DNA from: Micromonospora sp. DSM 45708
Lineage (GTDB): Bacteria > Actinomycetota > Actinomycetes > Mycobacteriales > Micromonosporaceae
Direction of reading: 5' to 3'
NCBI RefSeq assembly: GCF_039566955.1
Contig: NZ_CP154796.1
Coordinates: 5,456,001-5,520,000 of the forward strand
Length of the DNA: 64,000 nt
Part shown: piece after piece, positions 1-64,000 of the stretch
Numbering within the stretch: position 1 is the first letter of the stretch
Layout: each line of letters opens with the position of its first letter
Notes under the pieces: model-generated
Databases searched by the model: none
What the model was told of the DNA's origin: nothing
What the model saw: only the letters and a program-made list of their open reading frames with translations
Program-made: the position numbers and the translations under genes

Positions 1-63
1 AGCCTCGCTCCGGGCCGGCCGGACCGGCCAGGGCCGGAGGACCCGTTCGTCGCCGCGTACGCG

Positions 64-107
64 AAAAGGGACCGGGACGGCCGCGCGGCGGCCGACCCCG
101 GTCCCTT
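64..107 (-). terminator. Rho-independent terminator of ahcY
   Basis: A 9-bp perfect stem (GGGACCGGG at 68-76 with CCCGGTCCC at 97-105) encloses a second G+C-rich hairpin. Read on the minus strand it is followed by a run of four T (64-67). It starts 16 nt after the ahcY stop codon, so it most likely ends that transcript. Nothing gene-like was seen in bases 1-63. Confidence 0.8.
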
Positions 108-120
108 CCGGGCGCGGAAC

Positions 121-1620
121 TCAGTAGCGGTAGTGCTCCGGCTTGAACGGGCCCTCCTGCGAGACGCCCAGGTAGGACGCCTGCTCCTTGGAGAGCGTGG
201 TCAGCTTGGCGCCGAGCGCGTCCAGGTGCAGCCGGGCCACCTTCTCGTCCAGGAGCTTGGGCAGCACGTAGACGCCGATCGGGTACTCGTCGGTCTTGGT
301 GAACAGCTCGATCTGCGCGATGGTCTGATTGGCGAACGAGTTCGACATCACGAAGCTCGGGTGCCCGGTCGCGTTGCCCAGGTTCAGCAGGCGGCCCTCG
401 GAGAGCACGATGATGGCGTGGCCGTCGTCGAAGCGCCACACGTCGACCTGCGGCTTGATGTTCTCCCGGGTGACGTCGCTGCGCTTCGCCAGGCCGGCCA
501 TGTCGATCTCGTTGTCGAAGTGACCGATGTTGCCGACGATGGCCTGGTGCTTCATCCGGGCCATGTGCTCGTTGGTGATCACGTCGAAGCAGCCGGTCGC
601 GGTGATGAAGATGTCGGCCTGCTCGACCACGTCGTCGAGCGTGGCGACCTGGTAGCCGTCCATCGCCGCCTGGAGCGCGCAGATCGGGTCGACCTCGGTC
701 ACCACGACCCGGGCGCCCTGGCCGCGCAGCGACTCGGCGCAGCCCTTGCCCACGTCGCCGTAGCCCATGACGACGGCCATCTTGCCGCCGATCAGCACGT
801 CGGTGGCGCGGTTGATGCCGTCGATGAGCGAGTGGCGGCAGCCGTACTTGTTGTCGAACTTGCTCTTGGTCACCGAGTCGTTGACGTTGATGGCCGGGAA
901 GAGCAGCGTGCCGGCACGGTGCATCTCGTAGAGCCGGTGCACGCCGGTGGTGGTCTCCTCGGTGACGCCCTTGATGCCGGCGGCGATCCGGGTCCAGCGC
1001 TGGTTGTCCTCGCCGAGCGAGCGGTGCAGCAGGCCGAGGATGACCGCGTACTCCTCGGAGTCGGCCGACTCGACCGGCGGCACGACACCGGCCTTCTCGA
1101 ACTCGGCGCCCTTGTGCACCAGCAGCGTGGCGTCGCCGCCGTCGTCGAGGATCATGTTCGGGCCCTGCCCGTCCGGCCAGGCGAGCACCTGCTCGGTGCA
1201 CCACCAGTACTCCGGCAGCGTCTCGCCCTTCCAGGCGTAGACCGGGACGCCGGCCGGCGCCTCCGGGGTGCCCTCGGGGCCGACCACGATGGCCGCGGCG
1301 GCGTGGTCCTGGGTGGAGAAGATGTTGCAGGACGCCCAGCGGACCTGCGCGCCGAGCGCGACCAGGGTCTCGATCAGGACGGCGGTCTGGACGGTCATGT
1401 GCAGCGACCCGGTGATGCGGGCGCCCGCGAGCGGCTGGGCGTCGGCGAACTCCCGCCGGATCGCCATCAGGCCGGGCATCTCGTGCTCCGCGAGCCGGAT
1501 CTCCTTGCGCCCGAACTCGGCGAGCGACAGATCCGCCACCTTGTAGTCGCCCTCGGCGAGGGTGCTCGGCCGGGCGCCGGACGGCGCGCCGCTGGGGGCC
1601 GCCGGAAGCGTGCTGGTCAT
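121..1620 (-). CDS. ahcY: S-adenosylhomocysteinase (adenosylhomocysteine hydrolase)
   Basis: NAD-dependent cytosolic enzyme that splits S-adenosylhomocysteine into adenosine and homocysteine, which relieves inhibition of methyltransferases and recycles the methyl cycle. The 499-residue product has the family landmarks: HMTVQTAVL near the N-terminus, [13 protein letters not shown], the [13 protein letters not shown] segment, the NAD-binding glycine motif GYGDVGKG, and the C-terminal KPEHYRY that closes the active site. I chose the ATG at 1618-1620 because AGGAG lies about 8 nt upstream; the frame stays open further upstream, but that part is not protein-like. Length fits actinobacterial homologues. 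Transcribed alone, with its own terminator. Confidence 0.97.
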
Positions 1621-1637
1621 GGAAGCTCCTGTCGAAC

Positions 1638-1656
1638 GAAGGGCTGCGCAGCCTTC
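1638..1656 (-). promoter_or_regulatory. Small hairpin just upstream of the ahcY ribosome binding site
   Basis: The leader holds a dyad centred on the perfect palindrome GGCTGCGCAGCC (1642-1653), flanked by GAAG/CTTC-type pairing, immediately 5' of the AGGAG ribosome binding site. It could tune translation or be a protein site. It does not have the size or shape of a known SAH or SAM riboswitch. The rest of the 273-nt gap to manA shows nothing else I can name. Confidence 0.35.
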
Positions 1657-1893
1657 CACCTTACGCGCGTGGGCCCGCCCACCCCGGGCCGGTTGGTGGA
1701 GGAACGGCAAACAGCGCACGGGGGCGGTGGGTCGTGGACAGACTTTCCGCCCACGGCCCCGCCACCCCCGTGCATCCCCCCGGTTTGGATCCCCGCGCGT
1801 TCCCGGACCTTCGTCGCGACAACGCTGCGTAAACACAGAGTCACACTGAGCAACCAGACCGTCAAGCGGTTTCGGGAAATCGGCAGGCGCTGC

Positions 1894-3054
1894 TCAGCAC
1901 AGGCCGCAGGTCGCCACGAACGCCTCGCCCTCGCCGGTGAGCACCAGCGGACCGCCGGCGGCGGTGCCGACCGCGGACCGGCCGGCGGCCAACGTCACCA
2001 CGCCGACCCCGTCGTCCACGGTCAGCTCGCCGGCACCGCAGAGCACCACCCGCGGACCGGGCCGCGTGAACCGCACCTCCCGCGCCGCGGCACCCACCAC
2101 CACCCGGTGCAACGCGAAATCCTCCACCGGCACCGGCCAGGTCGACACACCGGGCGCCACCGGCTCCGGCCGGAGCACCGGATCGGCCAGCACCTCGAAC
2201 CGGAGCACCCGCAGCAGCTCGTCCACGTCGATCCGCTTCGAGGTCAACCCGCCGCGCAGCACGTTGTCGCTCGCCGCCATGATCTCCACACCGGTGCCGC
2301 GCAGGTAGGCGTGCAGGTTGCCGGCCGGCATCCAGATCCCCTCGCCGGGCGCCAGCCGCACCCGGTTCAGCAGCAGCGCCACCACCACACCCGGGTCGGT
2401 CGGATAACCGGCCGCGAGCACGCGGACCAGCGCGGCCTCCGCCGACGCCGGCCCGGCGGTCGCCGCCGCCAGCACGGCCGCCACCAACCCGGCACGCTCC
2501 GACTCCGGCCAGCTCAACAGCGCGCGTACGGCCTCCCGCAGGCCCGCCGGCCCGCTGCGCAACGCCGCCACCACCGGCGCCAACGCGGGTACGCCGAACC
2601 CGGCGATCACCGCCGCCGACTCGGCCGGGTCCCGGAAGCCGCAGAGCGCGTCGAACTCGGAGAGCGCCACCAGCAGCTCCGGCTTGTGGTACGGGTCGAC
2701 GTAGTTGACCCGCCCGGTGTCGGCCGCGTGCCCGGCGCGGGCCTGCTCGGCGTCCGGATGCGCCTGGAGGCTCAGCGGCGCGTCGGCGGCCAGCACCTTC
2801 AGCAGGAACGGCAGCCGGGTGCCGAACCGGCCGACCAGGCGCTCGCCCAGCCAGTGCCCCGGCTCGGCCACCAGCAGCTCGGTCAGACTCACCGGGCGGC
2901 CGTCCCGGTCGACAGTGGCCGGGGCGCCCGGGTGGGCGCCCAGCCACAGCTCGGCCTCCGGCCCGTCGCTCGGCACCGCCCGGCCCTGCAACCCGGCGAT
3001 CGCGGTCCGCGAGCCCCAGGCGTAGTCCCGGATCCGGCCCTGCAACAACTCCAT
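1894..3054 (-). CDS. manA: Mannose-6-phosphate isomerase, class I
   Basis: Zinc enzyme interconverting fructose-6-phosphate and mannose-6-phosphate, the entry step to GDP-mannose and mannosylated envelope glycans. The 386-residue product starts with the family N-terminus (MELLQGRIRDYAWGS) and has the metal-binding motifs QAHPD and YHKPEL and the GNLHAY segment, all typical of type I cupin-fold phosphomannose isomerases. A long alternative frame on the same strand is a shadow. It lies in the actinobacterial neighbourhood manA, SIS protein, WhiB2, F420 genes, although here a cation transporter sits between manA and the SIS gene. manC at 46.9 kb serves the same pathway. Confidence 0.95.
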   Translation of the reverse strand: MELLQGRIRDYAWGSRTAIAGLQGRAVPSDGPEAELWLGAHPGAPATVDRDGRPVSLTELLVAEPGHWLGERLVGRFGTRLPFLLKVLAADAPLSLQAHPDAEQARAGHAADTGRVNYVDPYHKPELLVALSEFDALCGFRDPAESAAVIAGFGVPALAPVVAALRSGPAGLREAVRALLSWPESERAGLVAAVLAAATAGPASAEAALVRVLAAGYPTDPGVVVALLLNRVRLAPGEGIWMPAGNLHAYLRGTGVEIMAASDNVLRGGLTSKRIDVDELLRVLRFEVLADPVLRPEPVAPGVSTWPVPVEDFALHRVVVGAAAREVRFTRPGPRVVLCGAGELTVDDGVGVVTLAAGRSAVGTAAGGPLVLTGEGEAFVATCGLC

Positions 3055-3060
3055 CGGTGG

Positions 3061-4092
3061 TCAGCTCCCGGGCCGGCCGGCCACCTCGTCGGCCGTCACC
3101 TCGGTCCCGCCGGCGTGCTCGGTCGCCGCCTCCGGCACGGCGGTGTCCGCCGCCTGGCCGGTGCCCGCCCGCTCCGCCGCCGCGCTGTAGATGTCCGGCT
3201 CCAGGTAGATCACCCGGGCGATCGGCACCTCGCGGCGGATCCGCGCCTCGACAGCGTTGATGCCCCGGGCCAGCTCCTCGGCGCTCTCGCACGCCGGTAC
3301 GGCGATCTTCGCGGCCACCATCAGCTCCTCCGGGCCGAGGTAGAGCGTCTTCATGTGGATGATCCGCTCGACCTCCGGGCCGCCGGTGACGGCCTGCTCG
3401 ATCTTGGCCAGCTCGCTGCGCTCGGCACCCTCACCGAGCAGCAGGCTCTTGGTCTCGACGGCCAGCGTGATCGCGATGATCACCAGCAGCACCCCGATCA
3501 TCGCGGTGCCGGCGGCGTCCCACATGCCGTTGCCGGTCGCCAGCGTCATACCCACGCCGAACAGCGCGAAGACCAGACCCACCAGGGCGCCGAAGTCCTC
3601 CAGCAGCACCACCGGCAGCTCCGGGGCCTTGGCCCGGCGGATGAACCGGACCCAGGTCTGCTTGCCCCGGACCAGGTTGGACTCCTTGATCGCGGTGCGG
3701 AACGAGAAGCCCTCCATCACGATCGCCGCGAGCAGCACCACCACCGGCACCCACTGCCAGCTCTCGATCGGGTGCGGGTCGGACGCCTTGTGGTACGCCT
3801 CGTAGAGCGCGAACAGGCCACCGAGGCTGAACAGCACGATCGCCACGATGAACGCGTAGATGTAGCGCTCCCGGCCGTAGCCGAACGGATGCTGCGGCGT
3901 GGCCTCCCGCTTGGCCCGCCGGCCACCGATCAGCAGCAGACCCTGGTTGCCGGAGTCGGCCACCGAGTGGATCGACTCCGCCAGCATCGACGACGAGCCG
4001 GTCAGCAGGAACGCGATGAACTTGGTGACGGCGATGCCGAGGTTCGCCGCCAGGGCGGCGACGATCGCCTTGTTGCCCCCGTTTGCGCTCAT
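3061..4092 (-). CDS. Cation diffusion facilitator family transporter
   Basis: Membrane antiporter expected to export divalent metal (Zn, Co, Mn or Fe) in exchange for protons. About 343 residues from the ATG at 4090-4092. Hydrophobic segments alternate with short loops, and transmembrane segment 2 carries the CDF metal motif (ESIHSVADSGNQ); an acidic pair (LLEDFGALVG) lies in the later transmembrane partner. The last 45 residues are an acidic, Ala/Thr-rich tail. A GTG at 4114-4116 would add eight residues, but GGCGGGG lies next to the ATG, although unusually close. The gene ends 6 nt before the manA start and follows the SIS gene, so it is probably in that operon. Confidence 0.9.
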   Translation of the reverse strand: MSANGGNKAIVAALAANLGIAVTKFIAFLLTGSSSMLAESIHSVADSGNQGLLLIGGRRAKREATPQHPFGYGRERYIYAFIVAIVLFSLGGLFALYEAYHKASDPHPIESWQWVPVVVLLAAIVMEGFSFRTAIKESNLVRGKQTWVRFIRRAKAPELPVVLLEDFGALVGLVFALFGVGMTLATGNGMWDAAGTAMIGVLLVIIAITLAVETKSLLLGEGAERSELAKIEQAVTGGPEVERIIHMKTLYLGPEELMVAAKIAVPACESAEELARGINAVEARIRREVPIARVIYLEPDIYSAAAERAGTGQAADTAVPEAATEHAGGTEVTADEVAGRPGS

Positions 4093-4120
4093 TCCCCGCC
4101 TCGCTCGATGCCGCACATGC

Positions 4121-5314
4121 TCACTGGTTTGCCAGCTCCTTCATTTCCGTGATGGCCGGAACCGCCATCGGGTCCAACCCGTGTGCCAAAGCGAGGTAGA
4201 TCGAGGCGAAGTCCGGCACCGCCACCAGCGACGCGAGCCGCTCCAGCGCGGAGCCGCCCTCGGCGGTCACCACGTCGCAGCGCACCCCGCGCCGCTCCGC
4301 GAGCGTCTGCACCGCGTCCGCGCGGCGCTCCTCCACCGCCAGCGGCTCGTCGGTGTCGTCGTCGGCGTTGAGGCCGCCGTCGCGCAACAGCACCAGCCGC
4401 AGCCGGATGCCCTCCGGGTCGGAGTCGTCGGGGTCGGCGAAGATGTCCCGCTCGCCCTCGGCCAGCCCGCCGAAAACGCCGTCGAGCAGCCCCACCCGGC
4501 CCCGGCCGGCCTCGCCCAGCGCACCGCTCACCACCGGGTAGCGGGAGTTCGCGGAGAGCGTGTCACCGAACCGGCGGGCGGCCACGGTGGCCAGCGGGGA
4601 CGAGCCCCAGACGATCGGGATCGACCCGGCCAGCCCCAGCGCGAGCGACTTCGCCGGATTCACGAAGGACTCGGCGGTCGGCCGGCACCGGTCGGCGTCG
4701 GCGTCCAGCCGGGCCGCCGTCTCGGCCAGATCCGCCTCGTTGACCTTCACGAGGCCGAGCGTACGGGCGGCGAGCAGGACCGGCACGGTGAGCGCCCACA
4801 GGCTGGCCCGGGCCGGTGCACGCCGCGGCACCGGGATGAACGGCGCGCGGGCCCGCTCGGCCACCGACTGGAGTTGCGAGTCCGGAGCGCCGACCGCGAC
4901 CAGCCGGGCCCCGCGCCGGTGCGCCGCCTCGGCCGCGCCCAACGCCTCCGGGCTACGGCCGGAGGCACTCACCGCGATGACCACGTCCGCCGCGCCCACC
5001 CAGCCGGGCACGCCGGCGCTGCGGTGCGGGATGACCGGCACCGGGCAGCGCGGCCCGGCGACCGTGGCCAGCACGTCACCGGTACGCCCGGCGGTGCCGA
5101 TGCCGGCGATGACCACCGCACGGGGTCGCCCGTCGTCGGCCAGCACGGACAGGTTCGCCTCGGCGGCCAACGCCGCCGACTCGCGCACCTGGGCGCCGGC
5201 GGAGGCGGTGAACCGCAGCATCCCGCCCGGATCCCGCTCGCCGAGCTGCGCCGGATCGTCCAACAGGGCCTCGTCCGCGTGCCGGTGCCCGCTCACCCCG
5301 GCCGTACCGTCCAT
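4121..5314 (-). CDS. SIS-domain protein (TobH / phosphoglucose-phosphomannose isomerase-like)
   Basis: 397 residues. The N-terminal half resembles a sugar isomerase (SIS) domain, with GIGTAGRTGDVLA and VIAVSASGRSPE in the positions where SIS proteins bind phosphosugars. The C-terminal half resembles the bifunctional glucose/mannose-6-phosphate isomerase family (HGLDPMAVPAITEMKE). In mycobacteria the equivalent gene (TobH-like) also lies beside manA. A role in mannose metabolism is inferred from position; isomerase activity is not proven. The ATG overlaps the stop of the upstream small gene by one base (TGATG), implying translational coupling. Confidence 0.8.
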   Translation of the reverse strand: MDGTAGVSGHRHADEALLDDPAQLGERDPGGMLRFTASAGAQVRESAALAAEANLSVLADDGRPRAVVIAGIGTAGRTGDVLATVAGPRCPVPVIPHRSAGVPGWVGAADVVIAVSASGRSPEALGAAEAAHRRGARLVAVGAPDSQLQSVAERARAPFIPVPRRAPARASLWALTVPVLLAARTLGLVKVNEADLAETAARLDADADRCRPTAESFVNPAKSLALGLAGSIPIVWGSSPLATVAARRFGDTLSANSRYPVVSGALGEAGRGRVGLLDGVFGGLAEGERDIFADPDDSDPEGIRLRLVLLRDGGLNADDDTDEPLAVEERRADAVQTLAERRGVRCDVVTAEGGSALERLASLVAVPDFASIYLALAHGLDPMAVPAITEMKELANQ

Positions 5315-5520
5315 CACCGCGACGACCCGCCCCGCGCGTCGTCGGCCGCCGGCCCGCCACGCGCCTCGTCCAGGAGCAGCACCGGGACGTCGTCCCGGAC
5401 CTCGAAGACGCGACCGCACTCGGTGCAGGTCAACGTCTGCGCCTGCGGGTCGTAGTCGAGCGGGGCGTGGTGTGTGTCCGGGCAGGCGAGGATCTCGAGC
5501 AACTGCGGGTCCAGGGCCAC
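5314..5520 (-). CDS. Trm112-like zinc-ribbon small protein
   Basis: 68 residues, GTG start at 5518-5520. It matches the Trm112/YcaR family pattern: LLEILACP, then TCTECGRVF, then VPVLLLDEAR. The first zinc knuckle is unusual: the second cysteine of the normal CPxC is replaced (CPDTHH), so metal would have to be held by His or not at all. Trm112 proteins elsewhere act as activating partners of methyltransferases; here the coupling to the SIS protein suggests it works with that protein instead. First gene of the manA-side operon. The 159-nt gap upstream shows no gene. Confidence 0.85.
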   Translation of the reverse strand: MALDPQLLEILACPDTHHAPLDYDPQAQTLTCTECGRVFEVRDDVPVLLLDEARGGPAADDARGGSSR

Positions 5521-5679
5521 GGCGCGGCTCCTTCCACGTATGTGGTCTCACCGGTCGGCGGTGCCGTCCGGCGCACGCGATCTTAACGGCGAACCGGACC
5601 CGGCACCCGGCCCCGTTCACCAGCCGGCCGGCCGGGTCCACCCATGGTCACGGTAAACCCGGGAGCCGGCGGGTCCGGC

Positions 5680-6651
5680 TCAGTCCGGCATGCGCGGCAA
5701 CACGCTGGTGGCGTCCCCGTCCGCGGGGGCCGCCGGCGGGGGCCCGGCGGGAGGCGTCCCGTAGACGTTGCCGGTCGGACGCGGCGCCGTGGCGCCGCCG
5801 TACACCGTCGGGGCCGGGCCGGGGGTCCCGGAACGGTAGGTGGTGCTGCTGCGGGGCAGCGGGACCGGCGGATGCTCGACCACCGGGCCGTCGTCGGTCC
5901 GGTCCGCCCGGCTCCGACGCACCAGCAGGGCGATGAGGGCGACGCCGGCGAGTACCAGCGCGATGCCGAACCACATGATCATGGAACCTCCGGAGGACGA
6001 ATCATCGGCAGCGGCACCGGCAGCCGGATCGACGGCGGCGACCACCGCCGACGTACCGGCCGTCTCAGCCGGCGCGGAGACGACCGCGCTGGGCGTGGGG
6101 GTCGGCGAGGGCCTACGGGAGGGCGTCGGGCTCGGGCTCGGCGTAGGCTCCGCGCCCACCAGCCGGGCCGACCGGCCGGCGCGACCGAGCACCCCGCCGT
6201 TCGCGGCGCTCGCCTCGCCGGCGATCTCCAACCGCCCACCCACGGCGCCCGGCAGGAAGGACACCCGGTAGCGCACCGTCGCGCCCTTGCCCTTGCACAA
6301 CGGTCGCCCGACCGACGCCACCTGAGTGGTGGTGACCACGCCACCGCCACCGGAGACCGGCACCGCCACCCAGCGACCACCGGACGCCACCTGCACCCGG
6401 ACCTGGTCGGCCCGCAGGCCGTCCAGCCTCAGCCCGAGCGTGGTGCGCAGCGACACACACCCCTCGGTGCGCTTGCGTACCTCGACCGCCACCGCGCCCG
6501 CCGAACCGCCGGCCGTGAAGCTGCTCGCCGAGCGCAGCCCGACCCGGTCGTCGTCGGCCAGCGCCGGGGACGCCGCGGCGACCACCAGGCCACCCAGCAT
6601 CACGCCGACCGTGGCCCCACGCGCCGCGTGCCGCCTCACCGACATCTCCAC
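5680..6651 (-). CDS. Secreted, membrane-anchored protein with Ser/Thr/Pro-rich stalk
   Basis: 323 residues of unknown function. Visible parts: an N-terminal signal peptide (about 1-32, ending ASPALA), a beta-rich extracellular domain with two cysteines that may pair (near residues 64 and 118), a stalk rich in SPTP repeats (about 165-185), one transmembrane segment (IMWFGIALVLAGVALIALLV), an Arg stop-transfer sequence, and a Pro/Gly-rich cytoplasmic tail. An ATG two codons downstream (MSVRRH) is an alternative start. The layout resembles actinobacterial sortase-independent surface proteins; no enzyme motif is seen. Confidence 0.75.
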   Translation of the reverse strand: MEMSVRRHAARGATVGVMLGGLVVAAASPALADDDRVGLRSASSFTAGGSAGAVAVEVRKRTEGCVSLRTTLGLRLDGLRADQVRVQVASGGRWVAVPVSGGGGVVTTTQVASVGRPLCKGKGATVRYRVSFLPGAVGGRLEIAGEASAANGGVLGRAGRSARLVGAEPTPSPSPTPSRRPSPTPTPSAVVSAPAETAGTSAVVAAVDPAAGAAADDSSSGGSMIMWFGIALVLAGVALIALLVRRSRADRTDDGPVVEHPPVPLPRSSTTYRSGTPGPAPTVYGGATAPRPTGNVYGTPPAGPPPAAPADGDATSVLPRMPD

Positions 6652-6756
6652 CTCACCGTTTCCGTCCCGGAAGGGATCCGCCGGTCAGGTTACTACCGGG
6701 CCACCCTGGCACCTGCTCATCGAGCGCCCCACATGTGTGCCGCGTTACGTGACACG

Positions 6757-7506
6757 TCAGCCCCGGTCGCCGTCCGCCGCGAGGGCCCGACGGCAGAGCT
6801 GGTCGGCCGTCCGGGTGGTCTCCGGCAGCCGGTACCGGGGCGTCAGAGCCAGTACCCGCTCCACCGCCTCGTCCAACCCGATCCGGTGCCCGACACTGAC
6901 GAAGACCGGCCGGACCCCGTCCCGGGTACGCAGCACCCGCCCCACCACCTCCTCCCCGTCACGCAGGTCGGCCCGGTCGCCGCGCCGCGGGCCCGGCCCG
7001 GCCCACGAACCGACCAGCGGCGTCTTGCCCACCCCGATCGTCGGCAGCCCGGTCACCAGACCCAGGTGACAGGCCAGCCCGAACCGGCGCGGATGCGCCA
7101 CCCCGTGCCCGTCGCACACCAGCAGCTCCGGGCGGACGGTCAGCCGCTCCAGCGCGGTGAGCAGCGCCGGCATCTCCCGGAAGGCGAACAACCCCGGCAC
7201 GTACGGGAACGCCGGCCGCCCCACGCACACCGCCTCGTCCACCACGGTCAGGGTGGCCGCGTCCAACACCGTGACGGCCGCCGCGAGCCGGTCACCGCTC
7301 TCCGCGTACGCGACGTCCAGCCCGGCCACCGTCGCGGGCGCACTCGGACCGGGCCCGACCAGGTCGACCCGGGCCCGCAACTCCTCCTGTACGCGCAGCG
7401 CCTCCGCCGCGTCGGCCGGCGGCCGGTACGGGAGCCCCTCCGCCAGCGGCCCGGCCTGCGGCGCACCCGGGTTCCCCCCGGGGCGCGCGGGGTCGACGCG
7501 CTTCAC
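6757..7506 (-). CDS. nfi: Endonuclease V (deoxyinosine 3'-endonuclease)
   Basis: DNA repair nuclease that nicks next to deoxyinosine made by adenine deamination. 249 residues with all family blocks: GLDVAYA with the first catalytic Asp, PYVPGLFAFREMP with the wedge and catalytic Glu, LLVCDGHGVAHPRR with the second Asp, GVGKTPL and PVFVSVGHR. The GTG start overlaps the stop of the upstream DinB-like gene (GTGA), so the two are translationally coupled. An N-terminal extension of about 25 residues rich in Pro and Gly precedes the domain, so the true start might lie inside. Confidence 0.94.
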   Translation of the reverse strand: MKRVDPARPGGNPGAPQAGPLAEGLPYRPPADAAEALRVQEELRARVDLVGPGPSAPATVAGLDVAYAESGDRLAAAVTVLDAATLTVVDEAVCVGRPAFPYVPGLFAFREMPALLTALERLTVRPELLVCDGHGVAHPRRFGLACHLGLVTGLPTIGVGKTPLVGSWAGPGPRRGDRADLRDGEEVVGRVLRTRDGVRPVFVSVGHRIGLDEAVERVLALTPRYRLPETTRTADQLCRRALAADGDRG

Positions 7507-8078
7507 CGGCCCACGCGCCCGTCGATCCGCTCGCGCAGCAGATCGGCGTGCCCGTTGTGCCGGGCGTACTCCCCGATCGCGTGCACCAGCAGCTCCCGCA
7601 GGGAGACCATCCGGTCGCCCCGGTGACCCCGGACCTCCAGATCCGGCGCCGCCGCCACGAACCGCTCGGCGAAACCCACCTCACGGCGCCACGCCGTCCA
7701 CGCCTGCCCGACCAGCGCCGGATCGGCGACGGCGCCGTTGAAGTGCCAGTCCACGTCACCGGTCGGCCAGATCCGCGACACGTCCTTCCCGGCCATGACG
7801 CGGCGGAACCAGTGCCGCTCACGCTCGGCGGCATGACGGAGCAGCCCGAGCAACGACATCGTCGACGGTGGCACCGACCGCCGGGCGAGCTGCTCCGCGT
7901 CGAGGCCGGCGCACTTCAACTCCAGCGTGCGACGGTGGTACCGCAACTCGCCGACCAGGACGCTCCGCTCGTCCGCACCCGGAGAGTCGACGCGGGGATC
8001 CTCCTCCGGCGCGACGAACATGTCCTCCCAGCCGAACCGGCGTGGACCGGCCCCCGCACCGGTGCTCGTGTCAGGCAT
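7503..8078 (-). CDS. DinB-like (DUF664) four-helix metal-dependent protein
   Basis: 191 residues. It shows the DinB/DUF664 pattern of dispersed histidines: LRHAAERERHW in the middle and HAIGEYARHNGHADLLRERIDG at the C-terminus, which in this superfamily form a divalent metal site in a four-helix bundle. Related proteins include mycothiol- or bacillithiol-dependent S-transferases and many of unknown activity; the substrate here cannot be inferred. ATG start. It overlaps endonuclease V by four bases, forming a two-gene operon. Confidence 0.85.
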   Translation of the reverse strand: MPDTSTGAGAGPRRFGWEDMFVAPEEDPRVDSPGADERSVLVGELRYHRRTLELKCAGLDAEQLARRSVPPSTMSLLGLLRHAAERERHWFRRVMAGKDVSRIWPTGDVDWHFNGAVADPALVGQAWTAWRREVGFAERFVAAAPDLEVRGHRGDRMVSLRELLVHAIGEYARHNGHADLLRERIDGRVGR

Positions 8079-8133
8079 GGCTGGACCATGCCGGAAACAG
8101 TCCGGGCCGGCAAACGCCGGGCACCCGGTGCCC

Positions 8134-8586
8134 TCAGGACGCGTCGGTCGCGATGCCGGGATCGGCGCCGGGATCGCCGGCGCGCCGGAGCTGCTCCTCG
8201 AACATCACGAAGGTGCGCCGCCGGATGCCCCGGATAAGTGCCTGCTCGTGCGGCGTCGGGTAGCGACGTTCCTCACGGATGGTGTCCTCAATCCCTCGAA
8301 CGGTCTCGTAGAGCGCGAAGAGGGGACCCTCACCGCGAAGGTAGCGGCCCCGCTCCTGCTCCACGTACCAGACGAACTCGTTGCGATCGATCTCATGTAC
8401 CTCGTCGCCCCCCACGAAGAGCACCTTGTCCACGAGATTGTTCGCCGCGCGCCAGCCACCGGTATCCGGCGAGAGTCGCCAGCCGGCCGCGCCACCGCCT
8501 TCTGCCTGCACCAGCTTCAGCGGGGACTCGTAGTAAAGGAAGAATTTCGGCAGCGCCAAGCCGGGCAGATGCGTCATCGCCGTCAC
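8134..8586 (-). CDS. Candidate immunity protein for the adjacent polymorphic toxin
   Basis: 150 residues, no family recognised. It is rich in aromatic and charged residues (KFFLYYESPLKL, NEFVWYVEQERGRY) with a helical Glu/Arg-rich second half, a composition common in small toxin-neutralising proteins. It follows the 1426-residue toxin directly: its GTG overlaps the toxin stop (GTGA). An ATG three codons in (8575-8577) is an alternative start. Position immediately 3' of a polymorphic toxin is the normal place for its immunity gene, so this role is inferred from context only. A hypothetical protein unrelated to immunity cannot be excluded. Confidence 0.65.
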   Translation of the reverse strand: MTAMTHLPGLALPKFFLYYESPLKLVQAEGGGAAGWRLSPDTGGWRAANNLVDKVLFVGGDEVHEIDRNEFVWYVEQERGRYLRGEGPLFALYETVRGIEDTIREERRYPTPHEQALIRGIRRRTFVMFEEQLRRAGDPGADPGIATDAS

Positions 8587-11500
8587 AGCCCTCCCAGCCC
8601 ACCCTGCAAGGCATCCCAGTAGATGCCCTGGGCCCGCCTCAGAAGGCCATCCCGAACCGCTGTCTCGAACGTCGTCAACGGTCGATGATCCAACTCTGCC
8701 AATGCTTCCAGATCTCGCCTGACCTCATAGAGCGCATGTTCCCACCCAGCTACATCCTCCATGGCGGCAAGGTGCAGGCGCAGCTCCCCCACATGCCCGT
8801 TCGAGAGGTTCAGATTCAACAAGATATCTCGGTAACCGCTGCTCTGGGGCGAGACAAAGCGGTCCTTGATGTCCATGACCAACACATCGGGACGATCAGC
8901 CAGAGCAGCCAGCGCGCCATAGATGTCACCAAGCGTGGCGAACTCCACCTTGGCTCCCGCCAGGTCTTTCAGGCGGGCGGCGTTGTTCCCGTACTCGGCC
9001 AACTTGTCCGTCACGCGTTTGCGGCTCTTGGGCTCGCTACGCCAACCCGGCTTGCCGGTCTCGCCCGCGATCGTGCTCGCGATGTGGTTCAGCTCCAACT
9101 GAGCCACCGCTGCGTCGGCATACAACCGATCGACGTACTCGCTGAGATAGATCGGGTCGTTCTTCCGGTCCTGCTCGAAGCCGGCTTGCTGAGCCAGCTG
9201 CCTCCGAGATGCCACCGCCCGAGTAAGGCGGCGTTGTTCGGCGGTCAGTGGGGTCGGAACGGGATCCCGATCCCCGAGAATCAAAAAGGCGTCCGGCCCA
9301 TTGCTCTCGATCTCCCGCACCACGTCGCCGAGGACGTCGATGGCCTGTTGGTGGCTGGCGAGATGGTGCAGGGTCACCGGCCTGGCGGTCAGCGAGTTGG
9401 CAAGCTCCGGCGTCGCCAGGATCATCCGAACCAGGTCGGGACGCTCCGCGAGCTGCCGCACGAGCGTCTCGGCCAGCAACTCCTCCCGCCGTGGCGGCGC
9501 CTCCCAGCTCTGGTCGAGCATCCGCTGCACGCGCGGGTCGGCGAAGAGCCGGTTCAGATCACCGGCCGCCGCCTCGTCCAGCCCCGGCACGAGCCGTCGC
9601 AACGTCGGCCCGTCGGCGTGCTGCGCCAACTCGACCGGGGTCACCCCGGCGGCGAAGGCGTCGGTCAGGCTGCCGCTCGCCGCCAGCGCGTCCCGGACGT
9701 AGAGCCCGGCGGCGATCCGGGCGGCGTGGGCCTCACGGTGTGCCCTGCGTACCCGATCGGGTGCCGGCTCGGCCGGGGGCGCGCCGCCCGGGAACGGGGT
9801 GCCCGGCGGGCGGTGGAAGGTGGTGGACTCGCCGAGCAGGTGGACGCGGTTGAAGTCGGGCGTAGGACCGTGGTCGCGCGGCGGCGGGTCGGGCGGTCGG
9901 GGCGGCGCCGGACGGTGTCGTGGCTCGGGCAGCGCGTTGTAGTCGCCGGGCGGCCGGCCGGTGAGCGGCATCGGCCGGCCGTCCGGGCCGAGGACCAGGG
10001 CGTCCACATCCACCACGTTGCCGTCGAACGGGACCCCGCTGTGCCGGTAGAGCGGCTGGCCCGCCACCACCCCGCTCTGCGGGTCGAGGTAGAGCACCGT
10101 GCCGTTCTGGTTGAGCGCCACCCAGGCGTGCGAGCCACCGCCCTCGAAGCTGGTGATGAGGAAGGCGTAGCTGCCGTGACCGCCCGACGTCAGTTGCGCG
10201 TGCAGGTCGCGGTAGCCACGCTCGACCAGCCGTCGCCGGGCCTCACCGGTCACCCCGGCGCGGTCGGGCGCGCACAGCTTCTGGAACCGTCCTCCGGTCG
10301 TCTCCTCGACCCGCAGCGGACCGTCGATCTCGCCGCCGACCGGCCGGCGGACGTCGCCCGCCAGATAACCGTCGAAGGTACGCGGCGCGGCGACCCGCGG
10401 CCGACCGTGCACCCACGTCTCGAAGAAGGACAGCGTGCAGTCGAGGCAGTTGATGCCCCGGGTCGCGTCGGCGGCCGGGCCACCGTCGTTGGACAGCCGG
10501 AACCAGTCTCCCCGCCGCGGGTCGGCGGTCCGGACCACGCTGCCGTCGGGGTTGCGGGGCATCTGCCGTTCGAGGTCGGTCTGGTGCAGCGCGAGCGGCG
10601 GCCGGAGCCCACCACGCCGGCCGTAGGGGCGGGACCGGTCGACCGGCGGTGGGTGACCGTGGCCGGTGAGCGCGGAGTGGTCGGCCGTCTCCACCGCGCC
10701 GAGGGCGAGGTCCGCCACGTCGTCGTTGATCCGGTAGAAGTCGAGGTCGTCCTCGACCATCACCCGATCCGGTACGAGTTTGCCGGCGAGCACGTGCCGC
10801 GCCTCCGCGCGCAACTCCGACGCCTCCAGGTCGGCCTCATGCGCTTCTCGGTGCCAACGCTCCGCGGCGAGCGTCCGCCCCGAACGGCGTAGCTCCATCG
10901 CCTGCGCCGCCCAGTCACTCGCCCGTTCCTCGTGGTAGTCAGCGCGTTCATTGAGCCAGTCCGCCCGGGTCTGACGTCGGCGGTCCTCGAACCAGTCCCG
11001 CTGGGATCGCAGGTAGCCCTGATAGCGGCGTCGGTCGAGGGCCTCCCGGTCCGCGATCAGACGCGCGGCCCGCTTGCGCGGGGTTTCGCGGTTGGGAGGC
11101 GGCGGACCGAGCGGATTGGGGACGCTCGGCGGTGGACTCGTCGAGTGCTGTGGCGCCAACGTCTCCAGCAGCGGGAAACGGGGGCTCGGCACGGGCCGCA
11201 CGTCCGGCCCGAGACTCGTCGGCCCCGATGCCGGCGCGAATGACGGATTGGTCGCCGGAGCAGCGGGGGGCAGTGACTGCGTGACGCCGGCCGCCGTCGA
11301 CGCCCGGCCCGGAGGCACCGTCGGGTGCGGGGCCTCGGTGGCCGGCATGGTCAGCGCCGCCGAAGCCGCCGCCGGCTGCACCGAAGCCGGCTGGTGCAGC
11401 GCGCCTGCGTCGAGCGCGGACGGTGTGAGGACCTGGCCGCTGCGGACCTCGGCCGGGCCGGGTGACGCACCGGTGACCAGCGCCTCGGTGGCCACCGAGG

Positions 11501-12863
11501 ACAAGGTGGGATTCGCGGTGACGGACGAATGCGTCGGATGGCTCGTCGCGACATTCGACCCCGTCTCGCCGATGAGGGGCCGCGTCGAGGTGGTCAGCTC
11601 CGACGTCGGGTGTGCCGCGCCCACCGGGTCGAGGTGAGGTGCTGCCGCCACGGTATCGGCCAGCGCCGGGGTCGGAGCACTCGCGGCGGTGGCCGGAACC
11701 GTCCGGGAGTGGACGACCGGATCACCGCCCTGCACGGGTGGGGGCGGCTCGGCAGACCGCTGGTCCGGGACGACACCGGCCGGGCCGGGCCCGGGCGGCA
11801 CGTCCGGGCCGACCGGTGGCAGGTCCAGGCCGACCGGCGGTGCCGTGAGGCCGCCCAGCTTCCCGTCGAGCCGGTGATGCAGCGCCGTCTCGGTCTGCCC
11901 GGTGACGGAACCGCTCGCGCCGGACGCCGCGGCACGGGCCAGGTCCTCCAGCGACGGGCCCTGGCCGGTGGCCAGCCCGGCTGCGGTCTCGGCGAGGCTC
12001 TCGCCGGCCATCTCGCGCCCGAAGCGCTCCCCGATCTGCGCGAACCGCCCGCTCGCGTGCCGGCCCAGGCCGGCGAGCGGCGCGACCGCGCCGCCGGCGA
12101 AGCCCCCGAGCCCCGACGCGCCCACGTCGGTCAGGTCGAGGCCGTTCCGGCGGCCGGTGGAGTTCTGGTACGCCTGGGTGGCCAGGCTGGTGCCCGCTTC
12201 CTGCCCGGCCTCCGCCAGGCCGCCGAGCACCGCCTTGCGGGCGAGCCCCCGGGCACCGCTCTTGACCGCTTCCTTCGCGGCCCGTTCGCCGGCCTCCTTC
12301 AGGCCTTCCTTGACCGCCTTGCGGGCCAGTTGGGCCACCAGCCGCTTGAAGATCTGTTGCACGGCGATCCGGGTGGCGGTGATCGCGGCTCCGGCCGCCG
12401 GTGACGCCGCACCGAGCGTGAGCACGGTGACCACCGCGAGGGACAGCAGTTCGACGACGAGGATGCCCAGCTCGATCCAGGCTTCCAGCTTCGCGCCCTC
12501 GATGTCGCAGCCGCAGGAGTCGACCAGCCGCCCCAACTCGTCGGTGGCCGCCAGGAGGGCGTGCAGCGGTGCGTCCTCGCCCCCGGCCACCTTGTCCCAG
12601 GCCGTGTCGAAGGCGTGTGCCACCAGGCCGACCCCGCCGTAGCCGCTCTTCACCTCGCCGGCGGCGGTGGTGGCCTCGTCGCGCGGGCCGGCCAGGACGC
12701 CGGCGACGCCGTACCACTGGTCGGCCAGGTCCCAGACGGCGCGCTCGTTGCCCTCGGGCCATTCCACGCCGACCACCCAGTCGAGCGCCTCGTAGATCCA
12801 GCCGGGCACGTCCCAGGGGCAGTAGTCGAGCGGGTGCGGGATCGGGCTGGGCAGCATGCTCAC
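8583..12863 (-). CDS. Polymorphic toxin: WXG100-like N-terminus, papain-fold (Tox-PL) domain and C-terminal RelA/SpoT-like domain
   Basis: 1426 residues, probably exported by an ESX/type VII route. In order: a helical WXG100-like trafficking region (about 1-130), hydrophobic and Ala-rich helices (130-340), a long Pro/Ala/Thr-rich low-complexity linker (350-600), a charged coiled region (600-700), a papain-fold toxin 1 domain (about 760-960) with NCLDC (Cys806), GSHAWVAL (His912) and YLDPQSG (Asp927), a Pro-rich spacer, and a C-terminal domain (about 1240-1426) resembling alarmone synthetases: KDLAGAK (Asp1300), KDRF (1333-1336), SGYRD (Tyr1344) and GELRLH (Glu1360). The Asp-Tyr and Tyr-Glu spacings match those I recall for RelA synthetase active sites. 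Overlaps the candidate immunity gene by four bases. Confidence 0.85.
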   Translation of the reverse strand: MSMLPSPIPHPLDYCPWDVPGWIYEALDWVVGVEWPEGNERAVWDLADQWYGVAGVLAGPRDEATTAAGEVKSGYGGVGLVAHAFDTAWDKVAGGEDAPLHALLAATDELGRLVDSCGCDIEGAKLEAWIELGILVVELLSLAVVTVLTLGAASPAAGAAITATRIAVQQIFKRLVAQLARKAVKEGLKEAGERAAKEAVKSGARGLARKAVLGGLAEAGQEAGTSLATQAYQNSTGRRNGLDLTDVGASGLGGFAGGAVAPLAGLGRHASGRFAQIGERFGREMAGESLAETAAGLATGQGPSLEDLARAAASGASGSVTGQTETALHHRLDGKLGGLTAPPVGLDLPPVGPDVPPGPGPAGVVPDQRSAEPPPPVQGGDPVVHSRTVPATAASAPTPALADTVAAAPHLDPVGAAHPTSELTTSTRPLIGETGSNVATSHPTHSSVTANPTLSSVATEALVTGASPGPAEVRSGQVLTPSALDAGALHQPASVQPAAASAALTMPATEAPHPTVPPGRASTAAGVTQSLPPAAPATNPSFAPASGPTSLGPDVRPVPSPRFPLLETLAPQHSTSPPPSVPNPLGPPPPNRETPRKRAARLIADREALDRRRYQGYLRSQRDWFEDRRRQTRADWLNERADYHEERASDWAAQAMELRRSGRTLAAERWHREAHEADLEASELRAEARHVLAGKLVPDRVMVEDDLDFYRINDDVADLALGAVETADHSALTGHGHPPPVDRSRPYGRRGGLRPPLALHQTDLERQMPRNPDGSVVRTADPRRGDWFRLSNDGGPAADATRGINCLDCTLSFFETWVHGRPRVAAPRTFDGYLAGDVRRPVGGEIDGPLRVEETTGGRFQKLCAPDRAGVTGEARRRLVERGYRDLHAQLTSGGHGSYAFLITSFEGGGSHAWVALNQNGTVLYLDPQSGVVAGQPLYRHSGVPFDGNVVDVDALVLGPDGRPMPLTGRPPGDYNALPEPRHRPAPPRPPDPPPRDHGPTPDFNRVHLLGESTTFHRPPGTPFPGGAPPAEPAPDRVRRAHREAHAARIAAGLYVRDALAASGSLTDAFAAGVTPVELAQHADGPTLRRLVPGLDEAAAGDLNRLFADPRVQRMLDQSWEAPPRREELLAETLVRQLAERPDLVRMILATPELANSLTARPVTLHHLASHQQAIDVLGDVVREIESNGPDAFLILGDRDPVPTPLTAEQRRLTRAVASRRQLAQQAGFEQDRKNDPIYLSEYVDRLYADAAVAQLELNHIASTIAGETGKPGWRSEPKSRKRVTDKLAEYGNNAARLKDLAGAKVEFATLGDIYGALAALADRPDVLVMDIKDRFVSPQSSGYRDILLNLNLSNGHVGELRLHLAAMEDVAGWEHALYEVRRDLEALAELDHRPLTTFETAVRDGLLRRAQGIYWDALQGGLGGL

Positions 12864-12881
12864 GCGCGGATCCTCCGGTGG

Positions 12882-13238
12882 TCAGCGCCAGGGCCGATGC
12901 GGGTTGTGCCGTTGGTGCGGGATCTGCCCGAGGTCACGGGCGTTGCTCAGGTCCGTCTCCACGGTCGCGGTGACCGAGCGGACGACGTCCGACCCGATCC
13001 CGTCGAGCGAGCGGCCGAGCAGCTCCCACGCCCGCAGCAGCGTCTCGGCGTAGCCCTGGTAGTGCTTGTCGAACGCGGCACCGATGTCGTCCCGCCCCCA
13101 CGGTCGCCCGGCACTCGCCGCGGCGATCGGATCGCCGGTCTCCCGTCGGGCCGCCGTGACGGCCTTACCGGTCGCGGCCAGGTCGGCGCCTCCGCGCCGG
13201 GCGCGGTCCGCGTCCAGCCAGATCTCTCCCCCGGCCAC
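12882..13238 (-). CDS. WXG100-like small helical protein
   Basis: 118 residues, GTG start. Mostly helical, with the actinobacterial WXG100-superfamily features: small size, [17 protein letters not shown], a turn in the middle, and [17 protein letters not shown] in the second helix. Such proteins are ESX substrates or partners of larger toxins. It lies 18 nt before the big toxin and 3 nt after the YbaB-like gene, so the three form one operon; a role as export partner or chaperone of the toxin is inferred. Confidence 0.8.
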
Positions 13239-13241
13239 CGG

Positions 13242-13658
13242 TCACTCGCCGCGTGCCGCAACGGCGTCGGCCCGGCCGAGCAGCGCGCCGAAGTCATGGG
13301 TACGCAGGAACTCGACCGACGGCGAGCCGGGCGGCAGATAGCCGGAGACCAGCTCACGGGTGGCGGCGGACGCGGCGGCGGAGGCACGCAGCACGGTTTC
13401 GGTGATCTTCCGGCTCAGCGCCCGGGCATCCCGGTCGTGGAACACGGCGGGACTCACCTCGACGCTGATCAGCTCGCCGCGCGCCCCGACCACGGCGGTG
13501 ACCTGGCCGTCGTCGGAGCGTTCGGTCACCCGCAACTCGGCCAGCCTGGTCTGGAGTTCGTCCAGACCGGACCGCAGTCGCTGGTACTGGCCGTACACCT
13601 CGTCGAACCTCGCACGCAGTGCACGGTTCGCATCCCGATCCGCACTCTCGGCCACCAC
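13242..13658 (-). CDS. YbaB/EbfC family DNA-binding-like protein
   Basis: 138 residues from tandem GTG codons at 13653-13658, preceded by GGAAGGGG. An N-terminal coiled region (QYQRLRSGLDELQTRLAELRV) is followed by the YbaB-type core (VTAVVGARGELISVEVSP, then DARALSRKITETVLRA). YbaB proteins are nucleoid-associated dimers, but actinobacterial copies often open operons of WXG100 proteins and polymorphic toxins, as here. It is the first gene of the toxin operon, facing the deaminase-SUKH gene across a 75-bp divergent promoter region. Whether it regulates or aids export is unknown. Confidence 0.8.
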   Translation of the reverse strand: MVAESADRDANRALRARFDEVYGQYQRLRSGLDELQTRLAELRVTERSDDGQVTAVVGARGELISVEVSPAVFHDRDARALSRKITETVLRASAAASAATRELVSGYLPPGSPSVEFLRTHDFGALLGRADAVAARGE

Positions 13659-13689
13659 CGCTCCCCTTCCGTCACCGTGGGTAGGGCCG

Positions 13690-13730
13690 ACCATACCGGG
13701 TGCCACGGAATCCGTGGGGTCCGGTAATTT
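13690..13730. promoter_or_regulatory. Divergent promoter pair with a central palindrome in the toxin island
   Basis: Minus-strand -10 candidate TATGGT (13690-13695) serves the YbaB-WXG100-toxin operon. Plus-strand -10 candidate TAATTT (13725-13730) lies 6 nt before the second GTG (13737) of the deaminase-SUKH gene, implying a leaderless transcript. Between them is the 15-bp dyad CCACGGAATCCGTGG (13703-13717), well placed to be an operator controlling both directions. Assigned by eye; no -35 element is convincing. Confidence 0.5.
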
Positions 13731-13733
13731 CAG

Positions 13734-14969
13734 GTGGTGATCGAGCGACAGCAGGCCGAGCAGATCGCCTCCGTCTGGGCCCGGCGGGACTCCGACCGCC
13801 TCGGCTTCCCCTGCACGCCGGTGGTCGAGGAGTTCGACCTGGGCTACGTGGTCCTGTCCACCGTGTCCACCGAGGCGCGCGCCCTGCCCGGCGACCTGCC
13901 GACCACGGTCATCGACAAGGAGACCGGCGAGGTCTCCACCTGGCCCCGGGTGCCGGCCGCCTCGGTCGAGCAGATGTACCGGCAACGCCGGCCGGCCGAG
14001 CCGCGCGCGCCCCGCACCGTCGACCCGGCCGGGCAGTTGCTCCGTGAGCTGACCCGGCTGCCCACGCCCGGCGCCGCCGCGCACCTCACGCTGGACGGCC
14101 GGCTGCACGTGGCACACGGCGCCAAGGGCGACGTCGAGCTGCGCCATCACCCACTCGTACGGTCCTACCTCGACGAGCTGCCCGCCGGTCACCTGGTGCG
14201 GGGCGGCGACCGGCACGCGGAGGTGATCGTCGTCTCCGACGCGTTGCACGAGCACGACCACCGTCGCACCGCCGAAGGGCTTCCGCCGCTCACCGTCGAG
14301 GAGGCTCGACAGCGGTTGGGGGCGAGCCGGGTCGAGTTCTTCCGCATCCGCGAGTCCGGTGATCCCGCGGGCGGTCCGGCCGATCTACGGTGCGAGTCCT
14401 GCATCAGGTTCCTGGTGCACTTCGGCGTGCTCCCCTGGCCGGAGCTGGCATATGCCGAGGAGTGGCGTCCCGATCCGCAGACACCACCCGATTCCGAACG
14501 GTTCTCGTCCGAGGTGGCGGACGCGCTCGTGGTCGCCGGCTGGCGGCCACACTTCGGGGACGAGGTGTCGGCTGCCACCTCGGTCCGCAAGGTCACCGAG
14601 GTCCGCGGTGCGCAGCACAGCCACGCTTCCTTCCCCGCCGCCCTGGCGACGCTCACCGCCTTTCCCGGGCTGGTGAGTGCGCGGCAGGGCCCTGGCGAAG
14701 CGGTGTGGATCTCCCGCTTCGAGGTGCGTCCGCGCAAGGTCGCGCACACCGCCGACACCCTCGCCGACTTCGGCGCGGTCCTGGGCGCCCGCCTCTTCCC
14801 GTTGGGCAGCGAGCGTCAGGAGAGCATCCTCGCGGTCGACGAGCACGGCCGGGTCTTCGCGCTCGATCAGGCCGGCGAGTGGTTCCTCGGCGCCGACGTC
14901 GACGCCGCTCTCACCACGCTCCTGCTCGGTCGCGCCGCCCCCCGGGTCCGCGACGACGGCACCTGGTGA
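13734..14969 (+). CDS. YwqJ-like deaminase fused to a SUKH-3 immunity-type domain
   Basis: 411 residues in three parts. The N-terminal 100 residues (TTVIDKETGEVSTWP) resemble the region preceding YwqJ-type deaminases. The middle has the zinc-deaminase signature: RHAE (His161, Glu163) and RCESC (Cys220, Cys223). The C-terminal 170 residues resemble SUKH-3 (HTADTLADFGAVLG, LAVDEHGRVFALD, then a closing helix). SUKH proteins usually neutralise toxins and YwqJ deaminases are usually toxin tips, so the fusion is odd: it may be an immunity protein with an embedded deaminase fold or an intracellular effector. No signal peptide. Start could be the second GTG at 13737 if leaderless. Confidence 0.8.
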   Translation: MVIERQQAEQIASVWARRDSDRLGFPCTPVVEEFDLGYVVLSTVSTEARALPGDLPTTVIDKETGEVSTWPRVPAASVEQMYRQRRPAEPRAPRTVDPAGQLLRELTRLPTPGAAAHLTLDGRLHVAHGAKGDVELRHHPLVRSYLDELPAGHLVRGGDRHAEVIVVSDALHEHDHRRTAEGLPPLTVEEARQRLGASRVEFFRIRESGDPAGGPADLRCESCIRFLVHFGVLPWPELAYAEEWRPDPQTPPDSERFSSEVADALVVAGWRPHFGDEVSAATSVRKVTEVRGAQHSHASFPAALATLTAFPGLVSARQGPGEAVWISRFEVRPRKVAHTADTLADFGAVLGARLFPLGSERQESILAVDEHGRVFALDQAGEWFLGADVDAALTTLLLGRAAPRVRDDGTW

Positions 14970-14975
14970 CCCGCC

Positions 14976-16415
14976 CTACAAGTCCACCCCGGTGAGCACC
15001 AGGACGCGCGGCTCGGTGTAGTCGTCCATGGCGCTGCGGAGCCCCTCCCGCCCGACGCCCGATCCCTTCACCCCGCCGTACGGCATCTGGTCGGCCCGGT
15101 ACGACGGCACGTCGCCGACGATCACGCCACCGACCTCCAGCGTACGGGCGGCGGCGAACGCCACGTCCGTCCGGTGGGTGAAGACGCCGGCCTGCAACCC
15201 GTACGCGGAGTCGTTGACCGCGGCGAACGCGGCCTGGTCGTCCGTGACCGGGGCGACCACCAGGACCGGTCCGAACACCTCCTCGGCGCAGACCTTCGCG
15301 TCGGCCGGCACGCCGCTGAGCACGGTCGGCGGGTAGGTGGCCCCGTCGCGCCGGCCGCCCACCTCGATGGTGGCCCCGGCGGCGACCGCCTCGTCCACCC
15401 ACGCCTCCACCCGCTGCGCCGCCTCGACGGACACCAGCGGCCCGACGTCGGTCAGCGCGGAGCGGGGGTCGCCGGTGCGCAGTTCCTCGACGGCGGCGAC
15501 GAGCCGCGGCAGGAAGCCGTCGTAAAGCCATTCGTGCACGTAGACCCGCTGCACGGCGATGCACGACTGCCCGGCCTGGTAGTTGGAGAACGTGGCGATG
15601 CGGTGCGCGGCAAACGTCAGGTCCTCGTCCGACGACCAGTCGGCGCAGATCACCGCCGCCGCGTTGCCGCCCAGTTCCAGCGTGACGTGCTTGTCCGGGG
15701 CGGCCCGCCGGATGGCGGCGCCGACCGGACCGGAGCCGGTGAACGAGACCACCGGCAGTCGCGGGTCGGCGACCAGGTCGGCGGCGCGCTCGTTGGGCAG
15801 CGGCAGCACCGAGAAGATGCCCTCGGGCAGGTCGGTCTCGGCGAGGATCTCGCCGAGCAGCAGCGCGGTGAGCGGGGTGGCCGGGGCCGGCTTGACCACG
15901 ATCGGGGCGCCGACGGCGAGCGCCGGGGCGACCTTGTGGGCGACCAGGTTGAGCGGGAAGTTGAACGGGGTGATGCCGAGCACCGGCCCGCGCGGCACGC
16001 GTCGGACCAGCGCGATCCGGCCGGTCGCGGCCGGGTCCGTGTCGAGGCGTTGCAGCTCGCCGGAGAAGCGGCGGGCCTCCTCGGCGGCCCAGCGGAACGT
16101 GGAGACCGCGCGGCCCACTTCGGCCTTCGCCCACTTGACCGGCTTGCCGTTCTCGGCGGTGATCAGCGCCGCGACCTCGTCGGCCCGTTCGGCGAGCCGC
16201 CGGGACACGTGGTCCAGGGCCGCCGCGCGGACGTGCGCGGGCAGGGCCGCGGCGGTCGCGGCCACCCGGGCGGCTGCCGCGACGGCGGCTTCGACCTGGT
16301 CGGTGGTGGCGAGCGTGGTACGACCCACCGCCTGCCCGTCGTACGGGTGGGTGACGGTCAGCTCTGCCTCGCCGTGGACGGGGCGGCCGGCGACGTAGAA
16401 GGCTCTCGGCTCCAC
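14976..16415 (-). CDS. NAD(P)-dependent aldehyde dehydrogenase (possible succinate-semialdehyde dehydrogenase)
   Basis: 479 residues, ATG start. Standard aldehyde dehydrogenase layout: cofactor-binding TPFNFPLN and FTGSGPVG, general base Glu in LELGGNAA, catalytic Cys285 in GQSCIAV, and PYGGVKGSGVGREG near the C-terminus. The exact substrate cannot be read from the sequence. It is divergent from the gamma-aminobutyraldehyde dehydrogenase and gabT genes, so succinate semialdehyde, the product of GabT, is the attractive substrate; glyceraldehyde-3-phosphate or another short aldehyde is the alternative. It converges on the deaminase-SUKH gene with only 6 nt between stops. Confidence 0.85.
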   Translation of the reverse strand: MEPRAFYVAGRPVHGEAELTVTHPYDGQAVGRTTLATTDQVEAAVAAAARVAATAAALPAHVRAAALDHVSRRLAERADEVAALITAENGKPVKWAKAEVGRAVSTFRWAAEEARRFSGELQRLDTDPAATGRIALVRRVPRGPVLGITPFNFPLNLVAHKVAPALAVGAPIVVKPAPATPLTALLLGEILAETDLPEGIFSVLPLPNERAADLVADPRLPVVSFTGSGPVGAAIRRAAPDKHVTLELGGNAAAVICADWSSDEDLTFAAHRIATFSNYQAGQSCIAVQRVYVHEWLYDGFLPRLVAAVEELRTGDPRSALTDVGPLVSVEAAQRVEAWVDEAVAAGATIEVGGRRDGATYPPTVLSGVPADAKVCAEEVFGPVLVVAPVTDDQAAFAAVNDSAYGLQAGVFTHRTDVAFAAARTLEVGGVIVGDVPSYRADQMPYGGVKGSGVGREGLRSAMDDYTEPRVLVLTGVDL

Positions 16416-16557
16416 GTCCGGCAGCGTAGACCAGGAACGCCCGCGCGGAAACAGTTGCCCAAACCCTTGTCTGCCTCGGATTCAGTAGCCAAGATGGCAG
16501 TCAGATTGCGAGAACCTCCGCTGACCTTCCTCCCGGCCACCCTCTCGGAGACTTGAG

Positions 16558-17994
16558 ATGAGCGACCAGCAGCAGCTGCGCAACTTCGTCAACGGCGAGT
16601 ACGTCGATCCGGTGGACGGCGGGTACGCCGATCTGGTCGACCCGTGCACCGGCGAGGTGTTCGCCCGGGCTCCGGTGTCCGGGCCGGCGGACGTGGACGC
16701 GGCGATGCGGGCCGCCTCCGCCGCGTTCGAGAGTTGGCGGGACGCCACCCCGGCGGAGCGGCAGCGGGCGATGCTGAAGTTCGCCGACGCGGTGGAGGCC
16801 CGGGCCGCCGACCTGGTCGACGCGGAGGTGCGCAACACCGGCAAACCCCGGCAGCTCACCACCGACGAGGAGCTGCCGCCGGCCGTGGACGAGCTGCGGT
16901 TCTTCGCCGGCGCGGCACGCCTGCTGGAGGGGCGTTCGGCGGGTGAGTACCTGGCCGGCCACACGTCCTACGTGCGGCGCGAGCCGATCGGCGTCTGCGC
17001 CCAGGTGACGCCCTGGAACTATCCGCTGATGATGGCGGTCTGGAAGATCGCCCCGGCCCTCGCCGCCGGCAACGCGGTGGTGCTGAAGCCGTCGGACACC
17101 ACGCCGGTGTCGACGCTGCTGCTGGCCGAGATCGCCGCCGAGCACCTGCCGCCGGGGGTGTTCAACGTGGTCTGCGGCGACCGGGACACCGGCCGTACGC
17201 TGGTCTCCCACCCGACGCCGCAGCTCGTGTCGATCACCGGCTCGACCCGGGCGGGCATGGAGGTCGCCGCCGCGGCGGCGCCGGACCTGAAGCGGACCCA
17301 CCTGGAGCTGGGCGGCAAGGCCCCGGTGGTGATCTTCGACGACGCGGACGTGGCGGCGGCGGCCGAGGCGATCGCGGTGGGCGGCTACTTCAACGCCGGC
17401 CAGGACTGCACCGCCGCGACCCGGGTGCTCACCGGACCGGGCATCCACGACGACTTCGTCGCCGCGCTCACCGAGCAGGCCCGCAACACCCGCACCGGCG
17501 GGCCGGACGACGCGGACGTGCTCTACGGCCCGTTGAACAACGCCAACCAGCTCGCGCGGGTCAGCGGCTTCGTGGACCGCCTGCCGGATCACGCGGACGT
17601 CACCACCGGCGGAAGCCGGGTCGGCGAGCGGGGCTTCTTCTACGCCCCGACCGTGGTCTCCGGCGTCCGGCAGGCCGACGAGATCATCCAGGACGAGGTG
17701 TTCGGGCCGGTGATCACCGTGCAGCGGTTCACCGACGAGGACGAGGCGGTGCGCTGGGCCAACGGCGTCGAGTACGGCCTCTCCGCGTCGGTCTGGACCC
17801 GCGACCACGGCCGGGCCATGCGGATGACCCGCCGGCTCGACTTCGGCTGCGTCTGGGTCAACACGCACATCCCGTTCGTGTCCGAGATGCCGCACGGCGG
17901 TTTCAAGCACTCCGGCCACGGCAAGGACCTGTCGGTCTACAGCCTGGAGGACTACACCCGGGTCAAGCACGTCATGCACAACATCGAGGGCTGA
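16558..17994 (+). CDS. Gamma-aminobutyraldehyde dehydrogenase
   Basis: 478 residues. Oxidises 4-aminobutanal, the product of putrescine oxidation or transamination, to GABA. Aldehyde dehydrogenase motifs: TPWNYPLMM, ITGSTRAG, LELGGKAP (Glu base), Cys284 in GQDCTAA, and MPHGGFKHSGHGKD with SLEDYTRVKHVM at the end, which resembles the PatD/aminobutyraldehyde group more than other subfamilies. gabT starts 3 nt after the stop, so the product is passed to the next enzyme of the same operon. The 142-nt divergent gap upstream presumably holds both promoters. Confidence 0.88.
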   Translation: MSDQQQLRNFVNGEYVDPVDGGYADLVDPCTGEVFARAPVSGPADVDAAMRAASAAFESWRDATPAERQRAMLKFADAVEARAADLVDAEVRNTGKPRQLTTDEELPPAVDELRFFAGAARLLEGRSAGEYLAGHTSYVRREPIGVCAQVTPWNYPLMMAVWKIAPALAAGNAVVLKPSDTTPVSTLLLAEIAAEHLPPGVFNVVCGDRDTGRTLVSHPTPQLVSITGSTRAGMEVAAAAAPDLKRTHLELGGKAPVVIFDDADVAAAAEAIAVGGYFNAGQDCTAATRVLTGPGIHDDFVAALTEQARNTRTGGPDDADVLYGPLNNANQLARVSGFVDRLPDHADVTTGGSRVGERGFFYAPTVVSGVRQADEIIQDEVFGPVITVQRFTDEDEAVRWANGVEYGLSASVWTRDHGRAMRMTRRLDFGCVWVNTHIPFVSEMPHGGFKHSGHGKDLSVYSLEDYTRVKHVMHNIEG

Positions 17995-17997
17995 TCC

Positions 17998-19269
17998 ATG
18001 CCGTCCAGCGAGGAACTGCGCAAGCGTCGCGCGTCGGCGGTGGCCCGGGGCGTGGGCAGCGTCGTCGACGCGTACGTCGACCGGGCCGGCGGCGGGACGC
18101 TCACCGACGTGGACGGGCGGGAGTGGATCGACTTCGCGGCCGGCATCGCGGTCACCAACGTGGGCAACTCCGCCCCGAGGGTGGTCGAGGCGGTACGCGC
18201 CCAGGTCGAACGGTTCACCCACACCTGCTTCATGGTCGCGCCGTACGAGTCGTACGTGGCGGTGTGCGAGCAGCTCAACGCGTTGACGCCGGGTGGCTTC
18301 GAGAAACGGTCGGCGCTGTTCAACTCCGGCGCCGAGGCGGTGGAGAACGCGGTGAAGATCGCCCGGCACGCGACCGGGCGGCCGGCGGTGGTGGTGTTCG
18401 ACCACGCGTACCACGGGCGGACGAACCTGACCATGGCGTTGACCGCGAAGAACATGCCGTACAAGCACCGGTTCGGGCCGTTCGCCGGGGAGGTCTACCG
18501 GGTGCCGATGTCGTACCCGCTGCGCGACGGCGGCCTCGACGGGGCGACCGCGGCGGCCCGGTCGATCGAGATGATCGAGAAGCAGGTGGGCGCGGAGAAC
18601 GTGGCCGCGCTGCTGATCGAGCCGATCCAGGGCGAGGGTGGCTTCGTCGTACCCGCCGAGGGGTTCCTGCCGGCGCTGCGCGAGTGGGCGACGGCGGCCG
18701 GGGCGGTGTTCGTCGCCGACGAGATCCAGACCGGCTTCTGCCGCACCGGCGACTGGTTCGCCTGCGCGCACGAGGGCGTCGAGCCGGATCTGGTCACGCT
18801 CGCCAAGGGCATGGCCGGCGGGCTGCCGCTGGCGGCGGTGACCGGGCGGGCGGAGCTGATGGACGCGGTGCACGTCGGTGGCCTGGGCGGCACGTACGGC
18901 GGCAACCCGGTCGCCTGCGCCGCCGCGCTCGCCGCGATCGCCACCATGCACGAGCTGGACCTACCCGCCGCCGCCCGGCGGATCGGCGCGGTGATGGGCG
19001 AGCGGCTGCACGCGATCGCCGCCCGTGACCCACGGGTCGCCGAGGTACGCGGCCGGGGCGCGATGCTCGCCGTGGAGATCGTGCAGCCGGGCGGGACCGT
19101 CCCCGATCCGGTGGCCACGGCGGCGCTCTCGGCGGCCTGCCACGCGGCCGGGCTGCTCACCCTGACCTGCGGCACCTACGGCAACGTGCTGCGTTTCCTG
19201 CCCCCGCTGGTGATCGCCGACGGCGAGCTGGGCCGGGGCCTCGACATTCTCGATGCCGCGTTCGGCTGA
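17998..19269 (+). CDS. gabT: 4-aminobutyrate (GABA) aminotransferase
   Basis: 423 residues, PLP-dependent class III aminotransferase. Converts GABA and 2-oxoglutarate to succinate semialdehyde and glutamate. Seen: FNSGAEAVENAVK for phosphate binding, the YHGRTNLTMALT segment, IEPIQGEGGF, ADEIQTGFCRTG with the PLP-ring Asp, and Lys270 in LAKGMAGGLPL as the Schiff-base lysine. Second gene of a tight two-gene operon with the aminobutyraldehyde dehydrogenase; a hairpin follows its stop. Confidence 0.93.
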   Translation: MPSSEELRKRRASAVARGVGSVVDAYVDRAGGGTLTDVDGREWIDFAAGIAVTNVGNSAPRVVEAVRAQVERFTHTCFMVAPYESYVAVCEQLNALTPGGFEKRSALFNSGAEAVENAVKIARHATGRPAVVVFDHAYHGRTNLTMALTAKNMPYKHRFGPFAGEVYRVPMSYPLRDGGLDGATAAARSIEMIEKQVGAENVAALLIEPIQGEGGFVVPAEGFLPALREWATAAGAVFVADEIQTGFCRTGDWFACAHEGVEPDLVTLAKGMAGGLPLAAVTGRAELMDAVHVGGLGGTYGGNPVACAAALAAIATMHELDLPAAARRIGAVMGERLHAIAARDPRVAEVRGRGAMLAVEIVQPGGTVPDPVATAALSAACHAAGLLTLTCGTYGNVLRFLPPLVIADGELGRGLDILDAAFG

Positions 19270-19287
19270 CCCGGCCACCCCCTGATC

Positions 19288-19336
19288 GTGGAGCACCACG
19301 GGCATGACCCCCCAGGTCCCGCCCGTGGTGTTCCAC
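19288..19336. terminator. Bidirectional terminator-like hairpin
   Basis: Inverted repeat with 16-bp arms and one mismatch: GTGGAGCACCACGGGC (19288-19303) and GCCCGTGGTGTTCCAC (19321-19336), loop 17 nt. It sits between the converging gabT and the secreted-repeat gene, 18 and 11 nt from their stops. There is no T-run on either side, as is usual for actinobacterial terminators. Confidence 0.7.
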
Positions 19337-19347
19337 TCCCGCCGGCG

Positions 19348-20007
19348 TCAGCGCAGCAACTGCACCGTGTTGCGGCGGACCAGGTTCTTGCCGGGCTCGC
19401 GGATCGCCTCCATGGCCGCCGCGTTGAGCAGCACGCAACTGCCCGACGGCCCGGTCACCGTCACGGTCACCACCTTGTCGTTGTCCAGGTTCGTCACCCG
19501 CAGCCGGGTGCCCACCGGGAACTGCCCGCTGGTGGCGGCCGGCGCCCCGGCCTCGGCGGAGAACGTGACCGCTCCGGTGCAGACGCTGCCGCCGATCGGC
19601 TGCGCGTTGCCCGGCCGCGTCTCGACCGGCTGCCCACCGCCGGGGGCGGGAGCGACGCCGTCGAGGCGTTCCACCACGTTGCGGCGGATGACGTTCTTGC
19701 CCGGCTCGCGGACCAGCTCCATGGCCGCCGCGTTGAGCAGCACGCAACTGCCCGACGGTCCGACCACGGTCACTGTCGCCACCCTGTTGTTGTCCAGGTT
19801 CGTCACCCGCAGCCGGGTGCCCACCGGGAACCGGTCACTGGTGGCGGCCGGAGCCCCGCCCTCCGCCGAGAACGTCACCGACCCGACGCAGGCGGACCGC
19901 CCGGCGGGGGTGGTCTCGGCGAATCCCATTCCGGTCCCTACCGAGACGGCCACCGAGGCGACCACCGCCACGGTCGCCGCCAGCACGTGCTTGCGCTGCA
20001 CCCTCAC
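19348..20007 (-). CDS. Secreted protein with two tandem RlpA/expansin-like repeats
   Basis: 219 residues, GTG start. An N-terminal signal peptide (about 1-30, ending GFA) is followed by two near-identical modules of about 75 residues (about 38-112 and 142-216). Each runs: Cys, VTFSAE.GAPAATS, FPVGTRLRVTNLDN, VTV.GPSGSCVLLNAAAME, REPGKN..RRN. The VGTRLRVTNLDN..VTVTV pattern is reminiscent of the double-psi barrel of RlpA-type proteins, though shorter, and lacks a visible catalytic Asp. Each module has two cysteines. Probably acts in the cell wall; function unknown. The repeats are also near-identical at DNA level, indicating recent duplication. Confidence 0.75.
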   Translation of the reverse strand: MRVQRKHVLAATVAVVASVAVSVGTGMGFAETTPAGRSACVGSVTFSAEGGAPAATSDRFPVGTRLRVTNLDNNRVATVTVVGPSGSCVLLNAAAMELVREPGKNVIRRNVVERLDGVAPAPGGGQPVETRPGNAQPIGGSVCTGAVTFSAEAGAPAATSGQFPVGTRLRVTNLDNDKVVTVTVTGPSGSCVLLNAAAMEAIREPGKNLVRRNTVQLLR

Positions 20008-20212
20008 GTTGTCTCCCGTCGTCGGTGTCCTCGACGCCTGATACGGATGCCAGCCCCGGACCGTTCAGCCGGCCACCTGGTTGGGCGGGGCCGCCGCGCG
20101 CCTGACCGGCCGACCTGTCCAAGATCTTGCAGCTCGCGGGCTTCGCGGGGGTGGGATGCTGGCGCCGTCCACATCGGAGCCCCGTCCCACCACCGTCCGA
20201 CAGGAGCCGCGC

Positions 20213-20665
20213 ATGCACCCGGTCCGACCGCCTCTGCTCGCCGCCGGCCTCACCACGCTGGCCACCCTCGCCACGCTCGGGCTCGCGCCCGGCGCCGCCG
20301 TCGCCGCCCCGGCGGTTTCCGCCCCGGCGATTTCCGTCGACTGGTTCGGCGCCGCCGACGTCCGCGCACACACCGCCACGGTCCGCGGCCGGTTCGACTG
20401 CGGCGACGAGCGCGGCCTGGCGTACATCGAGGTGCACCTGGGTCAGCGGGTACGCCGCGCCTGGGTCACCGGCTTCGGGTTCGGTGTGATCGGCGCGTGC
20501 ACCGGCGAGCGCACGGCCGGCACCTGGACGGCGACCGTCCCCGCCGACGAGGGGTCCTTCCGTCCCGGTCCCGCCACGACCACGGCCCGCCTGGTCGTCG
20601 AGCCCAACTCCCTCACCGAGACCACCGAGCGCCTACGCCTGCTCTCCCCCTGCCCCCGCCCCTGA
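20213..20665 (+). CDS. Small secreted protein of unknown function
   Basis: 150 residues from the ATG at 20213, chosen because CAGGAG lies 8 nt upstream and the signal peptide begins here; the frame is open further upstream. Signal peptide about 1-34 (AAGLTTLATLATLG...AVAA). The mature part is a short beta-rich domain with three Cys (FDCGDE, GACTGE, SPCPRP). It resembles small actinobacterial secreted proteins of the DUF6299 type, but I am not certain of the family. Divergent from the RlpA-like secreted gene across 205 nt that hold no other gene. Confidence 0.65.
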   Translation: MHPVRPPLLAAGLTTLATLATLGLAPGAAVAAPAVSAPAISVDWFGAADVRAHTATVRGRFDCGDERGLAYIEVHLGQRVRRAWVTGFGFGVIGACTGERTAGTWTATVPADEGSFRPGPATTTARLVVEPNSLTETTERLRLLSPCPRP

Positions 20666-20678
20666 CGGCCGACCCCGG

Positions 20679-20990
20679 TCAGGCGATCTGCCGGAGGTCG
20701 TCGCCGTAGTCGAAGATGATCCGCAGTCTGGCGCCGAGGGCGTTGGCGTACCGACTCAGCGTCGCCACCTCGTTGACGTCGAGATCGCCGTTCTCGATCT
20801 GGCTCACCCGACCCGGCGTGACCCCCATGATCTCGGCGACCTGCCGCTGGGTGAGCCCCAACCGCTTGCGCTCCTCGGCCAGGTGGAAGGCGCTCACCCA
20901 GGCCTCGGTCCGGGCGCGCTCCTGCGCGTACGCCTCGTCGTCGCCGCCGAGTTCGGCGCGGACCTCGTCCCAGTCGTGGAACTCCGTCAC
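20679..20990 (-). CDS. HigA-like helix-turn-helix antitoxin
   Basis: 103 residues, GTG start. Central XRE helix-turn-helix (EERKRLGLTQRQVAEIMGVTPGRVSQIENG) followed by a short helical tail (ANALGARLRIIFDYG). Such proteins neutralise HigB/Gp49-type toxins and bind the operon promoter as dimers. The gene follows the toxin gene and overlaps it by four bases (GTGA), giving the toxin-first order of HigBA systems. Confidence 0.85.
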   Translation of the reverse strand: MTEFHDWDEVRAELGGDDEAYAQERARTEAWVSAFHLAEERKRLGLTQRQVAEIMGVTPGRVSQIENGDLDVNEVATLSRYANALGARLRIIFDYGDDLRQIA

Positions 20991-21379
20991 GACTCCCCCC
21001 TTCGTTCCCGTTCATTGTCGAGCCAGGCCTTGTAGGCGATCTCCGCCGCCGGGATGTTCCGCTGGTACCAGCGGCTCCAGTCGCCCGCCTTGTTGCCGGC
21101 GACCAACAGGACGGCCTGGGACCACGGGTCGAAGACGAACAGCACCCGGATCGCCACCTCACGGCCGGAGCGGGGGCGCAGCTCCTTGAGGTTACGGAGA
21201 TTGCTCCCGCGCAACGTGTCCACGAGGGGACGCCCCAAACCCGGCCCGACCTCGGCCAGCTTGTCCACCGCCACGCGCACGCTCTCGTAGGACGCCGGGT
21301 CGTCGTGCCGCAGGTCGCGTAGCCAGTGCCGGACCTCGCCGGTGACCCGGACCGACCACCGCTTCCCGTCAGCGCCCAT
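20987..21379 (-). CDS. HigB-like (RelE/phage Gp49 family) mRNA interferase toxin
   Basis: 130 residues. Matches the phage-derived Gp49-like/HigB pattern: VRHWLRDLRHDDPASYESV, LGRPLVDTLRGSNLRNLKELRP, REVAIRVLFVFDP, then LLVAGNKAGDWSRWYQRNIPAAE. RelE-fold toxins of this type cleave mRNA on the ribosome; the basic residues around KELRP and the GNK segment are the expected RNA-contact region. First gene of a toxin-antitoxin operon with the HTH antitoxin downstream. Start ATG lies 6 nt from a TATAGT -10 box, suggesting a leaderless message. Confidence 0.87.
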   Translation of the reverse strand: MGADGKRWSVRVTGEVRHWLRDLRHDDPASYESVRVAVDKLAEVGPGLGRPLVDTLRGSNLRNLKELRPRSGREVAIRVLFVFDPWSQAVLLVAGNKAGDWSRWYQRNIPAAEIAYKAWLDNERERRGES

Positions 21380-21385
21380 GCCTCG

Positions 21386-21408
21386 ACTATAGCCCGAGCT
21401 AAACTCGG
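21386..21408 (-). promoter_or_regulatory. Leaderless promoter and candidate operator of the HigBA-like module
   Basis: On the minus strand TATAGT (21386-21391) lies 6 nt before the toxin ATG, the spacing of a leaderless start. Immediately upstream is the dyad CCGAGCTAAACTCGG (21394-21408), overlapped by a second dyad TAGC-tcgg-GCTA. Antitoxins of this class repress their own promoter at such sites, so this is the probable autoregulatory operator. Confidence 0.5.
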
Positions 21409-21418
21409 TGGGCCACGT

Positions 21419-22432
21419 TCAGCGGTCGTCGAGGAGGGGTTGGGTGGGGTTCCAGGGGGTTCCGGCTTCCGCGTCGCGGAGGCGGCGGGCGATCGCGGAG
21501 AGCGCCTCCAGGACGACCCGGTTGCCCAGGTAGGCGGTGATGTCGGCGTGGTCGTACGGCGGGGCGACCTCGACCACGTCCAGACCGACCACGGGCAGCT
21601 CGTAGCAGACCCGGCGGACCGCGTCGAGCAGCTCGCGGGAGGTGAACCCGCCGGGCTCGGGGGTGCCGGTGCCGGGGGCCATGCCGGGGTCGACCACGTC
21701 CACGTCGACGGAGAGGAACACGCCCTCGCACTCGTCGGTGGCGATGCCGAACGCCTCGGTGAGGCAGGTGTCCAGGCCGCGCGCCACGATCTCGGTCATC
21801 TCGTACGAGCGCATCCGCTGCTCCGCCATCCACGCCAGCGTCTCCGGGCCGGGCCAGTAGCCGCGCAGGCCGATCTGGAGGAAGCGGTCGCCGCGTACCG
21901 CGCCGGACTCGATCAGCCGGCGCATCGGCTGGCCGTGCCCGTGCAGCGAGCCGAACTCGACGTCGCCGGTGTCGGCGTGCGCGTCGAAGTGCACCAGCGA
22001 GACACGGCCGAGCCCGTGGTGCCGGGCCACACCGGTGGCGTCCGGCAGCGCGATGGAGTGGTCGCCGCCGAGCACCACCGGGATCGCCCCGGCAGCGGCG
22101 ACCGCGTGCACGGCGGTCTCCAGCGCGGCCAGCGAACGTTCGATGTCGCCGCCGAACATCTCCACGTCCCCGGCGTCGTAGACGCACAGGTCCTTGAGCG
22201 CGTCCACGCGCAGCGCCAGCGACGGGCGGGAGCCGTCGTGCGGCAGGTAGCAGGCCTGCCGGATGGCGGACGGGCCGAACCGGGTGCCCGGCCGGTGCGA
22301 GGTGCCGCCGTCGAACGGCGCGCCGATGACCACCACGTCGGCGTCGGCGTAGGTGACCGGTTCCTCGACCGTGCACGGCGGCACGCCGAGGAACGTGACG
22401 TCGGGGCCGTACATCGGGCCGTAGCGGGTCAT
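21419..22432 (-). CDS. speB: Agmatinase (ureohydrolase family)
   Basis: 337 residues. Mn-dependent hydrolase that splits agmatine (or a related guanidino compound) into putrescine and urea. Metal ligands are visible in GGDHSI, HFDAHADTG and SVDVDVVDPGMAPG.GTPEPGG. Last gene of the seven-gene polyamine operon; its ATG overlaps the stop of the dehydrogenase-like gene (ATGA). Context favours agmatine over arginine as substrate, although guanidinobutyrase and similar activities are possible in this family. Confidence 0.88.
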   Translation of the reverse strand: MTRYGPMYGPDVTFLGVPPCTVEEPVTYADADVVVIGAPFDGGTSHRPGTRFGPSAIRQACYLPHDGSRPSLALRVDALKDLCVYDAGDVEMFGGDIERSLAALETAVHAVAAAGAIPVVLGGDHSIALPDATGVARHHGLGRVSLVHFDAHADTGDVEFGSLHGHGQPMRRLIESGAVRGDRFLQIGLRGYWPGPETLAWMAEQRMRSYEMTEIVARGLDTCLTEAFGIATDECEGVFLSVDVDVVDPGMAPGTGTPEPGGFTSRELLDAVRRVCYELPVVGLDVVEVAPPYDHADITAYLGNRVVLEALSAIARRLRDAEAGTPWNPTQPLLDDR

Positions 22433-23631
22433 CGTTCCTCCATCCCCCAGGGGGAACCGTAGTCGGTGAGCAGGTCGAGGAAGGGCGTCGGTGGCAGCGC
22501 CTCGGGCCCGAGCACGCCCGCGCCGGACCAGGCGCCGGTGGCCAGCAACTCCAGCGCGACGACCGGGTTGACCGCGGTCTGCCAGACCACCGCCTGGTGG
22601 CCGTACTCGGCCATCGACCACTCGTTGTCGACCACGTGGTAGAGGTAGACCCGGCGGGACCGGCCGTCCGGCCCGGTGCCGGTGACGTACGTCCCGGCGC
22701 AGGTCTTGCCGCTCATCCGGTCGCCGAGCGTGGCCGGGTCGGGCAGCGCGGCGGCCACCACGTCGCGCGGCGACACGTCGACGCCGCGCACCCGCACCGG
22801 GGCGGTCGAGTCGAGGCCGAGCTTGTGCAGTGTGCGCAGCACCTCGATGAACTCCGCGCCGAGGCCGTACTTGAAGGTGACCCGTTTCGCCGGCACCCAG
22901 CGCGGGATGAGCAGCACCTCCTCGTGTTCCACGTTGACGCACTCGACCGGGCCGATGCCGGCCGGGAAGTCGAACACCTCCGGCTCGCTGAACGGCTCGG
23001 TGGTGAACCAGCCGCGGTCGGCCTCCCAGATCACCGGCGGGTTGAGGCACTCCTCGATGGTGGTCCAGATGGAGAACGACGGCGCGAAGTCGTAGCCGGC
23101 GACGGTGAGGTTCGCGCCGTCGCGTACCCCGATCTCGTCGATCTCGGTGAACAGCTCGTCGGCGGCGTAGCGGGCGAACACGTCGGACAGGCCCGGTTCG
23201 ACGCCGATGCCGCAGAGCGCCAGCCGGCCGGCGGCGGCCCAGTCGTCGGCGGCGGCGAACTGCTCGTCGCCGAGCTTGACGCCGGTCTCGGCGTAGGGGC
23301 GGTCGGGGTGCGGCCGGGACAGCGACATGGCCATGTCGAGGTAGTCGGCGCCGGCGGCGAACGCGCCGGCGAAGATCGGCAGGACGAAGCGCGGGTCGAC
23401 GGCGTTGAACACATGGGTGATCCGGTGCTCGCGGCAGAGCGCGGTGACCGCCTCGGCGTCCGAGGCGTCGACGGTGGCGGCCACGAACCGGTCGCCGTGG
23501 CCGGCGACCGCCCGCGCGGCGCGCGCCGGGTCGTGGTCGGCGACCACCATGGTCTCGAAGAAGGAACGGCGGGCGGCGATGGCTACGGCGGCGGAGCCGA
23601 CGCCACCGGCGCCGACGAGCAGGATACGCAT
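22429..23631 (-). CDS. Saccharopine dehydrogenase-like NAD(P)-dependent enzyme
   Basis: 400 residues. N-terminal Rossmann fold (LLVGAGGVGSAA with a following acidic VVADHDP) and a C-terminal dimerisation/substrate domain with the family segments VEPGLSDVFARYAADEL, GYDFAPSFSIWTTIEE and HVVDNEWSMAEYGHQAVVWQTAVNP. Relatives include saccharopine reductase and carboxy(nor)spermidine dehydrogenase. Position between an amine oxidase and agmatinase in a polyamine operon points to a carboxyspermidine-type or related imine reaction; this is inference. Overlaps the upstream oxidase stop by one base and the agmatinase start by four. Confidence 0.82.
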   Translation of the reverse strand: MRILLVGAGGVGSAAVAIAARRSFFETMVVADHDPARAARAVAGHGDRFVAATVDASDAEAVTALCREHRITHVFNAVDPRFVLPIFAGAFAAGADYLDMAMSLSRPHPDRPYAETGVKLGDEQFAAADDWAAAGRLALCGIGVEPGLSDVFARYAADELFTEIDEIGVRDGANLTVAGYDFAPSFSIWTTIEECLNPPVIWEADRGWFTTEPFSEPEVFDFPAGIGPVECVNVEHEEVLLIPRWVPAKRVTFKYGLGAEFIEVLRTLHKLGLDSTAPVRVRGVDVSPRDVVAAALPDPATLGDRMSGKTCAGTYVTGTGPDGRSRRVYLYHVVDNEWSMAEYGHQAVVWQTAVNPVVALELLATGAWSGAGVLGPEALPPTPFLDLLTDYGSPWGMEER

Positions 23632-25052
23632 CAGGAGTCGAACCCCAGTCCAAAGCGGTCGAGAGTACGGAGCCAGAGGTTGCGCCGCCCGTCCCGCGCG
23701 TCGGCGTGGGCGAGCGACCAGCGGGTGAGGTTGATGCCGGCGGCCCGGATCGGCTCCGGCGGGAACGGCAGCGGCTTGCGGCGGACCAGGTCGAGCCGGG
23801 TCAGCGGGGTGTCCGCGCCGGCGAGCAGGTCGAGTGTCACCCGCGCGCCGAACCGGGTCGCGCCGACACCGAGCCCGGTGTAGCCGGACGCGTACGCCAG
23901 CCGCCCGGAGTGGGCGGTGCCGAAGAACGCGCAGAACCGGGTGCAGGTGTCGATGACGCCGCCCCAACGGTGGCTGAACCGCAGCCCGTCCAGTTGCGGG
24001 AACGTGGTGAAGAAGTGCGCGGCGAGGGCCCGGAACGTGGCCTCGCGCTGTTCCAGCGCCGGGGCCACCCGGTTGCCGTAGTGGTAGACCGCGTCGTAGC
24101 CGCCGAACAGGATCCGGTTGTCGGCGGTCAGCCGGTAGTAGTGGAACTGGTTGCCGGTGTCCGCCAGCCCCTGCCGGTTCCGCCAGCCGATCGCGTCCCG
24201 CTGGGCGGCGGTCAGCGGCTCGGTCATCAGCGCGTAGTCGTAGACCGGCACGGTCCGGGCGCGCAGCCGGCGCAGCAGCGGCGGGAACGCGTTGGTGGCC
24301 AGCGCCACCCGGGCCGCGCGCACGGTGCCGGGCGCGGCGTCCGCGCCGCCGGCGGTGGTGGCGCGCAGCGCCGGGCCGTCGGCGGTCAGCCCGGTGACGC
24401 GGGTGTGCTCGTGCACGCGGACGCCGAGGTCGAGCACGGCCCGGCGCAGGCCCCAGGCGAGCTTCGCCGGGTCGAGCAGCGCCGTCCGGTCGGTGTCCCA
24501 CATCCCACCGAGGTACGTCGGCGACGCCACCTCGGCGCGTACCTCGTCGCGGTCGAGCAGCCGCACGTCGTGGCCGTGCCGGCGGCCCAGCTCGGCGTCG
24601 GCGGCGAGCCCGTCGAGCTGGTACGGCGCGACGGCCACCGCCAGTTCGCCGGTGCGTTCGAAGTCGCAGTCGATGCCGTGCCTGTCGATCGTCGCGCCGA
24701 TGGCGTCCAGGTTCTCCCGGCCGAGCCGTTCCAGCTCGCCGATCTCGTGGGGGAACCGTTCGACGCCGTTGGCGAGCCCGTGCGTGAGCGACGCGGCGCA
24801 GAACCCGCCGTTGCGCCCGGACGCCGCCCAGCCGCAGGTGCCGGCGTCGACCAGCAGCACGTCCCGGTCCGGGTCGGCCTCCTTGGCCAGCAGCGCGGTC
24901 CACAGCCCGGCGTATCCGCCGCCGATCACCAGCAGGTCGGCGGTGGCCGGGCCGGTGAGCGGCGGCAGCGGGTCGGGGCGCTCCGGGCGGTCCAGCCAGT
25001 ACGGCACGGGCGCCGCATCGGCCAGCGCCCGCCCGGTATGCGGGAGCGTCAT
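23631..25052 (-). CDS. FAD-dependent amine oxidoreductase (PuuB-like)
   Basis: 473 residues of the DAO family. FAD-binding dinucleotide motif LLVIGGGYAGLWTAL near residue 40, the ASGRNGGFC segment where flavin attachment or active-site residues lie in gamma-glutamylputrescine oxidases, HRWGGVIDTCTRF, and GYTGLGVGATRFGARV near the end. Expected to oxidise an amine, perhaps putrescine or a glutamylated form, to an aldehyde with release of hydrogen peroxide. Fifth gene of the polyamine operon; ATG overlaps the potC stop. A paralogue lies at 32.6 kb. Confidence 0.85.
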   Translation of the reverse strand: MTLPHTGRALADAAPVPYWLDRPERPDPLPPLTGPATADLLVIGGGYAGLWTALLAKEADPDRDVLLVDAGTCGWAASGRNGGFCAASLTHGLANGVERFPHEIGELERLGRENLDAIGATIDRHGIDCDFERTGELAVAVAPYQLDGLAADAELGRRHGHDVRLLDRDEVRAEVASPTYLGGMWDTDRTALLDPAKLAWGLRRAVLDLGVRVHEHTRVTGLTADGPALRATTAGGADAAPGTVRAARVALATNAFPPLLRRLRARTVPVYDYALMTEPLTAAQRDAIGWRNRQGLADTGNQFHYYRLTADNRILFGGYDAVYHYGNRVAPALEQREATFRALAAHFFTTFPQLDGLRFSHRWGGVIDTCTRFCAFFGTAHSGRLAYASGYTGLGVGATRFGARVTLDLLAGADTPLTRLDLVRRKPLPFPPEPIRAAGINLTRWSLAHADARDGRRNLWLRTLDRFGLGFDS

Positions 25053-25879
25053 GGCCGGCCCGCCGGGGTGGCGATCACCGCGAGCGCCGCCCTGCGGGCC
25101 CGCCTCCCGCGCAGCGAGCTGGCCCCGACCAGCAGCAACGCTATCCCGAACATGGCCGTGCCGATGACGTTGACCTGCGGCGGGATGCCCCGCTGGGCGG
25201 CGCCCCAGACGTACATCGGGAACGTGACGGTGGTGCCGGCGTTGAAGTTGGTGATGATGAAGTCGTCGAAGCTGAGTGAGAACGCCAGCAGCGCGGCGGC
25301 CACGATGCCGGGCAGCACCAGCGGCAGCGTGATCCGGCGGAACGTCTGCCACTCGCTGGCGTACAGGTCCATGGCGGCTTCCTCCAGCCGCCGGTCCATG
25401 CCGGCGAGCCGGGCCTTCACGGTGACCACCACGAACGACACGCAGAACATCACGTGCGCGATGACGATGGTCCAGAAGCCCTGCGGCACCCCGGCGGCGA
25501 CGAAGAGCGCGAGCAGCGAGGTGCCCATCACCAGTTCCGGGGTGGCCATCGGCAGGAAGATCAGGCCGTTGATCCCGGACCGGCCGCGGAAGCCGTGCCG
25601 CACCAGCGCGAACGCCATCAGCGTGCCGAGCACGGTGGAGACGACGGTGGCGATCAGGCCGATCTCCATGCTGCGGACCACCGCGTCGCACATGTCGGCG
25701 GTGGCGCAGGGGCGGGCCCAGTTGTCCAGCGTGAACTCGTTGAAGTCGTAGGAGACCCGGCTGGACGGACGGTTGAAGGAGAGCCCGGCGACGACCAGGA
25801 TCGGCAGCGTGAGGTAGCCGAGCACGAGCAGGGCCACGCCCATCACCCACCGGTCGGCGAGCCAGCGCTTCAGTTTCAC
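25049..25879 (-). CDS. potC: Polyamine ABC transporter permease (PotC-like)
   Basis: 276 residues with six predicted membrane spans and the ABC permease EAA loop (LEEAAMDLYASEWQTFRRITLPLVLPGI). The first span is followed by a short periplasmic loop, as in PotC/PotI. GTG start with GGAGG 6 nt upstream, overlapping the potB stop (GTGA). Forms the membrane channel with the adjacent potB product and is energised by PotA. Confidence 0.9.
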   Translation of the reverse strand: MKLKRWLADRWVMGVALLVLGYLTLPILVVAGLSFNRPSSRVSYDFNEFTLDNWARPCATADMCDAVVRSMEIGLIATVVSTVLGTLMAFALVRHGFRGRSGINGLIFLPMATPELVMGTSLLALFVAAGVPQGFWTIVIAHVMFCVSFVVVTVKARLAGMDRRLEEAAMDLYASEWQTFRRITLPLVLPGIVAAALLAFSLSFDDFIITNFNAGTTVTFPMYVWGAAQRGIPPQVNVIGTAMFGIALLLVGASSLRGRRARRAALAVIATPAGRP

Positions 25880-26784
25880 AGCACCTCCTCCGTGCCGGCC
25901 TTGCGCAGGTAGGTGAAGACGATCGCCAGGATCGCGGCCATCAGCAGGAACGACAGCGCCGCGCCCTGCGGGTAGTCGAGCCGGACCAGGAACGCCGAGT
26001 CGATGACGTTGCCGATCATGTACTCGTTCGGCGTGCCGAGCAGCTCGGCGTTGATGTAGTCGCCGGTGGCCGGGATGAAGAACAGCAGCGTGCCGGCGAT
26101 CAGGCCGGGCATCGACAGCGGCAACGTGACCCGGGCGAACGCGCGCAGCGGGCTCGCGTACAGGTCGCTCGCCGCCTCCAGCAGCCGGGGATCGAGCCGC
26201 TCCAGGCTCGCGTACAGCGGCAGCACCAGGAACGGCAGGAAGTTGTACGTCAGGCCGAGCACCACCGCGATCGGGGTGGCCAGCAGCCGGCCGTCCGGCC
26301 CGAGCAGGTGCACGTCGCGCAACAGCCCGACCACCGCGCCGTTGTCCGACAGGATGGTCTTCCAGGCCAGCGTGCGCACCAGGAAGCTGGTGAACATCGG
26401 CGCGACCACGGCCACCAGCAGCAGGTTCTTCCAGCGGCCGGCCTTCTGCGCGATGGCGTACGCCAGCGGGTAGCCCATCAGCAGCGCCAGCACCAGCGCG
26501 ATCGCCGAGTACAGGAAGGATCGCAGGAACTGCGGCCAGTACGCCTGCAACGCGTCCGGGTAGTTGCCGACCGCCCAGGTCATCGCGTACCCGGTGGAGA
26601 GCGAGCCGGCCGGGTCGTAGAGGCTGGCGGCGGCGAGTTGCAGCAGCGGCAGCGCGAAGAAGACCAGCAGCCAGGCCGCGCCGGGCAGCAACAGCAGGTA
26701 CGGCAGCAGCCGGTTCCGGCCGCGCCGCGCCGGCGGCGGCGCGGGTGACCCGGCGGAGGTGGGTACGTGGGCCAGCGCGGTCAC
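25876..26784 (-). CDS. potB: Polyamine ABC transporter permease (PotB-like)
   Basis: 302 residues, GTG at 26782-26784 overlapping the potA stop (GTGA). After a Pro-rich N-terminal tail come six spans, with the EAA loop LEAASDLYASPLRAFARVTLPLSMPGL. The VGNYPDAL region between spans 1 and 2 is typical of the PotB/PotH subfamily. A much longer reading frame upstream is not coding. Partner of PotC in the polyamine importer. Confidence 0.9.
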   Translation of the reverse strand: MTALAHVPTSAGSPAPPPARRGRNRLLPYLLLLPGAAWLLVFFALPLLQLAAASLYDPAGSLSTGYAMTWAVGNYPDALQAYWPQFLRSFLYSAIALVLALLMGYPLAYAIAQKAGRWKNLLLVAVVAPMFTSFLVRTLAWKTILSDNGAVVGLLRDVHLLGPDGRLLATPIAVVLGLTYNFLPFLVLPLYASLERLDPRLLEAASDLYASPLRAFARVTLPLSMPGLIAGTLLFFIPATGDYINAELLGTPNEYMIGNVIDSAFLVRLDYPQGAALSFLLMAAILAIVFTYLRKAGTEEVL

Positions 26785-27935
26785 GGCAACGCCCCGACCG
26801 GCGGCTCGTCGAGCAGCGGCGTGGTCTGGTCGTCCGCGCCGCCGGCCCGGGGCAGCAGGAACGCGTGCCGGGGGTCCCAGTGCGCGGTCACCGGCGTGCC
26901 GGTGGCGAGCCGACCGCCCAGCCCGCTGTTCGCCGCGAACACGGACAGCTCGCTGCCCCACGCGGTGCGCACCAGGTACTGGGTGCTCACCCCGACGTAG
27001 GAGGCGTCGGTGATCACGCCGCCGACGTGCTGGTGGCCGGCGGGCACCTCGTCGGGGCCGTCGACCAGGTGCAGCTTCTCCGGGCGTACGCCGAGGAAGG
27101 CCGGCCCGTCGACGAGCCGGGCCCGGCCGGCGGGCACCGAGAAGCGCGCGCCGTGCGCGGTGACCAGCACGTCGTCCCCGGCGTGGCCGCCGGCGTCGGC
27201 GGCGAGCAGGTTGGACTGGCCGAGGAAGTTCGCCACGAACGCGGTGGCCGGGTACTCGTAGATGTCGGCGGGCGCGCCGAGCTGCTCGATCCGGCCGGCG
27301 TTCATCACCGCGACCGTGTCGGCCATCGTCATGGCCTCCTCCTGGTCGTGGGTGACGTGCACGAACGTGATGCCGACCTCGGTCTGGATGCGCTTCAGCT
27401 CAAGCTGCATCTGCCGGCGCAGTTTCAGGTCGAGCGCGCCGAGCGGCTCGTCGAGCAGCAGCACCTGCGGGTGGTTGATGAGCGCCCGGGCCAGCGCGAC
27501 GCGCTGCTGCTGGCCGCCGGAGAGCTGGGCCGGCCGGCGTCGGCCGTACCCCTGGAGCTGCACCAGCGCGAGCATCCGCTCGACCTGGTCGCCCACCTTG
27601 CGGATGCCCCGGCGGCGCAGCCCGAACGCCACGTTCTCGTGGATGTCCAGGTGCGGGAAGAGCGCGTAGCTCTGGAACACGGTGTTGACCGGCCGCCTGT
27701 ACGGCCGCAGCCCGGTGATGTCCCGGTCGCCGAGCAGCACCTGCCCGCCGGTCGGCGTCTCCAGCCCGGCGATCATCCGCAGTGTGGTGGTCTTGCCGCA
27801 GCCGGACGCGCCGAGCAGGGCGAAGAACGAGCCCTGCGGAATCGTGAGGCTGAGGTCGTCGACGGCGGTGAAGACGCCGAACCGCTTGGTCAGGTCGGCC
27901 AGTCGCAGATCGCCGGCCGGTGCTTCCTGCGCCAT
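26781..27935 (-). CDS. potA: Polyamine ABC transporter ATP-binding protein (PotA-like)
   Basis: 384 residues. Walker A GASGCGKT, Q-loop QSYALFPHL, signature LSGGQQQR, Walker B LLLDEP and the switch His in HVTHDQEEAM are all intact. The C-terminal third is a TOBE-type domain (LGVRPEKLHLVDG), which marks the spermidine/putrescine importer class. ATG at 27933-27935, 5 nt after the potD stop. Supplies ATP hydrolysis for the permease pair. Confidence 0.93.
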   Translation of the reverse strand: MAQEAPAGDLRLADLTKRFGVFTAVDDLSLTIPQGSFFALLGASGCGKTTTLRMIAGLETPTGGQVLLGDRDITGLRPYRRPVNTVFQSYALFPHLDIHENVAFGLRRRGIRKVGDQVERMLALVQLQGYGRRRPAQLSGGQQQRVALARALINHPQVLLLDEPLGALDLKLRRQMQLELKRIQTEVGITFVHVTHDQEEAMTMADTVAVMNAGRIEQLGAPADIYEYPATAFVANFLGQSNLLAADAGGHAGDDVLVTAHGARFSVPAGRARLVDGPAFLGVRPEKLHLVDGPDEVPAGHQHVGGVITDASYVGVSTQYLVRTAWGSELSVFAANSGLGGRLATGTPVTAHWDPRHAFLLPRAGGADDQTTPLLDEPPVGALP

Positions 27936-27940
27936 CTGCC

Positions 27941-29125
27941 TCACGCCCCGATGACCTGCTGGAACTTGGTCTCGTACTCCTTCTCGCGTTGCTCGTCGAG
28001 GGCCATGAAGACCTTCGACTTCGCCAGCATCGCGTCGTCCGGGAAGATCAGCGGGTTTGCGGCCAGGTCCGGGTCGATCTTTTCCATCTCGGCCTGCGCG
28101 CCCTGCACCGGGCAGATGTAGTTGACGTACGCGGCCAGCTTCGCCGCCACCGCCGGGTCGTAGTAGTAGTTCATCAGCGCCTCGGCGTTGGCCTTGTGGG
28201 TGGCCTTGTTCGGCACCAGCATGTTGTCCGACCAGAGCATCACGCCGGACTCCGGCACCACGAACTTGACCTTGGGGTCCTCGAAGCCGAGCTGGATCAC
28301 GTCGCCGGACCAGCCGATGCACGCGGCGATGTCGCCCTTGGCCAGGTCGGGCGCGTAGTCGTTGCCGGTGAAGCGCCGGATCTGCTTGCTGTCCACGGCC
28401 TTCTTGAGCTTGTTCAGCGCGTCGTCGAACTGGGCCGGGGTGAAGTTGGCCGGGTCGTGGCCGTTCGACTGGAGCAGCAGGCCCATGGTGTCGCGCATTT
28501 CCGACAGCGCGGTCACCTTGCCCTTGAGGTCGGGGCGGGTGAGCAGCTCGTCGACGGTGCGGATCTCCTTGGCCACCTTGGCGTTGTAGGCCAGACCGGC
28601 GAGGCCGGACTGCCACGGGATCGCGAGCTGGGTGTCCTTGTCGAAGGACCGGCCACGCAGCGACGGCAGCAGGTTCGCCTCGACGTTTCCGATCTTCGCC
28701 TTGTCCAGCTTCTGGACCCAGCCGAGCCGGATCATCCGGGCGGCCATCCAGTCGGTGAGCACCATGATGTCCCGGCCGGTGCTCTGACAGCCGGCGAGCT
28801 GGTTCTGCACCTTGCCGAAGAACTCGTTGTTGTCGTTGACGTCCTCGGTGTAGGTCACCTGGATGCCGGTGCTGGCGATGAACGCGTCGAGCGTGGGGCG
28901 CTTCGACTCGTCCTTCTCGTCGGTGTCCATGTACTGCGGCCAGTTCGAGAACGCCAGCTTCTTCTCGGTGGCGGACACGTCGTCGCTCTTGCATCCGGCC
29001 TCGGTCTGCTGGGCGCCCTTCGTGCCGCAGCCGGCGAGCGTGCCCGCGGTGGCGAGCAGCGCGGCCGAGCCGAGCGTTCCGGTGAGCAGGCCACGCCGGG
29101 TGAGCGTCCGGAGGGGACTACGCAT
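27941..29125 (-). CDS. potD: Polyamine ABC transporter substrate-binding lipoprotein (PotD-like)
   Basis: 394 residues. The N-terminus has twin arginines (TRRGLLTG), a hydrophobic stretch and a lipobox (LAGC), so it is probably a Tat-exported lipoprotein attached to the outer membrane face. The mature part matches the PotD family: FSNWPQYMD near the start, TGRDIMVLTDWMAARM, IPWQSGLAGLAYN and a C-terminal helical lobe. ATG at 29123-29125 chosen for the AAGGAG 8 nt upstream. First gene of the operon potD-potA-potB-potC-oxidase-dehydrogenase-speB. Confidence 0.92.
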   Translation of the reverse strand: MRSPLRTLTRRGLLTGTLGSAALLATAGTLAGCGTKGAQQTEAGCKSDDVSATEKKLAFSNWPQYMDTDEKDESKRPTLDAFIASTGIQVTYTEDVNDNNEFFGKVQNQLAGCQSTGRDIMVLTDWMAARMIRLGWVQKLDKAKIGNVEANLLPSLRGRSFDKDTQLAIPWQSGLAGLAYNAKVAKEIRTVDELLTRPDLKGKVTALSEMRDTMGLLLQSNGHDPANFTPAQFDDALNKLKKAVDSKQIRRFTGNDYAPDLAKGDIAACIGWSGDVIQLGFEDPKVKFVVPESGVMLWSDNMLVPNKATHKANAEALMNYYYDPAVAAKLAAYVNYICPVQGAQAEMEKIDPDLAANPLIFPDDAMLAKSKVFMALDEQREKEYETKFQQVIGA

Positions 29126-29228
29126 GTGACGACTCCTTGGGGGCATCGTCGGCGGCGGGACGGGGGTGGCTCGCCGGCGGGAGGTCAGTGGCGATGGGGG
29201 CCTGATCCTGACATGAGAAACCCTCCCT

Positions 29229-29247
29229 CACAAGGGATTCCGTTGTG
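29229..29247. promoter_or_regulatory. Candidate operator between potD and the Lrp/AsnC gene
   Basis: The 205-nt divergent gap holds a 19-bp imperfect dyad, CACAAGGGATTCCGTTGTG, with 16 of 19 symmetric positions. It lies 103 nt from the potD start and 84 nt from the regulator start, where an Lrp/AsnC-family protein could control both genes. A -10-like TACGCT (around 29289-29294) lies on the regulator side. Confidence 0.45.
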
Positions 29248-29330
29248 GGAATAGCGAAGGACCACGAATTACGCCAGACTGCGCCGGGGCACTACGCTTC
29301 TGCACAGCGAATCGGACATGGGGAGCGGCG

Positions 29331-29843
29331 ATGGCCAACCGGCAACTGGAGAACGGCAACGGCACCCGCCGGGTCACCGTGCGTGACGGCTCCCACCACG
29401 CTCTGCTGGACGACGTGGCCAAGCAGATCATCGAGCAGCTCCAAGAGGACGGGCGACGCCCGTACGCGAGCATCGGCAAGGCGGTCGGCCTCTCCGAGGC
29501 GGCGGTACGCCAGCGGGTGCAGCGCCTGCTCGACGCCGGTGTCATGCAGATCGTGGCGGTGACCGACCCGCTCCAGCTCGGCTTCCCCCGGCAGGCCATG
29601 ATCGGGCTGCGCACCGACGGCGACCTGGAGCCGGTGGCCGACCGGCTCGCCGAGTTCGAGGAGATCGACTACGTGGTGATCACCGCCGGCTCGTTCGACC
29701 TGCTGGCCGAGGTGGTCTGCCGCAACGACGCGCACCTGCTGGAGATCCTCCAGAAGCTGCGCGGCGTGCCCGGGGTGCTGTCGACCGAGGCGTTCGTCTA
29801 TCTCAAGCTGCGCAAGCAGACCTACACCTGGGGTACGGCCTGA
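29331..29843 (+). CDS. Lrp/AsnC family transcriptional regulator
   Basis: 170 residues. Helix-turn-helix in the first half (DDVAKQIIEQLQEDGRRPYASIGKAVGLSEAAVRQRVQRL compressed to its core: SIGKAVGLSEAAVRQRV), followed by the RAM ligand-binding domain (VITAGSFDLLAEVVCRND). Divergent from the polyamine operon, so it most likely senses an amino acid or polyamine-derived compound and controls that operon. The N-terminal 20 residues are an unstructured extension. Its 3' end overlaps the converging DUF397 gene by 22 bp. Confidence 0.9.
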   Translation: MANRQLENGNGTRRVTVRDGSHHALLDDVAKQIIEQLQEDGRRPYASIGKAVGLSEAAVRQRVQRLLDAGVMQIVAVTDPLQLGFPRQAMIGLRTDGDLEPVADRLAEFEEIDYVVITAGSFDLLAEVVCRNDAHLLEILQKLRGVPGVLSTEAFVYLKLRKQTYTWGTA

Positions 29844-30013
29844 GCCTGGCCGACGAAGGCCCGCCAGGCGGTCGGCGTGAAGCTGAGGGTTCCGCCGGCG
29901 CGGTCCTTGCTGTCGCGCACCAGCACCCGACCGGGCAGGTTGTCGGCCACCTCGACACAGTCGCCACCGTTGTTGCTGCTGCGGGTCGCGGTACGCCAGC
30001 GGGCGCCGGTCAT
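29822..30013 (-). CDS. DUF397 protein
   Basis: 63 residues from the ATG at 30011-30013. Matches the actinobacterial DUF397 pattern: ARWRTATRSSNNGGDCVEVAD, then VRDSKDRAGGTLSFTPTAWRAFV. These small proteins are almost always encoded next to a DUF5753 helix-turn-helix protein, as here, and are thought to work as its partner, with antitoxin- or developmental-switch-like behaviour (BldB and Scr systems). The chosen ATG overlaps the partner stop (ATGA) with GGAG 8 nt upstream; an ATG six bases earlier is the alternative. Confidence 0.88.
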   Translation of the reverse strand: MTGARWRTATRSSNNGGDCVEVADNLPGRVLVRDSKDRAGGTLSFTPTAWRAFVGQAQAVPQV

Positions 30014-30834
30014 GTCCATGTCTCCGCCACTTCCCTGATCAGCTCGATCGAGCGCCGCCGGGGCAGCGCCTCACCGGTCACGCTCTCCCACCTCCGGCCC
30101 AGGCTAGCGACGTCGACGGGATCGGTCACGACCTGACCGCGGAGCTGATTGTCGAGATACGCCAATTCCGTCCCGTCGGGCAGCCGGCCCAGCACGAACG
30201 GACCGGCGAGCCCGGTGTGCCACGGACCGTCGGCCGGGATCACCCGGACCTGAACGTGCTCCCATCCGGCGACCGCCGCGAGATGCCGGAGCTGCCCAAC
30301 CATCACCGACCCGTCGCCGACCGGCCGGCGCAGCACCACCTCGTCGATCACCGCGACGAGTTGCGGCGGGTCGTCCCGGTCAAGGACGCGCTGACGCGCG
30401 ATCCGGCTCGCCACGATCTCGTCCACCTCGGCGGGCGGCAGCAGCCCACCGGTGCCCAGCACCGCGCGGGCGTACCCCTCGGTCTGGAGCAGGCCCGGCA
30501 CGAGCAGCGGCTGGTAGGAGCGGATCGAGATGGCGTCCTGCTCAAGCTCGACCCACGGGCGGAACCACGGCAGGTCGCGGCGGCGAAACGGCTCCGGCCA
30601 CAGCTCGGCGACCTCGCGGCCCAGCACCTCGGCGACCGCGACCCGGCTGTGCGGATGGGGGATGCGGTCGGCCGTCACCCAGCGCGCCGCCGTCTTCGGA
30701 TCGACCTGGACCTTCGCGGCGAGCGACTCGGCCGTCTCGCCCCGCGCCGCCATCGCCAACCGCAGCACCTCGTTCGCCAACGGACCCCTCCCGCCCTCGT
30801 CACTCGACGGCCGGCGGCGGGACACCCCGCTCAC
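30010..30834 (-). CDS. Helix-turn-helix regulator with DUF5753 domain
   Basis: About 274 residues. An N-terminal XRE-like domain (PLANEVLRLAMAARGETAESLAAKV, then PKTAARWV) is followed by DUF5753 (SYQPLLVPGLLQTEGYARAVL, VIDEVVLRRPVG, GLAGPFVLGRLPDGTELAYLDNQ). Such proteins pair with DUF397 partners and influence development or antibiotic production in actinomycetes. The start is uncertain: GTG codons at 30834 and 30825 and an upstream GTG at 30873 are all possible, none with a clear ribosome site. Confidence 0.82.
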   Translation of the reverse strand: MSGVSRRRPSSDEGGRGPLANEVLRLAMAARGETAESLAAKVQVDPKTAARWVTADRIPHPHSRVAVAEVLGREVAELWPEPFRRRDLPWFRPWVELEQDAISIRSYQPLLVPGLLQTEGYARAVLGTGGLLPPAEVDEIVASRIARQRVLDRDDPPQLVAVIDEVVLRRPVGDGSVMVGQLRHLAAVAGWEHVQVRVIPADGPWHTGLAGPFVLGRLPDGTELAYLDNQLRGQVVTDPVDVASLGRRWESVTGEALPRRRSIELIREVAETWT

Positions 30835-31278
30835 CGTCGCGTCGCTCGATGCGCTGCGCCGCACGATAGCCACGCTGCGTGTGCACGTCTGCGGTCCACC
30901 GGCGTGTTGCGGCGGGACGGTTGGCGGACGTCCCGAACGTCCTCGACCGCTGCGCGAACCCGGTCGGGCGGCACCGCGGCATGGCGTGCCGGGCCGCTAC
31001 GAACTTGATGGCGTGGACGGCTCACGACGGTGAACCGTCCACGCGCTCAAGTTGGTAGCCGGTGAGCGCACTCGCCGTCCGGACGCGCCGGGTTCGCCGA
31101 GACGACGAATCACGAGGGTGCGGTTTCCGTTGTGCGGAAGCCCACAGCGCGCCGAATTCGTCGCATCCACCCCCCTGCGCCACCGATAACACTTGCCTTG
31201 GCCGTATCGACTGTGGGATAACCGTGGGCAGAGCGGCCGGTGTCACCCCTGACCGGCCCGAGACCCGATGGGGCTGAC
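30835..31278. other. Intergenic region with a long inverted repeat
   Basis: About 440 nt between divergent genes. The main structure is the inverted repeat at 31002-31053. Nearer the aminotransferase, TTGCCT (about 31193) followed by GGATAA could be a promoter, but the match is weak. No convincing small gene was found; the short open frames here lack ribosome sites and codon bias. Confidence 0.5.
31002..31053. repeat. 23-bp inverted repeat with 6-nt loop
   Basis: Arms AACTTGATGGCGTGGACGGC+TCA (31002-31024) and the mirrored arm ending CAAGTT (31031-31053) match at 20 of 23 positions around the loop CGACGG. It lies about 170 nt upstream of the HTH gene and 225 nt upstream of the aminotransferase, in a divergent spacer, so it is not an obvious terminator. 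It may be an operator, a small mobile palindrome, or the end of an unseen transcript. Confidence 0.75.
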
Positions 31279-32625
31279 ATGGCCAACGCCACCGACCACC
31301 TCTGGATGCACTTCACCCGGATGGCCAGCTACTCCGCCGGCGAGGTCCCGACCATCGTGCGGGGCGAGGGCGCGTACGTCTGGGACGCGCAGGGCCGCCG
31401 CTACCTCGACGGGCTCGCCGGGCTCTTCGTCGTCAACGCCGGGCACGGCCGGACCGAGCTGGCCGAGGCCGCCGCCAAGCAGGCCGGCGAGCTGGCCTAC
31501 TTCCCGCTCTGGTCGTACGCCCACCCGACCGCGGTGGAGCTGGCCGAGAAGATCGCCGCACTGACCCCCGGCGACCTGAACCGGATCTTCTTCACCACCG
31601 GCGGCTCCGAGGCCGTCGAGGCGGCCTGGAAGCTGGCCCGCGCCTACTTCAAGCGCACCGGCCAGCCGAACAAGCACAAGGTGGTCAGCCGCTACATCGC
31701 CTACCACGGCACCTCGATGGGCGCGCTCTCGATCACCGGGTTGCCCGGCATCAAGAGCGACTTCGAGCCGCTGGTGCCCGGCGGGATCAAGGTGCCGAAC
31801 ACCAACTTCTACCGCGCCCCGGAGCACGGCGACGACGCCGAGGCGTTCGGCCGGTGGGCCGCCGACGAGATCGGCCGGGCGATCGAACGGGAGGGGCCGG
31901 ACACGGTCGCCGCGGTCTTCCTGGAGCCGGTGCAGAACTCCGGCGGCTGCTTCCCGCCGCCGCCCGGCTACTTCGCCCGGGTCCGCGAGATCTGCGACGC
32001 GTACGACGTGCTGCTGGTCAGCGACGAGGTGATCTGCTCCTGGGGCCGGCTCGGCGAGTACTTCGGCGCCACCCGCTACGGGTACCAGCCGGACATCATC
32101 ACCACCGCCAAGGGCATCACCTCCGGCTACGCGCCGCTCGGCGCGATGATCGCCAGCGACCGGCTGATGGAGCCGTTCCTCACCGAGACCGGCATGTTCG
32201 CCCACGGCGTGACGTTCGGCGGGCACCCGGTCTCCTGCGCGGTGGCGCTGGCCAACCTGGAGGTGTTCGCGCGGGAGGACCTGGTCGGGCACGTCCGGGC
32301 CAACGAGGACGCGTTCCGCGCCACCCTGGAGAAGCTGACCGACCTGCCGATCGTCGGCGACGTCCGGGGCGACGGCTACTTCTACGGCATCGAGCTGGTC
32401 AAGGACAAGACGACCCGGGAGACGTTCGACGAGGCGGAGTCCGAGCGGCTGCTGCGCGGCTTCCTCTCCACCGCGCTGTTCACCGCCGGGCTCTACTGCC
32501 GGGCCGACGACCGCGGCGACCCGGTGGTGCAGCTCGCCCCGCCGCTGATCGCCGAGCAGCAGCAGTTCGACGAGATCGAGCAGATCCTGCGCACGGTGTT
32601 GACCGAGGCGTGGTCCCGGCTGTAG
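31279..32625 (+). CDS. Class III aminotransferase, probable diamine (putrescine)-pyruvate aminotransferase
   Basis: 448 residues from the ATG at 31279. PLP enzyme of the SpuC/diamine:pyruvate group: LWMHFTRM at the N-terminus, FFTTGGSEAVEAAWK, SRYIAYHGTSMGA, FLEPVQNSGG, SDEVICSWGRLG and TTAKGITSGYAPLGA with the Schiff-base Lys. In the polyamine context it would convert putrescine to 4-aminobutanal, feeding the dehydrogenase at 16.6 kb. It is followed after 3 nt by the second FAD oxidase. Other omega-amines such as beta-alanine are possible substrates. Confidence 0.85.
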   Translation: MANATDHLWMHFTRMASYSAGEVPTIVRGEGAYVWDAQGRRYLDGLAGLFVVNAGHGRTELAEAAAKQAGELAYFPLWSYAHPTAVELAEKIAALTPGDLNRIFFTTGGSEAVEAAWKLARAYFKRTGQPNKHKVVSRYIAYHGTSMGALSITGLPGIKSDFEPLVPGGIKVPNTNFYRAPEHGDDAEAFGRWAADEIGRAIEREGPDTVAAVFLEPVQNSGGCFPPPPGYFARVREICDAYDVLLVSDEVICSWGRLGEYFGATRYGYQPDIITTAKGITSGYAPLGAMIASDRLMEPFLTETGMFAHGVTFGGHPVSCAVALANLEVFAREDLVGHVRANEDAFRATLEKLTDLPIVGDVRGDGYFYGIELVKDKTTRETFDEAESERLLRGFLSTALFTAGLYCRADDRGDPVVQLAPPLIAEQQQFDEIEQILRTVLTEAWSRL

Positions 32626-32628
32626 ACG

Positions 32629-34005
32629 GTGCGCTACCAGGAGCTGTCCCACTGGCTGTCCGACCTGGACGAGCCGCTGAGCCCACGGCCCGGCCTGCCC
32701 GGCGACACGGACGCCGACGTGGCGATCGTGGGCGCCGGGTACACCGGGCTGTGGACGGCGTACTACCTGGCGCGGGCCGATCCGACCCTGCGGGTCGTCG
32801 TGCTGGAGCGGGAGATCGCCGGATACGGCGCGTCCGGCCGTAACGGTGGCTGGTGCTCGGCGCTGTTCCCCACCTCGCTGCCGGCGCTCGCCCGGCGCCA
32901 CGGGCGGGACCGGGCGCTGGCCATGCAGCAGGCCATGCACGACACCGTCCACGAGGTGGGCCGGGTGGCCGCCGCCGAGGGCATCGACTGCGACTGGCGG
33001 GCCGGCGGCACGGTGGTGCTGGCCCGCACCGAGGCGCAGCTCGGCCGGGCCCGGGTCGCCGTCGAGGAGGCCCACACGTACGGGCTGACCGACGACGACT
33101 TGGTGCTGCTCGACGCCGGCGAGGCCGCCGCACGCTGCGCCGCCGACGGGGTACGCGGCGGCACGTACACGCCGCACTGCGCCACGGTGCAGCCGGCGAA
33201 GCTGGTCCGGGGCCTGGCCCTGGCGGTGGAGCGCCGGGGCGTACGCCTCTTCGAACGCACCCCGGTCACCGCGCTGCGGCCCGGCGCGGCGGTGACCCCG
33301 GCGGGCGTGGTCCGGGCGCCGGTGGTGGTCCGCGCCACCGAGGGCTTCACGCCGGGGCTGCCCGGGCACCGGCGGGCGGTCGCGCCGGTCTACTCACTGA
33401 TGGTGGCCACCGCGCCGCTGCCGGCGGAGACCTGGGCCCGGATCGGCCTGGCCGGGCGGGAGACGTTCTCCGACTACCGGCATCTCATCGTCTACGGCCA
33501 GCGCACCGCCGACGGTCGGCTGGCGTTCGGCGGGCGGGGCGCCCCCTACCACTACGGCTCCCGGGTGCGCCCCGGCTTCGACCGGGAGCCCCAGGTGTTC
33601 GCGGCGTTGCGCCGGGCGCTCGCCGAGCTGTTCCCGGCGCTCGGCCCGGACGTGCCGGTGACGCACGCCTGGGGCGGTCCGCTCGGCGTGGCCCGGGACT
33701 GGGCCGCCTCGGTGGGGCTGGACCGCCGCACCGGGCTGGCCTGGGCCGGCGGGTACGTCGGCGACGGGGTGGGCACCAGCAACCTGGCCGGCCGCACGCT
33801 GGCGGACCTGATCCGGGGCGAGGCGAGCGACCTGACCGCGCTGCCCTGGGTCGGGCACCGCTCCCCGCGCTGGGAGCCGGAGCCGCTGCGCTGGCTGGCC
33901 ATGAACGCCGGCCTGAAGATCATGTCCTCCGCCGACGCCACGGAGACCCGCACCCACCACCCGGCCCGCCGGGCCACCCTCTTCGCCCGCTTCCTCGGCC
34001 ACTGA
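32629..34005 (+). CDS. FAD-dependent amine oxidoreductase (DAO family, second PuuB-like copy)
   Basis: 458 residues, GTG start 3 nt after the aminotransferase stop. FAD motif AIVGAGYTGLWTAYYLARAD, GYGASGRNGGWCSAL, FGGRGAPYHYGSRV, THAWGGPLGVARDW and GYVGDGVGTSNLAGR. It aligns in plan with the oxidase at 23.6 kb but the two differ in detail, so they probably act on different amines. Part of a two-gene operon with the aminotransferase. Its stop codon lies inside a perfect palindrome shared with the converging gene. Confidence 0.85.
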   Translation: MRYQELSHWLSDLDEPLSPRPGLPGDTDADVAIVGAGYTGLWTAYYLARADPTLRVVVLEREIAGYGASGRNGGWCSALFPTSLPALARRHGRDRALAMQQAMHDTVHEVGRVAAAEGIDCDWRAGGTVVLARTEAQLGRARVAVEEAHTYGLTDDDLVLLDAGEAAARCAADGVRGGTYTPHCATVQPAKLVRGLALAVERRGVRLFERTPVTALRPGAAVTPAGVVRAPVVVRATEGFTPGLPGHRRAVAPVYSLMVATAPLPAETWARIGLAGRETFSDYRHLIVYGQRTADGRLAFGGRGAPYHYGSRVRPGFDREPQVFAALRRALAELFPALGPDVPVTHAWGGPLGVARDWAASVGLDRRTGLAWAGGYVGDGVGTSNLAGRTLADLIRGEASDLTALPWVGHRSPRWEPEPLRWLAMNAGLKIMSSADATETRTHHPARRATLFARFLGH

Positions 34006-34020
34006 CCCCGGGGTCAGTGG
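33999..34020. repeat. 22-bp perfect palindrome covering two converging stop codons
   Basis: CCACTGACCCCGGGGTCAGTGG reads the same on both strands. It contains the TGA of the oxidase (34003-34005) and the TGA of the DUF3499 gene (34014-34016 on the minus strand); both proteins therefore end in His-stop. It may work as a bidirectional terminator, though it has no loop. Confidence 0.85.
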
Positions 34021-34391
34021 TTGGGGGGGATCACCCGGAGGTGGCCCCGGCGGCCCTGCTGGTGCGGGGGCTGGGACTGGGGGCGGGACTGGGGGTCCTC
34101 CGGGGGACGCGGCGGCGCGGGGCGGGCGGCCTCGCGGACCGCCTCGGCGAGCGCGACCAGGTCGTCGGTGGTGGGCGGCGGCGGCTCGAACTCGCCCTCG
34201 TGCCGCACCACGTCCCACCCGCGCGGGGCGGTCAGGCTGCGGGCGTGCTGCTCACACAGGTCGTAGGTGTGCGGTTCGGCGAACGCCGCGAGCGGCCCCA
34301 CCACCGCCGTCGACTCGTTGTAGACATAGGTCAATGTGGCGACCGCTTGCCGGGGGCAGCCGTTACGGGAGCAGCGCCGTGGTGACCTCAC
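34014..34391 (-). CDS. DUF3499 family protein (zinc-ribbon-like)
   Basis: 125 residues, GTG start. Conserved actinobacterial protein beside whiB2 and the zincin-like gene. Cys pairs RRCSRNGC near the start and YDLCEQHAR in the middle look like a metal site; ATLTYVYNESTAVVGPLA lies between them. The C-terminal 45 residues are Pro/Gln/Arg-rich and probably disordered. Function unknown. The promoter appears leaderless (TACCCT, 7 nt before the GTG). Confidence 0.85.
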   Translation of the reverse strand: MRSPRRCSRNGCPRQAVATLTYVYNESTAVVGPLAAFAEPHTYDLCEQHARSLTAPRGWDVVRHEGEFEPPPPTTDDLVALAEAVREAARPAPPRPPEDPQSRPQSQPPHQQGRRGHLRVIPPNH

Positions 34392-34398
34392 GTGCGGC

Positions 34399-34404
34399 AG
34401 GGTA
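34399..34404 (-). promoter_or_regulatory. -10 box of a leaderless promoter for the DUF3499 gene
   Basis: TACCCT on the minus strand, 7 nt before the GTG start codon. This spacing places transcription start at or next to the start codon. The divergent zincin-like gene has the same hexamer and spacing. No -35 element is evident. Confidence 0.55.
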
Positions 34405-34533
34405 TCCCCATTACCGGGTCCGGCGCACTGCTTCGCGTTACGACACGCCCGTCACGGTGATCACAATTCGTCCGATCGGCGCACCGGCGCGCCGGGCGTG
34501 CCGCGCGACGGCGGGACGGCCGGGTCATCGGGC

Positions 34534-34539
34534 TACCCT
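34534..34539 (+). promoter_or_regulatory. -10 box of a leaderless promoter for the zincin-like gene
   Basis: TACCCT, 7 nt before the ATG at 34547, with no ribosome binding site in the 7-nt gap. It mirrors the DUF3499 promoter 130 bp away. The region between the two holds no other obvious element. Confidence 0.55.
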
Positions 34540-34546
34540 GTCCGTC

Positions 34547-34996
34547 ATGACGAGCCCGCAGAACAGCCGCCCCGGCTCGGGTCGGCGCACCCACCGCGAC
34601 CGGCACGGTCGCGGGCTGCGCGGGCGGCTGGTGCCGGCCACCGTGCCGCTGGCCCGGACCAAGGCCGAGGTCTTCGACGATCTGGTGCTCGACACCGTGG
34701 AGACGCTCGAACGCCGGTTCGCCAAGGAGCTGGCCGGGGTGGAGTTCGCCGTCGAGGACGTCCCCCCGGATCTGAACGTCTACGACTCGGACGTGCTGGA
34801 GGACGGCGAGGTGCCGCTCGCCCGACTGCTGCCGGGCCGGCCCGGCCGGCAGGAGGTGCCGCCGCGCATCGTGCTCTACCGTCGGCCGCTGGAGTTCCGC
34901 GCGATGGACCGGGAGGACCTCGCGGATCTCGTGCACGACGTGATCATCGAGCAGGTGGCGAACCTGCTCGGGGTCGACCCGGACGAACTGGCCTGA
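34547..34996 (+). CDS. Zincin-like metallopeptidase family protein, active site degenerate
   Basis: 149 residues from the ATG at 34547. Resembles the PF06262 (DUF1025, Zincin_1) family: a basic N-terminus, FDDLVLDTVETLERRFAKELAGVEFAVEDVP, IVLYRRPLEFRAMDREDL and a final helix. In the peptidase members that helix holds HExxHxxG; here it reads VHDVIIEQVANLLG, so the Glu and second His are lost (HDxxxEQxxN). It is therefore probably not an active protease of the usual type. Beside whiB2, as in mycobacteria. Confidence 0.85.
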   Translation: MTSPQNSRPGSGRRTHRDRHGRGLRGRLVPATVPLARTKAEVFDDLVLDTVETLERRFAKELAGVEFAVEDVPPDLNVYDSDVLEDGEVPLARLLPGRPGRQEVPPRIVLYRRPLEFRAMDREDLADLVHDVIIEQVANLLGVDPDELA

Positions 34997-35024
34997 CCGT
35001 CGGCCGCGTGGCACCCCGCACGCC

Positions 35025-35070
35025 GACCCACGGACCCGGGCGGCCCCCACCGCCCGGTCCATGTCGGGTC
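35025..35070. terminator. Bidirectional terminator between the zincin-like gene and whiB2
   Basis: An inner hairpin (GGACC-c-GGGCGG at 35032-35043 with CCGCCCGGTCC at 35050-35060) is extended by an outer GACCC/GGGTC pair (35025-35029, 35066-35070). It begins 28 nt after the plus-strand stop and touches the whiB2 stop codon. No T-run. Confidence 0.7.
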
Positions 35071-35329
35071 AGGCGGCCACCCGCCGCTTGAGCTTGCGCC
35101 GCTCCCGTTCGGAGAGGCCGCCCCAGATCCCGAACCGCTCGTCGTGGCCGAGCGCGTACTCCAGACATTCCGTCTTGACTTCACACCGCGAGCAGATGCG
35201 CTTCGCCTCGCGGGTCGAGCCGCCCTTCTCGGGAAAGAACGCCTCCGGGTCGGTCTGCGAGCAGAGCGCCCGCTCCTGCCACTCCGGCGCGTTCCCGAGC
35301 AGGTCGGCCACCTCGAGCTGGCCGTCCAT
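35069..35329 (-). CDS. whiB2: WhiB-family iron-sulfur transcription factor (WhiB2/WhmD type)
   Basis: 86 residues. The four cluster cysteines are present (ALCSQTD, then ICSRCEVKTEC), followed by the WhiB G(I/V)WGG turn (FGIWGGLSERERRKLKRR) and a basic C-terminus for DNA contact. WhiB2/WhmD is needed for septation and cell division in mycobacteria and WhiB for sporulation septation in Streptomyces. AAGGAGG lies 6 nt before the ATG. Location next to the DUF3499 and zincin-like genes matches the mycobacterial whiB2 locus. Confidence 0.93.
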   Translation of the reverse strand: MDGQLEVADLLGNAPEWQERALCSQTDPEAFFPEKGGSTREAKRICSRCEVKTECLEYALGHDERFGIWGGLSERERRKLKRRVAA

Positions 35330-35443
35330 CGATTGCCTCCTTGTCGCGCACCGGCGTCATTCGCCGCTGCAACCCCCCACGCGAAAGGCGTGCTTGTCCG
35401 TACGGACCGAATTGGTGCGTTCCGCGCGAACAACCCCATTCAA

Positions 35444-35473
35444 ATTACACGCGTGTAATGCGTGCGCCGTCAA
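35444..35473 (-). promoter_or_regulatory. whiB2 promoter with 16-bp palindrome over the -10 box
   Basis: On the minus strand TTGACG (plus 35468-35473) and TGTAAT (plus 35444-35449) are spaced by 18 nt, a good sigma-70-type promoter. The -10 box is half of the perfect palindrome ATTACACGCGTGTAAT (35444-35459). The half-sites fit the BldD half-site pattern (NTNACNC) but the centre has one extra base compared with the usual BldD box. A repressor there would block the promoter. Confidence 0.6.
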
Positions 35474-35735
35474 GCCGAACTTGATAATGGAGTCGCCCTC
35501 CCGACACGTCCGGCGCGACCGCTGCGGCCGTCCGTAGCCTCGCAACCTGCCCTATCGATTCAGACCCCGGGCGAGTAACGCCCTCCCCGGCGAGTTGCTC
35601 CAAGTTTTCTGCCGTGGCGCAACCCCGGTGGGCCGGCCGGACGCCCCCGCCGGCCGCCGCCCCAAGATCACTAATGGTGGGGCAAAGGTTAACGCGCTCG
35701 GCGCGGTACCGCCCGTCCAGCCCGCCAACGTCGAC

Positions 35736-35766
35736 CGCGCCCCGTCCAACATGTGGACGGGGCGCG
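35736..35766 (-). terminator. Terminator hairpin of the 112-residue protein gene
   Basis: Perfect 13-bp stem CGCGCCCCGTCCA (35736-35748) and TGGACGGGGCGCG (35754-35766) with a 5-nt loop, 20 nt after the stop of the gene ending at 35786. No T-run follows. Confidence 0.75.
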
Positions 35767-35785
35767 TAGGTCGCTGAGCGTTCGG

Positions 35786-36124
35786 TCAGTCCCTTTGCGG
35801 TGGTGAGCTGGTCGGCCAGACGAATTCGGCGATCGCTCCGCCGGTGACGGAGATCGTGCCGGCCGGCGTATCTTCGTCCCACCAGACGGTATAAGCGCCC
35901 GCCTCCAGGTCCGGGTAGACGGCGCTGTGGAACACCCCGTCCCGCACGTGCCGCTCCCGTACCGCCGAGTGGGTACGCGGGCCGTCCCGGTCCGCGCGAC
36001 TGATCTCGATCTCCCGCCCGTGCAGGTCCCGGCCGGTGTGGATGATCAGCGCGCCGGAGTCGCCGCCGAGGTCGAGCAGGACGGTCCCGCGGTACGACGG
36101 GCCGAGGTCGTGATGCCGGTGCAT
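35786..36124 (-). CDS. Small beta-rich protein of unknown function
   Basis: 112 residues from the ATG at 36122-36124 with GGGAGGGG upstream. His-rich start (MHRHHDLG), then TVLLDLGGDSGALIIHT, GREIEISRADRDGPRTHSAVRER and AGAYTVWWDEDTPAGTISVTGG. The pattern looks like a single immunoglobulin- or carbohydrate-binding-like beta sandwich. Homologues that I recall in Streptomyces are hypothetical proteins. It follows the DUF4331 gene with a 13-nt gap and shares its operon. Confidence 0.7.
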   Translation of the reverse strand: MHRHHDLGPSYRGTVLLDLGGDSGALIIHTGRDLHGREIEISRADRDGPRTHSAVRERHVRDGVFHSAVYPDLEAGAYTVWWDEDTPAGTISVTGGAIAEFVWPTSSPPQRD

Positions 36125-36137
36125 GCCACCCCTCCCC

Positions 36138-37535
36138 TCAGGACCGCTTCGCCGGCGGGTTGCCGAACCCGTCGTACGGGGTGCCGAGGAACGGGAAGTC
36201 ACCGAGGAACGGCGCGGTCACGTCCGTCGCGTCCAGACCCGGCGTGACGGCCGCCGCCGCGGCGTCCGGCTGGAACGTCTTGTCGACCAGCGGCACGGTC
36301 AACCCGGCGATCGCCCGCAACGCGATGGTCACCACGTCGTCGCCGACCCGGCGTCCGTTGGGGAAGCCGGCCAGGTCGCCGCCGAGCACCCCGAACCGGT
36401 CCGGTCGGGCGCTCGGACGGATCGCCGTGTTGAGCCGCAGCATGTCGGCCTGGGTGTCGCCGGTGGTGTTCGCGAAACCGTCCACCAGCCCGGCCGGTAC
36501 GCCGGTGAGCAGGAGCGCCACCAGGTCGGCGCGCGGCTTCTTCGCCTTGTTCAACGCGTCCAGGTGGGGAAAGACACCCGGGTAGAGCACCGGCAGCAGC
36601 CCGGCCAGCTCGGGCCGCTCGACGAACCCGGCGAACCGCTTGTCCTCCGACGGCGGCAGCGTGTTCCACAGGTCCTTCTTCGACATCGGCACGATCACCT
36701 CGTTGAACAACGGGTTGCCGAGCCGGGACACCTGAACGAAGGGGCCGGTGGCGGTGTCCGCGGACACCCGGTCGCCGAGCACCCGCACCTGCTGGCGGGA
36801 CGCGGTGGTCCAGACACCGATGGTCGACGCGCGGTCGGCGTAGCCGTACCGGCCGGCCCGGCGGCGCACCTTGCCCAGCGGCACCTGGACCGCGATGCTG
36901 TGCACGTTCAGCCGGTCCAATGCGTTGACCGGCTCGCCCTCGGCCTTGAACAGCTTCCTGCCGGCGACGTGGAGCTGCTGGAACGGCCGCAGCGTACCGA
37001 GGTCGAACACCGCGCCCAGGTCGACGAAGAAGCCGTCGGCGCGCTGGCCGGCGAACACCTTCTCGCCGGTGGACAGCTTGAAGGTCGCCTGCTTCACCAG
37101 GTTCTGGTAGTTCGGCGTGGACAGCGGACCGACGTTGCACGGCGGGCAGGGCAGCTTGTTCGCCAGCACGTGCTCCCGGCCGTCCGCGATCCGGGTCAGC
37201 TTGTAGAACTGCCGCCGGTTCCAGTTCTTGCTGTCCAGCGACTCGATCGGCCCGGTGTTGTAGAGAAAACTGTTCTGATTCGTGATCTCGGTGGTGAATT
37301 CGAAACGATAGGTGACGTCCGGGTAACCGTCTCCGTCGTTGTCGACGTGGATCTCGTACCGGACGTCGTCACCGAACTCGAAGAAGTTGGGGCCGCCGGA
37401 GGGGAGCTGCACCGGCACGTAGTTGGCGATCAACGTGACCGTGTCGGGCCGACTCGGGCTGACGAACGCGTACAGGTCGGAACTGTCGGCGACCGGATCC
37501 TTGGCGATCTCCGGGGCCTCGCGGTGAGAGGACAT
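36138..37535 (-). CDS. DUF4331 family protein
   Basis: 465 residues from the ATG at 37533-37535. Begins with the family signature SSHREAPEIAKDPVADSSDLYAFVSP and contains VTLIANYVP, FEFGDDVRYEIHVDNDGDG, and NPLFNEVIVP. No signal peptide is visible at this start. DUF4331 proteins are large, beta-rich and of unknown biochemical role; many actinomycetes encode one. The gene is followed by the small 112-residue gene and preceded by a Tat-signal peptide gene, suggesting a three-gene unit. Confidence 0.88.
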   Translation of the reverse strand: MSSHREAPEIAKDPVADSSDLYAFVSPSRPDTVTLIANYVPVQLPSGGPNFFEFGDDVRYEIHVDNDGDGYPDVTYRFEFTTEITNQNSFLYNTGPIESLDSKNWNRRQFYKLTRIADGREHVLANKLPCPPCNVGPLSTPNYQNLVKQATFKLSTGEKVFAGQRADGFFVDLGAVFDLGTLRPFQQLHVAGRKLFKAEGEPVNALDRLNVHSIAVQVPLGKVRRRAGRYGYADRASTIGVWTTASRQQVRVLGDRVSADTATGPFVQVSRLGNPLFNEVIVPMSKKDLWNTLPPSEDKRFAGFVERPELAGLLPVLYPGVFPHLDALNKAKKPRADLVALLLTGVPAGLVDGFANTTGDTQADMLRLNTAIRPSARPDRFGVLGGDLAGFPNGRRVGDDVVTIALRAIAGLTVPLVDKTFQPDAAAAAVTPGLDATDVTAPFLGDFPFLGTPYDGFGNPPAKRS

Positions 37536-37607
37536 GGCGGACCACACCTTCGTCGGGGGAAACGTCTGTCGGACCGGCGCCGGGAGCCCGCGCCGGGAAG
37601 AGCGGGG

Positions 37608-37901
37608 TCAGCGGCGGCCGGCGGCGCGTACCAGACGGTCGGCCAGCCCACGGTCGCGCACCTGAACCCGGGTCGTGCCGACGAAGACGTCCATCGTGCC
37701 GGTGGCGGCGTCACGGAGGTGGACCACGATCGGCTCGTCGCGCCGGCCCGCGGTGGGGGCGTTCTGCGCGGCGGACAGGCCCGGCACGGTGAGCGCCGCC
37801 GCGCCCAGGGTGGCGCTCGCGGCGGCGGTCAGCGTCTGCCGGCGGGTCAGCCGCGGCCAGGGCCGCCGCTTCGGCGCGTCGGTGGTCTCGTCAGTGCTCA
37901 T
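37608..37901 (-). CDS. Small exported protein with Tat-like signal
   Basis: 97 residues from the ATG at 37899-37901, with AAAGG 6 nt upstream. After a charged leader comes RLTRRQTLTAAASATLGAAALTVPGLSAA, a twin-arginine-type signal, then a mature part of about 50 residues (VHLRDAATGTMDVFVGTTRVQVRDRGLADRLVRAAGRR compressed: GTMDVFVGTTRVQVRD). No family recognised. Precedes the DUF4331 gene by 72 nt and may share its promoter. Confidence 0.7.
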   Translation of the reverse strand: MSTDETTDAPKRRPWPRLTRRQTLTAAASATLGAAALTVPGLSAAQNAPTAGRRDEPIVVHLRDAATGTMDVFVGTTRVQVRDRGLADRLVRAAGRR

Positions 37902-38052
37902 CGGCAACCTTTCCGCAACCGGCGCCGCAGCGCCGCGGGGGCCGGGCACCCGGACGCCGCCGGATCCCCGGGCTGGGGTCACCGGCGGCGGTCCTCGCCG
38001 CAACCGCCGCCGGCATCCACAGGTACGGCGCGGCGCGGGGAAAGGTTCGACG

Positions 38053-40566
38053 TCAGACGCGGGTGTGACCGTACGCGGTCGTCCGCTTGCGGAACGGCCG
38101 GCCGGCCGCCGTGGCGATCGCCCGCAACTGCTCCTCGGTGCGGGCCGAACCGTTGCCCGAACCGGCCATCCGGGAGATGGTCTCCTCCATCAGCGTGCCG
38201 CCGAGGTCGTTGCAGCCGCCCCGCAGCATCTCCACCGTGCCGGCGTCGCCGAGCTTCACCCAGGAGCACTGGATGTTGTCGATCCGGCCGTGCAGCAGCA
38301 GCCGGGCCATCGCGTGCACCACCCGGTTCTCCTGCCAGGTCGGCCCCGGCCGGGCGATGCCGGCCAGGTAGATCGGCGCGTTGGTGTGCACGAACGGCAG
38401 CGCCACGAACTCGGTGAACCCGCCGGTACGGTCCTGCACCCCGGCCAGCACCCGCAGGTGGGCCAACCACTGGCCCGGGTGGTCGACGTGCCCGTACATC
38501 ATCGTGGAGCTGGACCGGATGCCCAGCTCGTGGGCCGTGCTGACCACCTCGACCCAGGCGGCGGCCGGCAGTTTGCCCTTGGTGAGCACCCAGCGCACGT
38601 CGTCGTCGAGGATCTCGGCGGCGGTGCCCGGGATGGTGTCCAGGCCGGCCTCGCGCAGCCGGACCAGCCACTCCCGCACCGGCACGCCGGCCTTCGCGGC
38701 GGCGGTGACGATCTCCATCGGGGAGAACGCGTGCACGTGCATCCCGGGCACCCGCGTCTTGATCGCGCGGACGATGTCGGCGTAGCCGGTGACCGGCATC
38801 TTCGGGTCGATGCCGCCCTGGAGGCAGACCTCGGTGGCGCCGGCCGTCCACGCCTCCTCGGCCCGGTCGGCGACCTGTTCCAGGGAGAGCCGGAACGCGT
38901 CGGCGTCGCTCTCCCGCTGCGCGAACGCGCAGAACCGGCAGCCCACGTAGCAGACGTTCGTGAAGTTGATGTTCCGGTTGACCACGTAGGTCACGTCGTC
39001 GCCGACCGCGTCCCGGCGCACGTCGTCGGCGATGCGGCACAGCTCGTCCAGCGCCGGCCCGTCCGCGCCGAACAACGCCAGCGCCTCGGCCTCGTGCGCC
39101 GGCGTCAGCAGCGCGGCCGGGTCGTCCGCCGCCAGCCGCAGGCCGGCGCGCAGGTCGGCGTCCCCGCCGCCGCTTCCGGGCACCGGACGGGTGACCTTGT
39201 TCGCCACCTCGGACCAGTCGCCGTAGACGCTGTCGAAGTCGCCCCGCCGGTCCTCCGTCCGGCCGGTCACGTCGATCGTGGCGTGCAGGTCGGTCCGGCC
39301 TCCGAAGACCTCCTCCGGCTCCTGCCAGGGCCGCCCCACCGGGCGGGCCGCCTCGACCGCGAGCCCGGTCGCCGGGTCGGCGAGCGCGGTGACGTGCGGC
39401 AGCAGGCGCGGGTCCAGCCACGGCCCGCCGGCGCGCACGTACTCCGGGTAGACGGTCAACCGCTCGCGCAGCGTGAACCCCGCGCCCGCGGTCCGCGCGA
39501 CCAGCTCGTCGAGCTGCGGCCAGGGCCGCTCCGGGTTGACGTGGTCCGGCGTGACCGGGGAGACCCCGCCCCAGTCGTCGATGCCGGCGCGCAGCAGCAG
39601 GTCGTACTCGCCGGCGATCAGGTTCGGCGGCGCCTGGATGCGGGCCTTCGGACCGAGCAGCACCCGGGCCACCGCCACGGTCGCGGCCAGGTCGTGCAGC
39701 TCCGCGTCCGGCATGCCGCGCATCGCGGTGTCCGGCTTGGCGCGGAAGTTCTGCACGATCACCTCCTGGAGGTGGCCGTACTCCCGCATCGCGCGACGGA
39801 TCGCGAACAGCGCGTCGACCCGCTCGGCCCGGTTCTCGCCGATGCCGATCAGGATGCCGGTGGTGAACGGCACGCCGACCCGGCCGGCGTCGTCGAGCAC
39901 CCGCAGCCGCACCGCGGGTTCCTTGTCCGGCGAGCCGAAGTGCGGGCCGCCCGGCTCCGACCAGAGGCGGGTCGCGGTGGTCTCCAGCATCATGCCCATG
40001 CTCGGCGCGACCGGCTTCAGCCGCTGCAACTCCGACCAGGACAGCACGCCCGGGTTCAGGTGCGGCAGCAGGCCGGTCTCCTCCAGCACCGCCACGGCGC
40101 AGGCGCGCAGGTAGTCGAGGGTGGAGTCGTAGCCGCGCTCGTCCAGCCACTCGCGGGCCGCCGGCCAACGCTCCTCGGGGCGGTCGCCGAGCGTGAACAG
40201 CGCCTCCTTGCAGCCCTGCGCGGCACCCTCCCGGGCGATGGCGAGGACCTCGTCGCGCTCCAGGTAGGCGGCGGGCAGCCGGTGCGGCACGGTGGCGAAC
40301 GTGCAGTAGTGGCAGCGGTCCCGGCAGAGCCGGGTCAGCGGGATGAAGACCTTCTTGGAGTACGTGACGACGCCCGGCCGGCCGGCCTCGCGCAGCCCGG
40401 CGTCGCGGATCTCACCGGCGACGCGGAGCAGCTCGTCGAGCGCCGCGCCGCGCGCGGTGAGCAACGCGCCCGCCTCGTCCATGTCCAACGCCCGGCCGGT
40501 GGCGGCCCGCCCCAGCGCCCGCCGGACGCTGGCCTCGGTCGGGAGGGAGTCGCTGCGATCAACCAT
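38053..40566 (-). CDS. fbiC: 7,8-didemethyl-8-hydroxy-5-deazariboflavin (FO) synthase
   Basis: 837 residues, a fusion of two radical SAM enzymes that build the deazaflavin chromophore of coenzyme F420 from tyrosine and a riboflavin precursor. The CofG half has its cluster motif CRDRCHYC around residue 80; the CofH half has CYVGCRFC around residue 539. Other family segments: [21 protein letters not shown] and [13 protein letters not shown]. Length is that of actinobacterial FbiC. It is separate from fbiA-fbiB by one gene. Confidence 0.96.
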
Positions 40567-40604
40567 CGGCCCAGCCTATGCGCTGCCCGCCGCGTCCCGT
40601 CGAG

Positions 40605-40661
40605 GTGTAAGGCGGGGCCCCTCTTAACGCCTCCGGAAGAGGAGGGGGCCCCGCCTGACAC
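40605..40661 (-). terminator. Long G+C-rich hairpin after the proline-rich membrane protein gene
   Basis: Inverted repeat with 17-bp arms and one mismatch: GTGTAAGGCGGGGCCCC (40605-40621) and GGGGCCCCGCCTGACAC (40645-40661), with an inner TCTT/AAGA pair. It lies 14 nt past the stop of the upstream gene and 39 nt before the fbiC start. I recall similar GGGGCCCC hairpins between genes in Micromonosporaceae, so it may be a dispersed repeat used as a terminator. Confidence 0.7.
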
Positions 40662-40674
40662 TTGCGCCCGGCGT

Positions 40675-41727
40675 TCACCGGGGCTGGTGCGGGTCCTCGC
40701 GGTCGAAGCGCTGGGTGCGCTCGTCGTCGGCCGGGGACGCCGGCTGGCCCGGCTCGGCGCTCTGGCGCGGGATCGCCTGGGTGGGGTCGGCCGACGGCGG
40801 CTGGCCGAACGGCGGGGCCGTCGGCGCCGAGCCGGCCTGCGGGCCGCCGGCCCCCGGAGCACCGAACTGCGGCCCGTCGAACGGCGAGCCCGACGGCGGG
40901 TTGCCGAACTGCGGGTTGCCGGCCTGCGGGGCGCCGAACTGCGGGCCACCCTGCGGGGCGCCGAACTGCGGGCCGGCGAACGGCGGGGCCGACTGCGGGG
41001 CGTGCGGCGGAGCGGTGTTGAACGGCGGCGCCGACTGCGGCTGGCCGTACGGACCGGCCTGCGGCCAGCCGGGCTGCGGGGGCCCGCCCGCCGACGGGTA
41101 ACCCGCCGGAGGCTGGCCGGGCTGCGGGGGCACCCCGGCCGGCGGGTAACCGCCCTGGGCGGGGTAGCCACCGGGCTGGCCGGGCTGCTGCGGCCAGCCG
41201 GGCTGGGCCTGACCGTAGACGCCGGGCTGGGGCTTGGGCTTCGGCACGTAGTAGAGCGTGCGCCAGATCTTGAACACCACGAACGCGGCCACCGCGAAGA
41301 CGGCCAGCCAGGCCACCCGGGTGAGCAGCCCGAGGAACGCGTCGAGCACCTCGCCGTCGGCGAGCCGGTTGACCAGCCAGATCAGGAACGTCAGCGCGCC
41401 GAAGAGGGCGGCGACGGCGTACTCGACCAACGCCACCTGGGTGATCAGTTTCGCCTTCGGCAGCGTCGGCCGGACGTGGGTGGCGAGCAGCACGGCCAGC
41501 AGCGGCAGGACCGTCGACTCCAGCCCGACGAAGGAGAAGAAGGTGCTGCCGGCGCGACCGCCGAACGTGCTGTAGTCGTCGACCGGCACCAGCAGGCGCA
41601 GCAGGCCGACGAAGAGCAGCACGGCGTTCGCGCCGAGCAGGACGAGCGCGGCCAGTTCGCGCAGCGGCTTGGTCAGTTGGCTGGCCTGCGCGGCGTCACC
41701 GGACGCGGGCTCGGTGGGGCTGGTCAC
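40675..41727 (-). CDS. Membrane protein with four spans and a long Pro/Gly/Gln-rich tail
   Basis: 350 residues, GTG start with GGGGGAG just upstream. About four hydrophobic spans lie in residues 20-165 (for example ELAALVLLGANAVLLFVGLL and VAWLAVFAVAAFVVFKIW). From about 175 onward the protein is a repeat-rich, low-complexity tail of Gln/Pro/Gly/Tyr (GYPAQGGYPPAG type, and FGAPQ repeats). Probably a membrane anchor with a disordered cytoplasmic region; function unknown. Divergent from fbiA. Confidence 0.75.
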   Translation of the reverse strand: MTSPTEPASGDAAQASQLTKPLRELAALVLLGANAVLLFVGLLRLLVPVDDYSTFGGRAGSTFFSFVGLESTVLPLLAVLLATHVRPTLPKAKLITQVALVEYAVAALFGALTFLIWLVNRLADGEVLDAFLGLLTRVAWLAVFAVAAFVVFKIWRTLYYVPKPKPQPGVYGQAQPGWPQQPGQPGGYPAQGGYPPAGVPPQPGQPPAGYPSAGGPPQPGWPQAGPYGQPQSAPPFNTAPPHAPQSAPPFAGPQFGAPQGGPQFGAPQAGNPQFGNPPSGSPFDGPQFGAPGAGGPQAGSAPTAPPFGQPPSADPTQAIPRQSAEPGQPASPADDERTQRFDREDPHQPR

Positions 41728-41826
41728 GGACTCCCCCAGGGGACGAAAGCGGACAGTTGGCGACGTGAGCCTAGTCTCTCCGGCCACCGGGCGATCCACG
41801 GCGGCACGTGCGGAAGGATGGACGGC

Positions 41827-42774
41827 ATGCGCATCGTGGTACTGACCGGCGGCATCGGGGGCGCCCGGTTCCTGCTCGGCGTCCGGGCGTACGCCCGGGA
41901 GACGGGTGCCGACGTGACCGCCGTGGTCAACGTCGGCGACGACCTGCTGCTGCACGGGCTGAAGGTCTGCCCCGACCTGGACAGCGTGCTCTACACGCTG
42001 GGCGGCGGCGCCGATCCGGAGCGTGGCTGGGGGCGGGTCGGTGAGACCTGGACGGTGAAGACCGAACTGGCCGCGTACGGGGCGGAGCCGAGCTGGTTCG
42101 GCCTCGGCGACAAGGACCTCGCCACCCACCTGGTGCGCACCTCCATGCTCAACGCCGGCTACCCGCTGTCCCAGGTCACCGAGGCGCTGGCCACCCGCTG
42201 GCAGCCCGGCGTACGCCTGCTGCCGGCCACCGACGAGCGCCTGGAGACCCACGCGGTCATCTCCGACGAGCAGGGGCGGCGGGCGGTCCACTTCCAGGAG
42301 TGGTGGGTGCGGTACCGGGCCGCCGTACCCACCGAGCAGTTCGTCTTCGTCGGCGCGGAGGCGGCGAAGCCCGCGCCCGGCGTGGTCGAGGCGATCGCCG
42401 CCGCGGACGTGGTGCTGATCGCGCCGAGCAACCCGGTGGTCAGCGTCGCCCCGGTGCTGGCCGTGCCCGGCCTGCGTGAGACGGTGGTCGGCGGTCCGGC
42501 CCCGGTGATCGGGGTGTCGCCGATCATCGGCGGCGCGCCGGTACGCGGCATGGCCGACCGCTGCCTGGCCGTGCTGGGCGTCGAGTGCAGCGCGGCCGGG
42601 GTGGGCGCCCTCTACGGCAGCCGGTCCGGCGGCGGGCTGCTCGACGGCTGGCTGGTCGCCCCGGAGGACGAGGACGCCGTGGTGCCGGGGGTGACCGTCC
42701 GCGCGGCGCCGCTGCGGATGACCGACGAGGCGGCGACCGCCGCGATGGTGCGCGCCGCGTTGGAGTTGATGTGA
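41827..42774 (+). CDS. fbiA: 2-phospho-L-lactate / phosphoenolpyruvyl transferase of F420 synthesis
   Basis: 315 residues from the ATG at 41827; a GGAAGG 9 nt upstream favours it over the ATG at 41818. Joins the activated phospholactyl or phosphoenolpyruvyl group to FO to give (dehydro-)F420-0. CofD/FbiA motifs: LTGGIGGARFLLG, VNVGDDLLLHGL, CPDLDSVLYTLGG and SNPVVSVAPVL. The next gene starts inside its stop (ATGTGA), so FbiA and FbiB are coupled. Confidence 0.95.
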   Translation: MRIVVLTGGIGGARFLLGVRAYARETGADVTAVVNVGDDLLLHGLKVCPDLDSVLYTLGGGADPERGWGRVGETWTVKTELAAYGAEPSWFGLGDKDLATHLVRTSMLNAGYPLSQVTEALATRWQPGVRLLPATDERLETHAVISDEQGRRAVHFQEWWVRYRAAVPTEQFVFVGAEAAKPAPGVVEAIAAADVVLIAPSNPVVSVAPVLAVPGLRETVVGGPAPVIGVSPIIGGAPVRGMADRCLAVLGVECSAAGVGALYGSRSGGGLLDGWLVAPEDEDAVVPGVTVRAAPLRMTDEAATAAMVRAALELM

Positions 42775-43856
42775 GGCTGGAGATCCTGCCGGTGCCGGGC
42801 ATCGGCCATGTGACCGAGGGCGACGACCTGGCGGCGCTGATCGCCGGCGCGGCGCCCTGGCTGCGCGACGGCGACGTGCTGGTGGTCACCAGCAAGATCG
42901 TGTCGAAGGCGGAGGGCCGACTGGTCGACGTGCCCGCCGACGGTCCGGAGCGGCTCGCCGCGCGGGACCGGGTGCTGGCCGCCGAGACCGCCCGGGTGGT
43001 CGCCTCCCGGGGCGCGACCCGGATCGTGCAGACCCACCACGGGTTCGTGATGGCCTCCGCCGGCATCGACGCGTCCAACGTGGACAAGACCCGGCTGGTG
43101 CTGCTGCCGGTGGACCCGGACGCGTCGGCCCGGGCGTTGCGGGCCGCGCTGCGCGAGCGGCACGGTCTCGACGTCGCGGTCATCGTCAGCGACACCATGG
43201 GCCGCCCGTGGCGCAACGGCCTGACCGACGTGGCGCTCGGCGTGGCCGGCATGCCGGCGATCCGCGACCACCGGGGCGAGGTCGACCCGTACGGCAACGA
43301 GCTCCAGCTCACCCAGATGGCGGTGGTCGACGAGCTGGCCGGCGCCGGCGAGCTGATCAAGGGCAAGTGCGACCAGGTGCCCGTCGCCGTGGTCCGCGGT
43401 TACCTCGGCGCGGCCCGGGACGACGACGAGGGCGCCCGCGCGCTGGTGCGGGACGCCTCGCTGGACCTCTTCTCGCTGGGCACCGCCGAGGCGCGCGCCG
43501 CCGGCCTGCGGGCGGCGGCCACGCTCCCCGAGGGCACCGGGCCGACGCCCCCCGACCCGGCCGCGGTGGACCGGGCGATCGCCGCGGTCGCCGACGTGGT
43601 CGCCCCGGGCACCGTGTTCACCCACGTCACCGACGAGGAGGTACGCGCCGGATTCGCCGCCACCGTGCCCGACTGGCCGGCCACGGCCACCGGTCTGCTG
43701 CTCGGCGCGGCGCCGACGCCGGTGGACCGGCCGGACCTGGTGCGGTTCGGCGCCGACCTGCAACGCCTGCGCACCGCGCTGGCCGCCGAGGGCATCGGGT
43801 CCGTGCTGCTGCCACCACCGGCGGGCAGCACCGCCAGCGCCACGCTGGCGCTCTGA
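42771..43856 (+). CDS. fbiB: Coenzyme F420-0:L-glutamate ligase, without nitroreductase domain
   Basis: 361 residues, GTG at 42771 overlapping the fbiA stop. Adds gamma-linked glutamates to F420-0. CofE-type motifs are present: ILPVPGIGHVTEGDDLA, DVLVVTSKIVSKAEG, SNVDKTRLVLLP, VIVSDTMGRPWR and LTQMAVVDELAGAGELIKGK. Mycobacterial FbiB is about 450 residues with a C-terminal FMN nitroreductase-fold domain; here only about 110 residues follow the ligase and they show no nitroreductase pattern. If the dehydro route is used, reduction must be done by another protein. Confidence 0.92.
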   Translation: MRLEILPVPGIGHVTEGDDLAALIAGAAPWLRDGDVLVVTSKIVSKAEGRLVDVPADGPERLAARDRVLAAETARVVASRGATRIVQTHHGFVMASAGIDASNVDKTRLVLLPVDPDASARALRAALRERHGLDVAVIVSDTMGRPWRNGLTDVALGVAGMPAIRDHRGEVDPYGNELQLTQMAVVDELAGAGELIKGKCDQVPVAVVRGYLGAARDDDEGARALVRDASLDLFSLGTAEARAAGLRAAATLPEGTGPTPPDPAAVDRAIAAVADVVAPGTVFTHVTDEEVRAGFAATVPDWPATATGLLLGAAPTPVDRPDLVRFGADLQRLRTALAAEGIGSVLLPPPAGSTASATLAL

Positions 43857-43897
43857 CCGGCCCCGGGCCCACGCCCCGCCCCGCCGCCCGGCGCCCC

Positions 43898-43953
43898 GGC
43901 GGCACGGCGGCACGGCGGCACGGCGGCACGGCGGCACGGCGGCACGGCGGCAC
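43898..43953. repeat. Seven tandem copies of GGCGGCAC
   Basis: A 56-bp perfect array of an 8-bp unit, 41 nt after fbiB and 24 nt before the end of the converging ArsR-like gene. Each unit is not a multiple of three, and the array is in no real gene. A candidate variable-number repeat. Confidence 0.95.
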
Positions 43954-43977
43954 GCTGACCGGCCGGCCCCGGCGCGG

Positions 43978-44973
43978 TCAGGCGTCGAGGACGGCGCGGC
44001 CCAGCGGGGTCAGCGTGTGCAGCACGGTGTTGCGGTCCCGGTGGCTGACCAGCAGCCCCGCGTTACGCAGCACGGTGGTGTGCTGGCTGGCCGCGGCGGC
44101 GGAGATGCGCAGCCGTCGGGCCATCTCGCCGGTGGTGCAGCCCTCGTCGGCGACCTGGAGCACCGCCGCGCGGGTGCGGCCGAGCAGCGCGGCGAGCGCC
44201 TCGCCCTGTCCGGCGCCGTCCCGGGCGGCGCCGTTGCCGGGCGTGAGGCCGCCGAGCCGGTCGACCGGGTAGACCAGCACCGGGGGCAGCGTCGGATCGA
44301 CAAGCGCCACCGGGGTGCGGGAACAGAAGAAGGACGGGACGAGCAGCAGCCCCCGGCCGTCCAGGTGCAGCTCCCGGCTGTCCGGGTAGTCGAGCACCTC
44401 GAGCACCCCGCCGCCCCACCGCATGGCGGGTCGCAGGCTGGCGAGCAGCCCTTCGGCGCCACCGTCGAGCATGGCTCGGGCGCGTCGGGCCCGGTCCGCC
44501 TCGACGGCGGCCTGGACCCGGGCCCAGTAGGGCGTGACGGCCAGGGACTGGTAGCGCGCCATGCTGTCGGTGAGGTTCTGCAACACCTCGGGTTCGCCCC
44601 GGACGAGCGCGGTCGCCGAGGGCGGCAGCGGGGTCTCCGCGGCGAGCATGGTCAGGTCGCGGCGCAGCATTCCGCGCGGGGTGCCGCGGACCGCCTCCAA
44701 CCCCGCCTCGATGCCGTCCTTGCTGGCGGACGGCGTGAGGAAGTCGGGAAAGTAGCCGCGCGGTGGATTGAGCGCGAGGAGCAACCGGTAGTGCTCGGCG
44801 CCGTTGTCGGCCCGCAGCCCCTGCGCGACGGCGCGTCGCCAGGTGGTCATCATGGGGTCACGGCCGCGGCCCTGGAGCAGGTGCAGGCTGAGGACCAACT
44901 CCCAGAGCGGGTCCGCGGCCGGGGCGACCCGGGTCCGCAGAATGTCCTCACTCGAGAAAATGATCTTCAGCAT
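43978..44973 (-). CDS. ArsR-type winged-helix regulator (DUF5937-like)
   Basis: 331 residues from the ATG at 44971-44973. The N-terminal part (LKIIFSSEDILRTRVAPAADPLWELVLSLHLL) is the DUF5937 type opening. The C-terminal 75 residues are a winged helix (LLGRTRAAVLQVADEGCTTGEMARRLRISAAAASQHTTVLRNAGLL, core CTTGEMARRL). No metal-binding Cys pair is obvious, so the signal is unlikely to be arsenic-like metal. Target unknown; the 246-nt upstream gap holds no gene but could carry its promoter. Confidence 0.82.
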   Translation of the reverse strand: MLKIIFSSEDILRTRVAPAADPLWELVLSLHLLQGRGRDPMMTTWRRAVAQGLRADNGAEHYRLLLALNPPRGYFPDFLTPSASKDGIEAGLEAVRGTPRGMLRRDLTMLAAETPLPPSATALVRGEPEVLQNLTDSMARYQSLAVTPYWARVQAAVEADRARRARAMLDGGAEGLLASLRPAMRWGGGVLEVLDYPDSRELHLDGRGLLLVPSFFCSRTPVALVDPTLPPVLVYPVDRLGGLTPGNGAARDGAGQGEALAALLGRTRAAVLQVADEGCTTGEMARRLRISAAAASQHTTVLRNAGLLVSHRDRNTVLHTLTPLGRAVLDA

Positions 44974-45219
44974 GGAGAGCGCTCCCGGGTGGACGGCGGA
45001 GGTGCCCGCCACCCCTGGCACTTTACCCGCCGGCAGTAATCTCCATCTTTAAGCGTGACGTGAAAGACCTCGACGGTAGGGCGGCCGGTTCGGCAGACTC
45101 TTCCTTGCCCGCCGACGCCGGGGCGCAGTGTCGACCCGGGCGCCGGCTGACGGGCGTGGCCGGACGGCACCACGAGGGTCTGCGGATTTCGTTCCGCAGG
45201 GGTGCCGTCCGGTCGTCGC

Positions 45220-46260
45220 TCATCCGATCCAGAGCGCCACCCGGTGGTCCTCGTCGGTCACGTAATAGCAGCGCCCGGCCGCCTCGGCCAACCCTTCCAC
45301 GTGGTGGAACGGCGCCAGGTCCGCCACCAGCTCCGCGCCCACCCGGGCGTCGTCGGCGGCGGTGTGCCGGAACCGCACGTGGCGGGACGTCACCTCGCCG
45401 CCGTGCGGGTGGTCGTCGAGCAGCACCGAACCCTTGCCCAGCGCGTCGATCGACCCGATCACCGCCGCGTAGCCGCCGTCGTCGGTCGGCGTGATCGCGC
45501 GGAAGCCGGCCAGCGCCCCGGCCGGCGTCACCCCGGTCAGCGCGTACGCCCCGAGCGCCCGGGGCCAGCGCGTGCCCGCCTCGTCGAACATCCCCGCCAC
45601 CCCGGTCAGCTCGACGTAGATCGGCTCACCCGCGGCGGTCACCGGGAACCGCAGCCCGAGCAGCACCGTCCCGTCCGGCGTGAACGCCGCCGCCTCCACG
45701 TTGAGCGGCAGGTCGTCCTCGGCCAGCCGGCCCACCCAGCCCTTGGCCCGGGCGGTGCCCCGCGCCACGGTCTCCGACACGAACCGCCGCCGGACGTTCT
45801 CGCCCGGGGGCAGCGTGGTCAGCGGCGCGGCGACGAGCGCGTCGTTGATCGCCCGATGCAGCCGGAACCGGTTACGGACCACGTGCACGGCGAGCGGCCC
45901 GGACACCGCGTCGTCCTCCCGGAACCGGGCCACGAACGCACGCCGGGGCCGCAACGGCCCACCCTTCGACCCGAAGTGCGAGCCGAAGACGTACACCCAG
46001 CCGTCGTGGTGGGCGAGCGCCTCGCCGTCCTCGGTACGCCCGTTCTCCCGGCCCGCGTCGGCGGGCACGTGGTGCGCCACCCACTCACCGTCGTCGCGTT
46101 CCAGCAGCAACGCCAGGCACCGCTCGACCGGCCCCTCGTCCAGCACGGTCCAGAAGCCGCGCCGCGCGCCGTGCGCCCGCAGCAGTGTCGGTGAGCGGAC
46201 CGGCAGCAGATCGCTCGCCTCGTTGCCGGCCACCAGGAACTCGACGAGTCGTAGGGTCAC
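45220..46260 (-). CDS. Conserved protein of unknown function, beta-propeller-like
   Basis: 346 residues, GTG start at 46258-46260. Repeated beta-type segments: EAAAFTPDGTVLLGLRFPV, VYVFGSHFGSKGGPLRP, VIGSIDALGKGSVLLDD and CYYVTDEDHRVALWIG, in the style of phytase- or DUF3616-like beta-propellers. No signal peptide. No catalytic residue can be named. It is divergent from the Nudix gene with only 39 nt between starts, so both share one small promoter region. Confidence 0.65.
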   Translation of the reverse strand: MTLRLVEFLVAGNEASDLLPVRSPTLLRAHGARRGFWTVLDEGPVERCLALLLERDDGEWVAHHVPADAGRENGRTEDGEALAHHDGWVYVFGSHFGSKGGPLRPRRAFVARFREDDAVSGPLAVHVVRNRFRLHRAINDALVAAPLTTLPPGENVRRRFVSETVARGTARAKGWVGRLAEDDLPLNVEAAAFTPDGTVLLGLRFPVTAAGEPIYVELTGVAGMFDEAGTRWPRALGAYALTGVTPAGALAGFRAITPTDDGGYAAVIGSIDALGKGSVLLDDHPHGGEVTSRHVRFRHTAADDARVGAELVADLAPFHHVEGLAEAAGRCYYVTDEDHRVALWIG

Positions 46261-46299
46261 CGCGTCAGGGTACGGAGGTCGCGCTCGTACAGTGTCCGG

Positions 46300-46878
46300 G
46301 TGCCCGACACCTTCCGCACCGCGTACGCCGACCTGCACGCCGATGCCACGGCGGCGCTGAGCCGCTGGACGGCGACCAGCCCGGCCGCCGCCGCCGACCG
46401 GGACCGGACGCTGGCGCTGCTGGCCGCCGGGCCGGTGGCGATGAGCCGCGCGCACCGGCCCGGACACGTCACCGCCAGCGCGCTGGTCCTCGACCCGACC
46501 GGCGGCCGGGTGCTGCTCTGCCTGCACGGCAAGTTCCACAAGTGGGTGCAGCTCGGCGGCCACTGCGAGCCCGGCGACCGGACGCTGGCGACGGCCGCGC
46601 TGCGCGAGGCCACCGAGGAGTCCGGGATCGCCGGCCTGACCCTGGACCCGGAGCCGATCGACGTGGACGTGCACCCGGTCGCCTGCCAGGGCGGTTCGCT
46701 GCACTACGACGTCCGGTACGCCGTGTTCGCCCCGCCCGGCGCGGTCGAACGGGTCAGCGACGAGTCCGAGGCGCTGGGCTGGTTCCCGCCGGACCGGCTG
46801 CCGGAACCGCTGGCCGGCGGGACCGCCCAACTGGTGGCGCCCGCGCTGGCGGCACTGGCCCGCCGCGCCGCCGGGTGA
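46300..46878 (+). CDS. Nudix hydrolase
   Basis: 192 residues, GTG start. The Nudix box is GHCEPGDRTLATAALREATEESGI in outline (GHCEPGD, then LREATEESGI): the REATEE metal-binding core is intact, while the first conserved acidic position holds Asp in place of Glu. A helical N-terminal extension of about 60 residues precedes it. Substrate unknown. Converges on manC with 13 nt between stops. Confidence 0.88.
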   Translation: MPDTFRTAYADLHADATAALSRWTATSPAAAADRDRTLALLAAGPVAMSRAHRPGHVTASALVLDPTGGRVLLCLHGKFHKWVQLGGHCEPGDRTLATAALREATEESGIAGLTLDPEPIDVDVHPVACQGGSLHYDVRYAVFAPPGAVERVSDESEALGWFPPDRLPEPLAGGTAQLVAPALAALARRAAG

Positions 46879-46891
46879 CGGCGCGGCCGGC

Positions 46892-47983
46892 TCAGACCAG
46901 GCCCTCCTCGCCGCGCTCCTTGAGCTGGTCGACGATCTTCTTCACGTCCTGTGCCCGGTCCCGGGGGCAGACCAGCAGCGCGTCCGGGGTGTCCACCACG
47001 ATCAGGTCGTGCACGCCGACGGTGGCGACCAGGCGGCCGGAGTGCGGCACCACCACGGTGCCGGTGGTGTCGTGCAGCAGCACACCCGGCTTCGCGTCGC
47101 CGCCGAGCACCACGTTGCCGGCGGCGTCGGTCGGCAGCACCTCGCTGAGCGTGTGGAAGTCGCCGACGTCGTTCCAGCCGAAGTCGCCGGGCACGGTCGC
47201 CACCCGGCCGGCGGTCGCCGCGCCCTCCATCACCGCGTAGTCGACCGAGATCTTCGGCAGCGTCGGCCACACCGTGCCGAGCACGTCGTCCTGTTGCGGG
47301 GCGCCCCAGGCCGCCGCGATCGCGGTGATCCCGGCGTGCAGCGCCGGCTGCTGGCGGGCCAGCTCGGCCAGGAAGACGTCCACCCGCCAGACGAACATGC
47401 CGGCGTTCCAGAGGTGCCGGCCGGAGCGCAGGTAACCCTCCGCCACCTCGGCCGCAGGCTTTTCCTTGAACTCGCGTACCGGCCGCAGCGGCCCGTCACC
47501 GACCGGGTCGCCGGTTTCCAGGTAGCCGTAGCCGGTCTCCGGCCGGGTCGGGGTGATGCCCACCGTCATCAGCAACCCCTGCTCGGCGCCGCGGATCGCC
47601 TGCCGCACCACCTCGGCCCAGCCGGCCGGGTCGGCGATCAGGTGGTCGGCGGCGAACGCGCCCATCACCGCCTCCGGGGCGCGGTCGGCGATCACCGCGG
47701 CGGCCAGCGCGATGGCCGCGCAGGAGTCCCGTGGCGACGGCTCGACCAGGATGTTCTCCTCCGGCACGCCAGCCAGTTGCCGGGCCACCGCCGCGGCGTG
47801 CGCGGCCCCGGTGACCACCAGTGTGCGTTCCGGTGTGGTCAGCGGCCCCAACCGGTCCACCGTGGCCTGCAACAGCGAGGCGGAGGTGCCGGTCAGCGGG
47901 TGGAGGAACTTGGGATGGCCGGCGCGGGACAGTGGCCACAACCTTGTGCCGCTGCCGCCCGCCGGGATGACGGCGTAGAACAT
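46892..47983 (-). CDS. manC: Mannose-1-phosphate guanylyltransferase
   Basis: 363 residues. Makes GDP-mannose from mannose-1-phosphate and GTP. N-terminal nucleotide-binding motif IPAGGSGTRLWPLSR, then FAADHLI, FKEKPAAEVAEGYL, NAGMFVWR and KISVDYAVMEGA. It lacks the C-terminal isomerase cupin of the bifunctional enzymes, in keeping with the separate manA in the window. ATG at 47981-47983 chosen; a GTG two codons upstream is possible, and neither has a clear ribosome site. Confidence 0.93.
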   Translation of the reverse strand: MFYAVIPAGGSGTRLWPLSRAGHPKFLHPLTGTSASLLQATVDRLGPLTTPERTLVVTGAAHAAAVARQLAGVPEENILVEPSPRDSCAAIALAAAVIADRAPEAVMGAFAADHLIADPAGWAEVVRQAIRGAEQGLLMTVGITPTRPETGYGYLETGDPVGDGPLRPVREFKEKPAAEVAEGYLRSGRHLWNAGMFVWRVDVFLAELARQQPALHAGITAIAAAWGAPQQDDVLGTVWPTLPKISVDYAVMEGAATAGRVATVPGDFGWNDVGDFHTLSEVLPTDAAGNVVLGGDAKPGVLLHDTTGTVVVPHSGRLVATVGVHDLIVVDTPDALLVCPRDRAQDVKKIVDQLKERGEEGLV

Positions 47984-48047
47984 CAGCACATCATGCCCGA
48001 AGCGGGCGAGCCGCCACGGCGGATGAGGCGGCGCGCCGCACCGCCGG

Positions 48048-49193
48048 TCAGGAGCGGGCCCGCCGCCAGGCGGCGATGTGCACCTCGGCGCTGGACTCCC
48101 AGGTGAACTCCTTGGCCCGGTCGAAGCCGGCCTTGGCCAGCGACAGCCGCCGCTGCTCGTCGTCGAGCAGGGCGCCCAGGTCGGCGGCGATCTGATCCGG
48201 GTCCTCGCTGGTGTACGCCACCGCGTCGCCGCCCACCTCGGGCAGGGACAGCCGCGGCGTGGTGAGCACCGGCGCGGCGCACGCCATCGCCTCCAGGATC
48301 GGCAGCCCGAAGCCCTCGCCGTAGGACGGGTAGGCGGCGACCAGCGCGCCGCCGAGGAAGCCCGGCAGGTCGGCGTAGCGCAGGTAGCCGGGGCGCAGCA
48401 GCCGCAGGTGCGACGGGACCTCGGCCACCGCGCGGTCGATGTCGTCGTCGTGCCCCTGGCCGCCGGCCACCACCAGCACCGGCGGGTTCGGCCGGTCGGC
48501 CACCGCCCGGGCCCAGCCGCGGATCAGGTTGGGGACGTTCTTGCGCGGCTCCTTGGCGCCGAGGAACGCGATGTAGCTGTTGTCGCCCAGCCCCAGCCGG
48601 GCCCGGACCCGGGCCTTCTCCTCGTCGCCCGGCGCGTGGAAGGCGGCCTGGTCGACACCGTGGTAGGCGACGTCGATCCGGGTCGGGTCGGCGTCCAGCA
48701 GCCGGATCAGCTCGTCCCGGGTGGCCTTGCTCGGCACGATCACCCGGGCGGCGCGGCGCAGCGAGGTCTTGATCGCGCTGCGGAAGAACGTCCGGCGCGA
48801 CTTGTCGTAGTGCTCCGGCTCGGTGAAGAACGTCGCGTCGTGCACGGTGACCGTCACCGGACACCCGGCCCGAAGCGGACAGGTGTAGAACGGCGAGTGC
48901 AGCACCTCCGCGCCGACCTGCTGGGCCAGCAGCGGCAGGCCGGTCTGCTCCCAGGCGAGCCGCGCCGGCCGGTGCGCCACCGCCGCCGGCGCCGGGACGA
49001 TCTCGGCCCCGGGCAGCATCCGGGTGTAGCGCTCCAGGTCGGTGCGGAGGCTGACCACCGCCAGGTCCACGCCGTCGCCGCAGACCCGGCCGAGCGCGCC
49101 GAGCAGGCCGTCGACGTATCGACCGACGCCGCCGCGGTCGGCGGGGACACTCGTGGCGTCGATGAGAACGCGGGGCGGGCGACCGGCGGTCAC
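48048..49193 (-). CDS. Glycosyltransferase family 4 (GT-B fold), probable mannosyltransferase
   Basis: 381 residues, ATG start. GT-B enzyme: N-terminal acceptor domain beginning RVLIDATSVPADRGGVGRYV, linker HDATFFTEPEHYDKSRR, and the donor domain with FLGAKEPRKNVPNLI and SYGEGFGLPILEAMACAAPV, whose E(x7)E sugar-nucleotide motif is seen in EGFGLPILEAM. Lies directly upstream of manC on the same strand, so GDP-mannose is the likely donor and an envelope glycan or glycolipid the likely product. Cytoplasmic-face membrane association expected. Confidence 0.88.
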   Translation of the reverse strand: MTAGRPPRVLIDATSVPADRGGVGRYVDGLLGALGRVCGDGVDLAVVSLRTDLERYTRMLPGAEIVPAPAAVAHRPARLAWEQTGLPLLAQQVGAEVLHSPFYTCPLRAGCPVTVTVHDATFFTEPEHYDKSRRTFFRSAIKTSLRRAARVIVPSKATRDELIRLLDADPTRIDVAYHGVDQAAFHAPGDEEKARVRARLGLGDNSYIAFLGAKEPRKNVPNLIRGWARAVADRPNPPVLVVAGGQGHDDDIDRAVAEVPSHLRLLRPGYLRYADLPGFLGGALVAAYPSYGEGFGLPILEAMACAAPVLTTPRLSLPEVGGDAVAYTSEDPDQIAADLGALLDDEQRRLSLAKAGFDRAKEFTWESSAEVHIAAWRRARS

Positions 49194-49343
49194 GGGGCGA
49201 CTCCTCAGGTGGCACGGTTGTGGGGAAGAACACTGCCGGCAAGCCTACGCCGGGCGGGCCGCCCTACGCTGACTGCGACCCGACGGTACGCCGACTTGCC
49301 GTCGTCATCGAGTACGCACTCCGGGCGCGTATCGTTCGCGCCG

Positions 49344-50033
49344 ATGGCCGACAACATTGCCCGGGTGTTCGCCGACGCGATCGCGCCCGATCCCACCAGA
49401 CCGCTGCTGACCTGGTACGACGACGCCACCGGGGAGCGCACCGAACTCTCCGGCGCGACGCTGGCGAACTGGGTGGCCAAGACCGCCAACCTGCTCGTGG
49501 ACGAGGTCGGCACCGCACCGGACGAGATGGCCGGCGTGTTGCTGCCGCCGCACTGGCAGACCGCCGCGGTGCTGCTCGGCTGCTGGTCGGCGGCGTTGAC
49601 GGTGGTCGACGCGCCGGGCCCGGTGGAGGTGCTGTTCACCGCCGTCGACCGGGTCGACGAGGCGGCCCGCTGGCCGGCCGGCGAGCGCTACGCGCTGGCG
49701 CTGGACCCGTTCGCGCTGCCGATGCGGCAGGTACCGGCCGGCTGCACCGACTTCGTGTCGGCGGTACGCGGGCACGGCGACCACTTCACCCCGTACCCCT
49801 CCGGTGGCGAGGGGGACGCGGCGCTGCTGGCCCGCGCGGCGGCCCGCGCCACGGAGCTGGGCCTCACCCCCGGCGACCGCCTGCTGGTCGACGTGACCCG
49901 GCACCCCGACCCGGTCGACTGGCTGCTGGCCCCGCTGACCGCCCGCGCCACGGTGGTCGCCTGCGCCCACCCCACCCCGGCCCACCTGACGACCCGCGCC
50001 GCGACGGAGCGAACCACCCACACGCTGTCCTGA
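49344..50033 (+). CDS. TIGR03089 family protein (truncated AMP-ligase-like)
   Basis: 229 residues from the ATG at 49344. The first half resembles the N-terminal part of AMP-forming ligases (LTWYDDATGERTELSGATLANWVAKTANLL, and VLLPPHWQTAAVLLGCW), but the ATP-binding P-loop and catalytic C-terminal domain are absent, as expected for TIGR03089. Function unknown. A TATCGT 8 nt before the ATG suggests a leaderless promoter. Divergent from the glycosyltransferase gene. Confidence 0.85.
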   Translation: MADNIARVFADAIAPDPTRPLLTWYDDATGERTELSGATLANWVAKTANLLVDEVGTAPDEMAGVLLPPHWQTAAVLLGCWSAALTVVDAPGPVEVLFTAVDRVDEAARWPAGERYALALDPFALPMRQVPAGCTDFVSAVRGHGDHFTPYPSGGEGDAALLARAAARATELGLTPGDRLLVDVTRHPDPVDWLLAPLTARATVVACAHPTPAHLTTRAATERTTHTLS

Positions 50034-50049
50034 CCCCACCCCCTCCCTC

Positions 50050-50120
50050 GCGATCTTGCGGTTGCCGCCCCGGTTCCGGGCGATTCACCCCTTTCGCCTG
50101 GGCAGCAAGTGCAAGATCGC
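50050..50120. repeat. 21-bp imperfect inverted repeat between converging genes
   Basis: Arms GCGATCTTGCGGTTGCCGCCC (50050-50070) and the mirrored arm ending GCAAGATCGC (50100-50120) match at 18 of 21 positions around a 29-nt loop. It fills the gap between the TIGR03089 gene and the acetoacetyl-CoA synthetase gene and probably serves as a terminator. The GATCTTGC/GCAAGATC ends resemble dispersed palindromes I recall from Micromonospora genomes. Confidence 0.75.
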
Positions 50121-50127
50121 CGGAGGG

Positions 50128-52098
50128 TCAGGGGGAGGTGCGGGTTTGGGCGAAGGCGGCGAACGCGGTGAGGGACTCGGGGTTGGCCAGGGCGCCCTTG
50201 GCCGCGGCGCGGTCGACCGGGGTGCCGGTCAGGATCTTCTTGACCGGCACCTCCAGCTTCTTCGCGCTCAGCGTGCGCGGCACGGCCCGGACCTGGTGGA
50301 TCTCATCCGGCACGTGCCGGGGCGACAGCGCGGTACGCAGCTCGCGGCAGATCTTCCTCCGCATCGCGTCGTCCAGTTCCAGGCCGTCCGCGAGCACCAC
50401 GAACAGCAGCAGCTCCCCCGCGCCGCCCTCGTCGTCCTCCAGGTGCACCACCACCGAGTCGACCACCTCGTCGAGCCCCTCCACCACGGAGTAGAACTCG
50501 GCCGTGCCGAGCCGCACGCCGCCCCGGTTCAGGGTGGCGTCCGACCGGCCGGTGATGACGCAGCCGCCGCGCTCGTTCACCGTGATCCAGTCGCCGTGCC
50601 GCCAGACGCCGGGATAGACCTCGAAGTACGCCTCCCGGTAGCGGACGCCGTCCGGGTCGTTCCAGAACCCGACCGGCATGCTCGGCATCGGCTCGGTGAT
50701 CACCAGCTCGCCGAGCTGACCGACCACCGCCGAGCCGTCGGCGGAGCGGGCCTCCACCTTCGCGCCCAGCGCCCGGCAGGCGATCTCACCGGCGTGCACC
50801 GGCAGCAGCGGCACCCCACCGACGAACCCGGTGCAGACGTCCGTGCCGCCGGAGAGCGACTGGAGTTGGAGACGGTCGCCGACGTTCTCGTACACCCAGG
50901 TGAAGCCCTCGGCGGGCAGCGGCGCGCCGGTCGAGCCGAGGCCACGCAGCGCGGACAGGTCGGCGATCTCCCGCGGCACCAGCCCGGCCTTGCGGCAGGC
51001 CAGCAGGAACGGGGCCGAGGTGCCGAAGTAGGTGGTGCCGGTCTCCGCCGTCAGCCGCCACAGCGCGCCCAGGTCCGGGTGGCCCGGGTTGCCGTCGAAC
51101 AACACGATCGCCGCGCCCACCGCCGGCCCGGAGACCAGGAAGTTCCACATCATCCAGCCGGTGGTGGTGAACCAGAAGAACCGGTCGGACGGGCCCAGGT
51201 CGTGATGCAACGCCAGCATCTTCAGGTGTTCGAGCAGGATGCCGCCGTGGCCGTGCACGATCGGCTTCGGCAGGCCGGTGGTGCCGGAGGAGTAGAGCAC
51301 GTAGAGCGGGTGGTCGAACGGCACCGGCGTGAACGACAGCGGCTGGTCGGTCTCCGCCGCCAGCGCCGCCCAGGAGATCGCGTCCTCCGGCGGGTCACCC
51401 GCCGGATCGAGGTACGCGATCGCGACGGTGTGCCGCAACGACGGCAGCGCGGCCCGGATGGCGGCCACCTCGGCGCGCCTGTCGACCGCCTTGTCGCCGT
51501 ACCGGTAGCCGTCCACCGCGACCAGCACCGACGGCTCGATCTGCTGCCAGCGGTCGGTGACGCTGCGGGTGCCGAACTCGGGCGCGCAGGAGGAGAAGAT
51601 CGCGCCCAGGCTCGCGGTGGCGAGCAGCAGGACGTACGTCTCCGGGATGTTCGGCGCGTACGCCGCCACCCGGTCGCCGGCGCCCACGCCGAGCCCGCGC
51701 AGGCCGACGGCCACCCGACGGACCTGATCGCGCAGCTCCGCCGCGGTGAGCGTCTCCGGCGCACGGGTCTGCCCGTGCGCGATCACCGCCGGGTCGTCGT
51801 CGCCGAGCCCCGGCATGCGCAGCACGTTCTCCGCGTAGTTGAGCGTCGCGCCGGGGAACCAGCGGGCACCGGGCATGGCCCGGTCGGCGAGCGTGACGGC
51901 CGGTGGGGTGTGCGCCACCACCTGGAAGTAGTCCCAGATCGAGCGCCAGAACGCGTCCAGGTCGGTCACCGACCACTGCCACAGCGCGTCGTAGTCGGCG
52001 AACTCCAGCCCACGGTGCTCGGCCAGCCAGCGAAGGTAGGCACCGATCCGGGACCGATCACGCACGTCGGCCGGCGGCGTCCACAGCACGTCAGACAC
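50128..52098 (-). CDS. Acetoacetyl-CoA synthetase
   Basis: 656 residues from the GTG at 52096-52098, with GGAGG 7 nt upstream. ANL-superfamily ligase that activates acetoacetate to its CoA thioester. Seen: N-terminal acetyl-CoA-synthetase-type lid (YDALWQWSVTDLDAFWRSIWDYF core), ATP motif YSSGTTGLPKPIVHG, GYRYGDKAVDRR, TTTGWMMWN and the catalytic Lys region TLSAKKLEVPVKK. The GTTYFGTSAPFLLAC segment and the length fit acetoacetyl-CoA rather than acetyl-CoA synthetase. Confidence 0.92.
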   Translation of the reverse strand: MSDVLWTPPADVRDRSRIGAYLRWLAEHRGLEFADYDALWQWSVTDLDAFWRSIWDYFQVVAHTPPAVTLADRAMPGARWFPGATLNYAENVLRMPGLGDDDPAVIAHGQTRAPETLTAAELRDQVRRVAVGLRGLGVGAGDRVAAYAPNIPETYVLLLATASLGAIFSSCAPEFGTRSVTDRWQQIEPSVLVAVDGYRYGDKAVDRRAEVAAIRAALPSLRHTVAIAYLDPAGDPPEDAISWAALAAETDQPLSFTPVPFDHPLYVLYSSGTTGLPKPIVHGHGGILLEHLKMLALHHDLGPSDRFFWFTTTGWMMWNFLVSGPAVGAAIVLFDGNPGHPDLGALWRLTAETGTTYFGTSAPFLLACRKAGLVPREIADLSALRGLGSTGAPLPAEGFTWVYENVGDRLQLQSLSGGTDVCTGFVGGVPLLPVHAGEIACRALGAKVEARSADGSAVVGQLGELVITEPMPSMPVGFWNDPDGVRYREAYFEVYPGVWRHGDWITVNERGGCVITGRSDATLNRGGVRLGTAEFYSVVEGLDEVVDSVVVHLEDDEGGAGELLLFVVLADGLELDDAMRRKICRELRTALSPRHVPDEIHQVRAVPRTLSAKKLEVPVKKILTGTPVDRAAAKGALANPESLTAFAAFAQTRTSP

Positions 52099-52252
52099 GT
52101 TCCACCCTCCCTGAAGGCCCGGCACGACACTGTGCATGGGCCGTGGCGCCATCTTGCCCTACCTCGTGCCGCCATTCTCCGCACCCGGCACCGGCTGCGG
52201 GGCGTGCCCGCGCCACACCCCGCACCCCTGCCCCATGTGGGCCGGCTCCGTC

Positions 52253-52768
52253 TCAGGCGGTGCGGTGGGCCTGGATGGCGCGACGGCGGGCCAGCCGGTG
52301 GGCACGCCGGATCTCCGCCTCCCGGAACCGGCGCTCGTCGTCGGACGTCTCCGGCAGCACCGGGCGGACCGGGCGCGGCGCGCCGCCGACGTCCACGCCC
52401 ACGAAGACCAGGTACGCGGTGGCGACCCGCACCGGCTCGTCCTCGGCCGAGTCCCAGCGCTCGGCGACCACCCGCACCCCCACCTCCATCGAGGTGCTGC
52501 CGGTCCAGTTGACCTGGGCGTGGGCGTGCACGAGATCGCCCACCCGGACCGGCTCGGAGAAGACGATCTCGTCGATGGAGGCGGTGACCGCGGTGCCGCC
52601 GCTGTGCCGGGCCGCCGCCGCGCCGGCCACGTCGTCGACGAACTTCATCAGTACCCCACCGTGCACGGTCCCGTACAGATTGACATCGACAGCGGTCATG
52701 ATGCGACTGAGCGTGACGCGGGAGTACGAGGTCGGCTTACCCGGCGGGACCGCGGGATGATCTGTCAT
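52253..52768 (-). CDS. Acyl-CoA thioesterase, hotdog fold
   Basis: 171 residues, ATG start. Single hotdog domain of the YciA/BFIT type: GTVHGGVLMKFVDDVAGAAAARH provides the hotdog helix with Asp, then VHAHAQVNWTGSTSMEVGVRV and the VATAYLVFVGVD strand. The Arg/Glu-rich C-terminal tail is variable. Hydrolyses acyl-CoA thioesters; chain length cannot be inferred. Lies 154 nt upstream of the acetoacetyl-CoA synthetase on the same strand, so the two may be linked in ketone-body or fatty-acid metabolism. Confidence 0.88.
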   Translation of the reverse strand: MTDHPAVPPGKPTSYSRVTLSRIMTAVDVNLYGTVHGGVLMKFVDDVAGAAAARHSGGTAVTASIDEIVFSEPVRVGDLVHAHAQVNWTGSTSMEVGVRVVAERWDSAEDEPVRVATAYLVFVGVDVGGAPRPVRPVLPETSDDERRFREAEIRRAHRLARRRAIQAHRTA

Positions 52769-52791
52769 GGCGAAAACGGTACGGTGCGCGG

Positions 52792-53445
52792 ATGCGACAT
52801 CTCTGGAGCTTCCTCGCCGGGTTGGTGGTGGCGCCCGTCACCTGGGTGTTCGTCACACTCGGTCAGGACGGATCTGGGCGGACCGTCAACCGCTGGGTGG
52901 AGATCGGTACGTACAGCACCCCCAACCTGATCGAACCGGCCGTCTACCTCGGCGTCGCCGGCATCCTGCTCGGCCTGCTCGGCACGCTGCGTTTCTCGCC
53001 GCTCGGCCCGCTCGTGGCCGGGCTGCTGCTCACCGCACCGTACGTGGGGCTGTTCGTCGCGCCCTTCACCGTGCGGGACCGGATCCCCGGCGACCTGAAG
53101 CTGCTCGGTGACCCGCTGCCGCTGCGCCAGCCGCTGGACAACGGCACGCTGTTCCTCATCGGCATGCTGCTGCTGATGGCCGTGTTCAGCGGCGGGCGGT
53201 GGCGTCGTCGACCCACGCCGGAGGCGGCCGGGGCGGAGCTGACCCCGGCCGGCACCCCGGCCGAGTCCGAGCCCGCGCTCACCGGCTGGTCCGCGCCGGC
53301 CCCGGCGAAGGACCCGGACACCGCCCCGCTCACGCTGGCCTATCCCGAAACCCCGACCGAACCCCTGCCCCGCCGTACCGGCGGCGAGTCGCCCTGGTCG
53401 GCGCCGCCGCGCGCCGGCAACCGCCCGGACGACGAACTCCGCTGA
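52792..53445 (+). CDS. Membrane protein with about four spans and Pro-rich tail
   Basis: 217 residues, ATG start. Hydrophobic spans at about 5-25, 50-68, 72-92 and 118-133, then a Pro/Ala/Thr-rich cytoplasmic tail (ELTPAGTPAESEPALTGWSAP). Divergent from the thioesterase across 23 nt. A TACGGT 6 nt before the ATG suggests a leaderless start. No family or activity recognised. Confidence 0.7.
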   Translation: MRHLWSFLAGLVVAPVTWVFVTLGQDGSGRTVNRWVEIGTYSTPNLIEPAVYLGVAGILLGLLGTLRFSPLGPLVAGLLLTAPYVGLFVAPFTVRDRIPGDLKLLGDPLPLRQPLDNGTLFLIGMLLLMAVFSGGRWRRRPTPEAAGAELTPAGTPAESEPALTGWSAPAPAKDPDTAPLTLAYPETPTEPLPRRTGGESPWSAPPRAGNRPDDELR

Positions 53446-53452
53446 CCGCCCC

Positions 53453-53486
53453 CGGGTGGGCCGGCCGGCCCCGGTCGACCCACCCG
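53453..53486 (+). terminator. Terminator hairpin after the Pro-rich membrane protein
   Basis: 8-bp stem CGGGTGGG (53453-53460) and CCCACCCG (53479-53486) around an internal CCGGCCGG, 7 nt after the stop codon. No T-run. It separates the upstream gene from the ATPase operon that begins at 53578. Confidence 0.6.
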
Positions 53487-53577
53487 TTCCGGGGCGCGGC
53501 GACGCCTCGGCCGAGTCGGATCTCGGACCCCGGCCGCGGTACCCACGGATGAGTGACTGTCACTACAGTCAGCCGTT

Positions 53578-54423
53578 ATGCCGCTGCCTTCCGTCAGAAC
53601 ACGACGGGTCGTCGGCGTGGCCACGGTCGTCCTGGCCGCCGCTCTCCTCGCCACCGGCGTCCACCTGGCGACCCGGGGTGACCCCCCGGTCGACGACGGC
53701 ACCCGGGTCTGGTGCCTGTCGACCGGCCACCGTGCGGATCTGGTGGACGCCGCCCGCGCGCTCGACCTCGCCACCCCCGGCCCGGCCGAGGGGCAGCTGA
53801 GCTGGTCCGGCCGCCACGGCAGCCCCGAGCAGTGGCGGGCCGCCCGGCGCGCCGACTTCGACCGCACCTGCCGTGCGCTGACGGCCGCCGCCCGGTCGGA
53901 GCGGGCCGGCGCCGGCACGCCGCCGCCGTCACCCTGGGCCACCCTCCTTCCGTCGATCCTGCTGGCCGCCGCCAGCGCCGCGCTGGCCGGCTGGTTCAGT
54001 CGCCGGTCGGCCACCGCGGGCATCCGGCGGACGGAGGCGGACGCGCTGCGCACGGCGGCCCGGGAGTACGCGCTGGCCGTCGAGCCACTGCTGTCGCACG
54101 TGGAACGGGTCACGCCGGGTCCGTTCCCGGGAGTCGACGGCATCCGGGCCCGGCGGCGGGAACTGGCCAGCCGGTTGCACGCGGTGACCGGCGCGCATCC
54201 GCGCTGGCGGCTGGCCCGGCGGCTGGGTGACGCGCTCGACTCGTCCGCCGGCCCGCTGCACGACGTGCCGCGCGGCGGTGCGGCGGACGATCCCCGGCGC
54301 GCCGAGTGGGTGCGCGGGCAACGCACCGAACTGAGCCGGCTGGAGGCGCAGGTGGAGCAGGTGGCCCAGGCGGTGGAGAATCCCGGGCTGGTCCCGGGCC
54401 GCACCCCGGCGGGCGTACGGTGA
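53578..54423 (+). CDS. Membrane protein with two spans, first gene of the ATPase operon
   Basis: 281 residues, ATG start. One span near the N-terminus (GVATVVLAAALLATGVHLA), a short external loop with two cysteines (VWCLSTG, RTCRAL), a second span (LLPSILLAAASAALAGWF), then about 130 cytoplasmic residues rich in helix and Arg/Glu (RLHAVTGAHPRWRLARRLGDAL, WVRGQRTELSRLEAQVEQVAQAVE). Family unknown. Preceded by TACAGT 8 nt before the ATG and by the dyad GTGACTGTCAC. Its stop overlaps the next GTG, so it may tether the ATPases to the membrane. Confidence 0.7.
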   Translation: MPLPSVRTRRVVGVATVVLAAALLATGVHLATRGDPPVDDGTRVWCLSTGHRADLVDAARALDLATPGPAEGQLSWSGRHGSPEQWRAARRADFDRTCRALTAAARSERAGAGTPPPSPWATLLPSILLAAASAALAGWFSRRSATAGIRRTEADALRTAAREYALAVEPLLSHVERVTPGPFPGVDGIRARRRELASRLHAVTGAHPRWRLARRLGDALDSSAGPLHDVPRGGAADDPRRAEWVRGQRTELSRLEAQVEQVAQAVENPGLVPGRTPAGVR

Positions 54424-55349
54424 CCCCCCGGCCGCCCGACGCGCCACCGCCGGCGCCGGGTCACCCGCCGAATCCGTTCGCGGTGCCCAGGCTGGGCAGC
54501 ACCGACCCGCTCAACCCGATCTGGTACGCCGAACACGTCCACTACTACGTCCCGGTCGACAACACCGAGGCGTCCTTCGAGCACTGTCAGAGGATGTTCG
54601 AGGACGTCGCCCCCCTGCACCACGAGGGCCGGCTGGTGCTGGTCCGGGGCGAACGGGGATGCGGGAAGACCGCGCTGGTCAACCGGTGCGCGCACTGGCT
54701 GCGCGACCGGCTCGGCCGGGACGGGCTGCGGGCGGAGGTGGTCAACCTGCGCCAGGAGGCCCACGAGAACGACCCGATCCCGACCCGGCGCGGCGACACC
54801 TGCCGGGCGCTGCTCGACAAGCTGAACGAGCGGCAACTGCTGCGGCACAACCTGGCGTACGAGATGCGCGACAGGCCCGACGACGCGTACCGCAACCTGC
54901 CCGGCTGCCTGGAAGACGAGCAGGCGCTGATCGTGCTGCTGCCGCCGGTGGAACTCCTCGACGAGCTGCACTACTACGCGGCGCGGGCGCCCCGGCGGAT
55001 GGTCTTCCTCGCCGAGACCACCGCCGCACTCGAACGCCGGGACCGGGACGCGCTGGGTCGCCACACCGTCCACCTGGAGGTTGACGGCTTCGACCACGAG
55101 CACGCGGCACGCTTCGCCGCCGACCGGCTCGACCGGCTGCCACCCGGGCTGCTCCCGCCCCTGGCGGACACCGCACTCCAGGAGTACATAGACGACGGCA
55201 GATTGGCAACGATCCGCGAGATGCAATGGTTACTCTTCGGCGTTTACGAGACACTACGTGTGCAAGATGACCGACCCAACCAGGTGACCTGGCAGGATCT
55301 GGCCCGACACTTCATGAGAGAAGCCCGCCGCCTCAGGGAGCAGCCTTGA
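54420..55349 (+). CDS. Small P-loop ATPase
   Basis: 309 residues, GTG overlapping the upstream stop (GTGA). A Pro-rich N-terminus (about 40 residues) is followed by YYVPVDNTEASFEHCQRMF and a Walker A motif GERGCGKT (77-84). The expected Walker B strand reads RRMVFLAETTAA, with Glu but not the usual DE pair, so hydrolysis may be weak. The rest resembles an AAA/STAND-type core (LEVDGFDHEHAARFAADRL) and a C-terminal winged-helix-like part. No family name is certain. Overlaps the next ATPase by one base (TGATG), implying a complex of the two. Confidence 0.75.
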   Translation: MTPRPPDAPPPAPGHPPNPFAVPRLGSTDPLNPIWYAEHVHYYVPVDNTEASFEHCQRMFEDVAPLHHEGRLVLVRGERGCGKTALVNRCAHWLRDRLGRDGLRAEVVNLRQEAHENDPIPTRRGDTCRALLDKLNERQLLRHNLAYEMRDRPDDAYRNLPGCLEDEQALIVLLPPVELLDELHYYAARAPRRMVFLAETTAALERRDRDALGRHTVHLEVDGFDHEHAARFAADRLDRLPPGLLPPLADTALQEYIDDGRLATIREMQWLLFGVYETLRVQDDRPNQVTWQDLARHFMREARRLREQP

Positions 55350-57610
55350 TGGACGCGTACGACCCGGCCCCGATCGGCGAGGCGAACCCCTACCCGTCGA
55401 GCGCCGTGGCGCAGGTCGCCGACACCGGGTCGACCGTCTACACCATTCCCACCGTGGCGGTCCGCCGGGCCACCACCGCGATGGACGGCTACCTCGACGC
55501 GCTGCGGGTCGCGCCGCAGACGCCGGCCGGTCGGGTGGTGGCCGTGGTGGGCGACTACGGCACCGGCAAGACCCACCTCGCGTCCTACCTGGTCCGTCAC
55601 GCGGCCGACCGCCTCGACGGCGACCTCCAGTCGATCTACCTGACCGCCCCGCCGGACACCTTCGTCTCGCTGTACCGCACCTTCGCCGACAAGCTCGCCG
55701 ACCGCCGGGAGGTGGTGCACCGGCGCGTCCGCGGCCTGTACGCCGACATCCTCGCCGTCGAGCTGCGCCGGTCCCGGGTCACCGAACCCCTGGCCGAGCA
55801 ACTGCTCGCGGGCACCCTGGACCCGGTCGCCGTGGTGGACACGTTCAACATGATGGAGAGCCAACTGCTCGGGCAGTTACGCGACCGGCTGCGCGAGGTC
55901 ACCGAGAACGCCGAGTTCGCCCGCGCCCTGACGCTGCTGCTGCGCGGCGGGTTCGAGGACCAGGTCTGGGAGTGGATCGCCGGTCGACCGCCGGCCGACG
56001 TGCTCCGCGAGCGGGGGATCACCGGCACGCTCACCGGCAGCGAGGCCACCGCGCTCCAGGCGATGGGCGTCTTCGCTTTGCTGATCGGCTACGGCCCGAA
56101 CCCGTTCGTCCTGGTCATCGACGAGTTGGATCAGCTACTCACCGCCGCCGGCCGGCGGGAGGACGAAGCCCTCGACGCGTTCAAGGAGATGCTGCGGGTC
56201 TTCGCCGCCTCCAACACGTTCCTGCTCCTCGCCGGGCTGCCCGACCTGCTCAGCACGCTGCGCCGCGACGTGCGGGACCGCAGCGGCGAGCAGATCACGA
56301 TGACCCCGCTCGGCACGGCCGACGTGCTCGACTACGTGCTGCGGCGGCAGCGGGGCCGACTGGAACCGTTCAGCGAGACGACCGTCGGGCAGCTCGTCGA
56401 GCTGGCCAACGGGGTCCCCCGGGGCGTCATCTCGCTCTGTCACCGGCTCTGGCGCCGGGCCCGCGACCAGGGTGGCCCGGTCACCTCCGTGATGGTCCGG
56501 GAGGCGGCCCGCGAGCTGTACGGGGGCGTCGGCGCGCAGAACATCCTCGCCGAGATCCGTCGGGTGCTGGTGAGCACCGGCCACGAGAACTTCCGACCGG
56601 ACTACTTCCCCACCGACAACCCGGACAGCCGCATCGACTACTGGATCCCGGCCGGCCGGGACGACGCCGGCTGCGGCATCCTGTTCTCCGGCCCGCTGCT
56701 GGAGGAGAGCGACGCCGCCCGGGTGGAGACCCGGGCCCGGATCAGCCACGCGCACCGCGACTGCGAACTGCTGCTCATCGTGCTGGAGCCGGTGCCCGAG
56801 CGTTTCCTCCCCCGGATCCGCGAGGCCGTCGGCCGGGAGCCGCTGCTCTACCGCCCCCGGTCGTTCGCCGACCAGCTCGCCGCCGAGGTGACGTCGATGA
56901 CCGGGCGGCTCGAGGAGCGCTACCCGGCCGACGGGCCGCTGGTTCCGCTGGCCCCGCACATGGCCCGGCTGGACCGCCGCCAGTCGGCCACCCAGCACCT
57001 GCTCGGCCTGCTCACCGGCTCGCTCAGCGACCTGCGGGCCCAGAACGACGAGCACCTGGCCGCGATCCGCCGGGAACTGCGCGAGCTGCAACGCTGGCCG
57101 GTCCCGCCCGGCGACCGCCGCAACGGCGACGACCTCGCCGACCTGCCGACGCCGGTGACCGAGCTGTTCGACCGCGCCTTCGCCGTGGTCGACCTGCGCA
57201 CACCGGTCGGCGTGCTGTTCCGGCGGGCGTTCGTCGAGGACGAGGGGGGCCGCGGCGCCCGGCAGGCGGTCCGGGCCCGGGTCCGGACCCCGGAGGTCCA
57301 GTCGGCGGTCGGGGTCGCCGCACTGCTGAACGCGCTCGTCGAGGCGTTCGGGTTGGCCGTGGCCGAGTGGTACCGTGCGGCCCGCCAGCGCCCCGACGGC
57401 CCCGCCGCCTACCAGTGGGACCGGCTCAACGAGATGTGCCTGATCTTCGACGCCGTGCACGAGTACCTGCCCGTCCGGCAGCTCCGTGGCGCGCGGGAAC
57501 TCGTCGACGACGACGTACGCCGGCCGGAATCGGCCGGCGACGTGCTGACCGACTTCAGCGCGCGGGTGCGCCGGGAGCTGGTGACCGCGCTGACCGACGA
57601 CGCGGCCTGA
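55349..57610 (+). CDS. Large P-loop ATPase (AAA/ORC-like), unassigned
   Basis: 753 residues, ATG start. Walker A GDYGTGKT (68-75), Walker B FVLVIDELDQLL (Asp258, Glu259), then a sensor-like LLLAGLPDLLSTLRRDVRDR and a winged-helix-like region. About residues 390-520 hold a separate module (HENFRPDYFPTDNPDSRIDYWIPAG and RISHAHRDCELLLIVLEP) that may be a restriction-like or DNA-handling fold, but I cannot prove it. The C-terminal 170 residues are helical (ELVTALTDDAA at the end). Third gene of a three-gene operon; its last 56 bp overlap the converging antiporter gene. Confidence 0.75.
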   Translation: MDAYDPAPIGEANPYPSSAVAQVADTGSTVYTIPTVAVRRATTAMDGYLDALRVAPQTPAGRVVAVVGDYGTGKTHLASYLVRHAADRLDGDLQSIYLTAPPDTFVSLYRTFADKLADRREVVHRRVRGLYADILAVELRRSRVTEPLAEQLLAGTLDPVAVVDTFNMMESQLLGQLRDRLREVTENAEFARALTLLLRGGFEDQVWEWIAGRPPADVLRERGITGTLTGSEATALQAMGVFALLIGYGPNPFVLVIDELDQLLTAAGRREDEALDAFKEMLRVFAASNTFLLLAGLPDLLSTLRRDVRDRSGEQITMTPLGTADVLDYVLRRQRGRLEPFSETTVGQLVELANGVPRGVISLCHRLWRRARDQGGPVTSVMVREAARELYGGVGAQNILAEIRRVLVSTGHENFRPDYFPTDNPDSRIDYWIPAGRDDAGCGILFSGPLLEESDAARVETRARISHAHRDCELLLIVLEPVPERFLPRIREAVGREPLLYRPRSFADQLAAEVTSMTGRLEERYPADGPLVPLAPHMARLDRRQSATQHLLGLLTGSLSDLRAQNDEHLAAIRRELRELQRWPVPPGDRRNGDDLADLPTPVTELFDRAFAVVDLRTPVGVLFRRAFVEDEGGRGARQAVRARVRTPEVQSAVGVAALLNALVEAFGLAVAEWYRAARQRPDGPAAYQWDRLNEMCLIFDAVHEYLPVRQLRGARELVDDDVRRPESAGDVLTDFSARVRRELVTALTDDAA

Positions 57611-58781
57611 CCGGCGACGCCGACCCCGCGGGCGTCGTCCCCGGACCGTCCCGGCCGGACGCCTCACGCAGGCCGTTGGTCACCGCGTGCACCAGGTTGA
57701 CGACGAGGATCGCCGGCGCCACCACGGCGACCGTGCCGACGAACTGCCGTTGCAGCACCAGGGCCAGGATGACCGCGGTGATGCCGTTCTGCTGGCCGAG
57801 CAGCACGTCGAGGCGGTCGGAGGCGGGGAGCCGGGCACAGATCACGGACGCCACCACCACGTGCGCCGCCACGGCGGCCAGCCCCAGCACCACACCCGGC
57901 ACCGGGTCCACGCCACCGACCAGGACCAACCCGAGCGCGAACGTGGCGGCCAGGAACGCCCCGCGGGTCAGCAGGTCGAGCACCCGCCCGATCGGGGGGC
58001 GGTAGAACAACCCGGCCACGGCGAGCCCGAGCAGCAGGAACTGGGTGACCGCCAGCACGGCGAGCCCGAGCAGGACGACGAGCTGACCGGCGGTCACCGC
58101 CCGGCCGACCCACCGGGCCCGGGTGGCCGCCCGGCGGTGGAGGAGCCGGGTACCCCACCAGGCCACCGCGGCGACGGCGGCGAGCAGCGCGTTCCGCGCC
58201 AGGGAGAGCGTGAACCCGCCCAGGTCCGCCGCCGTCGGGCCGGCCGGACCGCCGGGCAGCGCGGGGACCACCCAGGCGGCGGCGTACACGGTCAGCAGCA
58301 CGGTGACCGGGTCGTCGAACGACGCCCACGCGGACAGGATCGACTCGGCCTGGACGGACATCCGCGAGCGGAGCCGGGTCGCCGCGAACGACAACGGGTC
58401 GATCTGGGCGACCGCCACCCCGAGCACCAGGAACGCGGGCCGACCGAACGCGAGGTACATCACCGCCGAGATCAGTGCCGCCTTGACCAGCACACCGACG
58501 GTGACCGCCAGGACCACCAGCCGCAGGTTCCGCCGGGCCGCCGCGAGGTCGATGCCGTGGGTGCTGGCGAACAGGCCGACCGCCAGCAGCGCGGTGGCCA
58601 CCGTCAGGTACCCGTCGGAGCGGTGGACGCCGGTCCAGCCCTGCCCGGCCGCCAACGCCCAACCGGCGGTCGCGACCAGCACGAACAGGGCGCTGCGCCG
58701 CAGCGACGGCAGGACCGCCTCGACCACCCGGGCCCGGCGGTCGGCGGGACCCGGCCCGGCCCCGCCCGGCGGCACGCTCAT
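57555..58781 (-). CDS. Cation:proton antiporter (NhaP-like)
   Basis: 408 residues, ATG start. About eleven to twelve hydrophobic spans. The ion-binding region is visible in VAVAQIDPLSFAATRLRSR and SAWASFDDPVTVLL, the last with the double Asp of CPA1-type antiporters. The C-terminal 35 residues are a basic Pro/Arg/Ser tail that is read through the 3' end of the converging ATPase gene. ATG overlaps the stop of the upstream 339-residue gene (ATGA). Ion specificity unknown. Confidence 0.85.
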   Translation of the reverse strand: MSVPPGGAGPGPADRRARVVEAVLPSLRRSALFVLVATAGWALAAGQGWTGVHRSDGYLTVATALLAVGLFASTHGIDLAAARRNLRLVVLAVTVGVLVKAALISAVMYLAFGRPAFLVLGVAVAQIDPLSFAATRLRSRMSVQAESILSAWASFDDPVTVLLTVYAAAWVVPALPGGPAGPTAADLGGFTLSLARNALLAAVAAVAWWGTRLLHRRAATRARWVGRAVTAGQLVVLLGLAVLAVTQFLLLGLAVAGLFYRPPIGRVLDLLTRGAFLAATFALGLVLVGGVDPVPGVVLGLAAVAAHVVVASVICARLPASDRLDVLLGQQNGITAVILALVLQRQFVGTVAVVAPAILVVNLVHAVTNGLREASGRDGPGTTPAGSASPVRPRRRSARSPAPGAPAR

Positions 58782-59797
58782 CCGGCCAGCTCGGCGCCGA
58801 ACACCGCCGCCCTCTCGTCCCCCTCCGCCACCCGGTCCTGGTCGAGCGTGACGGCGAGCAGGTAGCGGTCCAGCCCCACCGGGTAGCAGAAGAACGCGCC
58901 CTGCTCGACGTCGAGCACCAGCCGGCGCACCCGGGAGCCGATCGCCGGGTACGCGGACCGCACCACGGCGCGCAGCAGCTCGTCCACCCGCTGGGCGAGC
59001 TGGGCGTAGAAGGCCCGCCGCCGGCCCGGGGACACGTCCGCGAAGAAGCCGTCCAACCGCCGGTCGTCGAGCACGTCCGCGGTCGCCTCCAGCCGGCCCG
59101 GCCGACACACCGCCACGTAGTGCAGGCCCTCGGCGTGGACCTGCCCGGCGCAGCGCGCCGCCAACCCGGCGTACGACTCGTCGCGTACCCACGTCCGGGG
59201 CCCGAGGTCGGCGGCGGGCGGACCGGACGGGCCGGGGTGGCCCGACGCGGTGCTGGCCGGGGTGAGCCAGCCGCCGTAGTTGGTGGGCTGCTGACCGACC
59301 GCGGCGTGCTCCTCGTTGGCCAGCCGGAACAGGCCGATGTCGGCCGCCCGGACCGCCGGCTGCCGGGGCGGCGGCTCGTCCGCCGGCTCCTCCGCCCGGA
59401 CCACGCCGACGAGGTGCTGCTCCCGGCTCAGTTGCAGGGCGAAGAGCGCGCCCCGCGCGGTGTGCAGCACCACCCGGATCAGGTCGCCGCTGCGCGCCGG
59501 GCGCAACACCCCGCCCAGGGTGGTCATCGCGTGCACCACGTCCCGGTCGACGAGCTGCCGTTCGTCGGCGTCCAACTCGTGAGGGCCGGCCACCGGCGCC
59601 GGGGCGTCCAGGGCGAAGTCGCAGACCCCGGTGCGGTACCGGGCGAGGTGGAGCAGCCCGGGCAGGCTCCGCATCAGCCGCTCGCAGGCGTCCACCGCGG
59701 CCGGCCGTTCCCGGACGTGCTCGGCGAGCATCACGTCGATCCGCCTGTCGACGCCGGCCGGCTGGGCCGCCTCGTCGGCGGGGATGGGGGCGCTCAT
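58778..59797 (-). CDS. Protein of unknown function in the STAND-antiporter operon
   Basis: 339 residues from the ATG at 59795-59797. No family recognised. It appears to have two related halves: each ends with an exposed beta-type segment (QLSREQHLVGVVRAEE, and GLDRYLLAVTLDQDRVAEGDERAAVF), vaguely like roadblock/LC7 modules. The middle holds a Gly/Ser/Pro-rich linker (NYGGWLTPASTASGHPG). Four Cys (CERL, VCDF, CAGQ, VCRP) could form a site. Lies between the FxsT-like NTPase and the antiporter, overlapping both by four bases. Confidence 0.65.
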   Translation of the reverse strand: MSAPIPADEAAQPAGVDRRIDVMLAEHVRERPAAVDACERLMRSLPGLLHLARYRTGVCDFALDAPAPVAGPHELDADERQLVDRDVVHAMTTLGGVLRPARSGDLIRVVLHTARGALFALQLSREQHLVGVVRAEEPADEPPPRQPAVRAADIGLFRLANEEHAAVGQQPTNYGGWLTPASTASGHPGPSGPPAADLGPRTWVRDESYAGLAARCAGQVHAEGLHYVAVCRPGRLEATADVLDDRRLDGFFADVSPGRRRAFYAQLAQRVDELLRAVVRSAYPAIGSRVRRLVLDVEQGAFFCYPVGLDRYLLAVTLDQDRVAEGDERAAVFGAELAG

Positions 59798-62700
59798 GTC
59801 GCCGGGACCTCCATGTCGACGAAGTCGAGCTTCGCGGGGCCGTACGGGATGCCACCGCTGATCTCGCCGTCGGTCACCAGCGCGGCCAGGAGCCGCCGGG
59901 TGGCGCGCAGGTAGGGGTGTTGGAGCCCGAGGAAGTGTCGGCCCTCGTCGAGGACACCACGCAGCAACCGCTCCGCCTCGGTGGTCCGCTGCGCCGCCGC
60001 CAGGCTGCCGGCCAGGTTGACCTGACCACCCAGCGTCCACGGGTGCGACTCGCCGAGGGTGGCCTCCAGCCCGGCGGCGGCCTGACGCCCGGCGGACACC
60101 GCCTGCTCGAGGTCACCGACGCCGCGGAGCAGCACCCCGCGCAGGCTCAGACAGACCTGAATGAACGGATGCTCGGGCGGAAGGTCGCGCCGGTAGCCGG
60201 CCAGGCTCTCGTCCGCCAGCCGCACCGCGTGTTCGCTCTCCCCGCCGAGGTGGTAGTCGACGGCGAGACTCAGCCGGCACGACTGGGTACGCGGATTGTC
60301 CTCGCTGAGCAGCCGCCGCAACGCCAAATAGGCGCGGCTGTTCAGCTCCTTGGCCCGGGTGAGCTCCTCCTGCCTGCGGACGATGACCGCCAGGTGGCGG
60401 ATGATCCGCAACAGCAGCGTGTCCTCCTCGCCGTTGCGGCCGACCGGCAACCGCTCCTGGTAGGCGTCCTGGAGCAGCTTGCGCGCCCCGACGAGGTCGC
60501 CCAGATCGCCCAGGTAGCGGCCGAGGTCGCTGGCGAGTTCGAGCGTGTCGGGGTGGTTGTCGGCGAAGAGCCGCCAGCGGCGTTCGAGCGTCTCCCGGGC
60601 GACCCGCACCGCCTCGTCGGTGCGCCCGGCCAGGTAGTACGAGTGGGCCAGGTTGTGCGCGGCGACAAGCGTCTCCGGGTGGGAGTTGCCGAACTGGTCC
60701 CGGAAGCCCCGCCAGGTGGCCTGGTCCTCGATGAGGGCCGGCCGGAACCGTCCGAGCCCGCGCAGGTCACCGGCGAGACCCCGCCGGGTGACGAGGACCC
60801 GCGGGTGGTCGTGACCGAGCAGGACCGTGCTCTCCCGCAGCACCTGCCGGCTCAGCGTCAACGCCTCCTCGCTGCGGCCCAGGGACCGGGTGACGTCGGC
60901 GAGGCGGGTCGCCAGCCGCAGCGTGATCCGGTCCCGCCACCCGTGCGCGGCCAGCCAGCGGTCCAGCACCGGCCGCCAGAGCCGGTGCGCCTCGGCGGCC
61001 TCGTCCTCGCCCCGGGCGATGAGGTGTTCGAGCTGCTCGACCACCAGCCGGCGGACGTCGTCCGGCCCGTCCTCGTCGAGCGCGCCGGAGCTGAGCAGGT
61101 GCTGGTGCAGCTCGTGCCGCAGCGCGGAGGCCGCCGCGATCGTCCGGGGGGCCGCCCCGGCCAGGGCGAGCAGGAACCGCTTCCGGCGGGTGGCGCGCTG
61201 CTCGACTGTCATGTCGGCCAGCACGGTGGCCTGCACGGCGGGGTGCATCCGGACCGCCCCGTCGCGGCCCCAGCCGACGTCGAACAGCCGGAACCGCATC
61301 CCGAGCGCCATCGCCCGGTCCATCTCCCACCCGTCGGCGCGCAGCAGGGCGGCGTCCTCGTCGGCGAGGTCGGCGGCGACCTGCCCGCGCATCCGTCGGG
61401 ACTGGACCAACGCGAGCGACATGCCGATCGGCGCGGCGAAGGCGTACATCTCCGTCAGCATCACCGCGACCCGACCGCTGAACTCCTCGTCCATCAGCCG
61501 CAACGCCACCCGGACGATCCGCCGGGTGGGGGACGCCCCGTCCCCGGTGGGCCGGATCGCCTCCAGGAAGGCCGGCACCGCCGCGTCCGGGGCCCGCGAC
61601 CCGGTGACCGCCTCCCGCTTGTTGAGCAGGATGCCGGCCTGGCCCAACAGCCCCGACGCCAGCCGCAGGTCCAGCGGGAACGTGCCCACCGCGTCGACGA
61701 CCGCGGCGGCCGGGGCGGCGGACAACCCGGGCACCTGCCGGATGAGCAACCCGATCGCGTCGTCGCGGCGCAGCCCCTCCACCGCCACCGAGGGACCGAG
61801 CGCCTGCGGGTCCCCGGCGCCGCCGGTCACCACGACGTGCCCGCGGCCGGCCGGCAGCAGCCCGACCAGGTCGGTCGGGTCACGGACCCCGTCGTAGACC
61901 ACCAGCCACTGGTCGCTGCGCTTCCGCAGCTCCGCCAGCATCTCGTGGACGGCGTTGCCGCTCGGCTCGACCCCGAGCGCGTCGGCGAGCCCCGCCAGCG
62001 CGGTACGCACCGCGTGCCGGCTGCCCGCCGGGATCCAGACGACCAGGCGGTAGTCGCGGTGGAACCGGGCCACGTACTCGCGGGCCAGCGTGCTCTTGCC
62101 GGCGGCCAGCGGGCCGCGTACCCACACCGGCTGACCGCCCGGGCTCGCGAGCAGCAGGTCCCGCAGCTCGCTCAGCTCACGGTCCCGGCCGAGGAACAGC
62201 CGCGGTCGCTCGGGCAGGTGGAACATCTTCCTGGACTGCTCGTCCCGGCCCGGGAAACCCACCCGCCAGGGCCGGTCCAGCGGCGACGGTTTGAGCGCGG
62301 CCAGTCCCAGCGCCGCGCGCAGGCGTCGGCGTGCCTCCTGCTCGTCGCAGTCGAAGAGGTCCACCGGCCGACCGGCCGGGGGTGGCCCGGACGGCACGGT
62401 ACGCAGCACCAGCAGCTCCGTGCCCGGCCGCCCCGCCACCTCCCCGGTCAACGCGTCGAGCCACGCCTCGTCGTCCTCCTCGACGGCGGGGAGGGCCGCG
62501 CGGTGCGCGGTGGGATCCGGGGCGACCGCCAGCACGGTGGCCGGGCCGGGCGCGGCCGGGCCGCGTGGGCGCCAGGGCCGGACCCGGATCTCGAGCTCGG
62601 TCAGCTCCGCGCCCAGCCAGTCGGCCCACGGTCGCTGCCGTTCCGGGGTGGCCACGAACACCTCACCGACGTTCTCGGCGAGCGGCCGGCTGAGCCCGAA

Positions 62701-63630
62701 CCGGTAACGCGCCCGGACCGGCTCCGCCTCCGGCTCGGCCCGTTCCAGCTCACCGTGTGTCAGCAGGCGCAGCAGCTCGCCGTACGCGGTCAGCACCGAC
62801 GCGCGGTGCGGGGACTCCTCCAGCAGCGGGGCGAGCGGCTGGCCCTCCGGGCCGCCGGGGATGGCGACCTGCCAGAAGTCCACGCCCAACGCCGGCTCGT
62901 CCAGGGCGCCCCGGAAGCTCGACGCCACCTCGTCGGCGTGCCGGACGGCGGCCACCGAGTCGGCGGGGGCCGACTGCGTGGTGGCGGCGATGATCCGGAC
63001 CCCGGCGGGAGCGCTGCGGTGCACCTGACGGGCCACGGCGGCGGCGGCGCCGAGCCGGGGCGCCCGGTAGGGGAAGCAGACGACGAGCGCGTCGCAGAGG
63101 ACCGCCAGCCACTGGGCGACCGTGCCGGAGAAGTCGGCGGGGTCGAGCAGGACGTCGTCGTACTCGATGAACCGCAACTGCCGGCGCAGTTCGCTGCGCA
63201 TCGTCCCGCCCAGGTCACCGCCGATCTCGGTCACCGGCGGCCAGGTCGCCGACTCGGGCACCCACACCACGTCGAGGTGACCGGCGGGGGCGGCGTAGCG
63301 CCGCAGGGTGGGCTGCCCGGTGGTGAACCCGGGCAGCGCGAACATCAGGTCGGTCAGCCCGCGCGGCAGGTGGTCGGTGAGCGGCGACTCACCGCTGTAG
63401 AAGGGGCTCAGGTGCTCGTGCACCCGGACCGCCCCCCGGCCGGCGTCCACCACGAGCACCCGGCGGCCGGCGCGCGCCAGCAGCCATGCCACGTTGCTGG
63501 CCACGTTGGTGCGCCCGGTCAGGCTCTCCGCGGCGACGAAGGCGGTCACCCTGGTCTCGGTCGCCCCCGGCTCGGGCCTCGACGCGGGCGTCCCGCGCAC
63601 CGGGCCGTCCGGGAACCCGTCGATCGTCAT
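59794..63630 (-). CDS. FxsT-like multidomain NTPase: ParA-like, TIR-like, NB-ARC and TPR
   Basis: 1278 residues from the ATG at 63628-63630. N-terminal ParA/MinD-like domain with a degenerate deviant Walker motif (ESLTGRTNVASN, about 30-40). About residues 310-360 (VFVATPERQRPWADWLGAEL) resemble a TIR-type fold. An NB-ARC/STAND NTPase follows, preceded by FLGRDRELSEL and with P-loop GPLAAGKS (Lys512), VVWIPAG and MHPAVQATV in its winged helix. The last third (about 780-1260) is TPR repeats. This layout matches the FxSxx-COOH system TPR protein FxsT, but no FxsA peptide or radical SAM FxsB is in the window. Confidence 0.8.
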   Translation of the reverse strand: MTIDGFPDGPVRGTPASRPEPGATETRVTAFVAAESLTGRTNVASNVAWLLARAGRRVLVVDAGRGAVRVHEHLSPFYSGESPLTDHLPRGLTDLMFALPGFTTGQPTLRRYAAPAGHLDVVWVPESATWPPVTEIGGDLGGTMRSELRRQLRFIEYDDVLLDPADFSGTVAQWLAVLCDALVVCFPYRAPRLGAAAAVARQVHRSAPAGVRIIAATTQSAPADSVAAVRHADEVASSFRGALDEPALGVDFWQVAIPGGPEGQPLAPLLEESPHRASVLTAYGELLRLLTHGELERAEPEAEPVRARYRFGLSRPLAENVGEVFVATPERQRPWADWLGAELTELEIRVRPWRPRGPAAPGPATVLAVAPDPTAHRAALPAVEEDDEAWLDALTGEVAGRPGTELLVLRTVPSGPPPAGRPVDLFDCDEQEARRRLRAALGLAALKPSPLDRPWRVGFPGRDEQSRKMFHLPERPRLFLGRDRELSELRDLLLASPGGQPVWVRGPLAAGKSTLAREYVARFHRDYRLVVWIPAGSRHAVRTALAGLADALGVEPSGNAVHEMLAELRKRSDQWLVVYDGVRDPTDLVGLLPAGRGHVVVTGGAGDPQALGPSVAVEGLRRDDAIGLLIRQVPGLSAAPAAAVVDAVGTFPLDLRLASGLLGQAGILLNKREAVTGSRAPDAAVPAFLEAIRPTGDGASPTRRIVRVALRLMDEEFSGRVAVMLTEMYAFAAPIGMSLALVQSRRMRGQVAADLADEDAALLRADGWEMDRAMALGMRFRLFDVGWGRDGAVRMHPAVQATVLADMTVEQRATRRKRFLLALAGAAPRTIAAASALRHELHQHLLSSGALDEDGPDDVRRLVVEQLEHLIARGEDEAAEAHRLWRPVLDRWLAAHGWRDRITLRLATRLADVTRSLGRSEEALTLSRQVLRESTVLLGHDHPRVLVTRRGLAGDLRGLGRFRPALIEDQATWRGFRDQFGNSHPETLVAAHNLAHSYYLAGRTDEAVRVARETLERRWRLFADNHPDTLELASDLGRYLGDLGDLVGARKLLQDAYQERLPVGRNGEEDTLLLRIIRHLAVIVRRQEELTRAKELNSRAYLALRRLLSEDNPRTQSCRLSLAVDYHLGGESEHAVRLADESLAGYRRDLPPEHPFIQVCLSLRGVLLRGVGDLEQAVSAGRQAAAGLEATLGESHPWTLGGQVNLAGSLAAAQRTTEAERLLRGVLDEGRHFLGLQHPYLRATRRLLAALVTDGEISGGIPYGPAKLDFVDMEVPAT

Positions 63631-63872
63631 GCCGTCCCCCCGTCGGACCCGGTGTCGGGTGCCGCCCACCGCCGCCGCGCGCCCGGATTGTCGGACTGGT
63701 TGCCGAACCAGAGGAACTCGGCGGTCGGGTCGCCGGTCTCGTCGATCAGCCGCCGCAGCGAACGGTGCAACTGCCCGCGCGGGATGGCGTCGAGGTCGGC
63801 CGGGTCGAGTTCCGCGACGTCGAGCAGTTGGGATATCAGTGCCCGGTCGCCACCACTCACCCGATCCGACAT
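63627..63872 (-). CDS. Small acidic protein upstream of the FxsT-like NTPase
   Basis: 81 residues from the ATG at 63870-63872. Helical N-terminal half (RALISQLLDVAELDPADLDAIPRG) and a hydrophilic C-terminus (DPTAEFLWFGNQSDNPGARRRW). It does not end in FxSxx, so it is not a standard FxsA precursor. It could be an effector-associated or adaptor domain that joins the NTPase. Its stop overlaps the NTPase start (ATGA). A longer frame is open upstream. An AT-rich stretch (TACGATATGTTA on the minus strand, about 63940) may be its promoter. Confidence 0.65.
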   Translation of the reverse strand: MSDRVSGGDRALISQLLDVAELDPADLDAIPRGQLHRSLRRLIDETGDPTAEFLWFGNQSDNPGARRRWAAPDTGSDGGTA

Positions 63873-63958
63873 CTCCGGCCCAACCTTCGATCCATCGACA
63901 CCACCACTCCGCACGGCACAGCCAGCGTTCCGGCAGTAACATATCGTAGCCTTCATCG

Positions 63959-64000
63959 ATGTCCACCGTCGTCGCGGTGGGCCGCCGACTGGTCTGGGGA
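63959..64000 (+). CDS. Possible start of a plus-strand gene cut by the window end
   Basis: An ATG at 63959 opens a frame (MSTVVAVGRRLVWG) that runs to the last base. It is divergent from the 81-residue gene, and TATCGT (63942-63947) lies upstream. Too short to judge. Confidence 0.3.
   Translation, partial: MSTVVAVGRRLVWG

Follow-up and report, generated by a model that had tools for sequence, protein, structure and literature searches.

A putative ESX-exported polymorphic toxin of Micromonospora with a constant trunk, an exchangeable synthetase tip, and a candidate immunity protein sharing a helical hairpin with the toxin

The window analyzed here, a 64,000-nucleotide stretch of the Micromonospora sp. 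DSM 45708 genome, carries on its minus strand a 1,426-aa open reading frame beginning at a GTG (8583..12863, −). The initial annotation had its coordinates right; the strand and the immunity gene at 8134-8586 were absent from it, and a plus-strand reading of 8583-12863 is ruled out by stops within these coordinates. An identical database copy of the protein is 1,424 aa long, which makes the ATG at residue 3 the probable true start. The protein opens with a WXG100_2 domain (PF25547, residues 8–166; 12366..12842, −; Pfam E = 5.6e-24), through which it would be targeted to a type VII system, and also has a papain-fold domain (PF15644, Gln_amidase/papain fold toxin 1, residues 804–931; 10071..10454, −; 1.1e-32). 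BLAST ends and the alignment of 80 loci place the end of a trunk common to four C-terminal classes at about residue 1010 (9834..9836, −). Beyond it lie a helical region that accompanies tips of class T1 (residues 1041–1180; 9324..9743, −) and the T1 tip itself (residues 1181–1426; 8586..9323, −), which closes with a helical hairpin (about residues 1366–1422; 8598..8768, −).

The toxin stop is overlapped by 4 bp by a gene for a 150-aa putative cognate immunity protein, which we named Imm1 (8134..8586, −; its identical database copy has 147 aa). Profile comparison and modeling delimit a C-terminal helical hairpin in Imm1 as well (residues 88–135; 8182..8325, −). Further downstream, a domain search identified an endonuclease V gene that serves as a marker of the chromosomal place (6757..7506, −). 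Upstream of the toxin lie a gene encoding a small 118-aa protein, WXG-like by eye and with no Pfam hit (12882..13238, −), and, on the same strand, a gene with a YbaB/EbfC domain (13341..13589, −; PF02575, 2e-14). The divergent neighbor (13734-14969, +) fuses a YwqJ-like deaminase toxin domain (97–231) to a SUKH-3 immunity domain (257–399). Elsewhere in the window, a Gp49-like (DUF891) gene (20679-21379, −) stands beside an HTH gene, with which it probably forms a toxin-antitoxin pair.

Database searches returned 451 toxin homologues over threshold. The best 120 of these, full-length matches, cover 90–100% of the query in 119 cases and 58% in one; a minority are nameless and all organism names given are Micromonospora, in line with the Micromonospora-like host proposed from the sequence. 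Ten residues had been named as a papain-fold triad and an alarmone-synthetase set, and all ten are present at their positions. We aligned 121 rows: the query, the database copy identical to it, and 119 further proteins. C806, H912, D1300, R1335, and E1360 are kept in 121/121 rows, D927 and D1334 in 120 each, and F1336 in 119; Y1344 is found in 116, with His in the remaining five. Such conservation makes it no coincidence that the triad and the synthetase residues occur. The papain-fold claim stands, and so does the synthetase set save for the first residue of the proposed KDRF motif, since position 1333 is variable (K 65, E 44, D 8, S 4). Identity to the query in 20-residue blocks is mostly 0.7–0.97 in residues 1–340 and 701–1180, three blocks there dipping to 0.51–0.64. 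It is lower in the linkers and falls to 0.27–0.70 from residue 1181 onward, the pattern of a constant trunk and a variable tip. An interpretation of the protein as conserved genus-wide and hence not polymorphic came from these best 120 of 451 homologues and was abandoned when wider sampling revealed other tips.

The structure prediction for the C-terminal region, set beforehand as the test on which the synthetase claim could fail, gave an RSH synthetase (SYNTH) fold for residues 1181–1426. Profile searches agree: besides PF15644, the RelA_SpoT family PF04607 matches residues 1278–1377 (3.8e-6), barely over its cut-off (27.6 bits against 27), so that a WXG/LXG-type N-terminus and a SYNTH domain are both matched by Pfam in one protein. 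The sole NCBIfam match is a GTP diphosphokinase model far below its cut-off (E = 0.056). Among the first 28 Foldseek rows, TM-scores to single synthetases are moderate (0.42–0.53 on the query). D1300, Y1344, and E1360 align with YwaC residues, and we take them to be the metal-binding Asp, the G-loop Tyr, and the catalytic Glu of the synthetase, respectively. The modeled fold is closer to alarmone synthetases (RelP/Tas1) than to FaRel2. That the tip acts like FaRel2 and CapRel, which pyrophosphorylate the 3' ends of tRNA, rather than by making free alarmones seems improbable; the fold alone does not decide between the two chemistries. The marginal PF04607 score and the decayed T1 immunity pieces found in some T2 and T3 loci might point to a dead remnant, which we regard as very improbable given the open frame of the tip, the invariance of the catalytic Asp and Glu in the 121 rows, and an immunity gene that is kept and co-diverges with the tip. 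The same genome encodes, in addition to its presumed housekeeping Rel, another RelA_SpoT match of 83.8 bits in a 623-aa frame (locus L002, G000:C1 1274190-1274507, −).

PF15644 is present in 144 of 160 Micromonospora genomes. The T1 tip profile matches in 89 of the 160, at least one of them through a decayed fragment (G077), and 71 have no match. From among the PF15644 matches listed, we compared 80 loci, excluding matches in giant frames. Such frames, about 3,600–6,700 aa long, turned up in various Micromonospora genomes (among them G040:C41 11519-14992, G003:C22, G026:C366, and G111:C15), and several contain at least two PF15644 matches. The 36 non-T1 loci are all listed frames of about 1,000–1,660 aa without a T1 hit, plus two picks, the second copy in genome G104 and the locus of G077. 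The 44 T1 loci, including that of the window (L053), are part of the T1 loci only, and class sizes should therefore not be read as frequencies. Clustering of the sequence after the papain domain yielded 44 T1, 21 T2, and five T3 loci and ten in which the protein stops within about 55 residues after the papain domain ("none"). Trunk identity extends to about residue 1010 in every class, and papain residues C806, H912, D927, and Q929 are kept in 80/80 loci across all four. One trunk is thus found with four exchangeable C-terminal states. Endonuclease V lies downstream in 42/44 T1, 18/21 T2, and 5/5 T3 loci, which places these three classes mostly at one chromosomal position; most "none" loci are without the marker, which two of the ten have.

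On a trunk tree built by a quick method with no bootstrap, the four states need 25 changes, against a mean of 32.2 after shuffling (as low in 1/200 shuffles). T1 and "none" cluster on this tree, with 0/500 shuffles reaching so low a value, and no clustering is seen for T2 and T3 (461/500 and 500/500, respectively). In genome G104, the trunk is present in two nearly identical copies, one ending in T1 (L050) and the other in T2 (L049).

T2 is the commonest alternative tip in the 80-locus set. Its profile matches PDB 8vx3, an exported synthetase of S. albidoflavus, at 3.8e-14, and one T2 tip matches the C-terminal part of the NCBIfam XopAD model at 5.2e-14, far below the cut-off of the full-length model. 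None of the 21 members matches RelA_SpoT in Pfam. The matches to 8vx3 and XopAD indicate that T2 is probably a second, unlike alarmone-synthetase type; merging it with T1 into one family was rejected (hhalign probability 7.3 over 41 columns), and the two are kept apart. The same locus would then probably switch between two dissimilar alarmone-synthetase tips. T3 has a GS...DxD-like pattern of the kind found in pol-beta enzymes. Its assignment as a nucleotidyltransferase was not retained, as neither Pfam, searched with two T3 tips, nor NCBIfam, searched with one, gave a matching family; its PDB matches are TAL repeat artefacts due to summed sub-threshold repeats.

Each tip class has its own neighbor. 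Imm1 relatives adjoin 43 of 44 T1 tips; at the remaining locus (L051), the contig breaks off and leaves no Imm1 to count. In the 36 non-T1 loci, no Imm1 relative was found at the tip-adjoining place. Imm2, a different family of about 100 aa, adjoins 21/21 T2 tips, and a third family, Imm3, adjoins 5/5 T3 tips. By position and exchange, these genes are cognate to the tips, and protection is their putative function. Imm1 itself matches no Pfam or NCBIfam family; no Pfam domain occurs in the best 120 of its 365 homologues over threshold, and those that are named are called hypothetical or uncharacterized. Eleven loci have additional immunity copies downstream, most of them non-cognate or remnants: a series of Imm3, Imm2, and an Imm1 remnant in L029, Imm2 behind Imm1 in four T1 loci, and decayed T1 immunity pieces in some T2 and T3 loci. 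Displacement of tip cassettes would leave such copies. In the G077 locus (L052), a T2 toxin is followed by two Imm1 matches, and the same stretch holds a T1-tip fragment containing a stop; from the sequence, this is a displaced cassette. Two tipless loci ending at the papain domain, L033 and L037, still have Imm3 and Imm2, respectively, apparently kept after tip loss.

Pairwise distances within 43 T1 loci were used to measure co-divergence. Alignment A1 holds 25 of the 44 T1 tips; alignment A4 omits two of the 43 Imm1 genes with mis-set start codons (L059 and L062), which were trimmed to 150 aa for this analysis and for the comparison of cognate pairs. Imm1 distances follow those of the synthetase (rho 0.59; 0.58 with papain held constant) more closely than those of the papain domain (0.22; 0.21 with the synthetase constant) or the WXG domain (0.26), and papain and synthetase are almost uncoupled (0.09). 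The helical region 1041–1180 follows papain (0.44) rather than the synthetase (0.12), and Imm1 correlates with it at 0.44. These correlations make the synthetase together with Imm1 the most likely exchange unit within T1, with a border near residue 1181.

Beyond the genus, 81 of 250 genomes of the family match the T1 tip profile; the weak matches are short frames taken for ordinary small synthetases or Imm1 genes. We retrieved seven strong tips from other genera (L117-L123), and Imm1 directly follows the tip in all seven. A papain domain was detected by tblastn in L118, L119, and L123 and not found in L117, L120, L121, and L122. L120-L122 match WXG100_2 and RelA_SpoT in Pfam, in L122 below the cut-off for the latter, and no papain family; in L117 the Pfam scan covered the neighboring frame only, which has a GT4-conflict domain. 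Tip and immunity thus do not depend on the papain domain, of which none was detected in these loci.

The T1 tip profile also matched Imm1 genes in the search of the 250 genomes. Aligning tip and Imm1 profiles with hhalign gave a probability of 94.5 (E = 7.7e-8, 53 columns), and 92.5 with deeper alignments. In hmmsearch, the tip profile recovered 37/41 Imm1 proteins at E ≤ 0.01, against 0/1,025 shuffled (best 0.041) and 0/41 reversed Imm1 sequences. Nine Imm1 proteins from outside the genus, absent from both profiles, all match at E ≤ 8.1e-4, against a best value of 0.17 among 900 shuffled sequences; seven of them had been picked by their toxin tip and two (L124 and L126) by the hairpin match itself, so the fair count is 7/7. 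The models show two helices at matching places, H186-211 and H218-242 in tip numbering and H88-106 and H112-135 in Imm1 (pLDDT 91.7). The homology detected covers this hairpin; no synthetase relation was found for the N-terminal part of Imm1, and structure searches with the Imm1 model gave no hit in the PDB or BFVD at E ≤ 1e-3. No comparable toxin-immunity homology was found for T2/Imm2 or T3/Imm3. As hairpin identity between tip and Imm1 is equal for cognate and non-cognate pairs, the copy probably predates the T1 radiation. In L124 (G257:C18), an Imm1-like domain stands at the head of a longer segment, which measures 416 aa between the match and the stop; the search assigns it to a frame of 4,171 aa. 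A tentative joint proposal, which we hold to be somewhat doubtful, is that Imm1 is a toxin-derived decoy, a beta-rich domain joined to a hairpin copy that blocks the synthetase by displacing the tip hairpin or its oligomer partner, and that the trunk is a dedicated carrier of nucleotide-transferring tips, with T1 and T2 as two distinct alarmone-synthetase types and T3 maybe another nucleotidyltransferase.

The initial annotation considered that either domain may be the payload. Both domains are real; the papain domain is less supported in this role and appears as a constant part of the trunk, because its triad is kept in 80/80 loci and because the tip and its adjacent immunity gene are exchanged together and co-diverge. 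The tip is most likely the weapon, as the small neighboring protein tracks it and shares a piece of it. Nevertheless, the papain domain is the last domain, with an intact triad, in 10/80 loci and must therefore have a job of its own. In a true dual effector, papain, acting as deamidase or protease in the target, and synthetase would both be payloads with separate immunity. The invariant triad, the ten loci ending at papain, and the description of most Tox-PL1 versions as toxins in the accessible text of Zhang et al. (2012, PMC3482391) would fit. The small upstream gene, matched in 77/80 loci, would also fit: in the short flanks searched in other genera, it occurs beside two of three papain-bearing genes and none of the four T1 genes without detected papain. 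Its product, a probable export partner, could alternatively be a papain partner or papain immunity protein. Against a dual effector, the immunity genes found go with the tip and none of them tracks the papain domain, although the constant upstream gene may do so, and eight of the ten "none" loci are without any of the three immunity families downstream; moreover, the upstream gene is WXG-like by eye and the flanks searched outside the genus were short. We consider two payloads unlikely.

A papain domain that cuts near residue 1010 and frees the tip is compatible with the tip as payload and is a reasonable possibility, if somewhat short of even. The domain lies immediately before the exchange point in each class and bears the NC-H-DxQ signature (N805-C806, H912, D927-x-Q929) also reported for internal Tox-PL1 domains, for which autoprocessing was proposed (Zhang et al. 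2012, PMC3482391, accessible text). But three family members have the same T1 tip and no detected papain domain, and papain persists in ten tipless loci, which argues that release is neither its only nor a required task; Pfam names the domain a glutamine deamidase.

Altogether, these data make it probable that the locus encodes a type VII (ESX) polymorphic toxin with a constant trunk, an exchangeable RSH-synthetase tip as payload, and Imm1 as immunity protein. The trunk (WXG100_2, linkers, and papain fold) would carry the tip out of the cell through an ESX system, along with the small WXG-like protein encoded upstream. Counting against this reading are the distance of the EccB genes, both of which lie outside the 64-kb window and far from the toxin locus, the moderate TM-scores, the variable position 1333, the ten loci ending at an intact papain domain, the possible tie of the upstream gene to papain, and the 71 genomes with no T1 tip match. 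The tip would enter the cytoplasm of a competing cell and arrest its growth by uncontrolled synthesis of (p)ppGpp or (p)ppApp, while Imm1 would bind the tip and protect the producer and its kin. More tentatively, the papain domain may process or release the tip or serve some other trunk task.

A RelA/SpoT toxin domain was described in ESX polymorphic toxins with Micau_0989 of Micromonospora aurantiaca as an example (Zhang et al. 2012, PMC3482391). Set beside our toxin by description only, Micau_0989 shares the genus, the presumed ESX export, and the RelA/SpoT tip, and is possibly its orthologue; in the accessible text of that paper, we found neither an immunity family cognate to this tip nor tip alternation at a single locus nor toxin-immunity homology. 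AaEAS of Amycolatopsis azurea, a T7SS exported alarmone synthetase (mBio 2025, PMC12691689), is likewise similar by description only: it has an LXG-type N-terminus, a C-terminal SYNTH domain folding with about 120 upstream residues, a targeting-factor gene upstream, and a small putative immunity gene downstream. Its C-terminal part raises ppGpp and lowers viability in E. coli; the accessible text counts WXG/LXG domains in 85/1,369 sequences, and papain and Micromonospora have no occurrence in the main text (PMC12691689). The structure 8vx3, named SaSAS in the PDB, is taken to be SaEAS of the same paper, which according to its accessible text is Sec-exported without an immunity gene (PMC12691689), unlike T2, which sits on the present trunk with Imm2. 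Tas1/Apk1 (PDB 6ox6, with its immunity protein) differs by T6SS export from the ESX export proposed here, and the Imm1 model matches nothing in the PDB at E ≤ 1e-3. In the accessible literature outside subscription journals and supplements, we found no account of the toxin-Imm1 pair, whether on alarmone synthetases with T7SS immunity, on papain with RelA/SpoT or Micromonospora polymorphic toxins, or on toxin-immunity homology. The 2012 prediction of RelA/SpoT tips in Micromonospora ESX toxins thereby takes the form of a specific putative pair of toxin and immunity protein, tested here for co-exchange, and the co-resident papain domain is argued to be part of the trunk. With a homologous hairpin present in both partners, the mechanism of inhibition is directly testable.
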